Shown: positions 1 through 64,000 of the stretch, piece after piece | Layout: every line of letters starts with the position of its first letter | Numbering within the stretch: the stretch's first letter is position 1 | Origin: Sandaracinaceae bacterium | Lineage (GTDB): Bacteria > Myxococcota_A > Polyangia > Polyangiales > Sandaracinaceae | Length of the DNA stretch: 64,000 nt | Reading direction: 5' to 3' | NCBI GenBank assembly: GCA_019637095.1 | Contig: JAHBWG010000002.1 | Coordinates: 1-64,000 of the forward strand | Position numbers and translations under genes: made by a program | The notes under the pieces: generated by a model | What the model was told of the DNA's origin: nothing | The model's input: the letters and a program-made list of their open reading frames with translations, nothing else | Database searches by the model: none

Positions 1-2654
1 TCGGCGGCGCGCAGCCGCGCGTCGCGCGCTTCGCTCTCGGGGAGCAGCGCGGCCGCGTCCGACCACGCCCGCGCCGCGTCCGCGTGCCGGCCGAGCCGCG
101 TCGAGAGGAGCGCCGCGTTCACCAGCGCGTCGCGCCGCCGCTCGCGCGCGCTCGGGCGCGACGAGGCGAAGCGCGGCGAGCGGGCGATCGTCTCGTAGCC
201 CGCGAGCGCCCGATCGTAGTCGAACGCCCGCGCGGCGCGCTGCGCGAGCTGGAACTGCGCCTCGGCGACGAGCTCGTCGCGGGCCTCGTCGCCCGCGGGC
301 GTCTGCGCCACGATCCGCTCGTAGAGCGCCTGTGCCGCCTCGCCTCGCCCGGCCTCTTGCTCGAAGAGCCGCGCGGCGAGCAGCAGGGCCGCCGGCGCGT
401 CCGGGTGATCCGGCTGCGCGTCGATCGCGTGGGTGAGGTCGGCGGCGAGGGCGGCCGCGCGCTCGGCGCGCGCGCGCGGGTCGGGGAGCGCTCGCAGCGC
501 CTCGGCCCGGTCGCGGAGCTGGCGCAGGCGCGCGGAGGTCTCGATCGCGGGGAGCGCGCGGGCGAGGCAGTCTGGGCCCTCGCACGCGTCGAGCGCGGGC
601 GGTCCACCGGGCGCGAAGTTGCACCCGCGCTCGCGGACCTCGCGGGCGAGCGCGGCGACGCGCGCCGCGTCGTTGGCCGCCGCCGCCTCGTCGAGGAGCG
701 CGCGCAGCGCGTCACGGCCCACGGCGCTCGCGCGCGGGCCCGCGCAGCGCGCGCGGAAGATCATCTCGAAGCGCCGCCGCGCCTCCGCGCCGTGGCCATG
801 GCGCGCGAGCAAGAGCGCGTTGTTGAACGCGAACGCGTCGCGCACGCCCTCCTCGTCCTCGTCCGGGCGGACCCAGCGCACGTAGATCTCGCGGGCGCGC
901 GCGGCGCGGGCGAGCGCGGCGGGGACCGGCTGCGGGGCCCGCGCGTTGGTCTCGGGCCAGCGCGCGCCCGCCGCCTCGGCCGCGAGGCGCTCCGCCTCCG
1001 CGGCGCGCCGCGCCGCCGCGACACGGCGCGCGCCGTCGAGCGGGGAGTCGCGCACGTCGGCGTACGCTTGCGCGGCCTCGGCGTAGCGCCCCGACCAGAA
1101 GAGCGCGTCCGCGAGATCGTACGCGAGCTCGTAGGCGCGGGCCGCGCGTGGGTAGCGATCGAGGAACCGGCGGTAGGCGTCGATGGCGGCCGCGTAGTGC
1201 GTGGCGGCGCTCGCCTCGAGCGCCGGGGTCGCGGCGGCGCGCTCGCGCTGCGCGCGCCGGTGGAGCGCGCGCGCGGTCGCGGCGAGGGCGGCGCGTCCGA
1301 GCGCGTCCGCGCGATCCGCGCCGCCCGGGCACGCGCGCGCGCGCCAGCTCGGATCCTCGACGACCTCGCGCACGAGCGCGTCGAGCGCGGCGAGGACCGC
1401 CGCCGCGTCGCCGAGCTGCCGCGCCGCCCGCACGATCGCGAGGTGCACGTCGGGCGTGTCGCAGCCAGCGGGGAAGCTCGAGAGGTGCAGCCGCCACGCG
1501 AGGATCGCCTCGTCGGGGTGCCCCTCGTCGAAGAGCGCCGCGCCGACGCGCCGGTACACCTCGCGGGCCCACGGCCGCTGCCGGGGCCACAGCGCGCCGT
1601 CCTCGAGGCGCTCGAGCGGGTGCGGGCCTCCCGCGGTGTGGTCCGGCCGACCGTCCTCGTCCCAGTCGTCGTGCGCCAGCGTGAGCGCGATGTACGTCAG
1701 CGCCTCCTCGCGCAGCTCCGCGCTCGCGCGGCCGGTGCGGGCGCGCTCCTCGTCCGTGCGCGTCACGAGCGCCGCGAAGTGCTCGATGGCCTCGGCGTAG
1801 CGCCCCGCGCGGTACTCGCTCCAGGCGAGCACGTAGAGGCCGAGCGCGTAGAGCCGGTCGTCCGGCCGCGCGACGACGCGGCGCAGCGCGCCGATGGCTG
1901 CGCCGAGATCGGCCGCCTCGAAGTGGTGCTCGCCGAGGCGGAGCCAGACCTCGGTGGCGAGCGCGGACGCCGGCGCCGGGCAGCCGGCGTAGGGGTCGAT
2001 CTGCGCGCGCCCCGCGCCCGGCGCGAAGAGGGCGGGGTGGCGCGACGCGGTCGGCGTCGCCTCGGGGCACACGAGCGAGCGCCAGAGGGCGACCGCCTCC
2101 GCGTCGCCGCCGCTCTGCGCGAGCGCCCACGCGAGGAGGTACGCGGCGCGCTCGCGGTGCGGCGAGGCGGCGAAGCGCTCGACCACGCGGCGGGCAGCCG
2201 CGATGACGTCGCCGAGCTCGAGCGTGTCGCCGGGCGCGTCGTAGGCGCGCTCGACGTAGAGCTCCGCGAGCCGCAAGAGCGCTTGCGGGGTGTGGCGGGC
2301 CTCGTCCGGGTGGCGCCGTACGAACTCCTCGAGCCGCTCGATCGCCTCGCGCCGCGCCCGCGCCTCGCGCCGGCGCGCGTCGCGGACCGAGGCGGCGTAG
2401 CGGGTGATCGTCGCGCGCCGCCGCGCGCGCGCGCGGCGCTCGAGCAGCGAGTCGACGGAGGCGCGGTAGTCGGCCGCGCGCTCGCCGTAGCGCGTGAGGG
2501 CGCCGTCGAGCTCCGCCGCCGGCGACGCGACCTCGGGTGATGTCGCGGGCGCGCGGGGTCGCGGCGGGACGTCGAGGAACGAGAGATCGACCTGCGCGGC
2601 GGCGCTTGCCGTGACCAGCCAGCTCGCGAGCGCGACCGTCAGCGTCCTCTTCAA
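1..2654 (-). CDS. TPR-type repeat protein with signal peptide (partial, C-terminus off the left edge)
   Basis: The frame is open from a TTG start at 2654 to the window edge, giving at least 884 codons with no stop. The N-terminus MKRTLTVALASWLVTASAAA is a good Sec signal peptide with an Ala-rich cleavage site, so the protein is probably periplasmic. The rest is Ala/Arg/Glu-rich helix-turn-helix repeats of TPR type, with a coiled-coil-like stretch at about residues 45-90. Repeated motifs such as AYLLAWALAQSGGDAEAV and LFEQEAGEAAQALYERI are typical of large myxobacterial TPR proteins. It is the last visible gene of a leftward set below the VanW gene, 69 bases away. The TTG start is inferred because it directly precedes the signal peptide. 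Partner and function are unknown. Confidence 0.75.
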   Translation of the reverse strand, partial: MKRTLTVALASWLVTASAAAQVDLSFLDVPPRPRAPATSPEVASPAAELDGALTRYGERAADYRASVDSLLERRARARRRATITRYAASVRDARRREARARREAIERLEEFVRRHPDEARHTPQALLRLAELYVERAYDAPGDTLELGDVIAAARRVVERFAASPHRERAAYLLAWALAQSGGDAEAVALWRSLVCPEATPTASRHPALFAPGAGRAQIDPYAGCPAPASALATEVWLRLGEHHFEAADLGAAIGALRRVVARPDDRLYALGLYVLAWSEYRAGRYAEAIEHFAALVTRTDEERARTGRASAELREEALTYIALTLAHDDWDEDGRPDHTAGGPHPLERLEDGALWPRQRPWAREVYRRVGAALFDEGHPDEAILAWRLHLSSFPAGCDTPDVHLAIVRAARQLGDAAAVLAALDALVREVVEDPSWRARACPGGADRADALGRAALAATARALHRRAQRERAAATPALEASAATHYAAAIDAYRRFLDRYPRAARAYELAYDLADALFWSGRYAEAAQAYADVRDSPLDGARRVAAARRAAEAERLAAEAAGARWPETNARAPQPVPAALARAARAREIYVRWVRPDEDEEGVRDAFAFNNALLLARHGHGAEARRRFEMIFRARCAGPRASAVGRDALRALLDEAAAANDAARVAALAREVRERGCNFAPGGPPALDACEGPDCLARALPAIETSARLRQLRDRAEALRALPDPRARAERAAALAADLTHAIDAQPDHPDAPAALLLAARLFEQEAGRGEAAQALYERIVAQTPAGDEARDELVAEAQFQLAQRAARAFDYDRALAGYETIARSPRFASSRPSARERRRDALVNAALLSTRLGRHADAARAWSDAAALLPESEARDARLRAA

Positions 2655-2723
2655 GGTCCTGCCTCAGCGTGGCATGGACCTCGACGCGCGCCCGGCCCCG
2701 ATCGGCTCACGCGACAGGCGCGC

Positions 2724-4106
2724 TCAGAACGGGTTGGCGGGGAGGGCGGCCGCCGCGAGCGGCGCGCCGCTCGCCGGGTCGAGCGAGCCGGGCGCGACGC
2801 GCACGATGCGGTCCGTCGGCGGATAGCGCAGCCGGTGGTGCTCGATGCGCACGCCGCGTGCGTCGCGGACCGTCCGCTCCCGCAGGATCGTGAAGCCACG
2901 CAAGGGTCGTTGCGTCACGCGCTGCTGGCCGGGCGCGACGGTTGGGTCCTCCACGTAGCGGTCCGACCACGCGTCCGTCGAGAGCGTCTGCCGGTGCCAC
3001 TCGACGGTCGCGGGCCGGCGCGGTCCCCACAGCTCGACGACCAGCTGCCCGGCCTCGGCGCGCGCGCGCACCTCGAGCGGGACCTCGTAGGGGTTCGCGA
3101 TCACGAGATCGACGTTCGGCCACACTACGGTCGCGTCGAGGCCCATCGGGATGTACGCGCTCGGCCGCGAGTGGGGCCGGTGCTCGGCGATCTCGAGCCC
3201 CGCGAGGAAGGCGGCGGCGTGCAGCGTGCTCGCGACCTGGCAGACGCCGCCGCCGATGCCGTCGACCATCTCGCCGTCGAGGATCACGTGCGCGACGCGG
3301 TAGCCGCGCGCGACCGAGCGGTCGCCGACGCGGTCGTTGAAGCTCAGCCGCCCGCGCGCCGGGACGGTGGCGCCGTCGAGGAGCGACGCCGCGAGCGCGA
3401 CGTTGTGCGCGCGCGTGCGCTCGCCGCCGCGCGTCTCGTACTCGGTCCGGTACCGCGAGACGAGCACCGGCTCGACCCGCGCGGGCGGCCGCGGCGGGAG
3501 CGGCGCGCGCCCCACGCCCGACGGGATGCGCGTCACCGGGAGCCGCACCACGCCTTCCCCGGCGACGAGCGCGCTCAGGATCGCCTCGATGGCGGCGTCC
3601 TGCTCGAGGCGCGCCCCGTCGGCGCTCAGCTCGAGCAGGCGGCCGCGCTCGCTGACGCGCGCGGGGCGCGGCGGGTGATCGACCTGGTTGGCGAGATCGC
3701 GGACGAACTCCGCGACGGCCGCGCGGTCCGTGCGGATCGTCCACGCGAGGTCGACGCGGCCCGCCGCGGCGGCGAGCAGGGCCGGCACGTCGACGAGCGG
3801 GTTGCCCGTCCGCCCGTGCCGCTCGACCGCGGCGCGCATCGCCTCGACGTCGACGTCCGCGCCGAGCGCCTCGCGGGTGGGCCGGTGCAGGATCTCGCCC
3901 GCCTCGATCGCGAGATCCGCCGCGCGCCACCGCCCCGCCCGCGCCTCGAGCTGAGCGCTCGCGGGCGCGCGCGGGTCGAGCGGCTCGGCCGCGACGCGCA
4001 GCCCCTCCGCGAGCCGGCCGCTCGCGAGCATCAGCCCCCACGGGACGAGCGGCGAGGCGAGGGCCATCGTGAGCGCGACGAGCGCGATGCGCAGGGAGCG
4101 GGACAC
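2724..4106 (-). CDS. VanW family protein
   Basis: A 460-residue protein if the GTG at 4106 is used; it directly precedes a signal-anchor segment (SLRIALVALTMALASPL). An upstream ATG at 4172 would add 22 Arg/Gly-rich residues. The VanW domain lies at about residues 220-360, with the family hallmark GGGVCQVASTLHAAAF and the downstream HRPHSRPSAYIPMG block. The N-terminal half probably holds a peptidoglycan-binding-type region as in other VanW proteins, but I cannot prove this by eye. VanW proteins are envelope-associated and their activity is not established. The gene follows the ATP-grasp/GCS2 gene on the same strand after 114 bases, so it may share that transcript. Confidence 0.85.
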   Translation of the reverse strand: MSRSLRIALVALTMALASPLVPWGLMLASGRLAEGLRVAAEPLDPRAPASAQLEARAGRWRAADLAIEAGEILHRPTREALGADVDVEAMRAAVERHGRTGNPLVDVPALLAAAAGRVDLAWTIRTDRAAVAEFVRDLANQVDHPPRPARVSERGRLLELSADGARLEQDAAIEAILSALVAGEGVVRLPVTRIPSGVGRAPLPPRPPARVEPVLVSRYRTEYETRGGERTRAHNVALAASLLDGATVPARGRLSFNDRVGDRSVARGYRVAHVILDGEMVDGIGGGVCQVASTLHAAAFLAGLEIAEHRPHSRPSAYIPMGLDATVVWPNVDLVIANPYEVPLEVRARAEAGQLVVELWGPRRPATVEWHRQTLSTDAWSDRYVEDPTVAPGQQRVTQRPLRGFTILRERTVRDARGVRIEHHRLRYPPTDRIVRVAPGSLDPASGAPLAAAALPANPF

Positions 4107-4220
4107 GCCGGAGCGCAGTGTAACCGTCGAGCGCCTCGGACCGCCCGTTCGTGGCCCGCGTCCAGGCGCCACGGCGCTCGGTCGCGGCCGTGGGCGGTGG
4201 TCGATCGCGGAGGCGAGGGC

Positions 4221-6986
4221 TCACGTGCGGCCGCGCCAGGGCCGGTCGTGGCGCAGACACTCACAGAGCTCGCGGTAGGTCGCGCGCGCCGCGGCGTCGA
4301 GATCTTGCGCGGCCTCGACGTGTGCGCGGATGCGCTCCGACAGCGTCCCGCGCTGGCGGATCTGCTCGACGTGGTCGAGGTAGGGGCGCTCCGCGCGCCG
4401 CAGCCTCCGCTCGGCCCGCGTGATCATGCGCGCGGTGACCTCCGCGACCTCGGCGAGCCCGTCGTCCCCGCGCGACAGCCCGTGCAGATGCGGCGCGTGG
4501 ACCCGCGCGCGGCTGCCGTCGCGCACGCAGGCCTCGAGATCGGCGACGAGCAGGGAGTGATCCGGCAGCGCGAGCCGCCCTCGGATGAGGTCGACGCTCA
4601 GATCGTGGAGCGCCCCGCGCACGTAAGCGGCGATGGCCACGTCGAGCTTCGGGCACTCCTGCGAGTCGAGGACGCGGACCTCCATCGATCTGCGCGTGAG
4701 CTTGAAGACCGCGCCGCGCGCGTTGAGCCACTCGTGGCGGATCGCGCTCGCGTCCTCGAGCCGGTCGAGCGCCCGGTACATCGGGCCGAGCACGTCGCGC
4801 CGGTAGCCGGCCAGGCTCTGCACGTACTCGGGGACGGTCGCGCCCATGGACTCGGGGAGCCGGATCTGGTGGCCGAGGACGAACGCGAGCCGGTTGTCGG
4901 CGGCGGGCCCGAGCCGCCCGCCGTACATCGGCGAGCTCGCCGCGACCGCGGGGAGGTACGGGACGAGGAGGGCCGCGGCGTTCATCATCGCGACCGCCTC
5001 GTGCTCGCGTCCGAGGGGCAAGTTCACTTGCATGCTCTGGACGTTCGCCCACCCGTGCGTCGCGGTGTCGAAGAGGCGAGCGTACGTGTCGTACACGCGG
5101 CGCCCCGAGCGGGACCAGCGCACGGCGGCGGTGGGGTCGAGCCAGGGGTGCATCGACGTCGGCATCGGGCGGGCGCCGCGCTCCTCGAGCACGCGCGCGA
5201 GGCGCTCGACGCCCTCGGCGAGGAGAGCCTCCGTCTCGGTGAGGCTCGCGCGCGGCGCCACCGTCTTGAGCTCGATGAGGTGATCGAAGAGCTCGTTGGA
5301 GAAGCCGACCGCGCCGAGCTCGGCCTCCGAGGCTGGCCGGCCCGCGAGCGCGGCGAGGGCGGCCTCCGCGTCGTGCCGGATCTCGAGCGCGTCGTCGACG
5401 ATGGCGTACTCGACCTCGAGACCCACCACCTCGTACGCCCGGTAGTCGCGGGCGCGCGCGCGGAGCGCCGAGGAACGCGGGCGCGGCGCGTCCGAGGACG
5501 GAGGCTCGCTGCCCGCCGGCAGCGGCGCCGCGTCTTCGACGAGGCGCCGGACGAACCAGCCGAGCAGGTCCTCGTAGACGCGCTCCCCCTCGGCGGCGTC
5601 CTCGTAGTCGCGGTTGATGTCGGGGTTGTCGTTGACCTCGATGACCACCGGCCCTTCGCGCGTCTCCTTCAGGTCGAGCCCGTAGAGCCCGTCGCCGATC
5701 AGGCGCGCCGCCGCGCACGCGACGCGCTTGAGCGGGGCGGGGACCTGCTCGAGCGGCACCGCGACGACGCGTCCGTCGCGGGGCGCGCGCCCGGGCGCGC
5801 CGGTGCGCCGGATCTGCCAGTGCCCCGGGACCATGTAGTAGCGGGCGGCGAAGAGCGGCTTGCCGTCGAGCACGCCGATCCGCCAGTCGAAGTCCGTGCG
5901 CAGGTACTCTTGCGCGATCAGGATCGGCGAGGCGCGCAGGAGCTCGGGCACGCGCTCGTCCCAGACCTCGGGCGTGGGGATCTTGAAGACCGCGGTGCTG
6001 AAGGAGCCGTCGGGGACCTTGAGCACGAAGGGGCTGCCGAGCGCGCGGGTGACGTCGTCGTAGCTCGTCCCGCGCACGACGCGCAGCGTCGTCGGGGTCG
6101 GGATGCCGGCCCGCTCGAGGAGCTCGGCCAGGTACACCTTGTTCCCGCTCCGCAGGATGGAGTGCGTGTCGTCGATCACGGGCATCCCGAGCGCCTCGGC
6201 GCGCTGCGCGAAGCGGAACGCGGGGAGCGCGGGGCCCGTGAGGCAACGGATGAAGAGCGCGTCGTGCTCGGCGAGGCGTTCGAGATCACCGAGGCCGATC
6301 CGGCGGACGGCCACGCCCATGCGCTCGCCGATCCGTTCGAGGCGCGCGATCGCGTCGTCGTCGGACGGCTTGAACGGGTCGAGGGGGTCGTAGAGCACAG
6401 CGAGGCTCGCGCGGACGGGGCCGGCGCTCACCGCCGCGGTGTCGAACCGGCCGGCGCGCAGGCGCTCCGCGAGCGCTTCGCGGCCCGGGTCGTCGAGCTG
6501 ATCGAGCGAGCGCGCGCGCAGATCGTAGAGGCGCCACGCGCCGTCCGCGTGCACGAAAGAGAGCCGGCACGCGGGGACCGGGAGCCGCCGGTAGATCTTC
6601 GCCGCGGCGCGCGCGAGCTCGCGTCGATCGCAGCGCCCGAAGAGGCTGAGGATCTCGAGGCGGGGCGCCGCTCGGAGCGCGGGCAGGCGTGCAGGGTCGC
6701 GCAGGGTCGCGACGCCGGCTTCCTCGAGCACGCGCAGCGCCTCCGGGACGTTCACCAGCGTCTCGAGGGTGTCGATGGACGGGACCACCTCGTGGCCGCG
6801 CGCGTCGGCGAGGAGCGAGACGTAGTAGCCCTCGGAGAGGTAACGGCCGACGTCGCACAGATTGAGGACCGTGACGCCGCCCGCCGGCGCGCGGGCCGCC
6901 TCCTCCGCGAGGTAGCTCGACGGCTCCACGGTCTCGATGCCCGCTAGCGCGCTCGGCGCGATCACCATGGTGCGGCGGCGGCTCAT
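4221..6986 (-). CDS. RimK-like ATP-grasp / GCS2 (glutamate-cysteine ligase type 2) fusion amidoligase
   Basis: A 921-residue fusion of two different carboxylate-amine ligases. Residues about 38-180 are an RLAN-type domain (RimK-like ATP-grasp N-terminal; VLNLCDVGRYLSEGYYVSLL). Residues about 190-480 are the ATP-grasp core, with metal-ligand motif VIEVNDNPDINRDYED at 448-463 (E450, N452). A Pro/Ser linker (485-510) leads to a GCS2 domain, about 515-900, starting GLEVEYAIVDD and containing MEVRVLDSQECPKLD. ATP-grasp and GCS2 enzymes both form amide bonds through acyl-phosphates, so the protein could perform two successive ligations on one substrate. It starts two bases after the C39-like peptidase stop, so the two genes are almost certainly co-transcribed. 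The substrate is unknown; a glutamate- or cysteine-containing small peptide is a guess from family knowledge. Confidence 0.9.
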   Translation of the reverse strand: MSRRRTMVIAPSALAGIETVEPSSYLAEEAARAPAGGVTVLNLCDVGRYLSEGYYVSLLADARGHEVVPSIDTLETLVNVPEALRVLEEAGVATLRDPARLPALRAAPRLEILSLFGRCDRRELARAAAKIYRRLPVPACRLSFVHADGAWRLYDLRARSLDQLDDPGREALAERLRAGRFDTAAVSAGPVRASLAVLYDPLDPFKPSDDDAIARLERIGERMGVAVRRIGLGDLERLAEHDALFIRCLTGPALPAFRFAQRAEALGMPVIDDTHSILRSGNKVYLAELLERAGIPTPTTLRVVRGTSYDDVTRALGSPFVLKVPDGSFSTAVFKIPTPEVWDERVPELLRASPILIAQEYLRTDFDWRIGVLDGKPLFAARYYMVPGHWQIRRTGAPGRAPRDGRVVAVPLEQVPAPLKRVACAAARLIGDGLYGLDLKETREGPVVIEVNDNPDINRDYEDAAEGERVYEDLLGWFVRRLVEDAAPLPAGSEPPSSDAPRPRSSALRARARDYRAYEVVGLEVEYAIVDDALEIRHDAEAALAALAGRPASEAELGAVGFSNELFDHLIELKTVAPRASLTETEALLAEGVERLARVLEERGARPMPTSMHPWLDPTAAVRWSRSGRRVYDTYARLFDTATHGWANVQSMQVNLPLGREHEAVAMMNAAALLVPYLPAVAASSPMYGGRLGPAADNRLAFVLGHQIRLPESMGATVPEYVQSLAGYRRDVLGPMYRALDRLEDASAIRHEWLNARGAVFKLTRRSMEVRVLDSQECPKLDVAIAAYVRGALHDLSVDLIRGRLALPDHSLLVADLEACVRDGSRARVHAPHLHGLSRGDDGLAEVAEVTARMITRAERRLRRAERPYLDHVEQIRQRGTLSERIRAHVEAAQDLDAAARATYRELCECLRHDRPWRGRT

Positions 6987-6987
6987 C

Positions 6988-7698
6988 TCAGCGGGGCCGG
7001 CTCACGACGACGAGGACGCCGTCGTAGGTGACGTCGCCGAGGAGCACGGCGTTGAGGAGACGGCGCGCCGCCACCTCGTAGCGGTGCCCTGCGCCGAAGG
7101 GGTTGTGGGGGTAGGGGTCGACCACGTCGAAGCGAGCGCCTCGCTCGGAGTAACCGTCGATGACCACGAAGTGTCCGGCCGGCTCGCCCGCGACGTCGTC
7201 CGGCCGGCTCGTCGCCGGGTCCTCGCGCGGGGCGCCGTAGAGGTAGGTGGCGCTGAGCCCGGCGATGAGGGGGCGGCCCGAGTCGAGCAGCTGCACGAGC
7301 AGCGACGGATCGAAGTCGTCGAACGAGATGCGTCCGCCCCGCTCGAGGAAGTCCACGTACGCCATCGCGATCGCCGCGAGGCGGGGGTCGGTCACCGCCG
7401 CGGCGCGGGCCGCGAGCTTGGCGGTGAGCGCGGCCGCGCTCAGTCCGGCCCACGTCGGATCGAAGACGCGGAGGTTGCAGCTGAAGAGGGTGACCTCGTA
7501 GCCGAGCTCGATCGCGGCGCGGCCGAGGTGGACGCCCACCGTGCCGCCGTCGGGGTTGCGCTCGACGCGCGCGGCGAGCTCGAGGAACGAGCGTGGATCG
7601 CCGTGGTGCGCGAGGACCTGCGCCAGGCAGGTGGGCCCGCAGCTGACGTCATCGGGCTGCGTGAGCGCGGGCACGCCGTGGAGGATGCGGTCGGCCAA
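6988..7698 (-). CDS. C39-like papain-fold cysteine peptidase
   Basis: A 236-residue soluble protein without a signal peptide. The motif QPDDVSCGPTCLAQVLAHHG carries the candidate nucleophile C20, GHFVVIDGY carries H176 and VVDPYPHNP carries D194, which together form the peptidase C39-like triad. Family members cleave peptide or amide bonds, for example leader peptides, but here no transporter is fused or adjacent. It is the first gene of the leftward amidoligase operon, with only one base before the fusion ligase. A peptidase beside a peptide-forming ligase suggests trimming, release or recycling of the product. The role is inferred from context. Confidence 0.82.
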   Translation of the reverse strand: MADRILHGVPALTQPDDVSCGPTCLAQVLAHHGDPRSFLELAARVERNPDGGTVGVHLGRAAIELGYEVTLFSCNLRVFDPTWAGLSAAALTAKLAARAAAVTDPRLAAIAMAYVDFLERGGRISFDDFDPSLLVQLLDSGRPLIAGLSATYLYGAPREDPATSRPDDVAGEPAGHFVVIDGYSERGARFDVVDPYPHNPFGAGHRYEVAARRLLNAVLLGDVTYDGVLVVVSRPR

Positions 7699-7847
7699 CG
7701 CCCGTACCGTAGAGCACCGGTTCGTCCCAGACCACCGGTCTCACGGGCGGAACCGGCTCCCGTCGCGACGCGCGCCCGTGGGCGTCACGTCGCCGGCGAC
7801 AGCGGGGCCGTGGATCGGCGATGATGGAGCTGCCCCGAGGGCGCGGT

Positions 7848-8552
7848 ATGACCCTCCGACTCCTCCTCACCTGCGAGCACGCGCGCAGCGCCGTCCCCGA
7901 CGGCGTGGAGCTCGGCGTCGAGCCGGCGCACCTCGCGACGCACGTCGCCTACGACCGCGGGGCCCTCGCCATCGCGCGCGGTCTCGCCGAGGCGACCGGC
8001 GCGCCGCTGCACGAAGGCGCCTACAGCCGGCTCGTCGTCGACCTCAACCGCATGGCCGACAACCCGGAGGTCATCGCGGCCGTCACGAGCGGCCTCGCGG
8101 TCCCGGGCAACGCCGCGCTCGACGCGCCCGCGCGCGCCGCGCGCATCGCGCGGTGGCACACGCCGTGGCGCGAGGCGGTCCGCGCCGAGGCGATCGCCCT
8201 GTCCGCGCGCGGCTACTGTCTGCACCTCTCCATCCACTCGTTCGATCCCGCGGTCGATCCGCCGCGGCGGGGCTTCGACGCGGGCGTGCTGTTCGATCCC
8301 GCGCGCGTCCCGGAGCGCGCGCAGGCCGCCGCGCTGCGCGACGCGCTCGTGAGCGCCGGCTTCGCCGCGCGGCTCAACGAGCCGTTCCACGGCACGCCGG
8401 AGGGCACGACGAGCTGGCTGCGCGCGCAGCTCCCGCCGCACGGCTACGGCGGCGTCGAGCTCGAGGCGTCCTACGCATGGGTGGACGATCCCTCGCGCAC
8501 CGCGTCGTACGTCGCGGCCATCGCCCGCGCCGTGGCCGCGATCCGCGCGTGA
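7848..8552 (+). CDS. N-formylglutamate amidohydrolase family protein
   Basis: A 234-residue hydrolase of the N-formylglutamate amidohydrolase (HutG-type) fold. The start at 7848 is preferred over ATGs at 7821 and 7824. It has a GAGGG ribosome site six bases upstream and gives the family-like N-terminus MTLRLLLTCEHARSAVP. Visible motifs are the N-terminal CEH, YSRLVVDLNR near the middle and LHLSIHSFDP, which carry probable metal-binding and catalytic residues. It is transcribed divergently from the peptidase/amidoligase operon across about 150 bases. No histidine-degradation genes are nearby, so hydrolysis of an amide made by the neighbouring ligase is more likely than a hut role. That assignment is inference. 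Confidence 0.85.
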   Translation: MTLRLLLTCEHARSAVPDGVELGVEPAHLATHVAYDRGALAIARGLAEATGAPLHEGAYSRLVVDLNRMADNPEVIAAVTSGLAVPGNAALDAPARAARIARWHTPWREAVRAEAIALSARGYCLHLSIHSFDPAVDPPRRGFDAGVLFDPARVPERAQAAALRDALVSAGFAARLNEPFHGTPEGTTSWLRAQLPPHGYGGVELEASYAWVDDPSRTASYVAAIARAVAAIRA

Positions 8553-8585
8553 CGCAGGGGCGCCCGCCCTGCCATCCTTCGCGTC

Positions 8586-10301
8586 GTGCCGCTCAGCGTC
8601 GGCGCCGTGATCGCGGGGAAGTACCGGCTCGAGCGCCTGCTCGGCGAGGGCGGGATGGGCCGCGTCTTCGTCGCGAACAACGAGCGGCTCGACAAGCGCG
8701 TCGCGCTCAAGGTGCTCAGCGAGGCGGCGGCGACCTCGCCCGACGCAGCCGCGCGCTTCACCCGCGAGGCGATCGCGGCCTCGCGCGTCAACCACCCGGG
8801 CATCGTCGAGATCTACGACGCGGACGTCCACGAGGGGCAGCCGTGGATCGCGATGGAGCTGCTCGCCGGCGAGAGTCTGGGGGAGCGGCTCGAGCGCGGC
8901 CCGCTCTCCGTCGAGGAGGCGCTCGCCGTCGCGATCGAGGCGCTCTCGGTCCTCGAGCTGGTGCATCGCGCGGGGATCGTCCACCGCGATCTCAAGCCCG
9001 ACAACTTGTTTCTCCACGTGCAGGGCGACGGGCGCCGCGTCGTCAAGGTGCTCGACTTCGGCATCGCGAAGGTCCACGGCGGCGAGCTCGGGAGCGACAC
9101 GCGCACCGGGATGGCGATGGGGACGCCGCTCTACCTCGCGCCCGAGCAAGCGCGCAACGCGAAGGACGTCGACGCGCGCGCCGATCTCTACGCGGTCGGC
9201 GCGATCCTCTACCACGCGCTCACGGGCAAGCACCCCTACCACGTCGAGTCGTTCGGCGACCTCGTCGCGCAGATGTTCACCGTCGGGCCGCGCTCGCTCT
9301 CGCTCGACGCGCCGCACCTCCCGCCTTCCCTGTGTGCGGTCGTGGACGCGTGCCTGTCGGTCGAGCGCGATCGGCGGCCGCGCTCGGCGCGGGAGCTGCG
9401 CGAGGCGCTCGAGGGGATGCGGTCCGGGGCGAGGTCGGCCCCGCTCGCGGTGACGGCGCCGATGGTCGCGCCGCCGGCGCCGGCGCTCGTGCCGACGCAC
9501 GCGTGGGGCCCGCCGCCGCCCCACGGCGTCCCCGCGTTCGTACCGGTGGCGGCGCCCCGCGCGCGCGGCGCGCTCATCGCGGTCCTCGCGGTCGTCGGGC
9601 TCGTCGCGGGCATGGGGATGGCGGCCACCGTCGCGGTGGTTGCGCTCGAGCCGGGCGCACCGCCACCCCGAGCCGCCGCCGAGCGCCCCCCGCCCGTCCG
9701 TCGCGAGCCCGAGCCGGCTGCGGAGCGCGCGCCCGAAGCGACGCTCGGCGCGGTCGAGATCGAGACGGACCTCGAGCGCGGGATCCTCTTCGTGAACGGC
9801 GCGCCGCGGGGTGCGATCGCCGACACGAGGCGCGTCGCGCTGCCGCACGGCGCCCATCAGCTCGAGGTGCGCGACGGTGAGGAGCGGCTCGCCGGGCCCG
9901 AGTCGGTCCTCGTCGCGGACGACGGCGTCGTCGTCGTCGTGACGCTGCGGCGCCCGCATACCGCCGCGGACGAGCCGCAGGTCGAGGCCTCGAGCGCGTC
10001 GCCGTCCGCCGCGTCGGACCCGCAGGCGGACGCCCGGCGTTGCGTGCTGCGTGGGGACAACGCCTGCGTCATCCGGCTGCTGTCGCCGCCGGGCCGCGCC
10101 AACGACGCCGCGTCGCTCGCGATGCTCATCGAGGCGTACCGCGCGCAGGGGCAGACGCGCGAGGCGGAGCGGGCCATGGAGCTGTTCGTGCGCCGCTACC
10201 CGACGCACGAGCGCGCGCGGCGGTATCGCGAGATCCTCCAGATGCAGCGAGGCGGGAGCGGCGGCGGGCGGCGGGACGTGATGCCGAGCAACCCCTTCTG
10301 A
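8586..10301 (+). CDS. Ser/Thr protein kinase, membrane-anchored, PEGA-like extracytoplasmic region
   Basis: A 571-residue Hanks-type kinase starting at a GTG. The kinase domain is residues 12-275, with glycine loop GEGGMG (20-25), K42, HRDLKPDN (133-140), DFG (157-159) and APE (185-187), all canonical. A Pro/Ala-rich juxtamembrane segment precedes one transmembrane helix at about 327-350. Outside it lies a region with a PEGA-like strand pattern (IETDLERGILFVNGAPRG) and then a short TPR-like helical tail (ACVIRLLSPPGRANDAASLA). It lies 33 bases after the amidohydrolase gene on the same strand and may be co-transcribed. The phosphorylation target is unknown. Confidence 0.93.
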   Translation: MPLSVGAVIAGKYRLERLLGEGGMGRVFVANNERLDKRVALKVLSEAAATSPDAAARFTREAIAASRVNHPGIVEIYDADVHEGQPWIAMELLAGESLGERLERGPLSVEEALAVAIEALSVLELVHRAGIVHRDLKPDNLFLHVQGDGRRVVKVLDFGIAKVHGGELGSDTRTGMAMGTPLYLAPEQARNAKDVDARADLYAVGAILYHALTGKHPYHVESFGDLVAQMFTVGPRSLSLDAPHLPPSLCAVVDACLSVERDRRPRSARELREALEGMRSGARSAPLAVTAPMVAPPAPALVPTHAWGPPPPHGVPAFVPVAAPRARGALIAVLAVVGLVAGMGMAATVAVVALEPGAPPPRAAAERPPPVRREPEPAAERAPEATLGAVEIETDLERGILFVNGAPRGAIADTRRVALPHGAHQLEVRDGEERLAGPESVLVADDGVVVVVTLRRPHTAADEPQVEASSASPSAASDPQADARRCVLRGDNACVIRLLSPPGRANDAASLAMLIEAYRAQGQTREAERAMELFVRRYPTHERARRYREILQMQRGGSGGGRRDVMPSNPF

Positions 10302-10315
10302 GCGGAGGATAGGCC

Positions 10316-11788
10316 TCACCAGGGGACGGGGCGGTAGTCCTTGAGGAACTGACCCCACACGTGCGTCCCCGTGAGCACACCGTCGATGATCGGATCGACG
10401 ATGCGCGCCGCGCCGTCGACGACGTCGAGCGGCGGGTGGAATCCGTGCACGTCCACCTTCTTCACCGCGAGCTCGTGCGGATCCTCGTCGGTCACCCAGC
10501 CGGTGTCGACGCTGTTCATGTGGATCCCGTCGCGCAGGTAGTCGGCCGCGCTGGTGCGGGTCATCATGTTGAGCGCGGCCTTCGCCATGTTCGTGTGCGG
10601 GTGCTTGTCCGTCTTGAACTCGCGATAGAACTGGCCCTCCATCGCGCTGACGTTGACGATGTGCTTGTCGCGCGCGGCGGTGCGCCGCATCGGCTCGCGC
10701 AGGCGCGCGTTGAGCACGAACGGGGCGACGGCGTTCACGAGCTGCACCTCGAGCAGCTCGACCATCGGGACCTGATCGAGGGTGAGCCGCCACGAGTTGA
10801 GCGATCGCAAATCGACTTGCTGTCCGTCGGCGTCGAGCCTTCCCTCTGGGAAGAGGCGCAGGTCGCGCCCGACGTCCTCCTCGAGCAGCGCCACCTGGCT
10901 GAGCGCGACGGAGTCGGCGAGGGCGGCCTCGCCCCGGCGCGCGAGCGCGCTCGCGCGGAGCGCCCGGTGTCCCTCGAGGAGCGCGCGCGCGGGCGCGCCG
11001 AGCTCGTCGGGGGTCTCGTGGTCGAGCAGGTGTTGGTAGAACCCGGCCGGGCGCCGCACCGTCTGGCACGCGTTGTTGAGCACGTAGTCGAGCCGCGGCA
11101 GCGTGGCGGCGAGGTGCGCGGCGACGCGCTCCACGCTGGGCGTGTGCCGCAGGTCGAGCCCGTAGATCGAGAGCCGGTCGCGCCAGCCCTCGAAGTCCGC
11201 CTCGGCCGCGTAGCGGCGCGCCGCGTCGTGCGGGAAGCGCGTGGTCACCACCACCGCGGCGCCGGCCCGCAGGAGCTTGATCGCGGCGTGGTAGCCGATC
11301 TTCACCCGCGCGCCGGTCACCACGGCGACGCGCCCCGACAGGTCCGCGGTGCGCAGGCGCCGCTCGTAGCTCAGCGCCGCGCAGGGCGGGCACAGCTGGT
11401 CGTAGAAGTGGTGGATCGTCGCGTACGGCGCCTTGCACACGTAGCACTTGCGGGGCTCGCCGACCTCGCCCGCGGGCGCCTCCGTCGCCTCGCCCGGGAG
11501 CGCCGGTGGCGTCGGGAACGTCAGCTCGACGCGCAGGCGGCGGATCCCCGTGCGCGCGAGGACCGCCTCGTCGCGCGCGCGCTCGTCCCTCTCGAGGGCG
11601 CGGCGCCGCGCCTTCGCCGCCGCGCGCAGCTCCGCGCGCTCGGGCCGTGACACGCGCCCAGCCGCGACGACGAGCGCGCGGCGGGCCGGCGCCTCGAGGC
11701 GATCGAGGAGCGCGCGGTCCTCGACGATCGCCTCGAGCGTCTCGCGGCACGCGTGGAGGCGTCGGATCAGCTCGTCGTCGCTCGGCAC
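10316..11788 (-). CDS. SDR-family oxidoreductase with N-terminal zinc-ribbon-like domain
   Basis: A 490-residue protein starting at GTG 11788. Residues 1-100 are helical. A probable zinc ribbon follows, with C115-x2-C118 and C133-x2-C136 (KCYVCK and LCPPCAAL). A Rossmann SDR domain then runs from about 151 onward (RVAVVTGARVKIGYHAA, LDYVLNNACQTV). The segment equivalent to the SDR active site reads HTNMAKAALNMM, so a Thr occupies the position of the usual Tyr of YxxxK, while the Lys and an upstream Ser (VNVSAMEG) remain. Family-level recognition is firm; substrate and reaction are unknown. The gene is convergent with the kinase and divergent from the Cys-rich lipoprotein. Confidence 0.82.
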   Translation of the reverse strand: MPSDDELIRRLHACRETLEAIVEDRALLDRLEAPARRALVVAAGRVSRPERAELRAAAKARRRALERDERARDEAVLARTGIRRLRVELTFPTPPALPGEATEAPAGEVGEPRKCYVCKAPYATIHHFYDQLCPPCAALSYERRLRTADLSGRVAVVTGARVKIGYHAAIKLLRAGAAVVVTTRFPHDAARRYAAEADFEGWRDRLSIYGLDLRHTPSVERVAAHLAATLPRLDYVLNNACQTVRRPAGFYQHLLDHETPDELGAPARALLEGHRALRASALARRGEAALADSVALSQVALLEEDVGRDLRLFPEGRLDADGQQVDLRSLNSWRLTLDQVPMVELLEVQLVNAVAPFVLNARLREPMRRTAARDKHIVNVSAMEGQFYREFKTDKHPHTNMAKAALNMMTRTSAADYLRDGIHMNSVDTGWVTDEDPHELAVKKVDVHGFHPPLDVVDGAARIVDPIIDGVLTGTHVWGQFLKDYRPVPW

Positions 11789-11869
11789 GCGCGAGGCGTA
11801 CTCCGGGGAGCGCGCGCCCGCTACCGCGCCGCTCGCGGCCGGTGGCTGGTCGGGCTACCCTCGAGCATC

Positions 11870-13183
11870 GTGTCGGGCGCGCGCCGTTGGCTCTTCACCG
11901 CGCTCGTCGCGCTCGCCGGCTGTGATCCGTCGTCGGGCGCGCTCGCCGTCAGCGTGATCACCGATCTCGAGCCGGGCGCGGACTTCATCGGCGTCGAGGT
12001 CGAGGTGTTCCAGGGCGCCGATCGGGTAGGGCACCAGGAGGCGATCGTCGCGCCGGGCGACTGGACGCGGCCGACGCCGCTCGCCGACGTGGTCGGGCTC
12101 GCGCCCGGCCGCACGCGGGTCGTGGCGACGTTGCTCGCGCCGCGCCGCGACGTCGTGGTGAGCCGCGCGGTGATGATCGACGTCGAGTCCGCGCACGCGC
12201 TCGTCATCGTGCTCTCGTCGAGCTGCGTGCGCGTCGAGTGCCCAGGCCCGGGTGACCCCGCCGACGCGACGACGTGCGCGGGCGGGCTCTGCGTGGCGCC
12301 CGACTGCGGGGACGACTGCGGCTGCGCGTCGGACCGCGACTGCCCGGCGAGCGCGGTCTGCGGCGCCGGTCGCTGCGCGAGCGGCACGTGCATCTATCCC
12401 GACGGCGCGCGCGCGTGCCCCGAGGGTGACGTGTGCCACCCGGCGCGCGGGTGCGTCGCCGCGAGCTGCGCGTGCGACGACGGCGACCCGTGCACGGTCG
12501 ATCTGTGTGAGGGCTCGCGCTGCGTGCATCGTCCGCGCGAGGGCGCGCCGTGCGACGACGGGGTCTTCTGCAACGGCCCCGACCGCTGCGACGAGGCCGC
12601 GGCGTGCGTCAACGCGGGGCCCCCGCCGTGCGCGCTCGCCGCGTGCGACGAGGCGGCCGCGACGTGCATCGTCGGCTGTGAGACGGACGCGGACTGCCCC
12701 GCGGAGGTCTTGGGATCCTGGTCCGAGTGCGAGTACGCCGACGAGTGCGCCCAGGGCGGCGAGCGCACGCGCGACGTGACGCGCTTCACCTGCGTCGAGC
12801 GCCGCTGCGCGCCGCAGGCGAGCGTCGAGGCCGAGCTGTGCACGCGCGTGACCGAGTGGTCGAGCTGCGGCGGGGGCGAGTCGTGCGAGCCGTGGACGGG
12901 TTGCCGCTTCGCGGACTGCGCGACGAGCGGCCGGGACGCGCGCCTCTGCTACTCGCGCACGTGCCGCTCCGGGGCCTGCAGGGTGACGAGCCGCGAGGAG
13001 TCGACGCCGTGCAGCCGCGGCTCGCAGGACGGCCAGGCGTGCGCGTCGAACACCGGCTACGGCTACTGCCACGGCACCTGCGCGGGCGCGACGTGTGCCG
13101 ACCTCTGCGTCTACTGCGACGGCTTCTGTTCGATCGGTGGCTGCCTCCGGCGCGTGGACTCGAGCTACTGCACGCCGCCGTGA
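11870..13183 (+). CDS. Cys-rich repeat lipoprotein
   Basis: A 437-residue exported protein. The GTG at 11870 is chosen because it immediately gives a lipoprotein signal (RRWLFTALVALAGC). The earlier in-frame ATG at 11753 would overlap the divergent SDR gene. Residues about 20-115 form a beta-rich domain (DFIGVEVEVFQGADRVG). The rest is Cys-rich repeats of the type common in myxobacterial surface proteins, such as CACDDGDPCTVDLCEG and CDDGVFCNGPDRCDE. The protein is probably tethered to the outer membrane. No catalytic motif is visible; it could be an adhesin-like or structural surface protein. Confidence 0.8.
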   Translation: MSGARRWLFTALVALAGCDPSSGALAVSVITDLEPGADFIGVEVEVFQGADRVGHQEAIVAPGDWTRPTPLADVVGLAPGRTRVVATLLAPRRDVVVSRAVMIDVESAHALVIVLSSSCVRVECPGPGDPADATTCAGGLCVAPDCGDDCGCASDRDCPASAVCGAGRCASGTCIYPDGARACPEGDVCHPARGCVAASCACDDGDPCTVDLCEGSRCVHRPREGAPCDDGVFCNGPDRCDEAAACVNAGPPPCALAACDEAAATCIVGCETDADCPAEVLGSWSECEYADECAQGGERTRDVTRFTCVERRCAPQASVEAELCTRVTEWSSCGGGESCEPWTGCRFADCATSGRDARLCYSRTCRSGACRVTSREESTPCSRGSQDGQACASNTGYGYCHGTCAGATCADLCVYCDGFCSIGGCLRRVDSSYCTPP

Positions 13184-13281
13184 CCGCGAGCCGCGTCGAG
13201 CTGCGTCGCCGAGGGCCACCCTCCCGGCGCAGTCTGCAGGTGTGGTGGACGCTCTGACGCGGCCGGAGGGGCTCGCCCCCT

Positions 13282-14286
13282 TCAGGCCCACATGAAGCAG
13301 TGCGGGTCGCGGTCGGTGAACGGGTCGAGCCCGGCGCCGTGGGTCACCGCCATGCAGCCGCCGCAGCGCTTGCGGATCGGGCACCCGTCGCACGCCGTCG
13401 AGCCCTGCCGGTACCGCTCCGCGCCGAGGCTGTCGTAGATCTCGAGCAGCGTGCGCTCGTACGCGTTGCCGATCGCGGAAGGGAACTTGCGGCACGCGTG
13501 GACCTCGCCGTTCGGCAGGAGCGCGACGAAGTTGAACGCTGCGCCGCACCCGAACCCGGTGCAGCCGCCGCCGAGCTTCATGCCGAGCTCGTGCTTGAAG
13601 ATGTTGAGGAGGTTGTCCTTCGCGCCGAGGGTCGGGTTGTCCGCTGAGGCGAGGAGCCAGTCGATCATGAAGCGGCCGTAGCCCTCGCGGTCGAGGTGAT
13701 CGAGCGCGGCCCCCGACCCGACCTGCGCGAGCCGGTTGTACGCGAAGCGATCGGCGCGGCCGCGCAGGACGCGCGAGAGCCCGATCACGTCGTCGCGGTT
13801 GTGGGCGCCGAGGGTGGTCATCACCACCGCGCGGATCCCGCGGGCGCGCAGGCGCGGCAGGAACGCCATGACGCGATCGTAGAAGCCCTCGCCGCGGATG
13901 TCGTCGTTGACGTCGCGCAGCCCCTCGAGGCTCACCTGGAAGTAGCCGGGCTTCGCGATCGCGACGAGCCGATCGAGCAGCTCGTCGGAGACCGGGTTGC
14001 CCAGGATCGACACGCGGAACCCCCGCGCCGCGGCCGACGCGTAGACGTCGAAGAAGGGCTTGTAGAGGAAGGGGTTGCCGCCCGAGAAGCACACGCTTCC
14101 GTCGACGTCGCGCGCCGCACAGAACGCCTCGAGCTGGTCGAGGATCGCGAGCGCCTGCTCGCGCGTCGGCGCGACGAGCTTCTGTCGGTCGTAGCAGTGC
14201 CGGCAGTCGAGCTCGCACGCGTGCGTGAGGTGCCACTGGAGCGTGAAGGCGGTGGCGCGGTGCCCGAGGCGCGCGTGGACGAGCAT
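13282..14286 (-). CDS. Radical SAM/SPASM peptide maturase, selenobiotic (SbtM-like) type
   Basis: A 334-residue protein with start at ATG 14286; upstream in-frame starts would run into the divergent gene. The radical SAM cluster is C24-x3-C28-x2-C31 (HACELDCRHC), followed by the SAM-binding motif SGGNPFLYKPF. The C-terminal SPASM-type cysteines include GGGCTGFGCGAAFNFVALL, GEVHACRKFPS and CDGCPIRKRCGGC. This series of blocks resembles, from memory, the selenobiotic / thio(seleno)oxazole RiPP maturase family (SbtM-like). Such enzymes modify a short Cys- or Sec-rich precursor, but none is encoded within the flanking 98 or 115 bases. An FNR-like palindrome lies 35 bases upstream. Family level is likely; the exact subfamily needs an HMM. 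Confidence 0.78.
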   Translation of the reverse strand: MLVHARLGHRATAFTLQWHLTHACELDCRHCYDRQKLVAPTREQALAILDQLEAFCAARDVDGSVCFSGGNPFLYKPFFDVYASAAARGFRVSILGNPVSDELLDRLVAIAKPGYFQVSLEGLRDVNDDIRGEGFYDRVMAFLPRLRARGIRAVVMTTLGAHNRDDVIGLSRVLRGRADRFAYNRLAQVGSGAALDHLDREGYGRFMIDWLLASADNPTLGAKDNLLNIFKHELGMKLGGGCTGFGCGAAFNFVALLPNGEVHACRKFPSAIGNAYERTLLEIYDSLGAERYRQGSTACDGCPIRKRCGGCMAVTHGAGLDPFTDRDPHCFMWA

Positions 14287-14320
14287 CCGGCCACGATGCC
14301 CTCGCGCGCGCGTCGTTTCG

Positions 14321-14334
14321 TTGACCACGGTCAA
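14321..14334 (-). promoter_or_regulatory. FNR/CRP-type palindrome upstream of the radical SAM gene
   Basis: The sequence TTGAC-CACG-GTCAA is a perfect inverted repeat with four-base spacing, close to the FNR-type consensus TTGAT-N4-ATCAA. Its centre is about 41 bases upstream of the radical SAM start at 14286, inside a 115-base divergent intergenic region. It could therefore also affect the esterase gene at 14402. Binding is not shown; only the palindrome is seen. Confidence 0.45.
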
Positions 14335-14401
14335 CCGCGGGCCCTGCCGCAGCGGCCGCTGCCTTCGGCGCGCGGGCCCCGAGCTGGAGTAGGATCCGCC
14401 C

Positions 14402-15598
14402 ATGCCCCTCCTCTCCGCCCGCTCGCTCGGGCCGCTCGGTGTGCTCGTCGCGTCGCTGCTCGTCGCCACCGGGTGCGACGGGGCCGGCGATCCCGACGCC
14501 GGGGGAGCGCCTCGCGACGCCGGCGCGATCGACGGCGGGGGGCGCGACGCCGCGACGCCCGACGCGGCCGCGCGCGACGCGTCGAGCGAGCGCGACGCGG
14601 GCGTGGAGACCGACGCGGGGCCCCCGCCGGCGCCGGGCCCGCGCTACGTCGGGCGACACGCGGTCAGCGGAGACGGAGCGCGCTTCTCGTGGCCGGGGAG
14701 CGGCCTCGTCGTGCGCTTCCGCGGCACCGCGGTGCGCGTCACGATGAACGACGCGGCGCGCTTCTTCACCGTGGTCGTCGACTCGGAGGTGCAGCCGACG
14801 CTCGCGGTGAGCGGCGGGACGCGCACGTACACGCTCGCGAGCGGGCTCCCGGACGCGGAGCACACGGTCGAGCTCTACCGCCGCACGGAGGGCTTCTTCG
14901 GCGCGACGGTGGTCGAGTCGATCGAGGTCGACGGCGAGCTCGGCGCCGTGCCCGCGCCGGCGCGGGCGATCGAGATCATCGGGGACTCGATCAGCGCCGG
15001 CTACGGCGTCGACGGCGCCGACCAGCACTGCTCGTTCAGCGCCGAGACGGAGAACCACTACCTCGCGTACGGCGCGGTCGCGGCGCGCGCGGTGGGCGCC
15101 GAGCTGAGCACCGTCGCCTGGTCGGGCAAGGGCATCGTCCACAACTACGGCGACGATCGGGTCGAGCCGATGCCCACGCTCTACGATCGGGTGATCGCGG
15201 CGGAGGCGGGCTCGACGGGGACGATCCGCCCGGTCGACGCGGTGGTCATCAACCTCGGCACCAACGACTTCAGCACCGACGGAGACCCGACCGGCGACGA
15301 GGTCACGCCCGCCTACGTGGGCTTGCTCGAGGCGGTGCGCGCCCGCCACCCGGACGCCCACGTCTTGTGCACGATCGCGCCGCTCCTCGCGGGCGGAGAC
15401 GGAACGCGCGCGCGCTCGTACATCGAGGCGGCGATCGCGGCGCGCCACGCCGCAGGCGACCTGCGCGTGTCGTGGGTGGACCTCGGCGCGTCGAGCATCG
15501 TGACGGACTGGGGCTGCGACTGGCATCCGGGCGCGCGCACGCAGGCGGCGATGGCTGCCCGCCTCGTCTCCGCGCTCGAGGCCGAGCTCGGCTGGTGA
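14402..15598 (+). CDS. SGNH/GDSL esterase lipoprotein (carbohydrate esterase family 2-like)
   Basis: A 398-residue secreted lipoprotein. The signal ends at the lipobox VATGC (C25). A linker at residues 30-72 is built of Asp-Ala repeats, typical of myxobacterial lipoproteins. A beta-sandwich N-terminal domain (about 80-185) precedes the SGNH domain, with nucleophile S196 in GDSISAGYG, GTND at 286-289, and D373/H375 in CDWHPGARTQ. This two-domain layout matches CE2 acetyl-esterases that deacetylate polysaccharides such as xylan or mannan. The substrate is inferred from the family. It is divergent from the radical SAM gene and followed by a strong hairpin. Confidence 0.87.
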   Translation: MPLLSARSLGPLGVLVASLLVATGCDGAGDPDAGGAPRDAGAIDGGGRDAATPDAAARDASSERDAGVETDAGPPPAPGPRYVGRHAVSGDGARFSWPGSGLVVRFRGTAVRVTMNDAARFFTVVVDSEVQPTLAVSGGTRTYTLASGLPDAEHTVELYRRTEGFFGATVVESIEVDGELGAVPAPARAIEIIGDSISAGYGVDGADQHCSFSAETENHYLAYGAVAARAVGAELSTVAWSGKGIVHNYGDDRVEPMPTLYDRVIAAEAGSTGTIRPVDAVVINLGTNDFSTDGDPTGDEVTPAYVGLLEAVRARHPDAHVLCTIAPLLAGGDGTRARSYIEAAIAARHAAGDLRVSWVDLGASSIVTDWGCDWHPGARTQAAMAARLVSALEAELGW

Positions 15599-15621
15599 TC
15601 GCGCGCTTCGGATCGTGATCT

Positions 15622-15641
15622 CGCGGCGCGCGTGCGCCGCG
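15622..15641. terminator. GC-rich hairpin after the esterase gene
   Basis: CGCGGCGC and GCGCCGCG form perfect 8-bp arms around a GCGT loop, starting 24 bases past the esterase stop and ahead of the TetR gene. There is no T-run, so if it terminates transcription it would be as an imperfect or Rho-assisted terminator. Confidence 0.35.
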
Positions 15642-15745
15642 ACGTGCGCGCCGTAGCGCTCGCGCGCGAGGCGCGCCTCGGCGCGCTCTCGGCGGTTGCG
15701 CCCGATCAAGCGGGCCGCCGTCCCCGTGGTCCACATGGTGACTCG

Positions 15746-16357
15746 ATGTCAGTGACTCCGAGTCGGTCCTCGGGACCCCGCGCGGCGCGACGCCGCGAGA
15801 CGCGCGCCGCGCTCCTCGCGGCGGCCCGGGCGTGCATGGCGGAGGGCGGGCTCGAGGCGATGCACGTCGCGGACGTGGCGGCGCGGGCGTCGGTCGCGCA
15901 CGGGACGTTCTACGTCCACTTCCCGTCCAAGCAGGCGCTCCTCGACGCGCTCCTCGAGCGGTTCGAGGCCCGGCTCGCCCGAGACGTCGCGGCGGCGTTC
16001 GCGCGGGGCGCGAGCCTCGACGAGGCGATCCACGGCGCGGCCCGCGCGTTCCTCGGCGCGTGCGTCGAGGAGGCGCCGCTCGTGCGCGCGCTCGCCGAGC
16101 GGGCCGCCGCCGGCGTCGCGCCCGGTTCGCTGGTCGACGGGATCAACCCGCCCGCGCTCGCGCTGATGCGCGCGCTCCTCGCGTCGCGGGTGACGCCCGA
16201 GGCGCTCGAGCTGACGGCGCACGCGCTGCTCGCCGCGTGGTTGCGCGTCGCGCTGCGCGTCGTGCTCGCCGACGCCGACCTCGAGCTCGCCGCCCGCACC
16301 CTCACCACCCTCACGCGCGGCGCCGTGGCCGCCCTCGACCCAGGAGAGAGCCGATGA
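15746..16357 (+). CDS. TetR/AcrR-family transcriptional regulator
   Basis: A 203-residue protein starting at ATG 15746 (MSVTPSRSSGP). The N-terminal helix-turn-helix spans about residues 18-65, with the TetR signature AHGTFYVHFPSKQALLDALL at 51-70. The C-terminal ligand domain is helical and unassigned. Its stop overlaps the start of the next gene (ATGA), so it is translationally coupled to a radical SAM gene and a membrane protein gene. It probably regulates its own operon. The effector is unknown. Confidence 0.9.
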   Translation: MSVTPSRSSGPRAARRRETRAALLAAARACMAEGGLEAMHVADVAARASVAHGTFYVHFPSKQALLDALLERFEARLARDVAAAFARGASLDEAIHGAARAFLGACVEEAPLVRALAERAAAGVAPGSLVDGINPPALALMRALLASRVTPEALELTAHALLAAWLRVALRVVLADADLELAARTLTTLTRGAVAALDPGESR

Positions 16358-17520
16358 AGACCGTCCCGATCGATCGCGCCGCGGCGCACCAGCGCGCCCG
16401 CGCGCTCCTCTCGACGCTCGCGCGCCCCTCGCGGGCCGAGGACGCGTTGCGCAAGGCGGCCGCGTACGGCACCGCCCTGTCGAGCTTCGTCGAGAACCGG
16501 CGCCGGGCGCGGGCCGGGCGCGAGGACCTCTTGCCGCTCTACTTCGTGTGGACGGTCTCGCGGCACTGCAACTTCCTCTGCGAGTACTGCGACGATCACC
16601 GGGGGCGCCGCTACCCCGAGCTCCCGCGCGAGGGCGAGCTCGACACCGCCGCGGCGCGCGACGTCCTGGCCGTCATGCGCACGCGCTGCCCCTCCGTCTA
16701 TTTCGCGGGCGGCGAGCCCACGCTGCGCGACGATCTGCCCGAGCTCGCGAGCGAGGCGCGCGCGCTCCGCTACTTCCCGATCGTCCTCAACACCAACGGG
16801 AGCGCGATCGTGAAGCGCCTGCACCATCCGGGGTTCTCGACGCTGCTGCGCGACCTCGACCTCGTCGTGGTGAGCCTCGACGCGCTCGACCCGACGGTGC
16901 TCTCGACGATGTGGGGCTACCCGCGGCCTGCCGACGTGCTCTGGGCGATCCACGTCCTGGCGGAGCTGCGTGGGCCGCTGCGCTTCCGGCTCATGGTCAA
17001 CTGCGTCGTGCAGCCCGGTCGCGTCGCGCACGCCCGCGCCGTGCTCGACTTCGCGCGCGAGCTCGGCATCGGCTTCGCGCCGGTCCCCGTCAACGTCGGC
17101 CCCGCGGTCGACGCGACGCTCGCCGACGACCCCGAGTACGCCGACTTCGTGGAGCTCGTGCTCGCGCGCAAGCGCGAGGGGCAGGTGATCGCGGGGAGCG
17201 AGCGCATGCTCGAGCGCCTCTTGAGCTCGACGCCGCTGACGTGTCGCAACACCCTCAAGCCGCACATCGATCACGACGGCAAGCTCTTCTGGCCGTGCAA
17301 GGCCTCGGTCGCGGTCGAGCCGGTGACCCTCGACGTGCGGGACTTCGCGCACGTCGACGCGCTCTGGGCGCACGCCGCGGCGGCGATCGATCCGCGCGGG
17401 TTCTCCTCGCGCTGCGGCGCGCGGTGCAACTGGGCGCAGAACTACACGACGGACGCCTACGCGCACGGGCTCGTCGAGCCGCTGAGCCTCCTGCGCGAGG
17501 TGCGGGGGTTCGTCGCGTGA
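16354..17520 (+). CDS. Radical SAM protein (HpnH-like general type)
   Basis: A 388-residue protein whose ATG overlaps the TetR stop and has a clear AGGAGAG ribosome site. The radical SAM cluster is C72-x3-C76-x2-C79 (HCNFLCEYC), followed by FAGGEPTLRDDLPEL. A C-terminal Cys set (PLTCRNTLKPH, FWPCKAS, RCGARCNW) suggests an auxiliary cluster of SPASM or twitch type. The reaction cannot be assigned from sequence alone. Its stop overlaps the start of the following membrane protein (GTGA), so the two products probably act together, perhaps on a membrane lipid or terpenoid. Confidence 0.85.
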   Translation: MKTVPIDRAAAHQRARALLSTLARPSRAEDALRKAAAYGTALSSFVENRRRARAGREDLLPLYFVWTVSRHCNFLCEYCDDHRGRRYPELPREGELDTAAARDVLAVMRTRCPSVYFAGGEPTLRDDLPELASEARALRYFPIVLNTNGSAIVKRLHHPGFSTLLRDLDLVVVSLDALDPTVLSTMWGYPRPADVLWAIHVLAELRGPLRFRLMVNCVVQPGRVAHARAVLDFARELGIGFAPVPVNVGPAVDATLADDPEYADFVELVLARKREGQVIAGSERMLERLLSSTPLTCRNTLKPHIDHDGKLFWPCKASVAVEPVTLDVRDFAHVDALWAHAAAAIDPRGFSSRCGARCNWAQNYTTDAYAHGLVEPLSLLREVRGFVA

Positions 17521-18305
17521 GGCCGGTGTCGACTCGGCAGATGGCGTTCGAGGCCGGCGCGGTCGGGATCGTCGCGCTCGCCGTCCTCGCGCTCGCGTCG
17601 CGGCCGCTCGCGATGGCGTTCGTCGTCACGGCGGTCGTGCTCGGGCGCTTCGCGCTCTTCTCGCGCGCGTACCCGGGCCGCTCGCTCGCCGTCGAGCTCG
17701 TCTTCTTCGCGCTCTGCACGGTCGTCGGCGCGGCCAACGATCTGCACACCGTGGTGGTGCGCGGCGTCTATACCTACGCGGTCCCCACCGAGCTCGCCGC
17801 GGGGCCCGCGATCCCGCTGTGGATGCTCCTCTTCTGGGGCGCGATCCTGCGCTTCGTGTTCGCGCTCACGGGCTGGGCGCGGCTCGACCCTCCCGCCGCG
17901 GGGCGCGTGGTCCTCGGGCGCCGCTCGCCGGTCCGCACGCTCGCGCTCGTCGGGCTCGTGGTGCTCGGCACGCGCGCGTCCGTGTTCGCCTTCTACGCGG
18001 ACCCCCTCCTGTCGTGGCTCCCCTTCGCGGTCGGGCTCGTCGTCTACGCGCTCGCCGGCGGCGCGACGCGCCACGACGCGTGGTTGGCGGCCATCGCGCT
18101 CGTCGCCGGGCCGCTCGTCGAGGCGCTCTTCATCCAGCTCGCCGGGCTGCACGCCTACGCGCTCGGCTGGCTCGCCGGCGTGCCTCTCTGGATCGTCCTC
18201 TGGTGGGCGCTCGCGACGTGGATCGTGAAGGACGCCGGCGCGCTCGCCTACGCCGCGATCGAGCGCGCGCTGGCCTCCTCGGGCGCGTCGAGCTCCGCCG
18301 CGTGA
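17517..18305 (+). CDS. Polytopic membrane protein of unknown family
   Basis: A 262-residue hydrophobic protein, third in the TetR-radical SAM operon. The GTG at 17517 overlaps the upstream stop; a GTG at 17526 or ATG at 17541 is also possible. About seven transmembrane segments are visible, for example FEAGAVGIVALAVLALAS, FFALCTVVGAAND and WMLLFWGAILRFVFALTG. Conserved-looking polar positions within membranes (GVYTYAVPTEL, WGAILRF) hint at an enzyme rather than a simple anchor. Arrangement loosely recalls carotenoid or lipid membrane enzymes, but I do not recognise it. Its last 58 bases overlap the convergent ctaA gene. Confidence 0.72.
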   Translation: MRPVSTRQMAFEAGAVGIVALAVLALASRPLAMAFVVTAVVLGRFALFSRAYPGRSLAVELVFFALCTVVGAANDLHTVVVRGVYTYAVPTELAAGPAIPLWMLLFWGAILRFVFALTGWARLDPPAAGRVVLGRRSPVRTLALVGLVVLGTRASVFAFYADPLLSWLPFAVGLVVYALAGGATRHDAWLAAIALVAGPLVEALFIQLAGLHAYALGWLAGVPLWIVLWWALATWIVKDAGALAYAAIERALASSGASSSAA

Positions 18306-19138
18306 ACGACGCGCAGGCGCAGCCACACGACGGAGGCGAACAGGGCGATCCCCGCCCCGAGGTGGAGCGTGACGATCCACGGCTCGAGCGCGCTGGTCAC
18401 GCTCGCGATCCCGAGCGCGATCTGGGCGAGCACGAGGAGGCTCGCCCCGAGCGCGACGGGCCGCAGGGCGCGGCACGCGCGGGCGCGGAGCGTCACGACG
18501 CTCGTGACGATCACGACGAGCCCGACGCCCACGGCGGCGGCGCGGTGGAGCATCTGGAGCCGGCCGAGGTCCCAGCCCGGCAGCCAGAGCCCGGCGCAGG
18601 TGATCGGATCGACGCCGCACGCGGTGCCCGCGTCGGCGTGCCGGACCATCGCCCCGAGCACGCACTGGGAGAAGACGAGCACGCCCGCGAGCCCCGCCCA
18701 GCGCGCCACCGGCTCGGGCGCGAGGATGCGCGGCGCGCCCTGGCGCGCGAGCCAGAGGAGCAGCGAGAGGAACGCGAACGCCGTCGCGAGGTGCGCGGTG
18801 GACACCGGCGGCGGCAGCTCGAGCACCACCGTCAGCCCGCCCAGGATCCCTTGGGCGATGACCAGCGCGACGGCGCCGAGCCCCGCCGCCCGCAGCACGC
18901 CGCCGCGGCGCCAGGCGGCGACCGAGAGCGCGAGGGTGAGCACGCCGACGAGCGTGCCGAGCATCCGGTGCGAGTGCTCGAAGAGCACGCCGCCGACCAT
19001 CTCGGGCATCCACTCGCCGTGACAGGTGGGCCAGTCGGGGCAGGCGAGCGATGACTCGGTGGCGTGGACGACCCCCCCGAGGACCATGAGACAGAAGGTG
19101 AGCGCGGCGGTCGCGAGGGCGAGGCGGCGTGCGAGCAT
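18248..19138 (-). CDS. ctaA: Heme A synthase, COX15/CtaA family
   Basis: A 296-residue, roughly eight-helix membrane protein that converts heme O to heme A for aa3-type oxidases. The four heme-coordinating His motifs are visible in helices: FEHSHRMLG, VSTAHLATAF, LQMLHRAAAVGVG and WIVTLHLGAGI. The cysteine pair of the extracellular loop is in LACPDWPTCHG. No cox genes are adjacent. The C-terminal codons overlap the convergent membrane protein gene by 58 bases. An FNR-like site lies 33 bases upstream, which would fit repression of an aerobic gene when oxygen falls. Confidence 0.93.
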   Translation of the reverse strand: MLARRLALATAALTFCLMVLGGVVHATESSLACPDWPTCHGEWMPEMVGGVLFEHSHRMLGTLVGVLTLALSVAAWRRGGVLRAAGLGAVALVIAQGILGGLTVVLELPPPVSTAHLATAFAFLSLLLWLARQGAPRILAPEPVARWAGLAGVLVFSQCVLGAMVRHADAGTACGVDPITCAGLWLPGWDLGRLQMLHRAAAVGVGLVVIVTSVVTLRARACRALRPVALGASLLVLAQIALGIASVTSALEPWIVTLHLGAGIALFASVVWLRLRVVHAAELDAPEEASARSIAA

Positions 19139-19170
19139 GCGCCTCCGTACCGTCCACGCGGCCGGTCCGC

Positions 19171-19184
19171 TTGATCGAGGTCAA
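19171..19184 (-). promoter_or_regulatory. FNR-like box upstream of ctaA
   Basis: On the plus strand TTGAT-CGAG-GTCAA matches the FNR consensus TTGAT-N4-ATCAA at all but one base. Its centre is about 39 bases upstream of the ctaA start, between ctaA and the GNAT stop codon. Spacing and motif resemble the palindrome before the 13.3-14.3 kb radical SAM gene. Binding is inferred. Confidence 0.45.
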
Positions 19185-19200
19185 CTCCTGAGCGGGGGGC

Positions 19201-19674
19201 TCATGGGAGATCGAGTCGCAGGTGGATGACGGGCGCCGGCCCGAACCCGCGGTCCGCGAGGAAGCTCAACAGCTCTCGCTGGCTCCAGGAGACCTGCGTC
19301 TCGAGGTGCTCGACGTGGAGCGCACGGAGGTTCATCTCCAGTTGGCGCATCATTGCTTCTCCGACGTTCCTTCCGCGAAAGCGCGGGTCGACGCCGATGG
19401 AGTCGATGACCGCCGAGGGCTCGACGCGGCCGAACTCACCATAGTTGAGCTGGGTCAACACGAACCCCACGACGTGACCGTCGATCAGCGCGACCAGGCT
19501 CGTCGCGAGCCTCGCGTCGTCGAGCGCGCGCCGGACCTTGGCCTCGTAGTACTCGCGCCGCGAGCGGCCCATCGACTCTCGATCGATGCGGACGATCGCG
19601 TCCAGATCCTGGGTTGCGAGGGTGCGTACGAGGATGGCGTCGGTGGCGAGGGCGCCCGGCTCCAGTTCTTCCAT
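19201..19674 (-). CDS. GNAT-family N-acetyltransferase
   Basis: A 157-residue protein. The ATG at 19674 has an AAGGAGA ribosome site just upstream, so it is preferred over the ATG at 19716. GNAT signatures are the central strand pair VALIDGHVVGFVLTQLNYGEFG and the acetyl-CoA loop IGVDPRFRGRNVGEAMMRQL. The acceptor is unknown. It is divergent from the benzoyl-CoA reductase operon and shares its short promoter region, so a link to aromatic acid metabolism is possible. A GNAT (BadL) is reported near the benzoate genes of Rhodopseudomonas palustris, but orthology is not shown here. Confidence 0.85.
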   Translation of the reverse strand: MEELEPGALATDAILVRTLATQDLDAIVRIDRESMGRSRREYYEAKVRRALDDARLATSLVALIDGHVVGFVLTQLNYGEFGRVEPSAVIDSIGVDPRFRGRNVGEAMMRQLEMNLRALHVEHLETQVSWSQRELLSFLADRGFGPAPVIHLRLDLP

Positions 19675-19712
19675 GGGGTCTCCTTGGGTGCGATGTGCGT
19701 TCGCTCCCGACG

Positions 19713-19728
19713 ACACGTACGCACGTGT
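19713..19728. promoter_or_regulatory. Perfect palindrome in the divergent GNAT / benzoyl-CoA operon promoter
   Basis: ACACGT-ACGC-ACGTGT is a perfect 6-bp inverted repeat in the 80-base region between the two divergent starts, 27 bases before the had start. Such a repeat is a typical operator size for a dimeric regulator. No regulator gene is adjacent, so the binder would be encoded elsewhere. Confidence 0.45.
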
Positions 19729-19754
19729 GTAGAACGGGAAAGACGGGGAGGATG

Positions 19755-20840
19755 ATGCAGGTCCAAGCGTGGCAGATGGTGGCGCCGGGGGCGCCGCTCG
19801 AGCGGGTCGCGCGCGAGGTCGATGAGCGCGCGCTGCCCGGGGACCGCGTGCTCGTCGAGGTCGCGGGGTGCGGGGTCTGCCACACGGACCTCGGCTTCCT
19901 CTACGAGGGCGTCCGCACGCGACACCCGCTGCCGCTCACGCTCGGGCACGAGATCGCGGGGCGCGTCGTGGCGGCCGGCGCGGACGGAGCGGACCTCTTG
20001 GGGCGCGCCGTCGTGGTGCCCGCGGTCGTGCCGTGCGGGCGCTGCGACGCCTGCCGCGCCGGGCGCGGCGCGATCTGCCCGCGGCAGTTCTTCCCGGGCA
20101 ACGACGATCACGGCGGCTTCGCCTCGCATGTCGTGGTGCCGAGCCGTGGGCTCTCCGTCGTCGATGAGGCGCGGCTCGCGGCGGCGAACGTCTCGCTCGC
20201 CTCGCTCAGCGTCGTCGCGGACGCCGTCAGCACGCCCTACCAGGCGATCGTCGACGCGGGCCTCGCGCCCGGCGACCTCGCGGTCTTCGTCGGCGCCGGC
20301 GGCGTCGGCGGCTTCGGCGTCCAGCTCGCGGCCGCGCTCGGGGCGCGCGTCGTCGCCCTCGACGTCGACGCGGGGCGCCTCGATCGCTTGCTCGGCGCCA
20401 CGCTGCGGCTCGACGCGGCCGGTGACCCGCGCGCGATCCGTGGACACGTCGCCGACTTCGCGAAGCGCGAGGGCGTCGGGTCGCGCGGCTGGAGGATCTT
20501 CGAGACGTCGGGGAGCCCCAAGGGGCAAGAGCTCGCGTTCGGCCTGCTCGGCCCGGGCGCGCACCTCGGCGTCGTGGGCTTCACGCGCGAGAAGGTGTCC
20601 GTGCGCCTCAGCAACCTGATGGCGTTCGACGCGACGGCGCGCGGGACGTGGGGCTGCGCGCCGGAGCACTACCCGGCGATCGTCGAGCTGGTCCTGAGCG
20701 GCCGGGTCGTGCTCGGGCCCTTCGTGGAGGAGCGATCGCTCGGGGACGCGCCCCGTGTGCTGGAGGCGCTCCGGCGCCACGAGCTGACCCGGCGGCCCGT
20801 CCTCGTGCCGGACTTCGATCGAGAGGAGAGCGAACGATGA
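19755..20840 (+). CDS. had: 6-hydroxycyclohex-1-ene-1-carbonyl-CoA dehydrogenase
   Basis: A 361-residue zinc-dependent medium-chain dehydrogenase, oxidising the hydroxyl acyl-CoA formed in anaerobic benzoyl-CoA degradation, with NAD+. Visible are the catalytic zinc motif AGCGVCHTDLGF, GHEIAGRV, the four-Cys structural zinc loop PCGRCDACRAGRGAIC, and the Rossmann loop GAGGVGGFG. The N-terminus and blocks such as SVVADAVSTPYQAIV and VRLSNLMAFDA closely resemble Thauera Had as I remember it. The ATG at 19755 is chosen by that alignment; an ATG one codon earlier is possible. It is the first gene of a seven-gene operon, overlapping oah by ATGA. Confidence 0.92.
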   Translation: MQVQAWQMVAPGAPLERVAREVDERALPGDRVLVEVAGCGVCHTDLGFLYEGVRTRHPLPLTLGHEIAGRVVAAGADGADLLGRAVVVPAVVPCGRCDACRAGRGAICPRQFFPGNDDHGGFASHVVVPSRGLSVVDEARLAAANVSLASLSVVADAVSTPYQAIVDAGLAPGDLAVFVGAGGVGGFGVQLAAALGARVVALDVDAGRLDRLLGATLRLDAAGDPRAIRGHVADFAKREGVGSRGWRIFETSGSPKGQELAFGLLGPGAHLGVVGFTREKVSVRLSNLMAFDATARGTWGCAPEHYPAIVELVLSGRVVLGPFVEERSLGDAPRVLEALRRHELTRRPVLVPDFDREESER

Positions 20841-21934
20841 GCCATTTCTCTTTCGTGGATCACGACCTGGTCCCCGAGCACCGCTTCGACGACCGCGTGC
20901 GCTTCGAGCGGCGCCCCGTGCGCACGCCCGACGGCGCGGTCGCCGAGGGCCTCTACGCCGCCTGGATCACGCTGGACAACCCCGCGCAGCACAACAGCTA
21001 CACGACGCGGATGGTGAAGGACGTGATCCTCGCGTTCCGCGCGGCCTCGAACATGCGCGACGTGGTCGCGGTCGTGTTCACCGGGGCGGGCGACAAGGCG
21101 TTTTGCACCGGTGGCAACACGAAGGAGTACGCCGAGTACTACGCGGGCCGGCCGGGCGAGTACGCGCAGTACATGCGCCTCTTCAACGACATGGTCAGCG
21201 CCATCCTCACCTGCGACAAGCCGGTGATCTGCCGGGTCAACGGGATGCGCATCGCCGGCGGCCAGGAGATCGGGATGGCCTGCGACCTGACGATCGCGAG
21301 CGACCTGGCGCGGTTCGGGCAGGCCGGGCCCAAGCACGGCTCCGCGCCGGATGGCGGCTCGACGGACTTCCTCCCGCTCTTCGTGGGGATCGAGCACTCG
21401 ATGACGAGCGGCGCGCTCTGCGTCGCGTGGAGCGCGCACAAGGCGCACCGGCTCGGGCTGATCACCGAGCACGTGCCCGCGCTGCGCGTCGACGGGGAGC
21501 TCGTGCCCAACCCGATGGTGGTGACGGACCGCTGGATCGAGCGCGGGCGCATCGTCTTCGGCGAGGACCGCACGGGCGAGGAGCGCGAGGCGGCCAAGGC
21601 GCTGCTCGCGCGCGGCGAGGTGGATCTGTCGGCGCTCGACGCGGCGGTCGACCGCGCGCTGACCGGGTTCCTGATGACGATGCCGAGCTGCGTCGAGAAG
21701 ACGCTGGGCTCGCTGCGCAAGCACAAGCTCGAGCACTGGGATCGGAACCGCGAGAGCAACCGCGCGTGGCTCGCGCTCAACATGATGACCGAGGCGCGCG
21801 CGGGCTTCCGCGCCTTCAACGAGGGCCCGCGCGAGCGGCGCGAGCCCGACTTCGTGGGGCTCCGGCGGCGGCTCGCGCGCGGCGAGACGTGGGGCCCCGA
21901 GCTCATCGAGGCGATCCTGCCGAAGGAGGGCTGA
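20837..21934 (+). CDS. oah: 6-oxocyclohex-1-ene-1-carbonyl-CoA hydrolase (ring-opening)
   Basis: A 365-residue crotonase-superfamily enzyme that adds water and cleaves the alicyclic ring to give 3-hydroxypimelyl-CoA. Hallmarks are SFVDHDLVPEHRF at the N-terminus, the oxyanion-hole segments FTGAGDKAFCTGGNTKEYAE and CRVNGMRIAGGQEIGMACD, and GPKHGSAPDGGSTDFLPLF. These features and the length beyond ordinary enoyl-CoA hydratases mark the Oah/BamA family, itself a marker of anaerobic aromatic degradation. The start overlaps the had stop. Assignment is strong from motifs and operon context. Confidence 0.94.
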   Translation: MSHFSFVDHDLVPEHRFDDRVRFERRPVRTPDGAVAEGLYAAWITLDNPAQHNSYTTRMVKDVILAFRAASNMRDVVAVVFTGAGDKAFCTGGNTKEYAEYYAGRPGEYAQYMRLFNDMVSAILTCDKPVICRVNGMRIAGGQEIGMACDLTIASDLARFGQAGPKHGSAPDGGSTDFLPLFVGIEHSMTSGALCVAWSAHKAHRLGLITEHVPALRVDGELVPNPMVVTDRWIERGRIVFGEDRTGEEREAAKALLARGEVDLSALDAAVDRALTGFLMTMPSCVEKTLGSLRKHKLEHWDRNRESNRAWLALNMMTEARAGFRAFNEGPRERREPDFVGLRRRLARGETWGPELIEAILPKEG

Positions 21935-21973
21935 GATGGGAGGCTCTCGTCGGCCGATGGGTGGAGGGATCCG

Positions 21974-22729
21974 GTGAGCGTCCGGGTCGAGACCTCGCAC
22001 GAGGGCGCGGTGCTCCGGCTCGTGCTCGACGCGCCGCCGGCGAACGTGCTCGACGCCGCGAGCATCGACGCGCTCGCCGACGCGGTCCGCGCGGCGAGCG
22101 CGCGCGTCATGCTCGTCGTGTTCGACCACGAGGGGCCGCACTTCTCGTACGGCGCGAGCGTCGCCGAGCACCGGCGCGCCGAGGCGCCGGCCATGCTCAC
22201 GCGCTTCCACGGCCTGTTCCGCCTCCTGCTCGAGCGGGCGATCCCGACCGCCGCGCTCGTGCGCGGCCGGTGCCTCGGCGGTGGGCTCGAGCTCGCCTCG
22301 TTCTGTACCTGGCTCGCCGCCGCGCCCGGCGCCTCCTTCGGACAGCCCGAGGTCAAGCTCGCCGTGTTCCCGCCGATGGCCTCGATCCTCCTGCCGTGGC
22401 GGATCGGCGGCGGCGCCGCGCTCGATCTGTGCGTCTCGGGTCGGACGATCGACGCCGCGGAGGCGGCGCGCGTCGGCCTCGTGACGCGGCTCGCCGACGA
22501 TCCGCGCGCGTGGCTCGACGGCTTCTTCGCCGAGCACCTCGCGCCTGGATCCGCGGCGGCCCTGCGGTTCGCGGAGCGCGCCGCGCGCGCCGACCTCGCC
22601 GCCGCGCTCGACGCGCGCCTGCCCGCCCTCGAGCGGCTCTACCTCGACGAGCTCATGGCGACCCACGACGCCGAGGAAGGCCTGCGGGCGTTCCTCGCGA
22701 AGGAGGCCCCGCGCTATGCACACCGCTGA
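21974..22729 (+). CDS. dch: Cyclohexa-1,5-diene-1-carbonyl-CoA hydratase
   Basis: A 251-residue enoyl-CoA hydratase-family protein starting at GTG 21974. It contains LDAPPANVLDAASIDAL, the oxyanion segment FSYGASVAEHRR and VRGRCLGGGLELASFC. In this operon it is expected to hydrate the dienoyl-CoA product of benzoyl-CoA reductase before Had oxidises it. The SYGASV and EHRR blocks fit Dch rather than general crotonases, though the call also rests on position. The stop overlaps the bcrC start by 14 bases. Confidence 0.9.
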   Translation: MSVRVETSHEGAVLRLVLDAPPANVLDAASIDALADAVRAASARVMLVVFDHEGPHFSYGASVAEHRRAEAPAMLTRFHGLFRLLLERAIPTAALVRGRCLGGGLELASFCTWLAAAPGASFGQPEVKLAVFPPMASILLPWRIGGGAALDLCVSGRTIDAAEAARVGLVTRLADDPRAWLDGFFAEHLAPGSAAALRFAERAARADLAAALDARLPALERLYLDELMATHDAEEGLRAFLAKEAPRYAHR

Positions 22730-23912
22730 CGCGCCCGACCCCACGAGCGGAGCGCTCGGGCCGATCCTCGCGCGCGCCGACGCGCTCTATCACGACCTCA
22801 CGCTGTCCGCGGTGCGCGAGCACAAGGAGGCGCACGGCGCCAAGGCCATCGGCTGCCTCCCGATCTGGGCGCCGCGCGAGCTCGTCGACGCCGCCGGGAT
22901 GCTCCCGGTCGGCCTGCACGGCGCGGGCGATCGCGTCGAGGTGATCCGCGGCGACGCGTACTTCCAGTCGTACATCTGCCAGATCCCGCGCAGCACGATC
23001 GAGGTCGCGCTCACCGGCCGCTACGACCTGCTCGACGGGTTCCTCTTCCCCGCGATCTGCGACGTGATCCGCAACCTCAGCGGGATGTGGAAGATCCTCT
23101 TCCCCGGGAAGCTCTCGCGCTACGTCGACGTCCCGCAGAACTTCGATCCGGCCGTCGGCGGCGCGTTCTTCGCGCGCGAGCTGCGCGCCCTCGCGGAGGA
23201 TCTCTCGGCGCTCTCGGGGCGCCCGGTCACCGACGAGGCGCTCCACGCGTCCATCGCGCGCTACGACGAGAACCGCCGCGCGATCGGCGAGCTGATGGCG
23301 CTGCGCGAGCGCGCGCCGCACAAGGCGACCGCCTCGGAGAGCTACCTCGTCATCCGCGCCGGCGACGTCTTGCCGGTCGAGGAGCACACCGCGTTCGTGC
23401 GCGCGTACGTCGCCGCGGCGGAGGCCTCGGACCGCAAGCCGCGCGACCACACCCGCGTCGTCGTGACGGGCGCGTTCTGCGAGCAGCCGCCGCTCGGCCT
23501 CATCCGCACGCTCGAGCGCGCCGGCACGTACATCGTGTGGGACGACATGACGCTCGGCGCGCGCTGGCCCGAGGGCGACGTCGAGGGGGAGGACCCCGAT
23601 CCGTTCGTCGCGCTCGCGCGCGCGTACATCGCCCGCTCGCCCGCGACCGCGAGCCGCTACGAGCCCAGCGGCGAGAAGGGCGTGCCGCTCGCGCGGCTCA
23701 CGCACAAGTCGCGCGCGGAGGGCGTGATCTTCGCGGCGCCGAGCTTCTGCGATCCGGCGCTGCTCGATCAGCCGATGCTCACGGGCGCGCTCGACCGCGA
23801 GGGGGTGCCGTGGACGGCGTTCAAGTACGCCGAGAACCTCGGCCAGTTCCAGGTGATCCGCGAGCAGGCGGGGACGTTCGCCGACTCGATTCGACTGTGG
23901 AGCGACCGATGA
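22716..23912 (+). CDS. bcrC: Benzoyl-CoA reductase subunit C (class I, ATP-dependent)
   Basis: A 398-residue HgdB/FldB-related subunit. With BcrB it carries the iron-sulfur and substrate site that reduces benzoyl-CoA to the 1,5-dienoyl-CoA. Recognisable blocks include AIGCLPIWAPRELVDAAGML, YICQIPRSTIEVAL, FPAICDVIRNLSGMW, VVTGAFCEQPPLG and IWDD-type segments. Cysteines in GCLP, FPAICD, GAFCEQPP and PSFCDP are candidate cluster ligands. It overlaps dch at its start and bcrB at its stop (ATGA), so expression is tightly coupled. Confidence 0.93.
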   Translation: MHTADAPDPTSGALGPILARADALYHDLTLSAVREHKEAHGAKAIGCLPIWAPRELVDAAGMLPVGLHGAGDRVEVIRGDAYFQSYICQIPRSTIEVALTGRYDLLDGFLFPAICDVIRNLSGMWKILFPGKLSRYVDVPQNFDPAVGGAFFARELRALAEDLSALSGRPVTDEALHASIARYDENRRAIGELMALRERAPHKATASESYLVIRAGDVLPVEEHTAFVRAYVAAAEASDRKPRDHTRVVVTGAFCEQPPLGLIRTLERAGTYIVWDDMTLGARWPEGDVEGEDPDPFVALARAYIARSPATASRYEPSGEKGVPLARLTHKSRAEGVIFAAPSFCDPALLDQPMLTGALDREGVPWTAFKYAENLGQFQVIREQAGTFADSIRLWSDR

Positions 23913-25225
23913 CGAGCGAGGCCGACGCGATCCAGAAGGAACCGAGCATGCTCGTGCAGAAGGCGATGATCGCCGAGCACTACGAGAAGCTCGCGCACGC
24001 GAAGGAGCTCGGCAAGAAGGTCGTCTACACCTTCGTGCCCGGGAACCTCACGGAGCTGATGAACGCGTTCGACGTGCTCCCGGTGTACCCGGAGATCAAC
24101 GCGCTCTCGTCGGCGATGCGCCAGAAGGCGGGGCGCTACATCGCCGAGGCGGAGCGGCTCGGCCACTCCGAGGACGTGTGCACGTACGTGAAGTGCGACA
24201 TCGGGATGAAGCGGCAGGGCAACGTCGGTCCGACGGGGCAGCCGCTGCCGCCCCCGGACCTTCTCTTGCTGTCGTACACCGGCTGCTTCACGTTCATGAA
24301 GTGGTTCGAGCTCCTCCGCGAGGAGTACGGCTGCCCGGTGGTGATGCTCCACACGCCCTACCAGGGCGACGGCGAGATCACCGACAACATGCGCCGCTAC
24401 GTGGTCGAGCAGCTCGAGCGCGAGGTGATCCCCGCGTTCGAGCGGCTGACCGGGACGCGCTACGACGAGGACCGCCTGAAGGCGGCGATGGCCAAGAGCG
24501 CCCAGGCCGAGGACGACATGGTCGCGGTGCTCGAGTCGGCCAAGCACCGCCCGTCGCCGATCGACGCGTACTTCGGCGGCGTCTACTACATCGGCCCGAT
24601 GTTCACCGCGTTCCGCGGGACGGCCGGGGCGGCGGAGTACTACGCGCAGCTGCGGCGCGAGGTCGGGGGGCGCGTCGCGTCGGGTGAGGGCCCGATCACG
24701 CCCGAGGGCCCGATGGGCGAGCAGCGCTATCGGCTCGTCGTGGAGGGGCCGCCGAACTGGACCAACTTCCGCGAGCTCTGGCGGATGTTCCACGAGGAGG
24801 GCGCGGTGGTCGTCGCGAGCTCCTACACGAAGGTCGGCGGGTTCTACGACCAGGGCTTCCGCCACGACGCGTCGCGGCCGCTCGAGTCGCTCGCCGACTA
24901 CTGCATGGGCTGTTACACGAACCGGAGCCTCCCGCAGCGCCTGGACCTGCTCGAGCGCTACGTGCGCGACTACGAGGCGGACGGGCTGCTCATCAACTCG
25001 GTCAAGAGCTGCAACTCGTTCTCCGCGGGGCAGCTCCTCTTGCTGCGCGAGATCGAGAAGCGCACGGGCCGGCCCGCGGGCTTCATCGAGACGGACCTCG
25101 TCGACCGCCGCTACTTCAGCGCGGCCAACGTGAAGAACCGCATCGAGAGCTACCTCCAGATGATCGGCGAGAAGCGGCGCTCGCGCGGCGCGCGCGGCGC
25201 GCGCGGCGAGGAGGTGCGGCCATGA
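23909..25225 (+). CDS. bcrB: Benzoyl-CoA reductase subunit B
   Basis: A 438-residue partner of BcrC in the catalytic half of the enzyme. Candidate cluster and substrate-site cysteines are in EDVCTYVKCDIG, LSYTGCFTFMKWF, DYCMGCYTNRSLP and INSVKSCNSFSAGQ. Length and order fit the Thauera/Rhodopseudomonas type rather than the shorter-subunit Bzd type. The C-terminus carries an odd tail RRSRGARGARGEE, encoded by a perfect three-copy 9-bp repeat, beyond the usual end of the subunit. It overlaps bcrA by ATGA. Confidence 0.93.
   Translation: MTSEADAIQKEPSMLVQKAMIAEHYEKLAHAKELGKKVVYTFVPGNLTELMNAFDVLPVYPEINALSSAMRQKAGRYIAEAERLGHSEDVCTYVKCDIGMKRQGNVGPTGQPLPPPDLLLLSYTGCFTFMKWFELLREEYGCPVVMLHTPYQGDGEITDNMRRYVVEQLEREVIPAFERLTGTRYDEDRLKAAMAKSAQAEDDMVAVLESAKHRPSPIDAYFGGVYYIGPMFTAFRGTAGAAEYYAQLRREVGGRVASGEGPITPEGPMGEQRYRLVVEGPPNWTNFRELWRMFHEEGAVVVASSYTKVGGFYDQGFRHDASRPLESLADYCMGCYTNRSLPQRLDLLERYVRDYEADGLLINSVKSCNSFSAGQLLLLREIEKRTGRPAGFIETDLVDRRYFSAANVKNRIESYLQMIGEKRRSRGARGARGEEVRP
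25182..25208 (+). repeat. Three-copy 9-bp tandem repeat at the bcrB 3' end
   Basis: The unit CGCGCGGCG occurs three times without a mismatch and encodes an Arg/Gly/Ala tail. It lies just before the bcrA ribosome site and start, so copy-number change would alter only the tail. Confidence 0.7.
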
Positions 25226-26538
25226 AGGTCTACGTCGGCATCGATCTCGGCTCCACGACGACCAAGGCCGTGATGATCGACGAGGGCGAGCAGGTGCTCG
25301 GCCGCGGGATCACGAACAGCCGCTCGAACTACGAGCTCGCCGCGGCCATCGCCCGCGACGAGGCGCGCGTGAGCGCGCGCTTCACCTTGCTCGAGCGCGA
25401 GCTCGGCGAGGCGCCCGAGCTCGCGCGCTTCCGTACGCGGCTCGCCAAGGCGTTCAGGAAGCAACAGTCGTTGACGCAGCTCGCCGCGTTCCGCGACCTC
25501 GCCCTCGAAGAGGCGGGCGCGGATCGCGTCGCGGCGATCCGCGCGCCGCTCACCGCCGCGGTGCGCCGCGTGCTCGACGGGATGAAGGAGCGCGTCGAGA
25601 AGCCGAGCCTGCTCGAGGGCGGCGCGCCCGCCAAGACGAGCGACTTCTTCCGCGATCGCGCCGCCGCGGACTACGCGAAGCTCGCCGAGCAGATCCAGGA
25701 CCGGACGGTCCGCTTCGACGATCTGATGGGGATCTTCGACAAGGCCATCCTGCGGGTCGAGAACACCGAGCTCGACCTGTCGTTCGCGGGCAACGTCGGC
25801 GCCGCGATCGAGGAGGCCACGCGCGGGCTCGATCCCAGCGTCGGCGAGCGGGGCCGAGGGGCGGTGCTGCGCGTCGCGGAGATCCCGCTCGACGTCGGCT
25901 GCGTGATCGGCACGGGCTACGGCCGCCAGACGCTGCCGTTTCCGCGCGAGGACATCCGCTCGGAGATCCTCTGCCACGGCCTGGGCGCGCACCACCAGTT
26001 CCCGCTCACCCGCACCGTGCTCGACATCGGCGGCCAGGACACCAAGGCGATCCAGGTCGACGGCGACGGAGTGGTGACGAGCTTCCAGATGAACGACCGC
26101 TGCGCCGCCGGCTGCGGGCGCTACCTCGGCTACATCGCCGACGAGATGAGCCTCGGCGTCCACGAGCTCGGGCCGATCGCGCTCGAGTCGACCAGGACCG
26201 TCAAGATCAATTCCACCTGTACGGTGTTCGCCGGCGCCGAGCTCCGCGACCACCTCTCGAACGGCCAGCGTCGCGAGGACATCCTCGCCGGGCTCCACCG
26301 CGCGATCATCCTGCGCGCCATGGCGCTGCTCGCGCGCTCGGGGGGCGTCGAGGAGGAGCTGACGTTCACGGGCGGCGTCGCGAACAACCCCGCGGCGGTC
26401 GAGGCGCTGCGCGCGCTCGTCCGGGAGAACTACGGGGAGCGCACGCTCAACATCTCGCCGGGCTCGATCTACACGGGCGCGCTCGGCGCGGCGCTGTTCG
26501 GTCGACGCGGCCTCGAGGCACGGGAGCTGGCGGCATGA
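25222..26538 (+). CDS. bcrA: Benzoyl-CoA reductase subunit A (ASKHA ATPase, electron activator)
   Basis: A 438-residue BcrA/BadF-type ATPase. It hydrolyses ATP to push low-potential electrons into BcrBC. The phosphate-binding motif GIDLGSTTTKAVM opens the protein and DIGGQDTKAIQVDGDG is the second ASKHA motif. Bridging [4Fe-4S] cluster cysteines are in NDRCAAGCGRYLGYIADEM and INSTCTVFAGAEL. The roughly 150-residue insert after the first motif matches the longer A subunit of class I reductases. It follows bcrB with an ATGA overlap and precedes bcrD with another. Confidence 0.94.
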   Translation: MKVYVGIDLGSTTTKAVMIDEGEQVLGRGITNSRSNYELAAAIARDEARVSARFTLLERELGEAPELARFRTRLAKAFRKQQSLTQLAAFRDLALEEAGADRVAAIRAPLTAAVRRVLDGMKERVEKPSLLEGGAPAKTSDFFRDRAAADYAKLAEQIQDRTVRFDDLMGIFDKAILRVENTELDLSFAGNVGAAIEEATRGLDPSVGERGRGAVLRVAEIPLDVGCVIGTGYGRQTLPFPREDIRSEILCHGLGAHHQFPLTRTVLDIGGQDTKAIQVDGDGVVTSFQMNDRCAAGCGRYLGYIADEMSLGVHELGPIALESTRTVKINSTCTVFAGAELRDHLSNGQRREDILAGLHRAIILRAMALLARSGGVEEELTFTGGVANNPAAVEALRALVRENYGERTLNISPGSIYTGALGAALFGRRGLEARELAA

Positions 26539-27392
26539 ACGACAGGGTGATCAGCGCGGGGATCGACGTCGGGAGCTCGGCGATCAAGGCGGCGGTGTTC
26601 GAGAGCGCGCGCGGGACCGGGCGCACGCGCGAGGGCGCGCGCTGGATCGGGCGGGCCAAGGACCGCATCCGGCGGCGCGACACGCACGCGGTGGTCGAGC
26701 TCGTGTACGAGCAGGCGCTCGCCGACGCGGGGCTCGCGCCCAGCGACGTCGACTACGTCGCGACGACGGGGGAGGGCGAGGGGCTCGAGCTCGCGACGGG
26801 CCACTTCTACGGCATGACCACGCACGCGCGCGGCGCGGTGTTCCTCGACCCTCGGGCGCGCGCGGCGGTCGACGTCGGCGCGCTCCACGCCCGCGCGATC
26901 CGGTTCGACGCGAGCGCGAAGGTCGAGGGCTACCGCATGACGAGCCAGTGCGCGTCGGGCTCGGGGCAGTTCCTCGAGAACATCGCGCGCTACCTCGGCG
27001 TGACGCTCGACGAGGTCGGCACCCTCAGCCTCGGCGCCGACGACCCGGAGAAGGTCTCGAGCATCTGCGCGGTGCTCGCGGAGACCGACGTGATCAACAT
27101 GGTGAGCCGCGGCATCACGCTGCCCAACATCCTCAAGGGGATCCACGAGTCGATGGCGGGGCGCCTCGCGAAGCTGCTCCGCACGATGGGGGTCAAGCAG
27201 GGGGTGGTGCTCGTCACCGGTGGGCTCGCGGCCGACCAGGGCCTGACGGCGTGCCTCGGCGACGCGATGCGCGAGCTCAAGCTCGGCGCGGTGGACGTGC
27301 GCACGGACCCGGGCTCCGTCTACGCGGGCGCGATCGGCGCCGCGCTCTGGGGGGCGTATCGATGCGACCGGCTCGCCGAGCAGGCCGCCTGA
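26535..27392 (+). CDS. bcrD: Benzoyl-CoA reductase subunit D (ASKHA ATPase, electron activator)
   Basis: A 285-residue short ATPase subunit that pairs with BcrA. The ASKHA phosphate motif is GIDVGSSAIKAAVF. Cluster-ligand cysteines are in MTSQCASGSGQFLENIARY and SSICAVLAETDVIN, and LVTGGLAADQGL is the adenosine-binding segment. Length is typical for BcrD/BadG. Its presence completes the four-subunit enzyme. Confidence 0.94.
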   Translation: MNDRVISAGIDVGSSAIKAAVFESARGTGRTREGARWIGRAKDRIRRRDTHAVVELVYEQALADAGLAPSDVDYVATTGEGEGLELATGHFYGMTTHARGAVFLDPRARAAVDVGALHARAIRFDASAKVEGYRMTSQCASGSGQFLENIARYLGVTLDEVGTLSLGADDPEKVSSICAVLAETDVINMVSRGITLPNILKGIHESMAGRLAKLLRTMGVKQGVVLVTGGLAADQGLTACLGDAMRELKLGAVDVRTDPGSVYAGAIGAALWGAYRCDRLAEQAA

Positions 27393-27408
27393 GAGGACGA
27401 GGAGGACG

Positions 27409-27960
27409 ATGATGCGCCCGACGGAACGGCTGATGGAGGAGCACCGCGCGATCCTGCGCGCGCTCGACGTGCTCGAGCGGATCGCGGATCGCTACGGCGA
27501 CGCGCCGAGCGCGCACGCAGAGGACGCGCGCGCGGTCGTGGGCTTCATCCGCGGGTTCGCCGACGAGCTGCACCACGGCAAGGAGGAGGCCATGCTCTTC
27601 CCCGCGATGGAGGAGGTCGGGCACTCCCTGCGCGCCGGGCCGATCGGCGTGATGCTCACGGAGCACGACGAGGGCCGCGCGCTCGTGCGCGCGATGGAGG
27701 GGGCGCTCGACCAGGCCGAAGGCGGCGCGGACTCGTTCGCGGCCGCGGCGTACTCGTTCGCCGAGCTGCTCCGCGCGCACATCGACAAGGAGGACGGGAT
27801 CCTCTTCCCGCTCGCCGAGCGCGCGCTGCCCGAGAAGGTCCGCGCCGCGCTGTGTGTGCGCTTCGAGGAGCACGACGGGGCGCGGCACGCCGCCGCCTAC
27901 CGCGCGCACCTCGACACGCTCGCCCGCCTCGAGGAGCGCCTCGACGCGAGCGCGGCGTAG
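27409..27960 (+). CDS. Hemerythrin domain protein
   Basis: A 183-residue four-helix protein. Di-iron ligand motifs are visible: MEEHRAILRAL, DELHHGKEEAMLFPAME, LTEHDEGRAL and RAHIDKEDGILFPLAE. Hemerythrins bind oxygen reversibly or sense redox state. It starts 16 bases after bcrD with an AGGAGG ribosome site, and the second ATG at 27412 may be the true start. As the last gene of the operon it may protect the oxygen-labile benzoyl-CoA reductase; this role is inferred from position. Confidence 0.9.
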   Translation: MMRPTERLMEEHRAILRALDVLERIADRYGDAPSAHAEDARAVVGFIRGFADELHHGKEEAMLFPAMEEVGHSLRAGPIGVMLTEHDEGRALVRAMEGALDQAEGGADSFAAAAYSFAELLRAHIDKEDGILFPLAERALPEKVRAALCVRFEEHDGARHAAAYRAHLDTLARLEERLDASAA

Positions 27961-27966
27961 CCCGCT

Positions 27967-29943
27967 TCAGCGCCGCCGGGGGCGCGGCCCGCGCCGCCCG
28001 GGCTGTGGCGGGCTCGGCGAGGAGCCGCTGCCGTCCGGGGTCGCCTCTTCGGGGGGCGGATCGAGCGCGAGATCGAGGTCGGGTGGATCGTCGGGCCCTC
28101 GGATCGGTGGGAGCACGAAGCGCGCTTCGCCCGCGCTGCCCAGGACTTGGCGCTCCTGGTCCACGTAGCCGTCGAGGGTGAGACGCAACCAGACTTGCGT
28201 GGATGAAGGGCGCAGCCGCGCGGTCAACGGGGTCACGCCCTCCACCGCGACGCCGTCGACGTAGACCCGCGCGCCGGGCGGGTCGCTCGTGATGCGCAGC
28301 CGCACCTCCTCGGCGGGGAGCTGCGGCGGGAAGATCACGTCCGGCGAGCGCCCCGGGAGCGCGCCCTCGTCCTCGGCACCGAGGAAGCGGACGATCCCGT
28401 AGGCCAACACGCCGACCGCGACGATCCCCCCGAGCGCGAGCGCGACGTAGACGATCGTCGGGGGTCCCGGCTCGGGCTCCGGCGCGGGCGGCGCGCCGCT
28501 CGTCGGCGTGTTGCGTCGCGGCGGCTCCACGGCGCGCGGCGGTGGCTGGCTCGCCGGCGTCGCGCCGAGGGGGATGAGCGTCGTGAGCGCCTCCTCCTCC
28601 TCCTGCGGAATGGGGAACTCGTCGAGGAAGCGGTGCAGCGTCGCCACGTCCGAGTCCATCTCCGGCGCGTGGATCATCGAGTCGGTGGGCACCTGTCCGT
28701 CGCGCGGGTTCTCCGCGATCGTCAGCGGCTCGTCGTCGTCGATCGGCGACGAGGTCCACTCGGGGGCGGGGCGCGAGCTCACGCGCGCGCGCGGCGCGGC
28801 GGGCGCCGCGGCGCGCCCGTTCGGCGTCGCGGGGCTCGTGCGGGGCGGGGGCGCGCTGGCCGGTGGGCTCGACCTCGCCGGCGGGCTCGAAGGCGACGGC
28901 GTCGGCTTGGTCGCTCCGCCGAGCGGGAGCCGCCGCGTCCCCGAGGGATCGTTGCCGAACGGGCGCCGCGCCTCGCGGTGGGTCAGCGGGCGCATCGGCC
29001 GCGGCCCCTCCTCGTCGGGGACGAGCCGGCGCGTGAGCGTCGCGAGAGAGCCGAGCGTCGGCACGAGGCCCTGCTCGCCGAGGTGGCGCGTCAGGGCGTC
29101 GATCAGCTCGCCCATGTCGTCCGGCCGGCCCTCGGGGTGCGGGGTCAGACAGCTCGCGATCAAGCGATCGAGATCGCGCGGGACCTCCGGCCGCACGTCG
29201 CGCGGGCGCCGGTAGCGCGCCTCGAGGATGCGGTCGATCAGGTTCGGCTCGTCGGAGACGTCGTAGGGGTGGTGCCCGACGACCATCTCGTAGAGCAGGA
29301 TGCCCATCGCGAAGACGTCGGCGCGTCGATCGACGCGCGTCGTGCCGACGAGCTGCTCCGGCGCGATGTACCCGTAGGTGCCCTTGATCACGCCCGCGCG
29401 CGTCTCGTAGACCTTCGTCGCCGCCTTGGCGATGCCGAAGTCGATGAGCTTGACCGCGCCGTCGTAGCTCACCATCACGTTCGCGGGGTTGAGGTCGCGG
29501 TGGACGATGTCGAGCGGGCGGCCGACCTCGTCGCGGCGCTCGTGCGCGTAGGCGAGCGCCTCGGCGATCGACAGCGCGATCCCGATCGCCTCCTTGTGTG
29601 GGAGCAGCCCGCCCGCGTTCCGCGTCGCCGCGAGGAGGTGCCCGAGGGTCGGCCCGCGGACGTACTCCATGGTCAGGAAGTAGGTGCCGTCGACCTTCCC
29701 GACGTCGAAGACCTGCGCGATGTTCGGGTGCGAGAGCGCGGCGAGGAGGCGGGCCTCGTCGAGGAACATCGTCACGAACTCGACGTCGTCGGCGTAGCGC
29801 TCGAGGATCCGCTTCAGGATCACCAGGCGCTCGACGCCTTCGACGGCGCGCTGCCGCGCGAGATAGATCTCCGCCATGCCGCCGACGGCGACCCTGCGCA
29901 GAATCGCGTACGGTCCGAAATCCTCTAGACGCGGATCTCGCAT
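27967..29943 (-). CDS. Ser/Thr protein kinase with Pro-rich linker and C-terminal PEGA domain
   Basis: A 658-residue kinase starting at ATG 29943. The kinase domain covers about residues 10-280, with glycine loop VAVGGMAEIYLA, catalytic loop HRDLNPAN (Asn instead of the usual Lys), DFGIAKA, and the APE block. A long Pro/Ser/Arg-rich linker of about 200 residues leads to one transmembrane helix (YVALALGGIVAVGVLAYGIV). A PEGA domain follows (RITSDPPGARVYVDG). The tail is Pro/Arg-rich. It is convergent with the hemerythrin gene and divergent from the FHA gene. Target unknown. Confidence 0.93.
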   Translation of the reverse strand: MRDPRLEDFGPYAILRRVAVGGMAEIYLARQRAVEGVERLVILKRILERYADDVEFVTMFLDEARLLAALSHPNIAQVFDVGKVDGTYFLTMEYVRGPTLGHLLAATRNAGGLLPHKEAIGIALSIAEALAYAHERRDEVGRPLDIVHRDLNPANVMVSYDGAVKLIDFGIAKAATKVYETRAGVIKGTYGYIAPEQLVGTTRVDRRADVFAMGILLYEMVVGHHPYDVSDEPNLIDRILEARYRRPRDVRPEVPRDLDRLIASCLTPHPEGRPDDMGELIDALTRHLGEQGLVPTLGSLATLTRRLVPDEEGPRPMRPLTHREARRPFGNDPSGTRRLPLGGATKPTPSPSSPPARSSPPASAPPPRTSPATPNGRAAAPAAPRARVSSRPAPEWTSSPIDDDEPLTIAENPRDGQVPTDSMIHAPEMDSDVATLHRFLDEFPIPQEEEEALTTLIPLGATPASQPPPRAVEPPRRNTPTSGAPPAPEPEPGPPTIVYVALALGGIVAVGVLAYGIVRFLGAEDEGALPGRSPDVIFPPQLPAEEVRLRITSDPPGARVYVDGVAVEGVTPLTARLRPSSTQVWLRLTLDGYVDQERQVLGSAGEARFVLPPIRGPDDPPDLDLALDPPPEEATPDGSGSSPSPPQPGRRGPRPRRR

Positions 29944-30024
29944 CCGCCTCGCATCAGTCCGTCGGCGCCTCGAGCTGGCCCACGGCGCGCAGCATACCAC
30001 CCTCGGCGGGCCACCCTTCGTCTC

Positions 30025-30053
30025 TTGTGATGCGGGGGGGCGTGAAGTACCCT
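30025..30053 (+). promoter_or_regulatory. Weak sigma70-like promoter before the FHA gene
   Basis: TTGTGA and TACCCT are separated by 17 bases, 20 bases upstream of the ATG at 30073. Both hexamers deviate from consensus, so this is only a candidate. Confidence 0.25.
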
Positions 30054-30072
30054 CTGGCAAGGTGTTTCGGGC

Positions 30073-32364
30073 ATGACGGGGCCGCCCGATGGTGAGCGCG
30101 CAGGCGGTGCGACGAGCAGCGACGAGTTCGTCGAGCGTCTGGGCGACCGGCTGGCGGACCGCGCGCCAGAGCGGCCGCCTGCGCCGGTGAGGCCGCTCGA
30201 CGGCGCGCCGACGCCGCCCGAGCCCGAGGCGCTGCCCCCCGGGCAGCTCGCGCTGCCGCCCGCCGAGACGAGCGACGTGCACCAGCTCGGGGCGGTCGCC
30301 TACGAGGACGACGCGCTCGACGCGCCGCCGCTCGACGTCGCCTCCCAGAACACCGGCGACGCCTTCGCCGAGTTCGAGGACGAGTTCGAGGGCGAGACGA
30401 CCCGCATCGACGACAGCAACCTCCTCGCCGAGGAGAGCACGTCGATCCTCGAGGCCGCCCCCGCGCAGCCCTTCCTCTTCGTGGAGCGCGGCAAGGATCA
30501 GGGGCGGGAGTTCGTCCTGCAGCAGGGCGAGAACGGCGTCGGCCGCGGCATCGACAACGACGTGATCCTCGCCGACGTCGCCGTCTCGCGCCGGCACCTG
30601 AAGGTCATCCGCGAGGGGGACAAGCTCACGCTGCGCGACCTCGGGAGCGGCAACGGGACCCAGCTCAACGGCGCACGCGTCTCGACCGCCGTCCTCACGG
30701 AGGGCGATCGCATCGAGCTCGGCGAGACCACGCTCGTGGTGCGCCTGCCCGGCGCGGACCTCGGCCCGGACGCTTCCCGCGACGAGGCGACCGACGAGCA
30801 CGGCCTCTCGTCGGGGCTCCCCACCCCTTACCAGTTCGGCACGCCGTCCGACCCGCTCGCGATCCCGCACGGGCCGGGCTACCAGCCCGAGCTGACCCCG
30901 TCCGCGATCCCCGCGCCGGCGGCCGCCGTCGCGCCGCGGGGCGCGGTCGTGCTGCCCAAGGCCGTGTTCGTCGCCGTCATCCTGGGCGGGGCGCTCTTGC
31001 TCGCGATGTTCGGGGCCGCGATCGCCGTGCTCGCGATCAAGTCGAGCGAGCCGGCCGAGGCTCCGCTCGTCGTCGTCGGCGCGCCGACGCACTACGACCT
31101 GGGCGTGCGCGCCTACCAGGCGAGCCGCTGGGACGAGGCGCGCCGCGAGCTGCGCGCCGCGCTGGAGGATCCGCAGCCGCCGCCAGGCCAGGACCCCGCC
31201 GAGGTGCAGCGCTACCTGGCCCGGACGGAGCTCGCCCTGCGCGATCAGGCGGCGATCGATCGCGCCCGCCAGCTCCAAGGCAGCGGCGACCTCGCCGCGG
31301 CGTCGACGGAGGCGGGCTCGGTCCGCAACACCGAGAGCCCGCTCTTTCCGACCGCGCAGCGGCTCCAGCGCGAGATCGCCGAAGAGCGGTCCGCCGAGGC
31401 CGTGCGCGCCGGCCACGAGGCGCTGCGCCGCCGCAGCGTCGACGAGGCGGGCCAGCAGCTCGCGCTCGCGGAGGGGTTCCACCCCGCGAGCCCCGCGGTG
31501 GCGCAGCTCCGCGCCGAGATCGCGCGCGTCGCCGCAGGCGGCGCGCCTGCGCCTGCGCCTCCGCCGGCTGCGCCTGCGCCGGCTGCGCCGCGCGCCTGCG
31601 CCTGCGCTGCCGCGCCCGTGATCGCTCCGCCGAGCGCGCCGGCGGCGCAGAGCCGCGCACCGACCGCCCTGCGACAGGCCGCCGCGCGCGGCGAGCCGCC
31701 GCGTCCGGCGCCGGAGCCCCGCCCCGCGCCCGCAGGGCGGCGCGGGACCTCACCGCGCGTCCCCCAGCCCGCGCCCGCCGCGTCGGCGGCCGCCGGGATC
31801 ACCCGCACGGTCATCCAGTACTACCTCGCGGGCGAGTTCGAGCGCGCCGCGAGCACGGCGGAGACGGCGTCGCGCACGATGACGGGCGCCGACCAGCGGC
31901 AGCTCGCGCAGCTCGGCGAGAACATCCGCGCGTTCGGGCGGCTGTGGCCGCGCATCAGCGCGGCGAGCTTCGGGCCCTCGGTGCGGCGCGAGATGTCCCA
32001 GGCGATGGCGCTCGACGCGCGCATCGCGAACAACCCGCGCTACCGCACGCAGCTACGCTCGAGCCTGGTGCGCTTGCACCTCGCGGACGCGCGCGCGCAG
32101 CGCGATCCTGTCACGCAGTGTCGCACCGTGCGCGCGGCGTCCGACATCGACGCGACCGACGCGGAGGTGCGGCGGATGGCGGCGAGCTGCGAGACGATCG
32201 CGCGCGGGATGCTCACGGGCGCGGCCAGCGCGCCGGCCGCGCGGCAGGCGGGCATCTACAGCCAGATCCTCACGATGGTGCCGCCGAGCAGCCCCGTCGC
32301 CGCGGAGGCGCGCCGCCTGCTCGACGCGCGCCGGCGCTCGAGCGCGGTCGACGAGGACGAGTAG
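30073..32364 (+). CDS. FHA-domain transmembrane protein with TPR-like extracytoplasmic region
   Basis: A 763-residue protein. Its acidic N-terminal third precedes an FHA domain at about 130-215, with the phosphothreonine-binding pattern GVGRGIDNDVILADVAVSRRH and GSGNGTQLNG. One transmembrane helix lies at about 297-325 (VFVAVILGGALLLAMFGAA). Beyond it, TPR-like helices (HYDLGVRAYQASRWDEARR) are split by a long Ala/Pro tract at about 490-580 that contains an unexpected RACACAAA. The FHA domain probably binds a phosphoprotein, and the divergent kinase at 27967-29943 is an obvious candidate partner by position. Confidence 0.88.
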   Translation: MTGPPDGERAGGATSSDEFVERLGDRLADRAPERPPAPVRPLDGAPTPPEPEALPPGQLALPPAETSDVHQLGAVAYEDDALDAPPLDVASQNTGDAFAEFEDEFEGETTRIDDSNLLAEESTSILEAAPAQPFLFVERGKDQGREFVLQQGENGVGRGIDNDVILADVAVSRRHLKVIREGDKLTLRDLGSGNGTQLNGARVSTAVLTEGDRIELGETTLVVRLPGADLGPDASRDEATDEHGLSSGLPTPYQFGTPSDPLAIPHGPGYQPELTPSAIPAPAAAVAPRGAVVLPKAVFVAVILGGALLLAMFGAAIAVLAIKSSEPAEAPLVVVGAPTHYDLGVRAYQASRWDEARRELRAALEDPQPPPGQDPAEVQRYLARTELALRDQAAIDRARQLQGSGDLAAASTEAGSVRNTESPLFPTAQRLQREIAEERSAEAVRAGHEALRRRSVDEAGQQLALAEGFHPASPAVAQLRAEIARVAAGGAPAPAPPPAAPAPAAPRACACAAAPVIAPPSAPAAQSRAPTALRQAAARGEPPRPAPEPRPAPAGRRGTSPRVPQPAPAASAAAGITRTVIQYYLAGEFERAASTAETASRTMTGADQRQLAQLGENIRAFGRLWPRISAASFGPSVRREMSQAMALDARIANNPRYRTQLRSSLVRLHLADARAQRDPVTQCRTVRAASDIDATDAEVRRMAASCETIARGMLTGAASAPAARQAGIYSQILTMVPPSSPVAAEARRLLDARRRSSAVDEDE

Positions 32365-32422
32365 GTCTCGTCGAGCGGGCCTCGTCGAGAAGGCGCCGTG
32401 GAGGAGGCGCCGTCGAGTTCGA

Positions 32423-32451
32423 TTGACAGGCCCTCGCTGGTGCGGTGACCA
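32423..32451 (+). promoter_or_regulatory. Possible promoter before the response regulator
   Basis: A perfect -35 box TTGACA is followed after 17 bases by a poor -10 (TGACCA). It lies 31 bases before the ATG at 32482 in a 117-base intergenic gap. Confidence 0.3.
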
Positions 32452-32481
32452 TGCCGCGAACCTCTCCGCGGTGCCTCCATC

Positions 32482-32880
32482 ATGAACGACCGAAAGACCG
32501 CCCTGGCGGACAAGACCGTGCTCGTGGCCGACGACGACGTCGAGATCCTCGGGCTCGTGACGCGCCACCTCTCGAGCTACCAGGGCGCGCGCATCCTCGA
32601 GGCGTCCGACGGCGAAGAGGCGCTGCGCACGGTGCGGCGCGAGCGCCCCGACCTCGTGATCCTCGACGTGATGATGCCCGGCATGACCGGCTGGGAGGTG
32701 TGCCGCGCCATCCGCGAGGACGAGGCGTTGCGCGCGACCGGGGTGATCATGCTCACCGGCATCGGAGAGCGGCTCAACGAGATGACCTCGCCCCTCTACG
32801 GCGCGGACGAATACCTCGACAAGCCGTTCGAGTTCGAGGACCTCGACGACCGGATCACCGCCGTCGCCAGCAAGCGTTGA
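32482..32880 (+). CDS. Stand-alone CheY-like response regulator
   Basis: A 132-residue single receiver domain. Acidic D17-D19 (LVADDDVEIL), phospho-acceptor D62 in VILDVMMPGMTGW, T92 and K114 in DEYLDKPFEFEDL are all present, so phosphorylation is expected to be intact. There is no output domain and no histidine kinase nearby, so it probably acts by protein interaction. It is convergent with the RDD gene, with no gap. Confidence 0.93.
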   Translation: MNDRKTALADKTVLVADDDVEILGLVTRHLSSYQGARILEASDGEEALRTVRRERPDLVILDVMMPGMTGWEVCRAIREDEALRATGVIMLTGIGERLNEMTSPLYGADEYLDKPFEFEDLDDRITAVASKR

Positions 32881-33630
32881 TCAGCGCGCGCTCGCGGCCA
32901 TCGCGACCGCGGTCAGGTTCAGCACGTACTTCTCTTCGGAAAAGAAGGGTGGGCGCGGCACGCCGAGACGCGCCTCGAGGTGCGCGGCGAGCTGCGCGAA
33001 GAGCTCGCGCCGTACGGGCAGGGGCAGGCGCTCGCGGCGAAGGCTCAGCCCGATCATCGCCTCGCGCTCCGGCGCCGTGATGCGGCGCACCGCGATCGCG
33101 ATCGCCGGATCGTCGACGAACGTGTTGTAGCGCTCGGAGGCGGGCACGACGGCCGACGGGACCAGCGCGCGGCGTTCGCGCACGACGATCGTCCCGGCCG
33201 CCAGGTCGCCGAGGCGCCGCCGGTGCCGGTCGAGCAGCGCCGAGGACCCGCCGACCAGGTAGAGCCCTGGCAGCAGATCCAGGATGCGCACGAGGTTGCG
33301 GACGACGGCCTGCAGGAACGTCATGCGCACGCCGTCGGCGGAGAGCGAGCGCAGCCCGACGATGCGCTTGCCGACGGTCTGTCCACCCCACCACCACTCG
33401 AGGATCGCCGCGTACCACCACTGGATCAGGAACGCGGCGATGAAGAACACCGCCATCCCGAAGCCGCCGAGCACCGGCGTGATCGCCTGCACGACCTGCG
33501 AAGCGACCACCAGCAGCGTGAGCATCACGCAGACGTCGACGAGCCACGCGAGCGCGCGCGACGCGATCCCCGCGAGCTCGAACTCGAAGGTCACGTTCTC
33601 CGGCGTGCGGATCACGTAGCTCGACACCAC
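32881..33630 (-). CDS. RDD-family membrane protein
   Basis: A 249-residue protein starting at GTG (33630 or 33627). The N-terminus FEFELAGIASRALAWLVDVCV carries the R...D pattern that names the RDD family. Two hydrophobic hairpins follow, and WWWGGQTVGKRIVGLR is the typical post-helix motif. The C-terminal about 100 residues are soluble. It is divergent from a SpoIIM-family gene by 47 bases; RDD and SpoIIM genes are neighbours in many bacteria. Function is unsettled; ion transport has been proposed for some family members. Confidence 0.88.
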   Translation of the reverse strand: MVSSYVIRTPENVTFEFELAGIASRALAWLVDVCVMLTLLVVASQVVQAITPVLGGFGMAVFFIAAFLIQWWYAAILEWWWGGQTVGKRIVGLRSLSADGVRMTFLQAVVRNLVRILDLLPGLYLVGGSSALLDRHRRRLGDLAAGTIVVRERRALVPSAVVPASERYNTFVDDPAIAIAVRRITAPEREAMIGLSLRRERLPLPVRRELFAQLAAHLEARLGVPRPPFFSEEKYVLNLTAVAMAASAR

Positions 33631-33677
33631 GCAACGATAGCAGCGCGCGGTTCGCTTGCTATCCTCGTCCGAGCCGC

Positions 33678-34673
33678 GTGAAGGGGTTCGACGTCAACCG
33701 GTTCCTGTCCGAGCGACGTCCCGCCTGGGACGAGCTCGAGGATCTGCTCGCGCGCGTCGAGCGCGAGGGCATGCGCGCGCTCGGCATCGACGGCGCGCGC
33801 CGCTTCGGCAAGCTCTATCGCGCCGTCTCGAGCGACCTGATCCGCGCGCGCACCGAGCTCGTCGACGCGTCGGTGACCGACTACCTGAACGACCTCGTCG
33901 GGCGCGCCTATGCGCGCATCCACGCCGGGGGCGGCCAGCGCGGCCGGCGGCTCGTCGGGTTCTTCGTCGAGGAGTTCCCGCGCCTCTTCCGGCTCGAGTG
34001 GAAGCTCGTCGCGCTGTCCGCCGGGCTCTTCTTCGCGGGCGGCACCGTCGGCGCGGTCGCGGTCGCGTTCGACGCGGACGCGCTCGGCGTCGTGATCCCC
34101 GAGCAACACCAGGCGTGGACGCCGGACGAGCGGATCGCGCGCGACAGCGAGCGCGGCGACCACGGCGGCCATCAGGCCGCGCAGTTCTCGAGCTTCCTCT
34201 TCACGCACAACATCCAGGTCAGCTTCCTCGTCTTCGCGATGGGGCTGACCTTCGGCGTCGGCACGGTCTCGCTCCTCTTCTACAACGGCGTCCCGATCGG
34301 CGCGCTCGCCATGCAGTATCACCAGGCGGGCGAGGACCTCTTCTTCTGGGCGTGGATCCTCCCCCACGGGATCCCCGAGCTGACGAGCATCTTCGTCGCC
34401 GGCGCCGCCGGCCTGCTGCTCGCGCGCGGGCTCCTCGCGCCGGGGCGCCGCCGCCGGCGTGACGCGCTCGTCGCCGAGGCCAAGCGCGCGGCGCGGCTCG
34501 TCGTGGGCGTCATGCCCGTGTTGGTCGTCGCCGGGCTGATCGAGGGGACGATCAGCCAGATGCACGAGCCGATGATGCCGTACTGGCTCAAGCTCGCGTT
34601 CGCGCTGCTGGTCGGCGTCGGCTTGTTCGCCTGGCTGCTGCTCGCGGGCCGTCGCCGCGGCGCCGACGCCTGA
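33678..34673 (+). CDS. SpoIIM/DUF95-family membrane protein
   Basis: A 331-residue protein starting at GTG 33678 (KGFDVNRFLSERRPAWDELE). A soluble helical N-terminal region of about 100 residues precedes five to six membrane helices. These include the family block FTHNIQVSFLVFAMGLTFGV and the motif ILPHGIPELTSIFVAGAAGL. The family is related to stage II sporulation protein M, but endospore formation is not implied here. Pairing with the divergent RDD gene suggests a shared membrane role. Confidence 0.9.
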   Translation: MKGFDVNRFLSERRPAWDELEDLLARVEREGMRALGIDGARRFGKLYRAVSSDLIRARTELVDASVTDYLNDLVGRAYARIHAGGGQRGRRLVGFFVEEFPRLFRLEWKLVALSAGLFFAGGTVGAVAVAFDADALGVVIPEQHQAWTPDERIARDSERGDHGGHQAAQFSSFLFTHNIQVSFLVFAMGLTFGVGTVSLLFYNGVPIGALAMQYHQAGEDLFFWAWILPHGIPELTSIFVAGAAGLLLARGLLAPGRRRRRDALVAEAKRAARLVVGVMPVLVVAGLIEGTISQMHEPMMPYWLKLAFALLVGVGLFAWLLLAGRRRGADA

Positions 34674-34679
34674 GCGTCC

Positions 34680-36227
34680 TCACCGCACGGGGATCCCGCG
34701 CGTCGCCAGGATCTCTCTCGCGATGCGCTCGCCCGCCTGGACCGCCCCCTCGGAGTGCGCGTTCTCGGTCGTGTCGCCGCCGATCCACACGCGCCCCATC
34801 GGGCGGCGAAGGGCGACCGCGGCGGCGTCGAAGCGGCTCCGCCCCTCGGCGAGCGGCCAGTAGGCCACGGCGCGCGGGTACGGGAAGATCCACGCGTCGA
34901 GGAAGTGCGCGGAGATCCCCGGGAACAGCGCGTCCATCGCCTCGTACGCGCGCGCGCGGATGGCGTCGTGCGGCAGGTGCATCACGTCACGCGCGAAGCG
35001 CGCGTGGAGCAAGAGGGTCAACAGCCGCGGGCCCGGATCGTCGCTGGCGCACCCGCGCTGCTCGGTGCTCGCGTCGTAGATGCTTCCGGCCGGCGAGTCG
35101 CTCAGCAGCGTCAGCACGTCCGTGGGCTCGCCGTCGACGTCCATGCGGATGAGCGGGCACACCTCCCGGCTCGCGCGGATCAGCACCTTCACGTAGGAGG
35201 CCGGGCGGATCGTCGAGAGCGCACGCTGCCGCTCCTCGTCGAGCGGCGGGTCGAGCTGGACCTGGCCGACGTCCCACACCGGCATCGTGAGGACGACCTG
35301 CTCCGCGCGGACCTCCGCGAAGCGCGCGTCGTCGACGAGGACGCGCACGGTCGCCCCCTCCGCGGACTGCCGCACGGCGAGGACGCGCGCCCGCGTGGCG
35401 ACGCGCCCCCGGCCCACGCGGTCGAGCAGGGCCTCGACGAACGCGACGTTGCCGCCGCGGACGTGGTAGTTGCGCTCACCGAACCCGTCCGGCGTGTCGA
35501 GGAAGAGCCGCATCTCGTCGATTCCATCGAGCGCCGCGATCTGATCCCACTCGATCGCCATCTCGGGCTCGCTGGTCACGCGGATCCACTCCGCCACGCG
35601 CGGCGGGACGGAGGCGCGGACGTGGTCGGCGAAGCTGGTCGTCGCGAGCGGCGCGAGCTCCTCCGGCAGAGGCTGCCCGCGCAGGACGGTCGCCTCGAGC
35701 TGCTCGTACACGTGCCACGCCGCGCGCATCCACTCGAGCAGCGCGGCGCGCTCTTCGTCCGAGAAGAGCGCGGACAGGTAGGCGTCGCGGACCTCGGCGT
35801 CGGAGGGCTCCGCGTCGTCCGCGAAGGGGTAGTGGTAGGGGTGGATGCGGCCCTCGAGGCGCACGCTCGAGTGCGCGACGTCCTCGTCGAGAGGCAGGCC
35901 GAGCTCCTGCAGCAGCGGGTAGGCGGGGCTCCGCTGCCAGTACTCCTCCATGTGCGCCTCGCCGTGGAGGCCGTCGGGCCAGCGCACGGTCTGGATCCGG
36001 CCTCCCGGCCGCGGGGCCGCCTCGAGCACGAGGACGTCCACGCCGGCCGCGGCGAGGCGGTAGGCGATCGTGAGGCCCGTGAGCCCGCTCCCGACGACGA
36101 CCACCTCGGCGCGATCGGGGAGGGCGCGCGACGCCTCGGCGGCGGTCTCGACGGGCGGCGAGGTGCCGCCGCAGGCCGAGAGGAGAAGGAGGAGGAGCGT
36201 GAGGCGTGCGATCGAGGCGCGGTCCAT
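34680..36227 (-). CDS. FAD-dependent amine oxidase-like lipoprotein
   Basis: A 515-residue flavoprotein with a lipoprotein signal (ARLTLLLLLLSACGG). The dinucleotide fold GSGLTGLTIAYRLAAAGVDV and the FAD motif EAAPRPGGRIQTV identify the amine oxidase / protoporphyrinogen oxidase superfamily. The C-terminal FAD motif VWIGGDTTENAHSEGAVQAG is also complete. Substrate unknown. The lipoprotein signal on an FAD enzyme without a visible twin-arginine motif is odd, because flavoproteins are usually folded with cofactor before export. It follows a small gene by 41 bases on the same strand. Confidence 0.88.
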   Translation of the reverse strand: MDRASIARLTLLLLLLSACGGTSPPVETAAEASRALPDRAEVVVVGSGLTGLTIAYRLAAAGVDVLVLEAAPRPGGRIQTVRWPDGLHGEAHMEEYWQRSPAYPLLQELGLPLDEDVAHSSVRLEGRIHPYHYPFADDAEPSDAEVRDAYLSALFSDEERAALLEWMRAAWHVYEQLEATVLRGQPLPEELAPLATTSFADHVRASVPPRVAEWIRVTSEPEMAIEWDQIAALDGIDEMRLFLDTPDGFGERNYHVRGGNVAFVEALLDRVGRGRVATRARVLAVRQSAEGATVRVLVDDARFAEVRAEQVVLTMPVWDVGQVQLDPPLDEERQRALSTIRPASYVKVLIRASREVCPLIRMDVDGEPTDVLTLLSDSPAGSIYDASTEQRGCASDDPGPRLLTLLLHARFARDVMHLPHDAIRARAYEAMDALFPGISAHFLDAWIFPYPRAVAYWPLAEGRSRFDAAAVALRRPMGRVWIGGDTTENAHSEGAVQAGERIAREILATRGIPVR

Positions 36228-36268
36228 GTCGCGGAGCCTAGATCACTCCGCGCGGATCCGTCTCGCCG

Positions 36269-36532
36269 TCAGTGGGACGTGTTGCGAAACGGGTCGTCCC
36301 CGTCCGAGGGCGGCTCCTGGCTGCCGTCGGAGGCGCAGAACAAGATCTCACAGCCGTGGTGATCGGACTCGCGGATGCGGTTCATCAGCTCGACCAGATC
36401 ATCGTCCACGTCCACGACCGCGCCCTCGGTCGCGCGGCCCGAGCCGGCGTCGTAGCGGCAGGCGTCCAGGGCGACCCAGCGACCCGCGTAGGTCTCGTCG
36501 CGGCAGATGTCGTTCCAGTTCATACGCTCCAT
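36269..36532 (-). CDS. Small acidic protein of unknown function
   Basis: An 87-residue soluble protein. The ATG at 36532 has a GGGAG ribosome site at good spacing; an ATG at 36613 would add 27 Arg/Trp-rich residues. The core GRWVALDACRYDAG followed by VDVDDDLVELMNRIRES looks like a compact alpha/beta domain, with a Cys in CEILFCASD and an acidic tail. I do not recognise a family with certainty. It probably shares a transcript with the downstream oxidase lipoprotein. Confidence 0.6.
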   Translation of the reverse strand: MERMNWNDICRDETYAGRWVALDACRYDAGSGRATEGAVVDVDDDLVELMNRIRESDHHGCEILFCASDGSQEPPSDGDDPFRNTSH

Positions 36533-36630
36533 CGGGTGCTCCCAGCGTCGTCGCCACGGCGCCCCTCGCAAGAGGGGGCGCGTCGACCAGTCGGTGCCGA
36601 AGAGAAGTGCCATGAGCGTCTCGTAGCCCG

Positions 36631-36659
36631 CTCATATTCCGGCACGTGCACGCGGTCAA
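36631..36659 (-). promoter_or_regulatory. Sigma70-like promoter for the small acidic protein / oxidase pair
   Basis: On the minus strand TTGACC and TATGAG are separated by exactly 17 bases, giving a five of six and a four of six match. It lies about 100 bases upstream of the 36532 start. It is the clearest promoter-like pair in the window. Confidence 0.5.
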
Positions 36660-36808
36660 CTTCTCGGCGAACGCTTCTCCTCGCGGCTCGGGGGCCGTCA
36701 CGGACCATGAAGCTCAAGGACGACTCGAGTCTTCCAACTGCGGACGGGCCGCGCAAGCAGATCCGTGCAGGGGATTCCCCGAATGGGGAGGGTGCCGCGT
36801 GAGGGTTC

Positions 36809-38785
<1,977 letters not shown>

Positions 38786-38884
38786 GAGTCCTTCGGCTTG
38801 TGTCTCGTACGCGGTCGGACCCGGAGTCTACCCAACGGATTGGCCTCCCACCAAGGGCGGCGGCGTTGCCGCTCGGAAGGGCCC

Positions 38885-41083
38885 GTGCGATCCTCTCGGT
38901 CCTTGACCTCCCTTCCTCGACGAACATTCACGATCCTCGCTCGCTCGATCGCCCTCGGCGCGTCGCTCGCCGCGCTCGGGAGCGGGTGCGATGGACCAGG
39001 CAGCGCCGCCGACGGCGGGCTCGAGCCCGCGCGGGTCAGCGCGCGCTTCGAGCCGACCGCGGACCCGATCGACTTCGGCGCGATCCCGTTCCCCGACGAT
39101 CTCTACCTCGACGATCGCGGGCGGGTCGACCTCGGCCGCCTGCCCTCGGAGGACAGCGCCTTCGAGGGCTTCCCCGACCACCTGCGCACCGCGCTGCGCG
39201 ACCTCGATGGGTTCTCCGCGCTCGCGCCGATCTTCTTCTATTTCCCCGCGGGCGCGCTCGACCCGAGCTCGCTCCCCGCGAGCCCGTCGGCGAGCACGCG
39301 TGAGGACAGCGCCGTGCTCCTCGTCGACGCCGACTCCGCGTCGCCGACCGCCTTCCGCCGCCTGCCGTTTCGCACGCACTGGCACGCGGCGCTCGGCCAG
39401 CTCGCGCTGCGGCCGTACGAGGGCCACCCGCTCATGCCGGGCCGCCGCTACGCGGCCGTGGTCACGACGCGCGTGCGCGACGACGCGGGCGCGCCGATCG
39501 GCCCGGCGCCGCGCTTCGCGGCGATCCGCGACGCGACCGCGCGCCCGATCGATCCGGTGGACGCCGCCGCCTACGACGAGTACGGGCCGGTGCTCTCGAG
39601 CCTCGCGAGCAACGGGGTGCCGCGCGAGCGCGTCGCCGCCATCGCCGTGTTCACGGTACAGACCGTGGCGCGCGACCTCGCGGACGCCCGCGCGCTCGTC
39701 TGGTCCGGCGAGCCCGAGGTGGTCGCGCTCGACGCGGCCTACGCCGCGGGCGCCGCGCTCGACGGACTGCTCGGCGTGCCGGAGCTCGACGAGCCCGGGC
39801 TCGACGTGCCCGGCGGGGTCGCCCACCGCAACATCGGCTGGCTCGTGCAGGGCCGCTTCGCCTCGCCCTGGCTGATCTCGGACACGCCGCGCGTGCACGG
39901 CCGCTTCCGGCGCGACGCCGCGGGCGCGCTCGTCAGCACGCTGCGCGACGAGGTGTACTTCACGCTCACGCTCCCCGCGGGCGCGACGGGGCCGGTGCCG
40001 CTCGTGATCTACCAGCACGGCCTCGGCGGCGAGCGCTCCTCGATGCTCTCCGTCGCCGACGCGCTCGCGGCCACGGGCACGGCCACGATCGCGATCGACA
40101 TCCCGTACCACGGCATGCGCGCCGCCGCGGCGGCGCCCGACGTGCGCCACAACTTCGGCAGCACCAGCGGCCCCGACGGCTTCGGTGAGGTGACGGGGAG
40201 CGAGATCTACCTCGACTACCTCGGCGTGGTGGACACCGCCGGCGAGTTCGACGCGTTCCACCCCAACTACCCCCGCGACGCGCTGCGGCAGTCGGTGGTC
40301 GACCTCATGGCGCTGGTGCGGCTCGTCCGCGCGGGAGACTGGAGCGCGGTGCGCGCGCAGCCAGGGCTCGAGGGGCTCGAGCTCGACGCGGCGCCGATCG
40401 GCTTCGTCGGCGTCTCGCTCGGCGGGATCCTCGGCACGACGTTCGTCGCGAGCGAGCCCGAGATCGGCGCGGCGGTGCTCAACGTGACGGGCGGCGATCT
40501 CGTCGCGGCCGTGGAGCGCAGCCCCGCGTTCGCGCCGCAGTTCCTGCCGATCCTGCTGCCGCGCATCGGCCTCGACCCCGGGCGCCTCGACTCCGTGGCC
40601 TACCCGGCGATCTTCCACCCCGAGCTCGCGATCGTCTCGACGCTGCTCGATCGCGGGGACTCGATGGCGTTCGCGCCGATCCTCGCCGGGGCGCAACGTC
40701 ACTTGCTCTTCCAGATGGCGGAGCACGACGAGACCCTGCCGAACTCCGCGACCGAGGCGCTCGCGCGCGCGACGCGCGCGCCGATCCTCGACGCCGCCCC
40801 GGTCCACACGGACCTCGCGATGGAGTCGGCGCCGGTCGGAGAGAACGTCGAGGTCGGCGCCGCGCGCTTCACCCGCGGGCTCTACCGGTTCGCGCCGGCC
40901 ACGCATGGGCTGCTCTCGAGCCGCGGCGGCGCGCACCGTCATGCGCACCCGGTCGAGCCGCCGTTCATGGCGACCGCCCCGCGCCCCGTCACGAATCCGG
41001 TCGCGGCGGCCCTCGGCCAGGCGGTGCATTTCCTCCAGTCGTGGCGCGCCGGCAGCGCCGAGATCGATCCTCCTCCGGAATGA
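38885..41083 (+). CDS. Large lipoprotein with alpha/beta-hydrolase (esterase/lipase-like) domain
   Basis: A 732-residue secreted protein. The GTG at 38885 has a GGAAGG ribosome site five bases upstream and gives a lipoprotein signal ending LGSGC (C35); a TTG at 38903 is an alternative. The N-terminal 300 residues are an Ig-like or beta-rich domain beginning FEPTADPIDFGAIPFPDDLY, seen in myxobacterial lipase-like proteins. The hydrolase core follows, with VPLVIYQHGLGGERSSML as the oxyanion region and the nucleophile elbow GFVGVSLGGILG. A late His is in APATHGLLSSRGG. Substrate unknown; a secreted esterase or lipase is most likely. Confidence 0.82.
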   Translation: MRSSRSLTSLPRRTFTILARSIALGASLAALGSGCDGPGSAADGGLEPARVSARFEPTADPIDFGAIPFPDDLYLDDRGRVDLGRLPSEDSAFEGFPDHLRTALRDLDGFSALAPIFFYFPAGALDPSSLPASPSASTREDSAVLLVDADSASPTAFRRLPFRTHWHAALGQLALRPYEGHPLMPGRRYAAVVTTRVRDDAGAPIGPAPRFAAIRDATARPIDPVDAAAYDEYGPVLSSLASNGVPRERVAAIAVFTVQTVARDLADARALVWSGEPEVVALDAAYAAGAALDGLLGVPELDEPGLDVPGGVAHRNIGWLVQGRFASPWLISDTPRVHGRFRRDAAGALVSTLRDEVYFTLTLPAGATGPVPLVIYQHGLGGERSSMLSVADALAATGTATIAIDIPYHGMRAAAAAPDVRHNFGSTSGPDGFGEVTGSEIYLDYLGVVDTAGEFDAFHPNYPRDALRQSVVDLMALVRLVRAGDWSAVRAQPGLEGLELDAAPIGFVGVSLGGILGTTFVASEPEIGAAVLNVTGGDLVAAVERSPAFAPQFLPILLPRIGLDPGRLDSVAYPAIFHPELAIVSTLLDRGDSMAFAPILAGAQRHLLFQMAEHDETLPNSATEALARATRAPILDAAPVHTDLAMESAPVGENVEVGAARFTRGLYRFAPATHGLLSSRGGAHRHAHPVEPPFMATAPRPVTNPVAAALGQAVHFLQSWRAGSAEIDPPPE

Positions 41084-41092
41084 TTTCCGTCG

Positions 41093-41120
41093 TTGATCTC
41101 GGGGACCCGTTTGGTATTCT
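41093..41120 (+). promoter_or_regulatory. Sigma70-like promoter for the DUF4234 gene
   Basis: TTGATC and TATTCT are separated by 16 bases, in a relatively AT-rich gap after the esterase stop and 66 bases before the ATG at 41187. Confidence 0.45.
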
Positions 41121-41186
41121 CCGCTTCGCCTCGGGCGGGGGACATGTCCGCCTGGAAGAACAACCCTGTACGGAGGTAAGCGCAAC

Positions 41187-41546
41187 ATGAAGGGCGAGGT
41201 CCGTAACCCGACGACCGTCTGGCTCCTGTCGTTCTGCGGTTTCTACACCATCTACTGGTGGTACCTGATCGGCAACGAGCTCAAGAACTATCTGGGGAAG
41301 GAAGATCTCAACCCCACGATGGACATCATCATCACACTGCTCTGCTTCCCGTACATGTACTACCTGCCCATCAAGTACGGGGCCCTCATCCAGGAGGCGC
41401 AGCAGCGTGCGGGCATCGCGAACGCCGAGGACCAGGGCATGAGCTTCCTCATCTGGATGTTCATCTGCAACCTGGGCTACAAGAACGTCCAGACCGAGCT
41501 CAACAAGGTCTGGGAGAGCGGCGGCGGCGCCCCGGCGACCTTCTGA
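41187..41546 (+). CDS. DUF4234 small membrane protein
   Basis: A 119-residue protein with a strong GGAGGT ribosome site. The N-terminus GEVRNPTTVWLLSFCGFYTI and the WWYLIGNELKNYLGKEDLNP block are the DUF4234 pattern. It has two to three membrane segments, the last being FLIWMFICNLGYKNVQTELN. Function unknown. It is followed after 16 bases by a DUF2752 gene and probably co-transcribed with it. Confidence 0.85.
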   Translation: MKGEVRNPTTVWLLSFCGFYTIYWWYLIGNELKNYLGKEDLNPTMDIIITLLCFPYMYYLPIKYGALIQEAQQRAGIANAEDQGMSFLIWMFICNLGYKNVQTELNKVWESGGGAPATF

Positions 41547-41562
41547 TCGCCAGCCGAGGATC

Positions 41563-42099
41563 TTGACGTTGCAGCCCGCGTCCCCGGTCGAAGTCGCTCG
41601 AGAGTCGGCTCTCGACGGCCCGGGGAACGCGGGCTCCGCGTCTCCGTCTCCCGAGAGACCGCGGACGACTCCGTCGCGCGTGATCAAGGCGCTGATCCCG
41701 CCGGGGATCCTCCTCGCGCTGATCGTCGCCGGCGTCCCGCTCTGTCCCACGAAGAACTTCTTCGGCATCCCGTGCCCGGGCTGCGGCATGACCCGCGCGA
41801 CCGAGGCGATGCTGACGGGGGACTTCTGGGGGATGCTGCGCCTGCACCCGCTCGCGCCGTTCATCGTGCCGGTGGCGATCTACATGTTCGGTCGCGCCAC
41901 GCTCGTGTCGGCCGGGCTGATCGACGGGCGCGGCAAGGACTGGCTCGGCAAGCTCCCCAACCCCGTCTGGTTCACGGTCGGGGTGCTCCTGATCGGGCTC
42001 TGGATCGCGCGGCTCGCCGGGTTCCTCGGCGGTCACCCCGACGAGGTGGACTTCTCGCAGGGCTGGCTCGCGCAGGGCGTGATGTTCCTCTTCGGGTGA
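41563..42099 (+). CDS. DUF2752 membrane protein
   Basis: A 178-residue protein starting at a TTG with a GAGGA ribosome site. The family motif CPTKNFFGIPCPGCGMTRAT with its conserved Cys and Arg is followed by DFWGMLRLHPLAPFI. There are three to four membrane helices. The first 45 residues are Ser/Pro-rich. Function unknown; the cysteines might bind metal or heme, but this is not established. Confidence 0.88.
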   Translation: MTLQPASPVEVARESALDGPGNAGSASPSPERPRTTPSRVIKALIPPGILLALIVAGVPLCPTKNFFGIPCPGCGMTRATEAMLTGDFWGMLRLHPLAPFIVPVAIYMFGRATLVSAGLIDGRGKDWLGKLPNPVWFTVGVLLIGLWIARLAGFLGGHPDEVDFSQGWLAQGVMFLFG

Positions 42100-42138
42100 G
42101 CCCGCTCGACCAACGGCGCACTCACTCGAGCGCGCGCT

Positions 42139-42156
42139 GCGCCGTCTCGACGGCGC
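42139..42156. terminator. Hairpin between convergent genes
   Basis: GCGCCGTC and GACGGCGC are perfect 8-bp arms with almost no loop, midway in the 83 bases between the DUF2752 and carboxylase genes. It lacks a T-run, so a terminator role is only suggested by position. Confidence 0.3.
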
Positions 42157-42182
42157 GCTCGGCGGGCCATCCGCGCGCGCGC

Positions 42183-43744
<1,562 letters not shown>

Positions 43745-43748
<4 letters not shown>

Positions 43749-45097
43749 AGCGCGCCGAGGGCCGCGACGAGCCGGTCGAGGGCCGCGCGATCGTGCCGCT
43801 CGGTGACCGCGACGAGGAGCTCGTGGTCCCGCTCGGGGAAGAACCGGCCGAGGTCGACGCCGGCGAGGATCCCGTCCGCCGCGAGCGCGGCGAGCAGCGG
43901 CGCGGCCTTGCCGCCCTCGCGGCGCACGACGAACTCGTTGAAGGTCGGGGCGCCGCGCACGACCGTGAAGCCGTCGAGCGCGTCGATCCGATCCTTGAGG
44001 TACTCGGCCCGCGACAGGCACAGGCGGCCGACCGCGTCGAAGCCGCGCTTGCCGAGCATCGCCGTGCGGATCGTGAACGCGAGCGCGATGAGCCCGTGGT
44101 TGGTGCAGATGTTCGAGGTCGCCCGCTCGCGGCGGATGTGCTGCTCGCGGGTGCTCAACGTCAGCACGAAGCCGCGCTCCCCGGCGGCGTCCACGGTCTG
44201 GCCGACGAGCCGGCCGGGCAGCTGGCGGACGAGGGCGTCGCGCGTCGCGAACAGGCCGACGCCCGGGCCGCCGAGCTGCGGGGGGACGGCGAGGGGCTGG
44301 CCTTCGCCGACGGCGATGTCTGCGCCGAGCGTGCCGGGCGCGGCGAGCAGGCTCAGCGCGTACGGCTCCGCCGTCGCCGTCACGAGCAGCGCCCCCGCGC
44401 CGTGCGCGATCTTCGCGGCGGCGGCGACGTCCTCGACCGCGCCGAAGAAGCTCGGGTAGCCGATCACGACCGCGGCGGTCTCCGCGGTCACGAGCTTCGC
44501 GAGCGCGTCGAGGTCCGTCGTGCCCTCGGGGGTGTCCGGTGCGAGGCGCAGGTGGGGGCCGTCGTCGTCGATGCCGGTGAGGTACGTGCGCGTCGTCTCG
44601 ACGTACTCGGGGTGCAGGGCGCGAGAGCAGATGACCTCGCGGCGCTTCGTCGCGCGGCGCGCCATGAGGGCGGCCTCGGCGACCGCGGAGGCCGCGTCGT
44701 ACATGGACGCGTTGGCGACGTCGAGCCCGAACAGCTCGCTCACCAGCGTCTGGAACTCGAAGATCGCCTGCAACGTCCCTTGCGATACTTCGGCCTGGTA
44801 GGGCGTGTAGGACGTGTAGAACTCGCTCCGCAACAGGAGCTGGTCCACCGCGGGCGGGATGTGGTGGTCGTAGATCCCGGCGCCGAGGAAGGAGAGGGCG
44901 CGCGCGGCCTCGTTCTTGTCCGCGAGCGCGCCGAGGTGGGCGATGAGCGCGGCCTCGTCGAGCGCGGGCTCGAGCGCGAGCGGGCGCTCGAGGCGGTGGC
45001 TGGCCGGGATGGGCGCGAAGAGGTCGTCGATCGAGCCCACGCCGATGCGCTCGAGCATCGCGCGGATCTCGTCGTCGGTGTGCGGGAGGTAGCGCAC
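43745..45097 (-). CDS. gcvPA: Glycine dehydrogenase (decarboxylating) subunit 1
   Basis: A 450-residue N-terminal-half P protein, starting at GTG 45097. It has [39 protein letters not shown] and the block [20 protein letters not shown] typical of GcvPA. This half lacks the PLP lysine, which is in GcvPB. No gcvPB gene follows here, so the partner must be elsewhere on the chromosome. It is two bases after gcvH. Confidence 0.94.
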
Positions 45098-45099
45098 GC

Positions 45100-45495
45100 T
45101 CAGCCCTCGAGCGCCGCGAGGTGCGCCTCGTAACCCGCCGCGTCGAGCAGCGCGTCCCAGTCGCCGGCGGCGCTCGGCGCGATGACGACCATCCAGCCTG
45201 CGCCGTACGGGTCCTCGTTGACCAGCTCCGGGCGATCCTCGAGCTCGCCGTTCACCTCGACGATCTTGCCGGCGAGCGGCGCGAACAGCTCGCTCACCGT
45301 CTTGACCGACTCGATGTCGCCGAAGCGCGCGTGCGCGCCGACGTCGGCGCCGGCCTTCGGCAGATCGACGAGCGTGACGTCACCGAGCTGCGCGACGGCG
45401 TACTCGGTCACGCCCACGCGGACGGAGCCGTCCTCCTCGCGGCGCGCCCACTCGTGGTCCTTCGTGTATCGGAGATCGGACGGGATCGAAACCAT
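45100..45495 (-). CDS. gcvH: Glycine cleavage system H protein
   Basis: A 131-residue lipoyl carrier. [20 protein letters not shown] opens the domain and the lipoylated lysine is in [15 protein letters not shown]. The C-terminal [13 protein letters not shown] block is typical. It carries the aminomethyl intermediate between P, T and L proteins. It lies three bases after gcvT and two before gcvPA in one operon. Confidence 0.96.
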
Positions 45496-45498
45496 CGG

Positions 45499-46602
<1,104 letters not shown>

Positions 46603-46737
46603 CGGCGGCGGACCTTAGCGGCGGGCCTCGCGGTCATCAAGCGCGCGTGTGCGCGTGCGCGCGTGGCACGGGCGGCACGACGGCAGTGTCCGAGTGGCGA
46701 CGCTCCCGCGCGCCGAATCGCCCACGCGTCGCGGGGC

Positions 46738-46905
46738 ATGCATCGTGCGTGGCCGTCGTGGATGGCGTTCTGGATCAAGACGGGGCTCTGGGTCGCGGCG
46801 ATCGTGCTCCCGGGCGGGCTCCTGCTCTTGCCGGTGATCTACGCGATGCATCGCCACGAGGCGCGCCGCGAGGACGCCGCCGCGCCGATCCCGTCCCGCC
46901 CGTGA
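46738..46905 (+). CDS. Small single-helix membrane protein
   Basis: A 55-residue open frame starting at ATG 46738 (MHRAWPSWMAFWIKTGLWVA), divergent from gcvT. One hydrophobic helix (LWVAAIVLPGGLLLLPVIYA) is followed by a charged tail. No strong ribosome site is visible, but the hydrophobic pattern is coherent, unlike the shadow frames around it. Function unknown. Confidence 0.5.
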   Translation: MHRAWPSWMAFWIKTGLWVAAIVLPGGLLLLPVIYAMHRHEARREDAAAPIPSRP

Positions 46906-46965
46906 TCTCCCGCGTCCTCCGGTGATCTCGCGCGCACGCGCAACCGGCGCCGGCGGACGTCGATA

Positions 46966-46992
46966 GGGCTCCTCGTAGGAAGGGAGGAGCCC
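46966..46992 (+). promoter_or_regulatory. Hairpin that encloses the ribosome site of the FHA-sigma54 activator gene
   Basis: GGGCTCCT (46966-46973) and AGGAGCCC (46985-46992) are perfect complementary arms with an 11-base loop, ending directly at the ATG at 46993. The AGGAG in the right arm and GGAAGGG in the loop are the only Shine-Dalgarno candidates. Pairing would hide the first and could limit translation. A regulatory or thermosensor role is inferred from the fold only. Confidence 0.5.
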
Positions 46993-48531
46993 ATGGACGT
47001 CCTGATGCTCTGCTACCGCGGCGAGGCGCTGCGCGAGTTCGCGCTGCGCGCGAGCCCGCTCGAGATCGGCCGTGGGGTCGGCTGCGACATCGTCGTGCAC
47101 GATCCGGCGCTGCGCGAGCGCCACTACCTCCTCGTCGCGCGGGGCGGGGCCGTGCTCCTGCACGACCTCGACGGGGGCCGAGGCCGCCCGCGCACGATCC
47201 GCACCGGCGAGGAGGTCCCGATCGGCCAGCACCACTCGCTCGCCCGCCTGCCGACGGTGGTGACGCGGCCGGTCGCGCTCCCGCGGACGGAGCCGCTCGC
47301 GGCCGGTGAGGCGCCTCGCTCCGACCTGAGCCTCGTGGTCGGCCGGGGCGCCGACGCGCGCCGCGTCGCCTTCGACCGGCGGCCCCTCACCGTCGGCGCG
47401 GGCGAGGCGGCCGACGTGCGCGTCGCGGACCGCACCGTGAGCGCGCTCCACTGCCGCTTCGAGCCCTCGCGCGACGGCCTGCGCGTCCGCGACCTCGACT
47501 CGAAGAACGGCACGTTCGTCGACGGAGTCGCCGTCGGGCTCGCGCGCGTCGGCGCGGGGACGGCGCTGCGGATCGGGCGGACCGATCTGCGCGTCGTCGC
47601 GCGCGACGGTGGATCCGGCGCGGCGCCGGCGACGCTCGTCGCGCGGTCCCGCGCGCTCCGCGGCGTGATCGAGCAGGTCGAGCGCTTCGCGAAGCTCGCG
47701 TGGCCGATCCTCGTCACCGGTGAGACCGGGACGGGCAAGGAGATGATCGCGCGCGCCCTCCACGAGCGGGGCCCGCGCGCGAGCGGCCCGTTCGTCGCGA
47801 TCAACGCGGGGGGGATGCCGGCGTCGCTCGTGGAGAGCGAGCTGTTCGGCCACGAGCGCGGCGCGTTCACCGGCGCCGAGCACGTGCACCGCGGCGTGTT
47901 CGAGCAGGCGAACGGCGGCACGCTGTTCCTGGACGAGATCGGGGAGCTGCCCCTCGATCTGCAGTCGCGGCTCCTGCGCGTGCTCGAGACGTGGGAGGTG
48001 CGCCGCGTCGGCGCCGAGCGCGCGACGCCGGTGCGCGTGCGGCTCGTGTGCGCCACGCACCGCGACCCGCGCGCGATGGTCGCCGACGGTCGCTTCCGCC
48101 AGGACCTGTACTACCGCATCGCGCAGCTCGCGCTGCACGTGCCGCCGCTGCGCGAGCGGCCCGAGGACGTCGGCGCGCTCGCCAAGCACTTCCTCGACGC
48201 CTGCGCCGACGAGGTCGGCCGCAAGGGCTTCGAGGAGGCGGCGCTCGCGCGCCTCAGGGCGCACGGCTGGCCCGGCAACGCCCGCGAGCTCCGCAACGTC
48301 GTGCGGCGCGTGGCCGCGAGCTGCGCGGGCGCCTGGATCACGCTCGAGGACGTGGCGGGCGTGCTCGAGGACCTGGGTGGGCTCGGCGAGCTCGACGAGG
48401 GCCAGCTGCGCGTGCTCGTCGACGGCTTCGACGGGAACCTCGCCGCGGCGGCGCGGGCGTTGGGGCTGCCGCGCACGACGCTGCGCGATCGCCTCCGCCC
48501 GCGCGGGCGCCGCCCCGTCGCGCCGGGGTGA
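46993..48531 (+). CDS. FHA-domain sigma54-dependent transcriptional activator
   Basis: A 512-residue regulator. Two FHA-like domains open it: a degenerate one at about 10-100 (LEIGRGVGCDIVVHDPALRE) and a canonical one at about 110-205 (RTVSALHCRFEPS, DSKNGTFVDG). The AAA+ domain (about 215-445) has Walker A GETGTGKE, the sigma54-contacting GAFTGA, and Walker B GGTLFLDEIGELP. The C-terminal Fis-type HTH is NLAAAARALGLPRTTLRDRL. FHA replaces the usual receiver domain, so it is probably switched by a Ser/Thr kinase. It is convergent with the envelope operon downstream. Confidence 0.94.
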   Translation: MDVLMLCYRGEALREFALRASPLEIGRGVGCDIVVHDPALRERHYLLVARGGAVLLHDLDGGRGRPRTIRTGEEVPIGQHHSLARLPTVVTRPVALPRTEPLAAGEAPRSDLSLVVGRGADARRVAFDRRPLTVGAGEAADVRVADRTVSALHCRFEPSRDGLRVRDLDSKNGTFVDGVAVGLARVGAGTALRIGRTDLRVVARDGGSGAAPATLVARSRALRGVIEQVERFAKLAWPILVTGETGTGKEMIARALHERGPRASGPFVAINAGGMPASLVESELFGHERGAFTGAEHVHRGVFEQANGGTLFLDEIGELPLDLQSRLLRVLETWEVRRVGAERATPVRVRLVCATHRDPRAMVADGRFRQDLYYRIAQLALHVPPLRERPEDVGALAKHFLDACADEVGRKGFEEAALARLRAHGWPGNARELRNVVRRVAASCAGAWITLEDVAGVLEDLGGLGELDEGQLRVLVDGFDGNLAAAARALGLPRTTLRDRLRPRGRRPVAPG

Positions 48532-48534
48532 CGG

Positions 48535-49242
48535 TCAGCTCCCGCGGAGGATCGCGAAGGCGCGGCGGGCGCGGCGCCGGCGCAGGTCGATCAGATCGCG
48601 GGCGACGCCGGCGACGCGCGCGAAGCCCGTCGACTTCGACGTGCCCGCGCGGCGCGGCCGGCAGCGGATCGTCACCACGCGGTGCGGGATGCCCGCGGCG
48701 AGCGCGCGGATCGGGAGCTCGAAGTTGAGGAAGAACGTGTCGGGCGGCAGATCGTCCGGATCGAAGAGGCGCCGGCGCACGAGGTACGGGCCGTCGCTCT
48801 CGAGCACGACGCCGTGGACCGCGCGGATCAGCGCGCGCACGCCGAAGGACAGCACCTTGCGATCGAGGCCGTCGTCGCGGTCCGCGTAGACGCTCAGCAC
48901 GAGGTCGACGCCGCCGGCCGCGGCGCGCAGGGTGCCGATCGCCGCCGGCTCGATCTGGCCGTCCGCGGGCAGGAACGTGATCCACTCGCCGCCCGCCGCG
49001 CGCACGCCCGTCTTGAGCGCCGCGCCGATCCCGCGGTTGATCTCGTGACGCACGATCCGGTGCGGGAAGCCCTCGAGCGCGCGCGCAGCGACCTCGGCGG
49101 TCCCGTCGCGCGAGCCGTCGTCGACGAGCACGATCTCGGCGCGCGGCTCGTGCGCGCGCAGCCACGCGACGAGCTCCGCGAGCACGGCGGGGACGTTCTC
49201 GGCCTCGTCGTACGCGAGGACGATGACGCTGAGCTCGCTCAT
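48535..49242 (-). CDS. Family 2 glycosyltransferase
   Basis: A 235-residue GT-A fold enzyme. LSVIVLAYDEAENVPAVLAE, EIVLVDDGSRDGTAEVAA and TFLPADGQIEPAA carry the nucleotide-sugar and metal-binding acidic residues. It lacks membrane helices at the C-terminus, unlike DPM/GtrB-type proteins. Donor and acceptor unknown. The start overlaps the acyltransferase stop (ATGA). Last gene of the envelope operon. Confidence 0.9.
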   Translation of the reverse strand: MSELSVIVLAYDEAENVPAVLAELVAWLRAHEPRAEIVLVDDGSRDGTAEVAARALEGFPHRIVRHEINRGIGAALKTGVRAAGGEWITFLPADGQIEPAAIGTLRAAAGGVDLVLSVYADRDDGLDRKVLSFGVRALIRAVHGVVLESDGPYLVRRRLFDPDDLPPDTFFLNFELPIRALAAGIPHRVVTIRCRPRRAGTSKSTGFARVAGVARDLIDLRRRRARRAFAILRGS

Positions 49243-49757
49243 CGCTCGCGCAAGACGCGCGCGGGGCTCCCCGCCGCGACGGTGTACGGCGGCACGTCCC
49301 GCGTGACCACGGCGCCCGCGCCGATCTGCGCGCCGCGGCCGATCGTCACGCCGGGCAGGACGATCGCGCCGATCCCGAGGTCCGCGTCGTCCTCGATCCG
49401 GACGGGCGCGAACGTCAACGGCGAGTGCAGGATCGGCACGTCACGCCCCGCCTCCGCGTGCGACGAGGTGAGGACCTTGACCGCCGGGCCGACGCCCACG
49501 TCTCGGCCGATGAACAGCCCCCCTGCAGAGTGGAAGAAGCCTTGCGCCCCGATCCAGGTCCCGTCGCCGATGACGAGCTCCGCGTCGTGGTAGCCGTGCA
49601 GGATCGTGCCGTGCCCGACGTAGACGCCGGCGCCGACGTGCACGCGGCCCGGGTGGAACACGAGCACGCCCGCCTCGAACACGCAGCCCTCGCCGCACGC
49701 GGCGAGCTCCTCGCGCGAGAAGGCGCCGGTCCCGTGGCTCTTGCGCGCGCGGCTCAC
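49239..49757 (-). CDS. Left-handed beta-helix acyltransferase
   Basis: About 172 residues from GTG 49757; a GTG at 49796 would add 13 residues. Hexapeptide-repeat pattern (VHVGAGVYVGHGTIL, LVIGDGTWIGAQGFFHSA, LGIGAIVLPGVTIGRGAQIG) indicates a LbH O- or N-acyltransferase acting on sugars. The N-terminal SHGTG and VFEAGVLVFHP are typical of the sugar acetyltransferase group. It follows the DUF2723 gene by about 80 bases and overlaps the glycosyltransferase, suggesting joint glycan decoration. Confidence 0.87.
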   Translation of the reverse strand: MSRARKSHGTGAFSREELAACGEGCVFEAGVLVFHPGRVHVGAGVYVGHGTILHGYHDAELVIGDGTWIGAQGFFHSAGGLFIGRDVGVGPAVKVLTSSHAEAGRDVPILHSPLTFAPVRIEDDADLGIGAIVLPGVTIGRGAQIGAGAVVTRDVPPYTVAAGSPARVLRER

Positions 49758-49835
49758 GCGGGATCGATGCCCGAGCCGGGCCTCGCGCGCAACCACGCGC
49801 TCGCGCGCAGGGTCGAGAGGCGCGCGCGTCGCGGG

Positions 49836-51824
49836 TCAGCGGCGGGCGTCGCTCAGGCCGAGCGCGCGCGCGCGCTCGAGCAGGCGCGCCGCGTGATCGG
49901 GGCGGCCCGCGGCGTCGGCGAGGAGCCCGGCGAGCGCGACGTTGCGGGCGGGATCGTGGATCGCGGCCGGGCGCGACCACGCGGGGAGCGCGCCCACGAG
50001 GGGCGCCGCGCGCGCGCCGATCTCGACGGCCGGCGGGCCGACGCCCGAGGGCGGGAGCCCGGCGAGCAGGGCGTCGAGCGCGGGCTGCCCGTGGCCGAGC
50101 CGCCACAGCGCCTCGCCCCGCGCCTCGCCGACGCGCGCCGCGACCTCGAGGCTCTCGCTGCGAAACGGGGCGGCGCTCGCGATCGCGCGCGTCGTCGCGT
50201 CGGGGCCCGGGTCGCCGCACGCGCCCGCCGCGGCGCCCGGCTCCGCCGCCCAGACGAGGGCGCCGACGCCGCAGGGGACGTGGCCGAGCGCGATCGCGAG
50301 CGCGCTCGACTCGAAGAGCGGGCGGCGCGGGCGCTGCGCGGCGAGGAAGCGGCGCACGCGCGCCTCGCGGCCGCCCGGCCCCACGAGCGCGAAGTCCGCG
50401 AGGCCCGGGTGGCGCGCCGCGACGTGCTCCCAGTACCAGCCCGACGAGGCGAGGCCCATCGCGATCAGGACGACGTCGGGGCGCTGGCTCTCGACCTCCT
50501 GGAGGTAGAGGAGCGGCGCGACGTGGTGGTCCGCCTCGACGACGAGGATCGCGCCCTCGGGGGCTTCGCGGAGCGCCGCCTCGCCGAGCGCGCGCGCGAG
50601 GGACGGATCGTCGCGCACCTGCAAGAGATGTTGCCCCGCCGGCGCGAGCGCCACGAGCGGCAGCGCGGCGAGCGCGGCCCCGTACGCGACGAAGCGGCCA
50701 CCGCGCGCGTGGAGCCGCTCGGCGAGGGCGGCGAGCCCCACGCCCGAGAGCCAGAGCGGCCCGAGCAGGTAGCCGCGGTAGTCGGGGACGTCCGGGTGGA
50801 ACACGACGTTCGCGGCGACGAACAGCGTGGTGAGGGCGCCGGCGATCACGACCGCCCAGCCGAGGCGCGCGCGCCCGTGACCGAGCGCGACGAACGCGGC
50901 CGCGCCGACGAGCGCCAGGGGCAAGACGGCTTGCGAGAGCCCCCACCAGGCGAGCGCGCCGAGGTGCTCGCCGAGCGCCGCGAGCCCGATGCCCTGGTTG
51001 TGGCGGTAGTCGCTGCCCCAGAGGTACGCGAGCAGGGCGGCGGCGTCGCGCGGCGCGCCCCACGCGAAGCGCGCGGGGTCCGCGGCGGCGATCGGCAGGA
51101 GCGCGTACGGCGCGAGGCCGGCGAGCCCGCCGAGGACCAGGCCGGCGAGCGAGCCGCGGCGCGGAGGGGGCGCGGCCTCGCGCGCGAGCATCCCGACCGC
51201 GGGCCCCTGCTGGGCCTGCGCCTCGGCGTCTGCCGGCGGCGGCGCTGCGTCCGCTCGGCTCAGCGCGCGCGGCACGGCGGCGAGCGCGTGCGCGATCGCG
51301 ATCACCGCGTGGCTCGACGCGGCGAGGCCGAACGCGACGCCCGCCGCGAAGCCGGCGCGGCCGCCGGCGGTGCGGGCGAGGCCCCAGAGCGCGGCGAAGA
51401 CGGCGAGCGTGTAGACCTCGACGCGCGTGCTCGGCTCCCAGGCGACGAGCGAGGCGCCGAGCCCGACGAAGACGAGCGCGCGCGGCCACTTGGCGGGCGC
51501 GATGGCCAAGCGATCGGCGAGCGACCACGCGGGCAGGGCACAGAGCGCACCGAACAGGGCGCTCATGGCGCTCAGGCCGAGGTGCGGCGTGGGCGCGAGG
51601 CGCGCGAACGCGAAGCCGAGCAGGGTGTGCAGCGGCATCCCGATCGGGTGCCCGACGCCGAGCTGGTGCGCGACGAGGGCGAGCTCCGGGCTGTCGTAGA
51701 AGGTGAGGTCGCGCGCCATCGTCGCGACGTAGAGCGCGAAGAGGATGGCCGCGGTGGTCCACGCGCCGGCGGGCGCCTCGAGGCGGAGGCCGAGCCGCGC
51801 GAGCGCGCCCCAGCGCGCGCTCAC
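49836..51824 (-). CDS. DUF2723 family protein (O-mannosyltransferase-like membrane protein)
   Basis: A 662-residue polytopic protein from GTG 51824, which overlaps the upstream stop (GTGA). The DUF2723 core is at the N-terminus, with LTFYDSPELALVAHQLGVGH and PIGMPLHTLLGFAFARL; the Asp in the first loop is the GT-C-type candidate catalytic residue. About ten helices run to residue 400. The remainder is a soluble domain (LVVEADHHVAPLLYLQ) with TPR-like tail. It probably moves sugar from a polyprenyl-phosphate donor, by family analogy. Confidence 0.85.
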   Translation of the reverse strand: MSARWGALARLGLRLEAPAGAWTTAAILFALYVATMARDLTFYDSPELALVAHQLGVGHPIGMPLHTLLGFAFARLAPTPHLGLSAMSALFGALCALPAWSLADRLAIAPAKWPRALVFVGLGASLVAWEPSTRVEVYTLAVFAALWGLARTAGGRAGFAAGVAFGLAASSHAVIAIAHALAAVPRALSRADAAPPPADAEAQAQQGPAVGMLAREAAPPPRRGSLAGLVLGGLAGLAPYALLPIAAADPARFAWGAPRDAAALLAYLWGSDYRHNQGIGLAALGEHLGALAWWGLSQAVLPLALVGAAAFVALGHGRARLGWAVVIAGALTTLFVAANVVFHPDVPDYRGYLLGPLWLSGVGLAALAERLHARGGRFVAYGAALAALPLVALAPAGQHLLQVRDDPSLARALGEAALREAPEGAILVVEADHHVAPLLYLQEVESQRPDVVLIAMGLASSGWYWEHVAARHPGLADFALVGPGGREARVRRFLAAQRPRRPLFESSALAIALGHVPCGVGALVWAAEPGAAAGACGDPGPDATTRAIASAAPFRSESLEVAARVGEARGEALWRLGHGQPALDALLAGLPPSGVGPPAVEIGARAAPLVGALPAWSRPAAIHDPARNVALAGLLADAAGRPDHAARLLERARALGLSDARR

Positions 51825-52795
51825 TCGCGCGCCTCGACGGGGGCGAAGAGCTGCACGAGCCCGCCCGCCGCGCCGATCGCGAGCTGGCTCGCCCACATCG
51901 CGAGCGACACTGCGACCGCGTCGCTCTCGCTCATCCCGAGCGCCGCGACGAACAGCCCGACGAACGCCATCTCGCGCACGCCCGCGCCGCCCACGGAGAA
52001 CGGGAAGAAGGCGGCGGCCGCGCCGAGCGGCACGAGCACCATCGCGTCGACGAGCCCCACCGCGCCGCTGCTGACCGAGTTGAGGATGCACCAGCCCGTC
52101 ACCGCGACGAGGCCCTGCGTCGCGAGCGAGATCGCGAGCGCGCCCGCGAAGGGACCGAACCGCTCGATCACCGGGAGCGACGCGAGCACGACGCCGACGC
52201 GTCCGGGGACGACGCCGGAGAGGCGGCGCCCCGCCGCGACCGACGCGACGCCGGCGGCGGCGAGGGCGAGGCCGAGCGCGGACCACGGCAGCACGCCCTC
52301 GGCGCCCTCGAGCGGGCGCACCAGGTACGTCACGCTGACGAGCAGGAGCAGCCCCGCGAGCCCGAGCGCGCGCTCGACGAGCACGACCGTGACCGACGCC
52401 GCGGTGCCCCCGTCGCCGAAGGAGCGGCGCGTCACGACGCCGCGCACGAGGTCTCCGCCGAGGCCGCCCGGGAGGTAGTTGTTGTAGAAGAACCCGATGA
52501 AGTAGGCGCGGACCAGGAGCGAGAGCGGCGGCTGGTTCGGCGCGCCGTACGCGGCGAGCAGGACGCGCCAGCGCGCCGCGCCGACGCAGAGGTTGAGCGC
52601 GGTCGCGGCGCAGGCGCCCGCGAACGCGAGCGCGCTCACCTTCGCGAGCCCGCTGACGAGCGCGGGCCCGTCGACGACGTACGCGATGTAGCCGAAGCCC
52701 AGCGCCGTGCCGGCGAGGCGTAGGCCCCAGACGAGCGCCGTCCGCGCGCGCGAGCTCTGGCGAGGCGCTGGCGAGGGCCCCTCTGCGTCCGTCAC
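51821..52795 (-). CDS. UPF0104 / lysylphosphatidylglycerol synthase TM-region family protein
   Basis: A 324-residue membrane protein with about eight helices. Start GTG 52795 overlaps the kinase stop (GTGA). Family blocks are YFIGFFYNNYLPGGLGGDLV, VERALGLAGLLLL and FFPFSVGGAGVREMAFVGLF. It lacks the C-terminal aminoacyl transferase domain of MprF, so it is the flippase-like half only. In glycan operons such proteins are suspected to move lipid-linked intermediates. Kinase coupling here is notable. Confidence 0.9.
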   Translation of the reverse strand: MTDAEGPSPAPRQSSRARTALVWGLRLAGTALGFGYIAYVVDGPALVSGLAKVSALAFAGACAATALNLCVGAARWRVLLAAYGAPNQPPLSLLVRAYFIGFFYNNYLPGGLGGDLVRGVVTRRSFGDGGTAASVTVVLVERALGLAGLLLLVSVTYLVRPLEGAEGVLPWSALGLALAAAGVASVAAGRRLSGVVPGRVGVVLASLPVIERFGPFAGALAISLATQGLVAVTGWCILNSVSSGAVGLVDAMVLVPLGAAAAFFPFSVGGAGVREMAFVGLFVAALGMSESDAVAVSLAMWASQLAIGAAGGLVQLFAPVEARE

Positions 52796-54978
52796 TGGCC
52801 GAGCGTGATCGCGCGACGGACGGCCTGCCCGGGCGCGACGGTGATCGTGAGGCGCTCGGTGCCGGCGGTCGGGTTCGAGCACACGACCGTGTGGCGACCG
52901 GGGGCCAGCCGGAAGTTCACCACGGGCGTCTGCCCCGCCGACTGCCCGTCGATCGTGACGTTGCACCACGGCGTCGAGTTGAAGGTGAGCGAGCCCGGCT
53001 CGTTCGACGTCGGCGGCTCCGTCTCGCCGCCGCCGCGCCCGGTGGGCGGCGTCGCGCGGCGTCGCAGCTCGATCGTCTCCTCTGCGATCTGGCCGCCGCG
53101 CAGCTGCACGGTGCGATCGATCGAGTGGTAGCCGGTCTTGGTGACCGTGATCCGGTAGGTGCGCGCGGGGACGCGGAACTCGAAGGGGCTCCCCGACTCG
53201 TGCCACTCGCCGTCGAACTGCACGCGCGCGTCCGCCGGATCGACCGTGAGCACCAAGATCGCCTCGCCCGGCGTCAGCGGCGTGCGCTCGAGGTCGAGCC
53301 GGAGATCGGTCGTCTGCCCCGCGGCGAGGTTCACCGTCTCGTTGCGCGTCACGTAGCCCTCGAGCGACAGCGACAGCGCGTGATCGATGTCCGGCTGGAT
53401 CTCCGGGATCGTCGCCGGCGTCACGAGGCCGGTCTCGCGTCCGTCGAAGAGCACGCGCGCGCCCGCCGGGATCGTCGTGACGTTGATCGCCGCGAGGTTG
53501 CTCGCGGTGACGCGCTCGAGCGTCGCGGAGAGCTCGGCGCGCGGCGCCGCCTCCGTCAAGTCGACTTGCTGATCCCAGGGCGCGTAGCCGGGGTGGGTGA
53601 GGCGCACCTGGTAGCGCCCGACCGGGAGCTCGGCGATCGTCGCGGGCGTGCGCTCTGCGCGGCGGTTCCCGTCGAGCCAGACGGCGGCGCCGGGCGGGGT
53701 GCTCGTGAGCGCGATGACGCCCGGGCCCACTTCCGCGACCGGTGCCGGCGGCGGCCGCGTGAGGAACCAGACGCCTCCCGCGGCGGCCGCGAGCACGACG
53801 AGGACGAGCAGGATCCATGGGACCTTCGAGGCGCGCCGCGCGCGCACCCCCGAGAGCGAGCCCTCGGGCAGCGAGCCGCCCTCGCGCTGCGACTCCTCGA
53901 TCTGCGCGGCGATGATCTCGGCGAGCTGACGCCCCTCCTGGAGCATCTGCTTCTGCGCCTCGAGCTTCTCGCGGAAGAGATCCGAGATCCACGTGCCGAG
54001 CGAGAGCGCCGACACCTTGAGCTGCTCGGAGCGGATGTAGTCCTCGAGGTCCGCCTGCATGTCGCGCGCGCTCTGGTAGCGGCGCGTGCGGTCCTTCTCG
54101 AGGGACCGCAGGATGATCTCCTCGAGCCGTGGGCTGAGGTTGGGGTTGAGATCGCGCGGGCGCGGGTACTCGTCCTCCACGATCTTGCGGAGGGTCTCCA
54201 TCTCGTTCTGCCCGCGGAAGAGCCGCCGCCCGGTGCAGAGCTCGAAGAGCATGATGCCGAGCGAGAAGATGTCGCTGCGGTTGTCGAGCTGGAGCCCCTG
54301 CGCTTGCTCGGGGCTCATGTAAGGGACCTTGCCCTTGAGCTGCCCGCTGCCCGTGTCTTCCATCTGGCCGCGGCCGGCCTTCGCGATCCCGAAGTCGACG
54401 AGCTTCACGTCCCCGGTGAACGTGACGAGGATGTTCTGCGGGCTGACGTCGCGGTGGACGATGCCCATCGGCTCGCCGTCGAGGTCGCGCTTGTCGTGCG
54501 CGTAGGCGAGGCCCGCGCAGCAGCCGAGCACGATCGCGAGCGCGTGCTCGAGCGGGAAGGACGTGACGTCCTTCTTCTTCATCTGCCGCACCAGCGAGCG
54601 CAGATCCTCGCCGTGGACGTGCTCCATCGCGATGTAGTAGCGGCCGTCCGCGCGGCCGACGTCGTAGACCTGCGCGATGTTCGGGTGGTTCAGCGTCGCC
54701 GCGATGCGCGCCTCGGCGAGGAGCATCTCGATGAAGCTCTCGTCCTTGGCCAGGTGCGGCAGGACGCGCTTGACGACGATCAGCTTCTCGAAGCCCGCGA
54801 CCGAGCGCTGGAGCGCGAGGAACAGCTCCGCCATCCCCCCGAGCGCGATCTGACGGATGAGCGTGTACTTGCCGAACCGCGCCGGCATGTTCGCGTTCGG
54901 ATCGGTCGGATCGATCTCTTCGGGCTTGGGCGCCCCCGGGATCGGGGGCGGGGCGGCCCGTGCGGGGGCTTCAGACAC
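52792..54978 (-). CDS. Ser/Thr protein kinase with repeated PEGA domains
   Basis: A 728-residue kinase from GTG 54978, which sits across the upstream gene's stop and has an AGGGGA ribosome-like site. An ATG at 55047 would add 23 residues and overlap the AcpH-like gene by 77 bases. The kinase domain (about 35-305) has IALGGMAELFLA, HRDVSPQN (no Lys), DFGIAKA and MSPEQA. A coiled-coil segment (REKLEAQKQMLQEGRQLAEI) leads to one transmembrane helix (VPWILLVLVVLAAAAGG). At least three PEGA units follow, such as TSTPPGAAVWLDGN and VTTIPAGARVLFDG. Its gene heads an overlapping envelope operon. Confidence 0.93.
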   Translation of the reverse strand: MSEAPARAAPPPIPGAPKPEEIDPTDPNANMPARFGKYTLIRQIALGGMAELFLALQRSVAGFEKLIVVKRVLPHLAKDESFIEMLLAEARIAATLNHPNIAQVYDVGRADGRYYIAMEHVHGEDLRSLVRQMKKKDVTSFPLEHALAIVLGCCAGLAYAHDKRDLDGEPMGIVHRDVSPQNILVTFTGDVKLVDFGIAKAGRGQMEDTGSGQLKGKVPYMSPEQAQGLQLDNRSDIFSLGIMLFELCTGRRLFRGQNEMETLRKIVEDEYPRPRDLNPNLSPRLEEIILRSLEKDRTRRYQSARDMQADLEDYIRSEQLKVSALSLGTWISDLFREKLEAQKQMLQEGRQLAEIIAAQIEESQREGGSLPEGSLSGVRARRASKVPWILLVLVVLAAAAGGVWFLTRPPPAPVAEVGPGVIALTSTPPGAAVWLDGNRRAERTPATIAELPVGRYQVRLTHPGYAPWDQQVDLTEAAPRAELSATLERVTASNLAAINVTTIPAGARVLFDGRETGLVTPATIPEIQPDIDHALSLSLEGYVTRNETVNLAAGQTTDLRLDLERTPLTPGEAILVLTVDPADARVQFDGEWHESGSPFEFRVPARTYRITVTKTGYHSIDRTVQLRGGQIAEETIELRRRATPPTGRGGGETEPPTSNEPGSLTFNSTPWCNVTIDGQSAGQTPVVNFRLAPGRHTVVCSNPTAGTERLTITVAPGQAVRRAITLGQ

Positions 54979-55666
54979 TCTGGGATCCCCTGAGGTGCGG
55001 GAAATCTCGTCGCGGAAGTATGGCACGGGCGCTCGCTTCGGTGTCAACCGCGTGCAGGCGGGCGTGCACCTCCTCGAGCAGGCGGCCGAGGTCCCGCTCG
55101 AGCCGGACCCGCGCGCCCGCGAGCCAGCGGGTCACCGGCGCCGCGTCGGCCGCGACGAGGGCGAGGCGCGGGCGGCGCGCGAGCACCCGCTCGAGCCGCG
55201 CCGCGACGGCCGGCGGCGCCCGCAGATCGTTCGGGAGCCCGCGGGTCGCGGCCTCGCGGCGGAGCGCCTCGAAGCGCTCGCCGCCGCGCGCGAAGCGGAG
55301 GCCGAGCGCCCCCTCGAACGCCACCGCGCCGGCGTAGGCCGCGCAGGCGGCCGGATCGTCGAGCAAGAGGCCGTCGATCAGGAGCTCCGGTCCGACGTGC
55401 GCGACCGCCCGCGCCGCGCCGCGGCCGACCCCCGCCGCCTCGAGCGCGTCGATGCCGTCACGCTGGAGCGCGACGAACGTCGGCGCGCCGTGGAAGGCGT
55501 CGTCCGTCCGGTGATGGAGCGCCACGCCGGCGCGGACGGCCTCGTCCTCGACGTCCGCGATCCGCGCGCGGCACATCGAGACGAGGTCCGGGAGCATCGC
55601 GCCCAGGACCCAGCGGGGCTCGTCGGAGGTCCAGGCGGCCACCGCGGCATGTCCGAAGAAGTTCAC
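54971..55666 (-). CDS. AcpH-like (DUF479) metal-dependent hydrolase
   Basis: A 231-residue protein from GTG 55666. The N-terminus NFFGHAAVAAWTSDEP, then LGAMLPDLVSM, GVALHHRTDDAFHGAP and VGPELLIDGLLL place His and Asp residues as in acyl carrier protein phosphodiesterase (AcpH) and related HD-like enzymes. True ACP hydrolase activity is not certain. Its stop overlaps the kinase start, so it may belong to the same transcript. Confidence 0.6.
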   Translation of the reverse strand: MNFFGHAAVAAWTSDEPRWVLGAMLPDLVSMCRARIADVEDEAVRAGVALHHRTDDAFHGAPTFVALQRDGIDALEAAGVGRGAARAVAHVGPELLIDGLLLDDPAACAAYAGAVAFEGALGLRFARGGERFEALRREAATRGLPNDLRAPPAVAARLERVLARRPRLALVAADAAPVTRWLAGARVRLERDLGRLLEEVHARLHAVDTEASARAILPRRDFPHLRGSQSV

Positions 55667-55732
55667 GCGCCGGCAGTGTAGGGCGCCGCATCCTCTTGCG
55701 CAGCGGCCACGGGCTTGGGCATAGTGCCGCGC

Positions 55733-56125
55733 ATGAGCGAGGCGACTCACCTCCAGAGCTACCAACGGTTCTTCGCGATCCTCTTCTCCGTCCTGCCGGG
55801 GCTGAACGGGATCGTGGTCTTGGCGGGCCTGACCCTCTGGCTCATCGCCGACGTCGCCGAAGCGGAGTGGGGCCTCGGGATCGGGCTCGCGGCGCTCGTG
55901 TTCGCGATCTGCACCGTGATCTGGGTCTTCGTCGGGATCGGCGTGCGCAACTGGGCCGAGCAGAAGCCCATGGGCATGCTGCTGGGGCTCTGCGCGCCAT
56001 TCATCCTGGTCGACGGGATCTTCATGGGCTGGCTCTTCTGGTTCGTGGTGATCAAGGAGCACGAGGCGCCCGCGGCGACGACCGCCGTCGAGGTCGCTCG
56101 CGCGCTCGCCTCGTCCTTGGTGTAG
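55733..56125 (+). CDS. Small polytopic membrane protein of unknown function
   Basis: A 130-residue protein (MSEATHLQSYQRFFAILFSV) with three to four membrane helices, for example LGIGLAALVFAICTVIWVFV and LCAPFILVDGIFMGWLFWFV. Start at ATG 55733 is preferred over one six codons earlier because it skips a short basic stretch. It is divergent from the AcpH-like gene and convergent with miaA. No family recognised. Confidence 0.68.
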   Translation: MSEATHLQSYQRFFAILFSVLPGLNGIVVLAGLTLWLIADVAEAEWGLGIGLAALVFAICTVIWVFVGIGVRNWAEQKPMGMLLGLCAPFILVDGIFMGWLFWFVVIKEHEAPAATTAVEVARALASSLV

Positions 56126-56161
56126 GAGCCGTCGGTCGCGTGAGCGGTCGCTCGGCGCCGG

Positions 56162-57046
56162 TCAGCGCCCGAGCGTCTCCGCCTCGCACCACGCCCCGCC
56201 GAGGGGCTCGCCGGTGAACCAGGTGCGCTGCCGCCGCGTGTAGATCCGGGTCGCCTTGTACGCGAGCCGCGCCGCTTCCTCGAGGGACACCTCCCCTTCG
56301 ACGTGCGCGAGCAGCTGTCGGTAGCCGACGCTGTGGAGGGGGCGGACGTCGCGGCCCCAGCGCGCGACGATCGCGCGCACCTCGTCGACCCAGCCGGCGG
56401 CGATCATCGCGTCGATGCGCGCGCGCAGGCGCGCGTAGAGCTCGGCGCGCGGGCGATCGAGGAGGTACGTCTCGGTCGCATAGCGCGGCGCGCCCTTGGC
56501 GTGCTCCGCGAGGTGCTCGCCGAGCGGTCGCCCCGTCTGCGCGAGGACCTCGAGCGCGCGCACGATGCGGCGCCGGTCGTGGGGGTGGATCTGCGCGGCG
56601 TACCGCGGATCGAGGGGGGCGAGGCGCGCGTGGAGGGCCGCGTCGCCGACGGCCTCGGCCTCCGCCTCGAGGGCGGCGCGCAGCGCGGGGTCGGGCTTGG
56701 GGAGCTCGACGAGCCCGCGGACGAGCGCGCGGAGCCAGAGGCCCGTCCCGCCGACGACGATCGGCAGCCTCCCGCGCGCGAGGATGCCCGCGATCGCGCG
56801 ATCCGCGAGCGCCGCGTAGGTCGCGGCGTCGATCGGCGCGTCGGGGTCGGCGACGTCGATGAGGTGGTGGCGCACCTCGCCGAGCTCGGCGGCGGTCGGC
56901 TTCGCGGAGCCCACGTCGAAGCCTCGGTAGACCTGCACGCTGTCGGCGCCGACCAGCTCGCCGCCGCGCCGGCGGGCGATCGCGATCGCGGCCGCGGTCT
57001 TGCCGGCCGCGGTGACGCCCGCGACGACGACGATCCGCGCGCTCAT
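56162..57046 (-). CDS. miaA: tRNA dimethylallyltransferase
   Basis: A 294-residue enzyme adding a dimethylallyl group to A37 of tRNAs reading U-starting codons. The P-loop is GVTAAGKT, a variant of the usual GPTASGKT. DSVQVYRGFDVGSAKPTAAE, the GGTGLWLRAL motif and DPRYAAQIHPHDRRRIVRAL follow as expected, and KATRIYTRRQRTWF closes the catalytic domain. Start overlaps the mutL stop (ATGA). mutL-miaA pairing is common in bacteria. Confidence 0.96.
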   Translation of the reverse strand: MSARIVVVAGVTAAGKTAAAIAIARRRGGELVGADSVQVYRGFDVGSAKPTAAELGEVRHHLIDVADPDAPIDAATYAALADRAIAGILARGRLPIVVGGTGLWLRALVRGLVELPKPDPALRAALEAEAEAVGDAALHARLAPLDPRYAAQIHPHDRRRIVRALEVLAQTGRPLGEHLAEHAKGAPRYATETYLLDRPRAELYARLRARIDAMIAAGWVDEVRAIVARWGRDVRPLHSVGYRQLLAHVEGEVSLEEAARLAYKATRIYTRRQRTWFTGEPLGGAWCEAETLGR

Positions 57047-58818
57047 CGCCCGAGCCGGCGCGTGAGCTCCCCGAAGCTCACGGAGTAGACGACGGGGCGC
57101 CCGTGCGGGCAGTGCCCGCCGAAGTCCGTGATCGCGTCGAGCGCGCGCAACAGCGCGCGGCACTCGTCGACGGAGAGCGGGTCGCCCGCGCGGATCGCGC
57201 CGTGGCAGGCCATCGTCGCGAGCGCCATGTCGACCGCGTCGCCGAACGCGCGATCACCCGCGCGCGTCAGCTCGGCGAGGACGTCGTGGAGGAGGCGCGC
57301 GGGCGGCGCGCGCGAGACGACGGCGGGCACGCCGCGCACGGCCACGGTCGCCGGCCCGATCGGCGCGACGTCGAGGCCCAGGGCGAGGAGGTCCTCGCGG
57401 CGCTCGTCGCACACGACGGCCTCCGCCTCGGTGACCTCGACGCGCTCGGGGATGAGCAGCCGTTGGATCGCGACCTCGCGCGCCAGGTAGCCGCGGCGCA
57501 GACCGTCGAAGCGGATCCGCTCGTCGGCCGCGTGCTGATCGAGCACGTGCAGCCCGTCGCGCCCCTCGCACACGATCAGCATCTTGCGCACCTGCCCGAG
57601 CACGCGCAGCGAGGCGAAGAAGCCCTGCTCCGTGAGGAGCGGCGCGTCGTTCACGTACCCGACGGGCGCCGCCGGCGTGTACGGGCGCGGCTCGGCGGCG
57701 GCGGCGAGGCCCCACGGGTCGGGCTCCGGCGGGCCCGCCTCGGGTGCCGGCGAGGCGGGTGCCGCGGGCGGCGCGCCGCCGAGCCGGTCCGCCCAGAAGC
57801 CCGCGCCGCGGCCGGCGGGCCCGCTCCACGCCGAGGTGCCGAGCCCGCGCGCGAGCACGCGCGTGATCGCGTCGAGCACCTCGCGCCCGCGCGCGAAGCG
57901 CACCTCGGCCTTCTGCGGGTGGACGTTCACGTCGACCTCCGCCGGATCGATCGCGACGTGCACGACGCCGACGGGGTAGCGGCCCGGCGGAAGCACCGAG
58001 CCGTAGGCGAAGGCGACGGCGCGCGAGAGCGCGCGATCGCGCACGTGCCGGCCGTTGACGAAGAGGTGCAGGCCGCCCGCGCCCGCGCGGGCCGTCTCGG
58101 GCGCCCCGAGCATCGCCTCGACGCGGACGCCCTCGCGCTCGCCCTCGATCGCGTCGAGGCGCCCGCCGCCGCCGGCGACGAGGCGCGCCCGCTCCGCGCG
58201 CGAGGCCGCGGGCAGGAGCTCGAGGCCGCGCCGTCCGTCGCGCACGAGCGTGAAACGGATCGCCGGGTTGGCGAGCGCGGCCGCGCGCACGACCTCGGTC
58301 ACCCGCGCGCTCTCCGTCCCGGGGGACTTCAGGAACTTCAGGCGCGCGGGCACGTTGTAGAAGAGCTCGCGCACGCGCACCGCGGTCCCGGGCGCGCAGC
58401 CGATCGGCTCGATCGCGGGCGCCGCGCCTCCGTCGACCCGCACGCGCGTGCCCTCGACCGCGTCGCGCTCGCGCGTCGTCAGCTCGAAGCGGCTCACCGA
58501 CGCGATGGAGGGGATCGCCTCGCCGCGGAAGCCCAGCGTGCCGATGCGCGCGAGATCCTCGAGACAACGGATCTTGCTCGTCGCGTGGCGCCGGATCGCG
58601 AGGGTGGCGTCCTCTCGGCTCATCCCGTGGCCGTCGTCGACCACGGTGATGGCGGCGATCCCTCCCGCCGCGATCTCGATCGAGATGGACGAGGCGCCCG
58701 CGTCGATCGCGTTCTCGACCAGCTCCTTGACCACGCTCTCGGGGCGCTCGACCACCTCGCCCGCCGCGATCTGATCGGCGAGCGCGTCGGGAAGGACGCG
58801 GATCCGGGGGCTGCTCAC
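57043..58818 (-). CDS. mutL: DNA mismatch repair protein MutL
   Basis: A 591-residue protein from GTG 58818. N-terminal GHKL motifs: ELVENAIDAGA, VVDDGHGMSREDA and GTLGFRGEALP-like GFRGEAIPSIASV. NVHPQKAEVRF ends the ATPase half. A Pro/Ala linker (about 345-390) follows. The C-terminal endonuclease-type motif is present as DQHAADERIRFD, with Asp where the second Glu of DQHAx2Ex4E usually is, plus ACHGAI and CPHGRP. It is probably a nicking MutL as in bacteria without Dam. It is co-transcribed with miaA. Confidence 0.96.
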   Translation of the reverse strand: MSSPRIRVLPDALADQIAAGEVVERPESVVKELVENAIDAGASSISIEIAAGGIAAITVVDDGHGMSREDATLAIRRHATSKIRCLEDLARIGTLGFRGEAIPSIASVSRFELTTRERDAVEGTRVRVDGGAAPAIEPIGCAPGTAVRVRELFYNVPARLKFLKSPGTESARVTEVVRAAALANPAIRFTLVRDGRRGLELLPAASRAERARLVAGGGGRLDAIEGEREGVRVEAMLGAPETARAGAGGLHLFVNGRHVRDRALSRAVAFAYGSVLPPGRYPVGVVHVAIDPAEVDVNVHPQKAEVRFARGREVLDAITRVLARGLGTSAWSGPAGRGAGFWADRLGGAPPAAPASPAPEAGPPEPDPWGLAAAAEPRPYTPAAPVGYVNDAPLLTEQGFFASLRVLGQVRKMLIVCEGRDGLHVLDQHAADERIRFDGLRRGYLAREVAIQRLLIPERVEVTEAEAVVCDERREDLLALGLDVAPIGPATVAVRGVPAVVSRAPPARLLHDVLAELTRAGDRAFGDAVDMALATMACHGAIRAGDPLSVDECRALLRALDAITDFGGHCPHGRPVVYSVSFGELTRRLGR

Positions 58819-58971
58819 CCGGGGACGGGTACCAGAGAGGCCGGGTCGCCGTCGAGCCGGCGTGCTCGCTTGCGGTGCCCGGGCGCGCCCCGTTACGATC
58901 CGGCGTCGCCCTCGGCCCGACGCGCCGGTGCGCGACGCGCCAGCGCGGCAGGCCCCCTCCACGCCATCCCG

Positions 58972-60636
<1,665 letters not shown>

Positions 60637-60660
60637 CTGCTCGGGTCGTGGCGCCGCGTC

Positions 60661-61932
60661 TCAGGTGAGGACGAAGTAGGCGACCATCGCCACGTAGATG
60701 GGCAGCAGCGTGAGCACCGCGCGCGCGGCGAAGCCGAAGAACGACGGCATCGAGTAGCCGACCTCCTCCGCGATCGCCTTGACCATGAAGTTCGGGCCGT
60801 TGCCGATGTACGTGTTGGCGCCCATGAACACGGCGGCGGTGCTGATCGCGAGGAGGAACACCTCCGGCACCGTGCCGTCGGTCAGCGTGATCACCGCGCC
60901 GGGCGTGTCCGCGAGGTCCAGGCCCATCGCGGTCGCGAGGAAGGTGAGGTAGGTCGGCGCGTTGTCGAGCACCGACGAGAGCCCGCCCGTCACGAGGAAG
61001 AACTGCCACGGCGCGTCGAGGCCGAGCTCCGAGCCGCGCGCCTCGAGCAGCGCGAGCGCGGGGACCATCGTCACGAAGATGCCCGCGAAGAGGATCGCGA
61101 CCTCGACGATCGGCCCGTAGGTGAAGCCGTTCGCGGCGCGCGCCGGGCGCGGCCCGAGGACCACGCTCGCGACCGCGAGGCCCACCATGATCAGCTCGCG
61201 CCACGGCGTCGGCAGGAAGATCGCGCCGATGACGCCGAGCAAGAGCGGCACGTTGATCCACCCGGAGATCCGCAAGGGGACTTGCTCCGAGGCGTCGCGC
61301 GCGATGTCGGCCGCCTCCTCGCGCGCGTAGGCGCGGCGATCGAGCGCGTAGAAGAGCCCGACGAGGTAGGTCACCGCGCCGAGCCACATCGGCCACATCG
61401 AGAGCGTCCAGGCGAACGGGACGCCGCGCAGGTAGCCGAGGAAGAGCGGCGGGTCCCCCATCGGCGTCAGCAGGCCGCCGCAGTTCGAGACGATCAGGAT
61501 GAAGAAGAACGGCAGGTGGGCGACGTTCTTGCGCTGCTTGTTGGTGCGCAGCAGCACGCGCACGAGGAGCATGCTCGCGCCCGTCGTCCCGATCAGGTTC
61601 GCGAGCACCGCGCCGAGCGCGAGGATGATCGCGTTGGTGCGCGGCGTCGCTTCGAGGTCGCCGCTGACGTGGATGCCGCCGGCGATGACGTACAGCGAGC
61701 CGAGCAGGGCGAGGAACGAGACGTACTCGTGCCCGCTGTGCAGGAGCCCCTCGTGGTAGACGACGGCGAGGTAGATCGCGATCGGGGACGCGACGATCGC
61801 CGTGAAGATCGCACGGTTCCGGTTGCTCTCCCAGAAGTGATGGGCGGCGAGCGGGAGGATCGCGATCCCGAGCAACATCACCGCGAACGGGATGACCGCC
61901 CACAGCGGGACCGTCTCGCCGAAGTGCTCCAT
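60661..61932 (-). CDS. NhaD/ArsB-superfamily sodium:proton antiporter-like protein
   Basis: A 423-residue transporter with about eleven membrane helices. Ion-transporter superfamily signatures are LANLIGTTGASMLLVRVLLR, FFFILIVSNCGGLLTPMGDP and LSSVLDNAPTYLTFL, with GANTYIGNGPNFMVKAIAEE near the end. The paired GTT/SNCGG and DNAPTY re-entrant loops are typical. Ion specificity is not proven; sodium/proton exchange is the family expectation. It stands alone between a kinase and the Cys-rich protein gene. Confidence 0.88.
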   Translation of the reverse strand: MEHFGETVPLWAVIPFAVMLLGIAILPLAAHHFWESNRNRAIFTAIVASPIAIYLAVVYHEGLLHSGHEYVSFLALLGSLYVIAGGIHVSGDLEATPRTNAIILALGAVLANLIGTTGASMLLVRVLLRTNKQRKNVAHLPFFFILIVSNCGGLLTPMGDPPLFLGYLRGVPFAWTLSMWPMWLGAVTYLVGLFYALDRRAYAREEAADIARDASEQVPLRISGWINVPLLLGVIGAIFLPTPWRELIMVGLAVASVVLGPRPARAANGFTYGPIVEVAILFAGIFVTMVPALALLEARGSELGLDAPWQFFLVTGGLSSVLDNAPTYLTFLATAMGLDLADTPGAVITLTDGTVPEVFLLAISTAAVFMGANTYIGNGPNFMVKAIAEEVGYSMPSFFGFAARAVLTLLPIYVAMVAYFVLT

Positions 61933-62004
61933 GCGCGCGCCCTGCTACTACGCGGGCCCGTCCCACGCAAGGGAGGGCTCGCGGTGGTGTCCGGGCGCGA
62001 GGTG

Positions 62005-64000
62005 TCAGCAGCTCGCCGCGCAGCCGACGCCGGGGCAGCACACGTCCGAGCCGGTGCACGCCGGGCCGTCGTTGCACTCGCACGTGCCCCCGTCGCAGGT
62101 CTCCCCCATCCGGCAGCTCATCCCGCACCCACGGCAGTGCGCCGGGTCGCTGCCGCCGACGTCCTGGCAGCCCATGGACCCGCAGCACGTGTTGCCGCCC
62201 GTGCACGCCGGGCCGCCGTTGCACTGGCACGTGCCGGCGTTGCACGTCTCGTTCGTGCCGCAGGGCATGCCGCAGCCGCGGCAGTGGGCCGGGTCGCTGC
62301 CGCGCACGTCCTGGCAGCCGAGCGCGCCGCAGCAGTCCGGGGTCGCGCCGGTGCACGCGGGGCCGCCGCCCATCCCCCCGCTCGCGGGGCCGCAGCGACA
62401 CTGGCGCGTGCTGCACGTCTCGGGCATCCCGTCGCCGCCCGATCCGCACGCGATCCCGCAGCCGCCGCAGTGCGCGGGGTCGTTGTTCAGGTTGCGGCAC
62501 CCGTCGCCGCCGCAGCAGGTCTGGCCGCCGCCGCAAGCGACGCCGCCGCAGCTGCACATGCTCATGGAGCACGTGGCGCCGTCGGCGCACATCATCCCGC
62601 ACATGCCGCAGTGGTTGTTGTCGTTCGTGAGGTTCCGGCAGCCGACGCCGGGGCAGCACGTGGTCCCGGGGCAGGCCGTGCCGCCGCCGACGGTGCCCAT
62701 CGTCGTGTTGCAGATGCAGCGCCCGCCGCTGCACGTCTGGCCGGGGCCGCAGCTGATCCCGCAGCCGCCGCAGTTGTTCGCGTCGGTCTGGGTGTTGACG
62801 CAGTCTCCGCTCCCGGGGCAGCACGTCTGACCCACCGCGCACGCGCGGCCCGTCCCGACCACGCCGGTGACGCCGCCGCACCGGCACGCCCCGCTCGCGC
62901 ACGTCTCGCTCGCCTGGCACATCACGCCACAGCCGCCGCAGTGGGAGGTGTCGGTCCCGAGCGTGTTGCGGCAGCCCGCGGCGCCGCAACACACGTTGCC
63001 CCCCATGCAGCGCGGCCCGCCGTTGCAGAGGCAGTTGCCCGTCGTACAGGTCTCGCCCGACCCGCACGCGTTGCCGCACATGCCGCAGTTCATGAGGTTG
63101 CCGTTCAGGTTCACGCAGCCGCCCGTGCCGGGGCAGCAGCTGTTGGCGCCCGTGCACCGCGCCGCGCCGCCGCAACGGCAATTCCACGGCCCCGTCCCGA
63201 AGCAGGTCTCGTTCGTCCGGCACGCGTCGCCGCAGTCCGAGCAGTCCGCCGTGGTCCCGAGCGTCCGGCAGGTGCCGGTGCAGCAGCGCTGGCCGGGGCA
63301 CGCCGTGCCCCCGCCGACCGATCCGGTGGCACCGGTGCCGCAGGCGCAGGCGCCGCTCGGGTTGCACGACTCGTTGACGCCGCACGACACGCTGCACGCG
63401 CCGCAGTTCGAGGTGGAGAAGGCCACCTCGCAGTAGGGCGAGCCCGGGGCGCAGTCGAGCCGGCCCGCGTTGCACGAGCACGCGCGCGCCGTGCACGTCG
63501 CGTTGCTCCCGCAGTTGTTCCCGCAGGCGCCGCAGTTCGCGTTGGTGTCGATGTTGGTCTCGCAGCCGTCGGCCGGGTTGCCGTTGCAGTCGGCCCACCC
63601 GTCGTTGCAGGTCTGGATGACGCAGCGGCCGCTCGCGTTGCAGCGCGGCGTCGCGTTCGGGAGGTTGCAGCGGTCGCCGCACGACGCGCAGTTCATCACG
63701 GTGCCGAGCGGCGTCTCGCAGCCGTCCGCCGGGTTGCCGTTGCAGTCGGCGAGGTTCGCGCCGCAGGTGGCGATCTCGCAGCGGCGGTTCATGCAGGTCG
63801 CCGTCGCGCCCGCGAGGCTGCACGTCATCCCGCAGCCGTTGCAGTGGGTCAGCGAGCGCAGGTTCCCCTCGCAGCCGTTGCCGGGGAGGCCGTCGCAGTC
63901 GTCCCAGTCGGTGGCGCACGTCTCGACGAGGCACGTGCCGCCGACGCACTGGCCCGTCGCGTTCGCGGGCGAGCAGCGCCGGCCGCAGCGGCCGCAGTGC
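62005..64000 (-). CDS. Giant Cys-rich repeat protein (partial, N-terminus off the right edge)
   Basis: The frame is open to the window edge, so the visible 664 residues are only the C-terminal part. The ATG at 63828 is internal. Two repeat types are seen. Near the N-terminal side are modules with ADCNGNPADGCET and CGxCGxxC, each about 45 residues. Then come about nine modules of roughly 40 residues with CCPGxGCxNL and HCGGCGxxCxxGxxC. Every module holds many cysteines, so the protein is presumably a disulfide-rich secreted or surface protein. No catalytic domain or anchor is visible in the present part. Confidence 0.85.
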   Translation of the reverse strand, partial: HCGRCGRRCSPANATGQCVGGTCLVETCATDWDDCDGLPGNGCEGNLRSLTHCNGCGMTCSLAGATATCMNRRCEIATCGANLADCNGNPADGCETPLGTVMNCASCGDRCNLPNATPRCNASGRCVIQTCNDGWADCNGNPADGCETNIDTNANCGACGNNCGSNATCTARACSCNAGRLDCAPGSPYCEVAFSTSNCGACSVSCGVNESCNPSGACACGTGATGSVGGGTACPGQRCCTGTCRTLGTTADCSDCGDACRTNETCFGTGPWNCRCGGAARCTGANSCCPGTGGCVNLNGNLMNCGMCGNACGSGETCTTGNCLCNGGPRCMGGNVCCGAAGCRNTLGTDTSHCGGCGVMCQASETCASGACRCGGVTGVVGTGRACAVGQTCCPGSGDCVNTQTDANNCGGCGISCGPGQTCSGGRCICNTTMGTVGGGTACPGTTCCPGVGCRNLTNDNNHCGMCGMMCADGATCSMSMCSCGGVACGGGQTCCGGDGCRNLNNDPAHCGGCGIACGSGGDGMPETCSTRQCRCGPASGGMGGGPACTGATPDCCGALGCQDVRGSDPAHCRGCGMPCGTNETCNAGTCQCNGGPACTGGNTCCGSMGCQDVGGSDPAHCRGCGMSCRMGETCDGGTCECNDGPACTGSDVCCPGVGCAASC

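Follow-up and report, generated by a model that had tools for sequence, protein, structure and literature searches.

A single locus in a Sandaracinaceae genome encodes two predicted amidoligase modules and two predicted hydrolases and is a rearranged, fused, still linked variant of a four-gene set that occurs complete in at least 11 phyla. The locus lies in the window, by which we mean the whole 64,000-nucleotide stretch analyzed (contig JAHBWG010000002.1, positions 1 to 64,000). The operon is widespread and, as far as found, appears to be uncharacterized, its product apparently never having been identified. Searches of the open literature for RLAN (PF14401) and for the gene combination yielded no characterized member and neither a product nor a phenotype, and the label of an "unknown peptide product" given in the initial annotation is still apt.

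In 2009, Iyer et al. reportedly predicted ATP-grasp/GCS2 amidoligase-peptidase operons that combine an RLAN-type RimK ATP-grasp enzyme with GCS2-like ligases and with peptidases whose folds are unrelated, and reportedly proposed that such sets serve peptide synthesis or recycling or the tagging of proteins. Compared with those predicted sets, the three-domain fusion and the inverted gene for the FGase-family hydrolase in the window are lineage-specific. The 2009 study is cited in PMC12239564, PMC10318531, and PMC8939145. Since two ligases and two hydrolases have been kept together in at least 11 phyla with no other constant neighbor, the operon should have one definable product. The fused ligase of the window is a convenient single protein for substrate finding and makes this long-standing prediction directly testable.

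Organization of the locus and its predicted enzymes

Genes for a C39-like peptidase, an RLAN/ATP-grasp/GCS2 ligase, and a divergent N-formylglutamate amidohydrolase, which the initial annotation had placed together, were all found at the positions listed here, with family matches above the curated cutoffs (the RimK match was just at its cutoff).

4221..6986, minus strand: fused amidoligase of 921 aa with RLAN, RimK-type ATP-grasp, and GCS2 modules (Pfam/NCBIfam)
6988..7698, minus strand: C39_2 papain-like cysteine peptidase of 236 aa (Pfam)
7699..7820, no strand: intergenic stretch of 122 bp between the divergent peptidase and FGase genes (sequence)
7821..8552, plus strand: FGase-family (N-formylglutamate amidohydrolase-like) hydrolase of 243 aa (Pfam)

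The peptidase gene is the upstream gene of the minus-strand pair, and its stop codon is separated from the ligase ATG by 1 base (TGA-G-ATG). Its own start is an uncertain TTG, with an in-frame GTG 8 codons downstream. Because the FGase gene is on the plus strand, the set in the window consists of a two-gene operon and one divergent gene, and the 122-bp gap could have room for two promoters. The GC content of the region (0.74 to 0.75) is ordinary for that part of the window, and long open reading frames (ORFs) on the opposite strand (e.g., 2835-6947 and 6937-7824, both on the plus strand) were set aside as antisense artifacts of high GC.

The 921-aa ligase is divided as follows.

Residues 24-174: RLAN domain (98.7 bits, above cutoff)
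Residues about 236-458: RimK-type ATP-grasp module (just at the family cutoff)
Residues 521-795 plus a C-terminal extension: GCS2 module (91 bits, above cutoff)

The ATP-grasp module contains the Mg-binding motif EVNDNP, and E-x-N-D-N-P was invariant in the alignment of its relatives. Sequence comparison gave RimK and LysX as its nearest solved relatives, and with its E-x-N signature the module is a predicted member of the RimK/LysX clade of amidoligases. GxExE and many other residues of the GCS2 module were likewise invariant among relatives, and the AlphaFold model (pLDDT 93.8) matched YbdK (Z 40.9), plant GCL (Z 36.7), Dop/PafA (about 21), and glutamine synthetases (about 15). The modeled GCS fold with its metal-binding GxExE motif indicates that this module is probably a gamma-glutamyl ligase family enzyme; no profile alignment was obtained between it and Escherichia coli GshA.

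The 236-aa peptidase scored 46.5 bits with Peptidase_C39_2 (above cutoff), and Gln14, Cys20, His176, and Asp194 were invariant in an alignment of 32. Its AlphaFold model (pLDDT 94.3) matched C39 transporter peptidases and the glutathione-cleaving Alr0975 about equally well (Z 15 to 16). With a Cys-His-Asp triad, an oxyanion Gln, and the corresponding modeled fold, the protein is a predicted papain-like C39 peptidase. The 243-aa FGase belongs to its family by profile (98.9 bits, above cutoff) and by conserved His and Glu residues (C18-E19-H20, H135, H139, E213, and E215 were invariant in an alignment of 30), and its nearest solved structure was Atu2144 (2odf; E 2.5e-43). Assignment as the HutG N-formylglutamate deformylase was rejected, the equivalog score of 17.4 bits being far below the cutoff of 278.75. 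In each of the four families the catalytic-type residues do not vary, and all four enzymes therefore look functional; what individual residues do is taken from background knowledge of these families.

The joining of three domains in one ligase is specific to this lineage; elsewhere, two genes encode them. Fusion of RLAN-RimK to GCS2 was found at eight loci including the window, all in Myxococcota, and the six fused ligases long enough for the tree were set apart from the rest by a branch of 100% SH-aLRT support, with one state change needed (the tree was made by a quick method, with SH-aLRT support and no bootstrap). In a relative of the same family (genome G005), C39 also precedes the fused ligase, and identity is 59 to 66% module by module. 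The FGase gene comes directly after the ligase gene, on the same strand, at three other loci with the fusion (L075, L076, and L077), so that the inverted FGase gene of the window seems to be a local change.

Conservation and co-occurrence of the four functions

The check suggested in the initial annotation, conservation of the neighborhood across Myxococcota, gave a clear answer. RLAN was present in 37 of 377 Myxococcota genomes, and when 38 loci around RLAN genes were fetched and searched with the window proteins, the same neighbors were found almost every time. A wider scan of genomes of 84,980 species gave at least 590 ligase relatives, the best 80 of which were kept and, together with the Myxococcota loci, made up a set of 118 loci. 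Both ligases were present in 103 of these, and all four functions (the ligase modules, C39, and FGase) were present in 57, counted anywhere in the fetched stretch; absences are upper bounds, since contig ends cut many loci. Full sets occurred in at least 11 named phyla (Myxococcota, Pseudomonadota, Planctomycetota, Bacteroidota, Thermodesulfobacteriota, Omnitrophota, Spirochaetota, Balneolota, Ignavibacteriota, Acidobacteriota, and Nitrospirota). Culturable carriers of the operon include Nitrosomonas communis and a Pontibacter, and Pontibacter ruber and Thiobacillus thioparus are examples in which RLAN-RimK and GCS2 are separate proteins. A lack of co-occurrence, which the initial annotation had named as telling against its cluster, was thus not observed: the three functions travel together, at these loci and at the genome level (p 1e-22 to 1e-45). 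Judged by this distribution and by the conserved gene order, the arrangement far exceeds what chance would give.

The usual, though not universal, order among relatives was C39, RLAN-RimK, GCS2, and FGase on one strand, with FGase last in most. This order was not found in the window, where C39 precedes the fused ligase on the minus strand and FGase is inverted on the plus strand. Neighboring genes overlapped at 49 of 86 C39/RLAN junctions, 68 of 91 RLAN/GCS2 junctions, and 44 of 55 GCS2/FGase junctions, most often by 4 bases (gene starts came from a simple caller, and some overlaps may be off by one start codon). When 1,399 predicted genes were clustered, the four members were found in 110, 100, 90, and 60 loci and the next family in only 6, and among 427 flanking genes searched against Pfam in four batches, no family exceeded 4 members within a batch. 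At this sensitivity, therefore, the loci share no precursor peptide, carrier protein, transporter, or regulator.

Profiles specific to the module gave the same picture for whole Myxococcota genomes. The C39 profile matched 28 of 377 genomes, all 28 of them RLAN positive (p 8e-35); the GCS2 profile matched 36, including 35 with RLAN (p 8e-46); and FGase at about 220 bits or more, a line drawn after the scores had been seen, was present in 26, of which 22 were RLAN positive (p 5e-22). These p values overstate independence, since the genomes share ancestry. Across 46 complete loci, pairwise distances of the four proteins were correlated (r 0.69 to 0.87; Mantel p 0.001). Within families the module has a scattered distribution, and in the ligase tree the phyla are intermixed, a pattern suggesting that it has repeatedly been transferred or lost as one unit.

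At the center of the system stand the two ligases, which occur together in 35 of the 37 genomes with RLAN; the hydrolases accompany them in many cases but not in all. C39 was absent from 9 of the 37, and some genomes lacked FGase or had the two ligases only, so strict pairing of ligases with hydrolases is not universal. Close FGase relatives were also present in genomes without RLAN. By profile comparison, the window proteins appear to be members of module-specific subfamilies, beyond the broad families: C39 matched at 1.8e-86, GCS2 at 1.2e-144, and FGase at 4.3e-70, values that are partly by construction in that these proteins sit in the profile alignments, while the other FGase of the genome matched the module FGase profile at 2.1e-37. 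One genome without RLAN carries a module-subfamily GCS2 (G329:C10:53421-54656; 247 bits).

A proposed pathway and its alternatives

We tentatively propose, at somewhat short of an even chance, that the module is a self-contained cytosolic pathway that makes and recycles a small non-ribosomal gamma-glutamyl-type peptide. The gene set, its order and co-occurrence, the intact catalytic-type residues, the folds, and the fusion were observed or computed; the substrates, the order of steps, the pairing of each hydrolase with one ligase, the cytosolic location, and a free small-molecule product are what we infer. The GCS2 module, like GCL and YbdK, would activate the gamma-carboxyl of glutamate and couple it to an amine, giving gamma-Glu-X, and the RimK-type module would activate a carboxylate of this intermediate and add a second amino acid, or repeat. 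The C39-like cysteine hydrolase would cut the RimK-made bond via an acyl-enzyme and the FGase-like hydrolase would cut the N-acyl or gamma-glutamyl bond, and each ligase would have its own reversing hydrolase. As the ligases are fused in this lineage, the intermediate would probably be handed between active sites.

This proposal is suggested by the conserved order, overlaps, co-occurrence, correlated divergence, and ligase fusion in one clade; by the match of the GCS2 fold to gamma-glutamyl ligases and of the C39 fold to Alr0975 as well as to C39 peptidases; and by the flanks, in which neither a transporter nor a carrier or precursor gene recurs. Counting against it are the known role of RimK enzymes in modifying proteins, the genomes that lack one or both hydrolases, and the close FGase relatives in genomes without RLAN. 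In some loci, RLAN-RimK overlaps or stands beside a GNAT acetyltransferase gene (L140, L151, L166, and L176 in Gammaproteobacteria and L087 in Myxococcota), with GCS2, C39, and FGase absent, as an alternative RLAN system; a RimB-like retropepsin was considered as the partner there, and the partner is GNAT. Because RLAN-RimK can adjoin GNAT without GCS2, its substrate need not be gamma-Glu-X.

Glutathione synthesis, by GCL and glutathione synthetase or by GshF, likewise uses GCS-fold and ATP-grasp ligases that are sometimes fused. In GshF, the GCS domain comes first and ATP-grasp second, and its GCS subfamily differs from GCS2 here. In contrast, the window ligase has ATP-grasp before GCS2, with RLAN and two hydrolases in addition; identity with GshF was rejected on the reversed order and on the absence of an equivalog-level NCBIfam match. 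Elsewhere in the genome, a separate, stronger GCS2 match and a strong GSH-S_ATP match are candidates for GshA and GshB, so glutathione is presumably made there and the module product is probably another peptide; replacement of glutathione by the module in this genome was set aside accordingly. YbdK, a carboxylate-amine ligase, has the closest solved fold to the GCS2 module, with GIELE aligned, but it stands alone and identity is about 15%. The C39 protein shares its fold (Z 15.9 over 165 residues) with Alr0975, a primitive phytochelatin synthase (PCS) that acts on a gamma-Glu tripeptide, glutathione, through an acyl-enzyme; however, identity is only about 18%, C39 transporter peptidases score equally, and sequence searches find C39 rather than PCS. 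Removal of glycine from glutathione by a papain-like enzyme is known from phytochelatin synthase (PMC10318531). That the myxobacterial three-domain ligase makes, within one protein, an unrecognized glutathione-like peptide metabolite or cofactor, with its own synthesis and recycling enzymes and patchily distributed in many bacterial phyla, is a serious but doubtful possibility.

Among the alternatives to a small peptide, reversible protein modification, in which a protein would receive glutamate or a small peptide from RimK (and perhaps GCS2) and lose it again through C39 and FGase, seems somewhat unlikely. Ligases and hydrolases are indeed encoded together, as would be expected, and there is precedent in PafA/Dop with Pup and in ribosomal protein S6, to which RimK adds glutamates that the aspartic protease RimB removes (PMC12239564). 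RimK-RimB is also a RimK-type ligase with a genetically linked reversing protease, but RimB is a retropepsin, whereas the module has papain-like and FGase hydrolases and an extra GCS2 ligase. The GCS2 model does resemble Dop/PafA (Z about 21), although far less than the small-molecule ligases YbdK and GCL, its nearest matches (Z 36 to 41); two ligases of different folds exceed the needs of a single tagging step, and no protein-substrate or tag gene recurs near the module. An osmolyte-type di- or tripeptide resembling N-acetylglutaminylglutamine amide, which would accumulate under salt stress and be degraded by the two hydrolases, is quite unlikely. This analogy draws on the GNAT genes that RLAN-RimK overlaps in several Gammaproteobacteria and adjoins in one Myxococcota locus and on MscS channel genes that a handful of Myxococcota loci carry close to the module; however, in the Myxococcota survey just 2 of the 136 flanking proteins matched MscS, the other three batches did not have it among their top families, and carriers include non-halophiles. 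The osmotic link hinted at by these few neighbors was therefore dropped.

Scavenging of gamma-glutamyl amines or amides, with the ligase activating an amine for catabolism and the hydrolases releasing glutamate, is very unlikely. Glutamine synthetase-like ligases serve amine catabolism in this way (the GmaS and PuuA routes), which counts in its favor, as do agmatine-deiminase-like (PAD_porph) genes near the module at two loci (L063:3830-5059 and L083:12446-13402), but no dehydrogenase, aminotransferase, or transporter recurs, and the second, RimK-type ligase has no obvious catabolic role. We consider maturation of a graspetide-like ribosomal peptide, whose precursor would be cross-linked by ATP-grasp and relieved of its leader by the C39 peptidase, highly improbable. 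Known graspetide loci do pair ATP-grasp ligases with C39-peptidase ABC transporters (PMC8939145), but the C39 protein of the module stands alone with no transporter attached, RLAN and GCS2, its conserved partners, have no place in that system, the overlapping genes leave no space for a precursor between them, and no small ORF or transporter recurs. Neither a precursor gene nor a C39-ABC transporter was found beside the ligase in a search that covered ORFs of 35 aa or more; among close relatives, whole regions were similar and a comparison did not tell short ORFs apart. A role in anti-phage defense was rejected, there being no PADLOC match.

Genes near the module

Three Myxococcota loci have, close to the module, a second cassette that encodes an ordinary RimK and a deacylase of the AstE/AspA type, with an unassigned 479-aa protein alongside in two of them.

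L072:14293-17735: RimK and AstE/AspA-type cassette
L083:13458-15315: RimK and AstE/AspA-type cassette
L086:4739-7164 and 12100-13074: RimK and AstE/AspA-type cassette

In the window, a gene for a VanW and PG_binding_4 protein (2724-4172, minus strand) adjoins the module; a relative in G005 with 56% identity (L062:8837-10201, minus strand) is also next to the module but flanks it on the opposite side, where it neighbors the C39 gene. The FGase gene is directly followed downstream by a gene for a Ser/Thr protein kinase with a C-terminal TPR-like stretch (8586-10301, plus strand), whose best NCBIfam match, to a PknB/PASTA kinase domain, was well under the cutoff and whose position is not conserved at the module elsewhere. 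The 490-aa product of the gene at 10316-11788 (minus strand) has an SDR domain interrupted by an insertion, with a cysteine-rich stretch (CYVCKAPYATIHHFYDQLCPPC) before it, an unusual SDR architecture.
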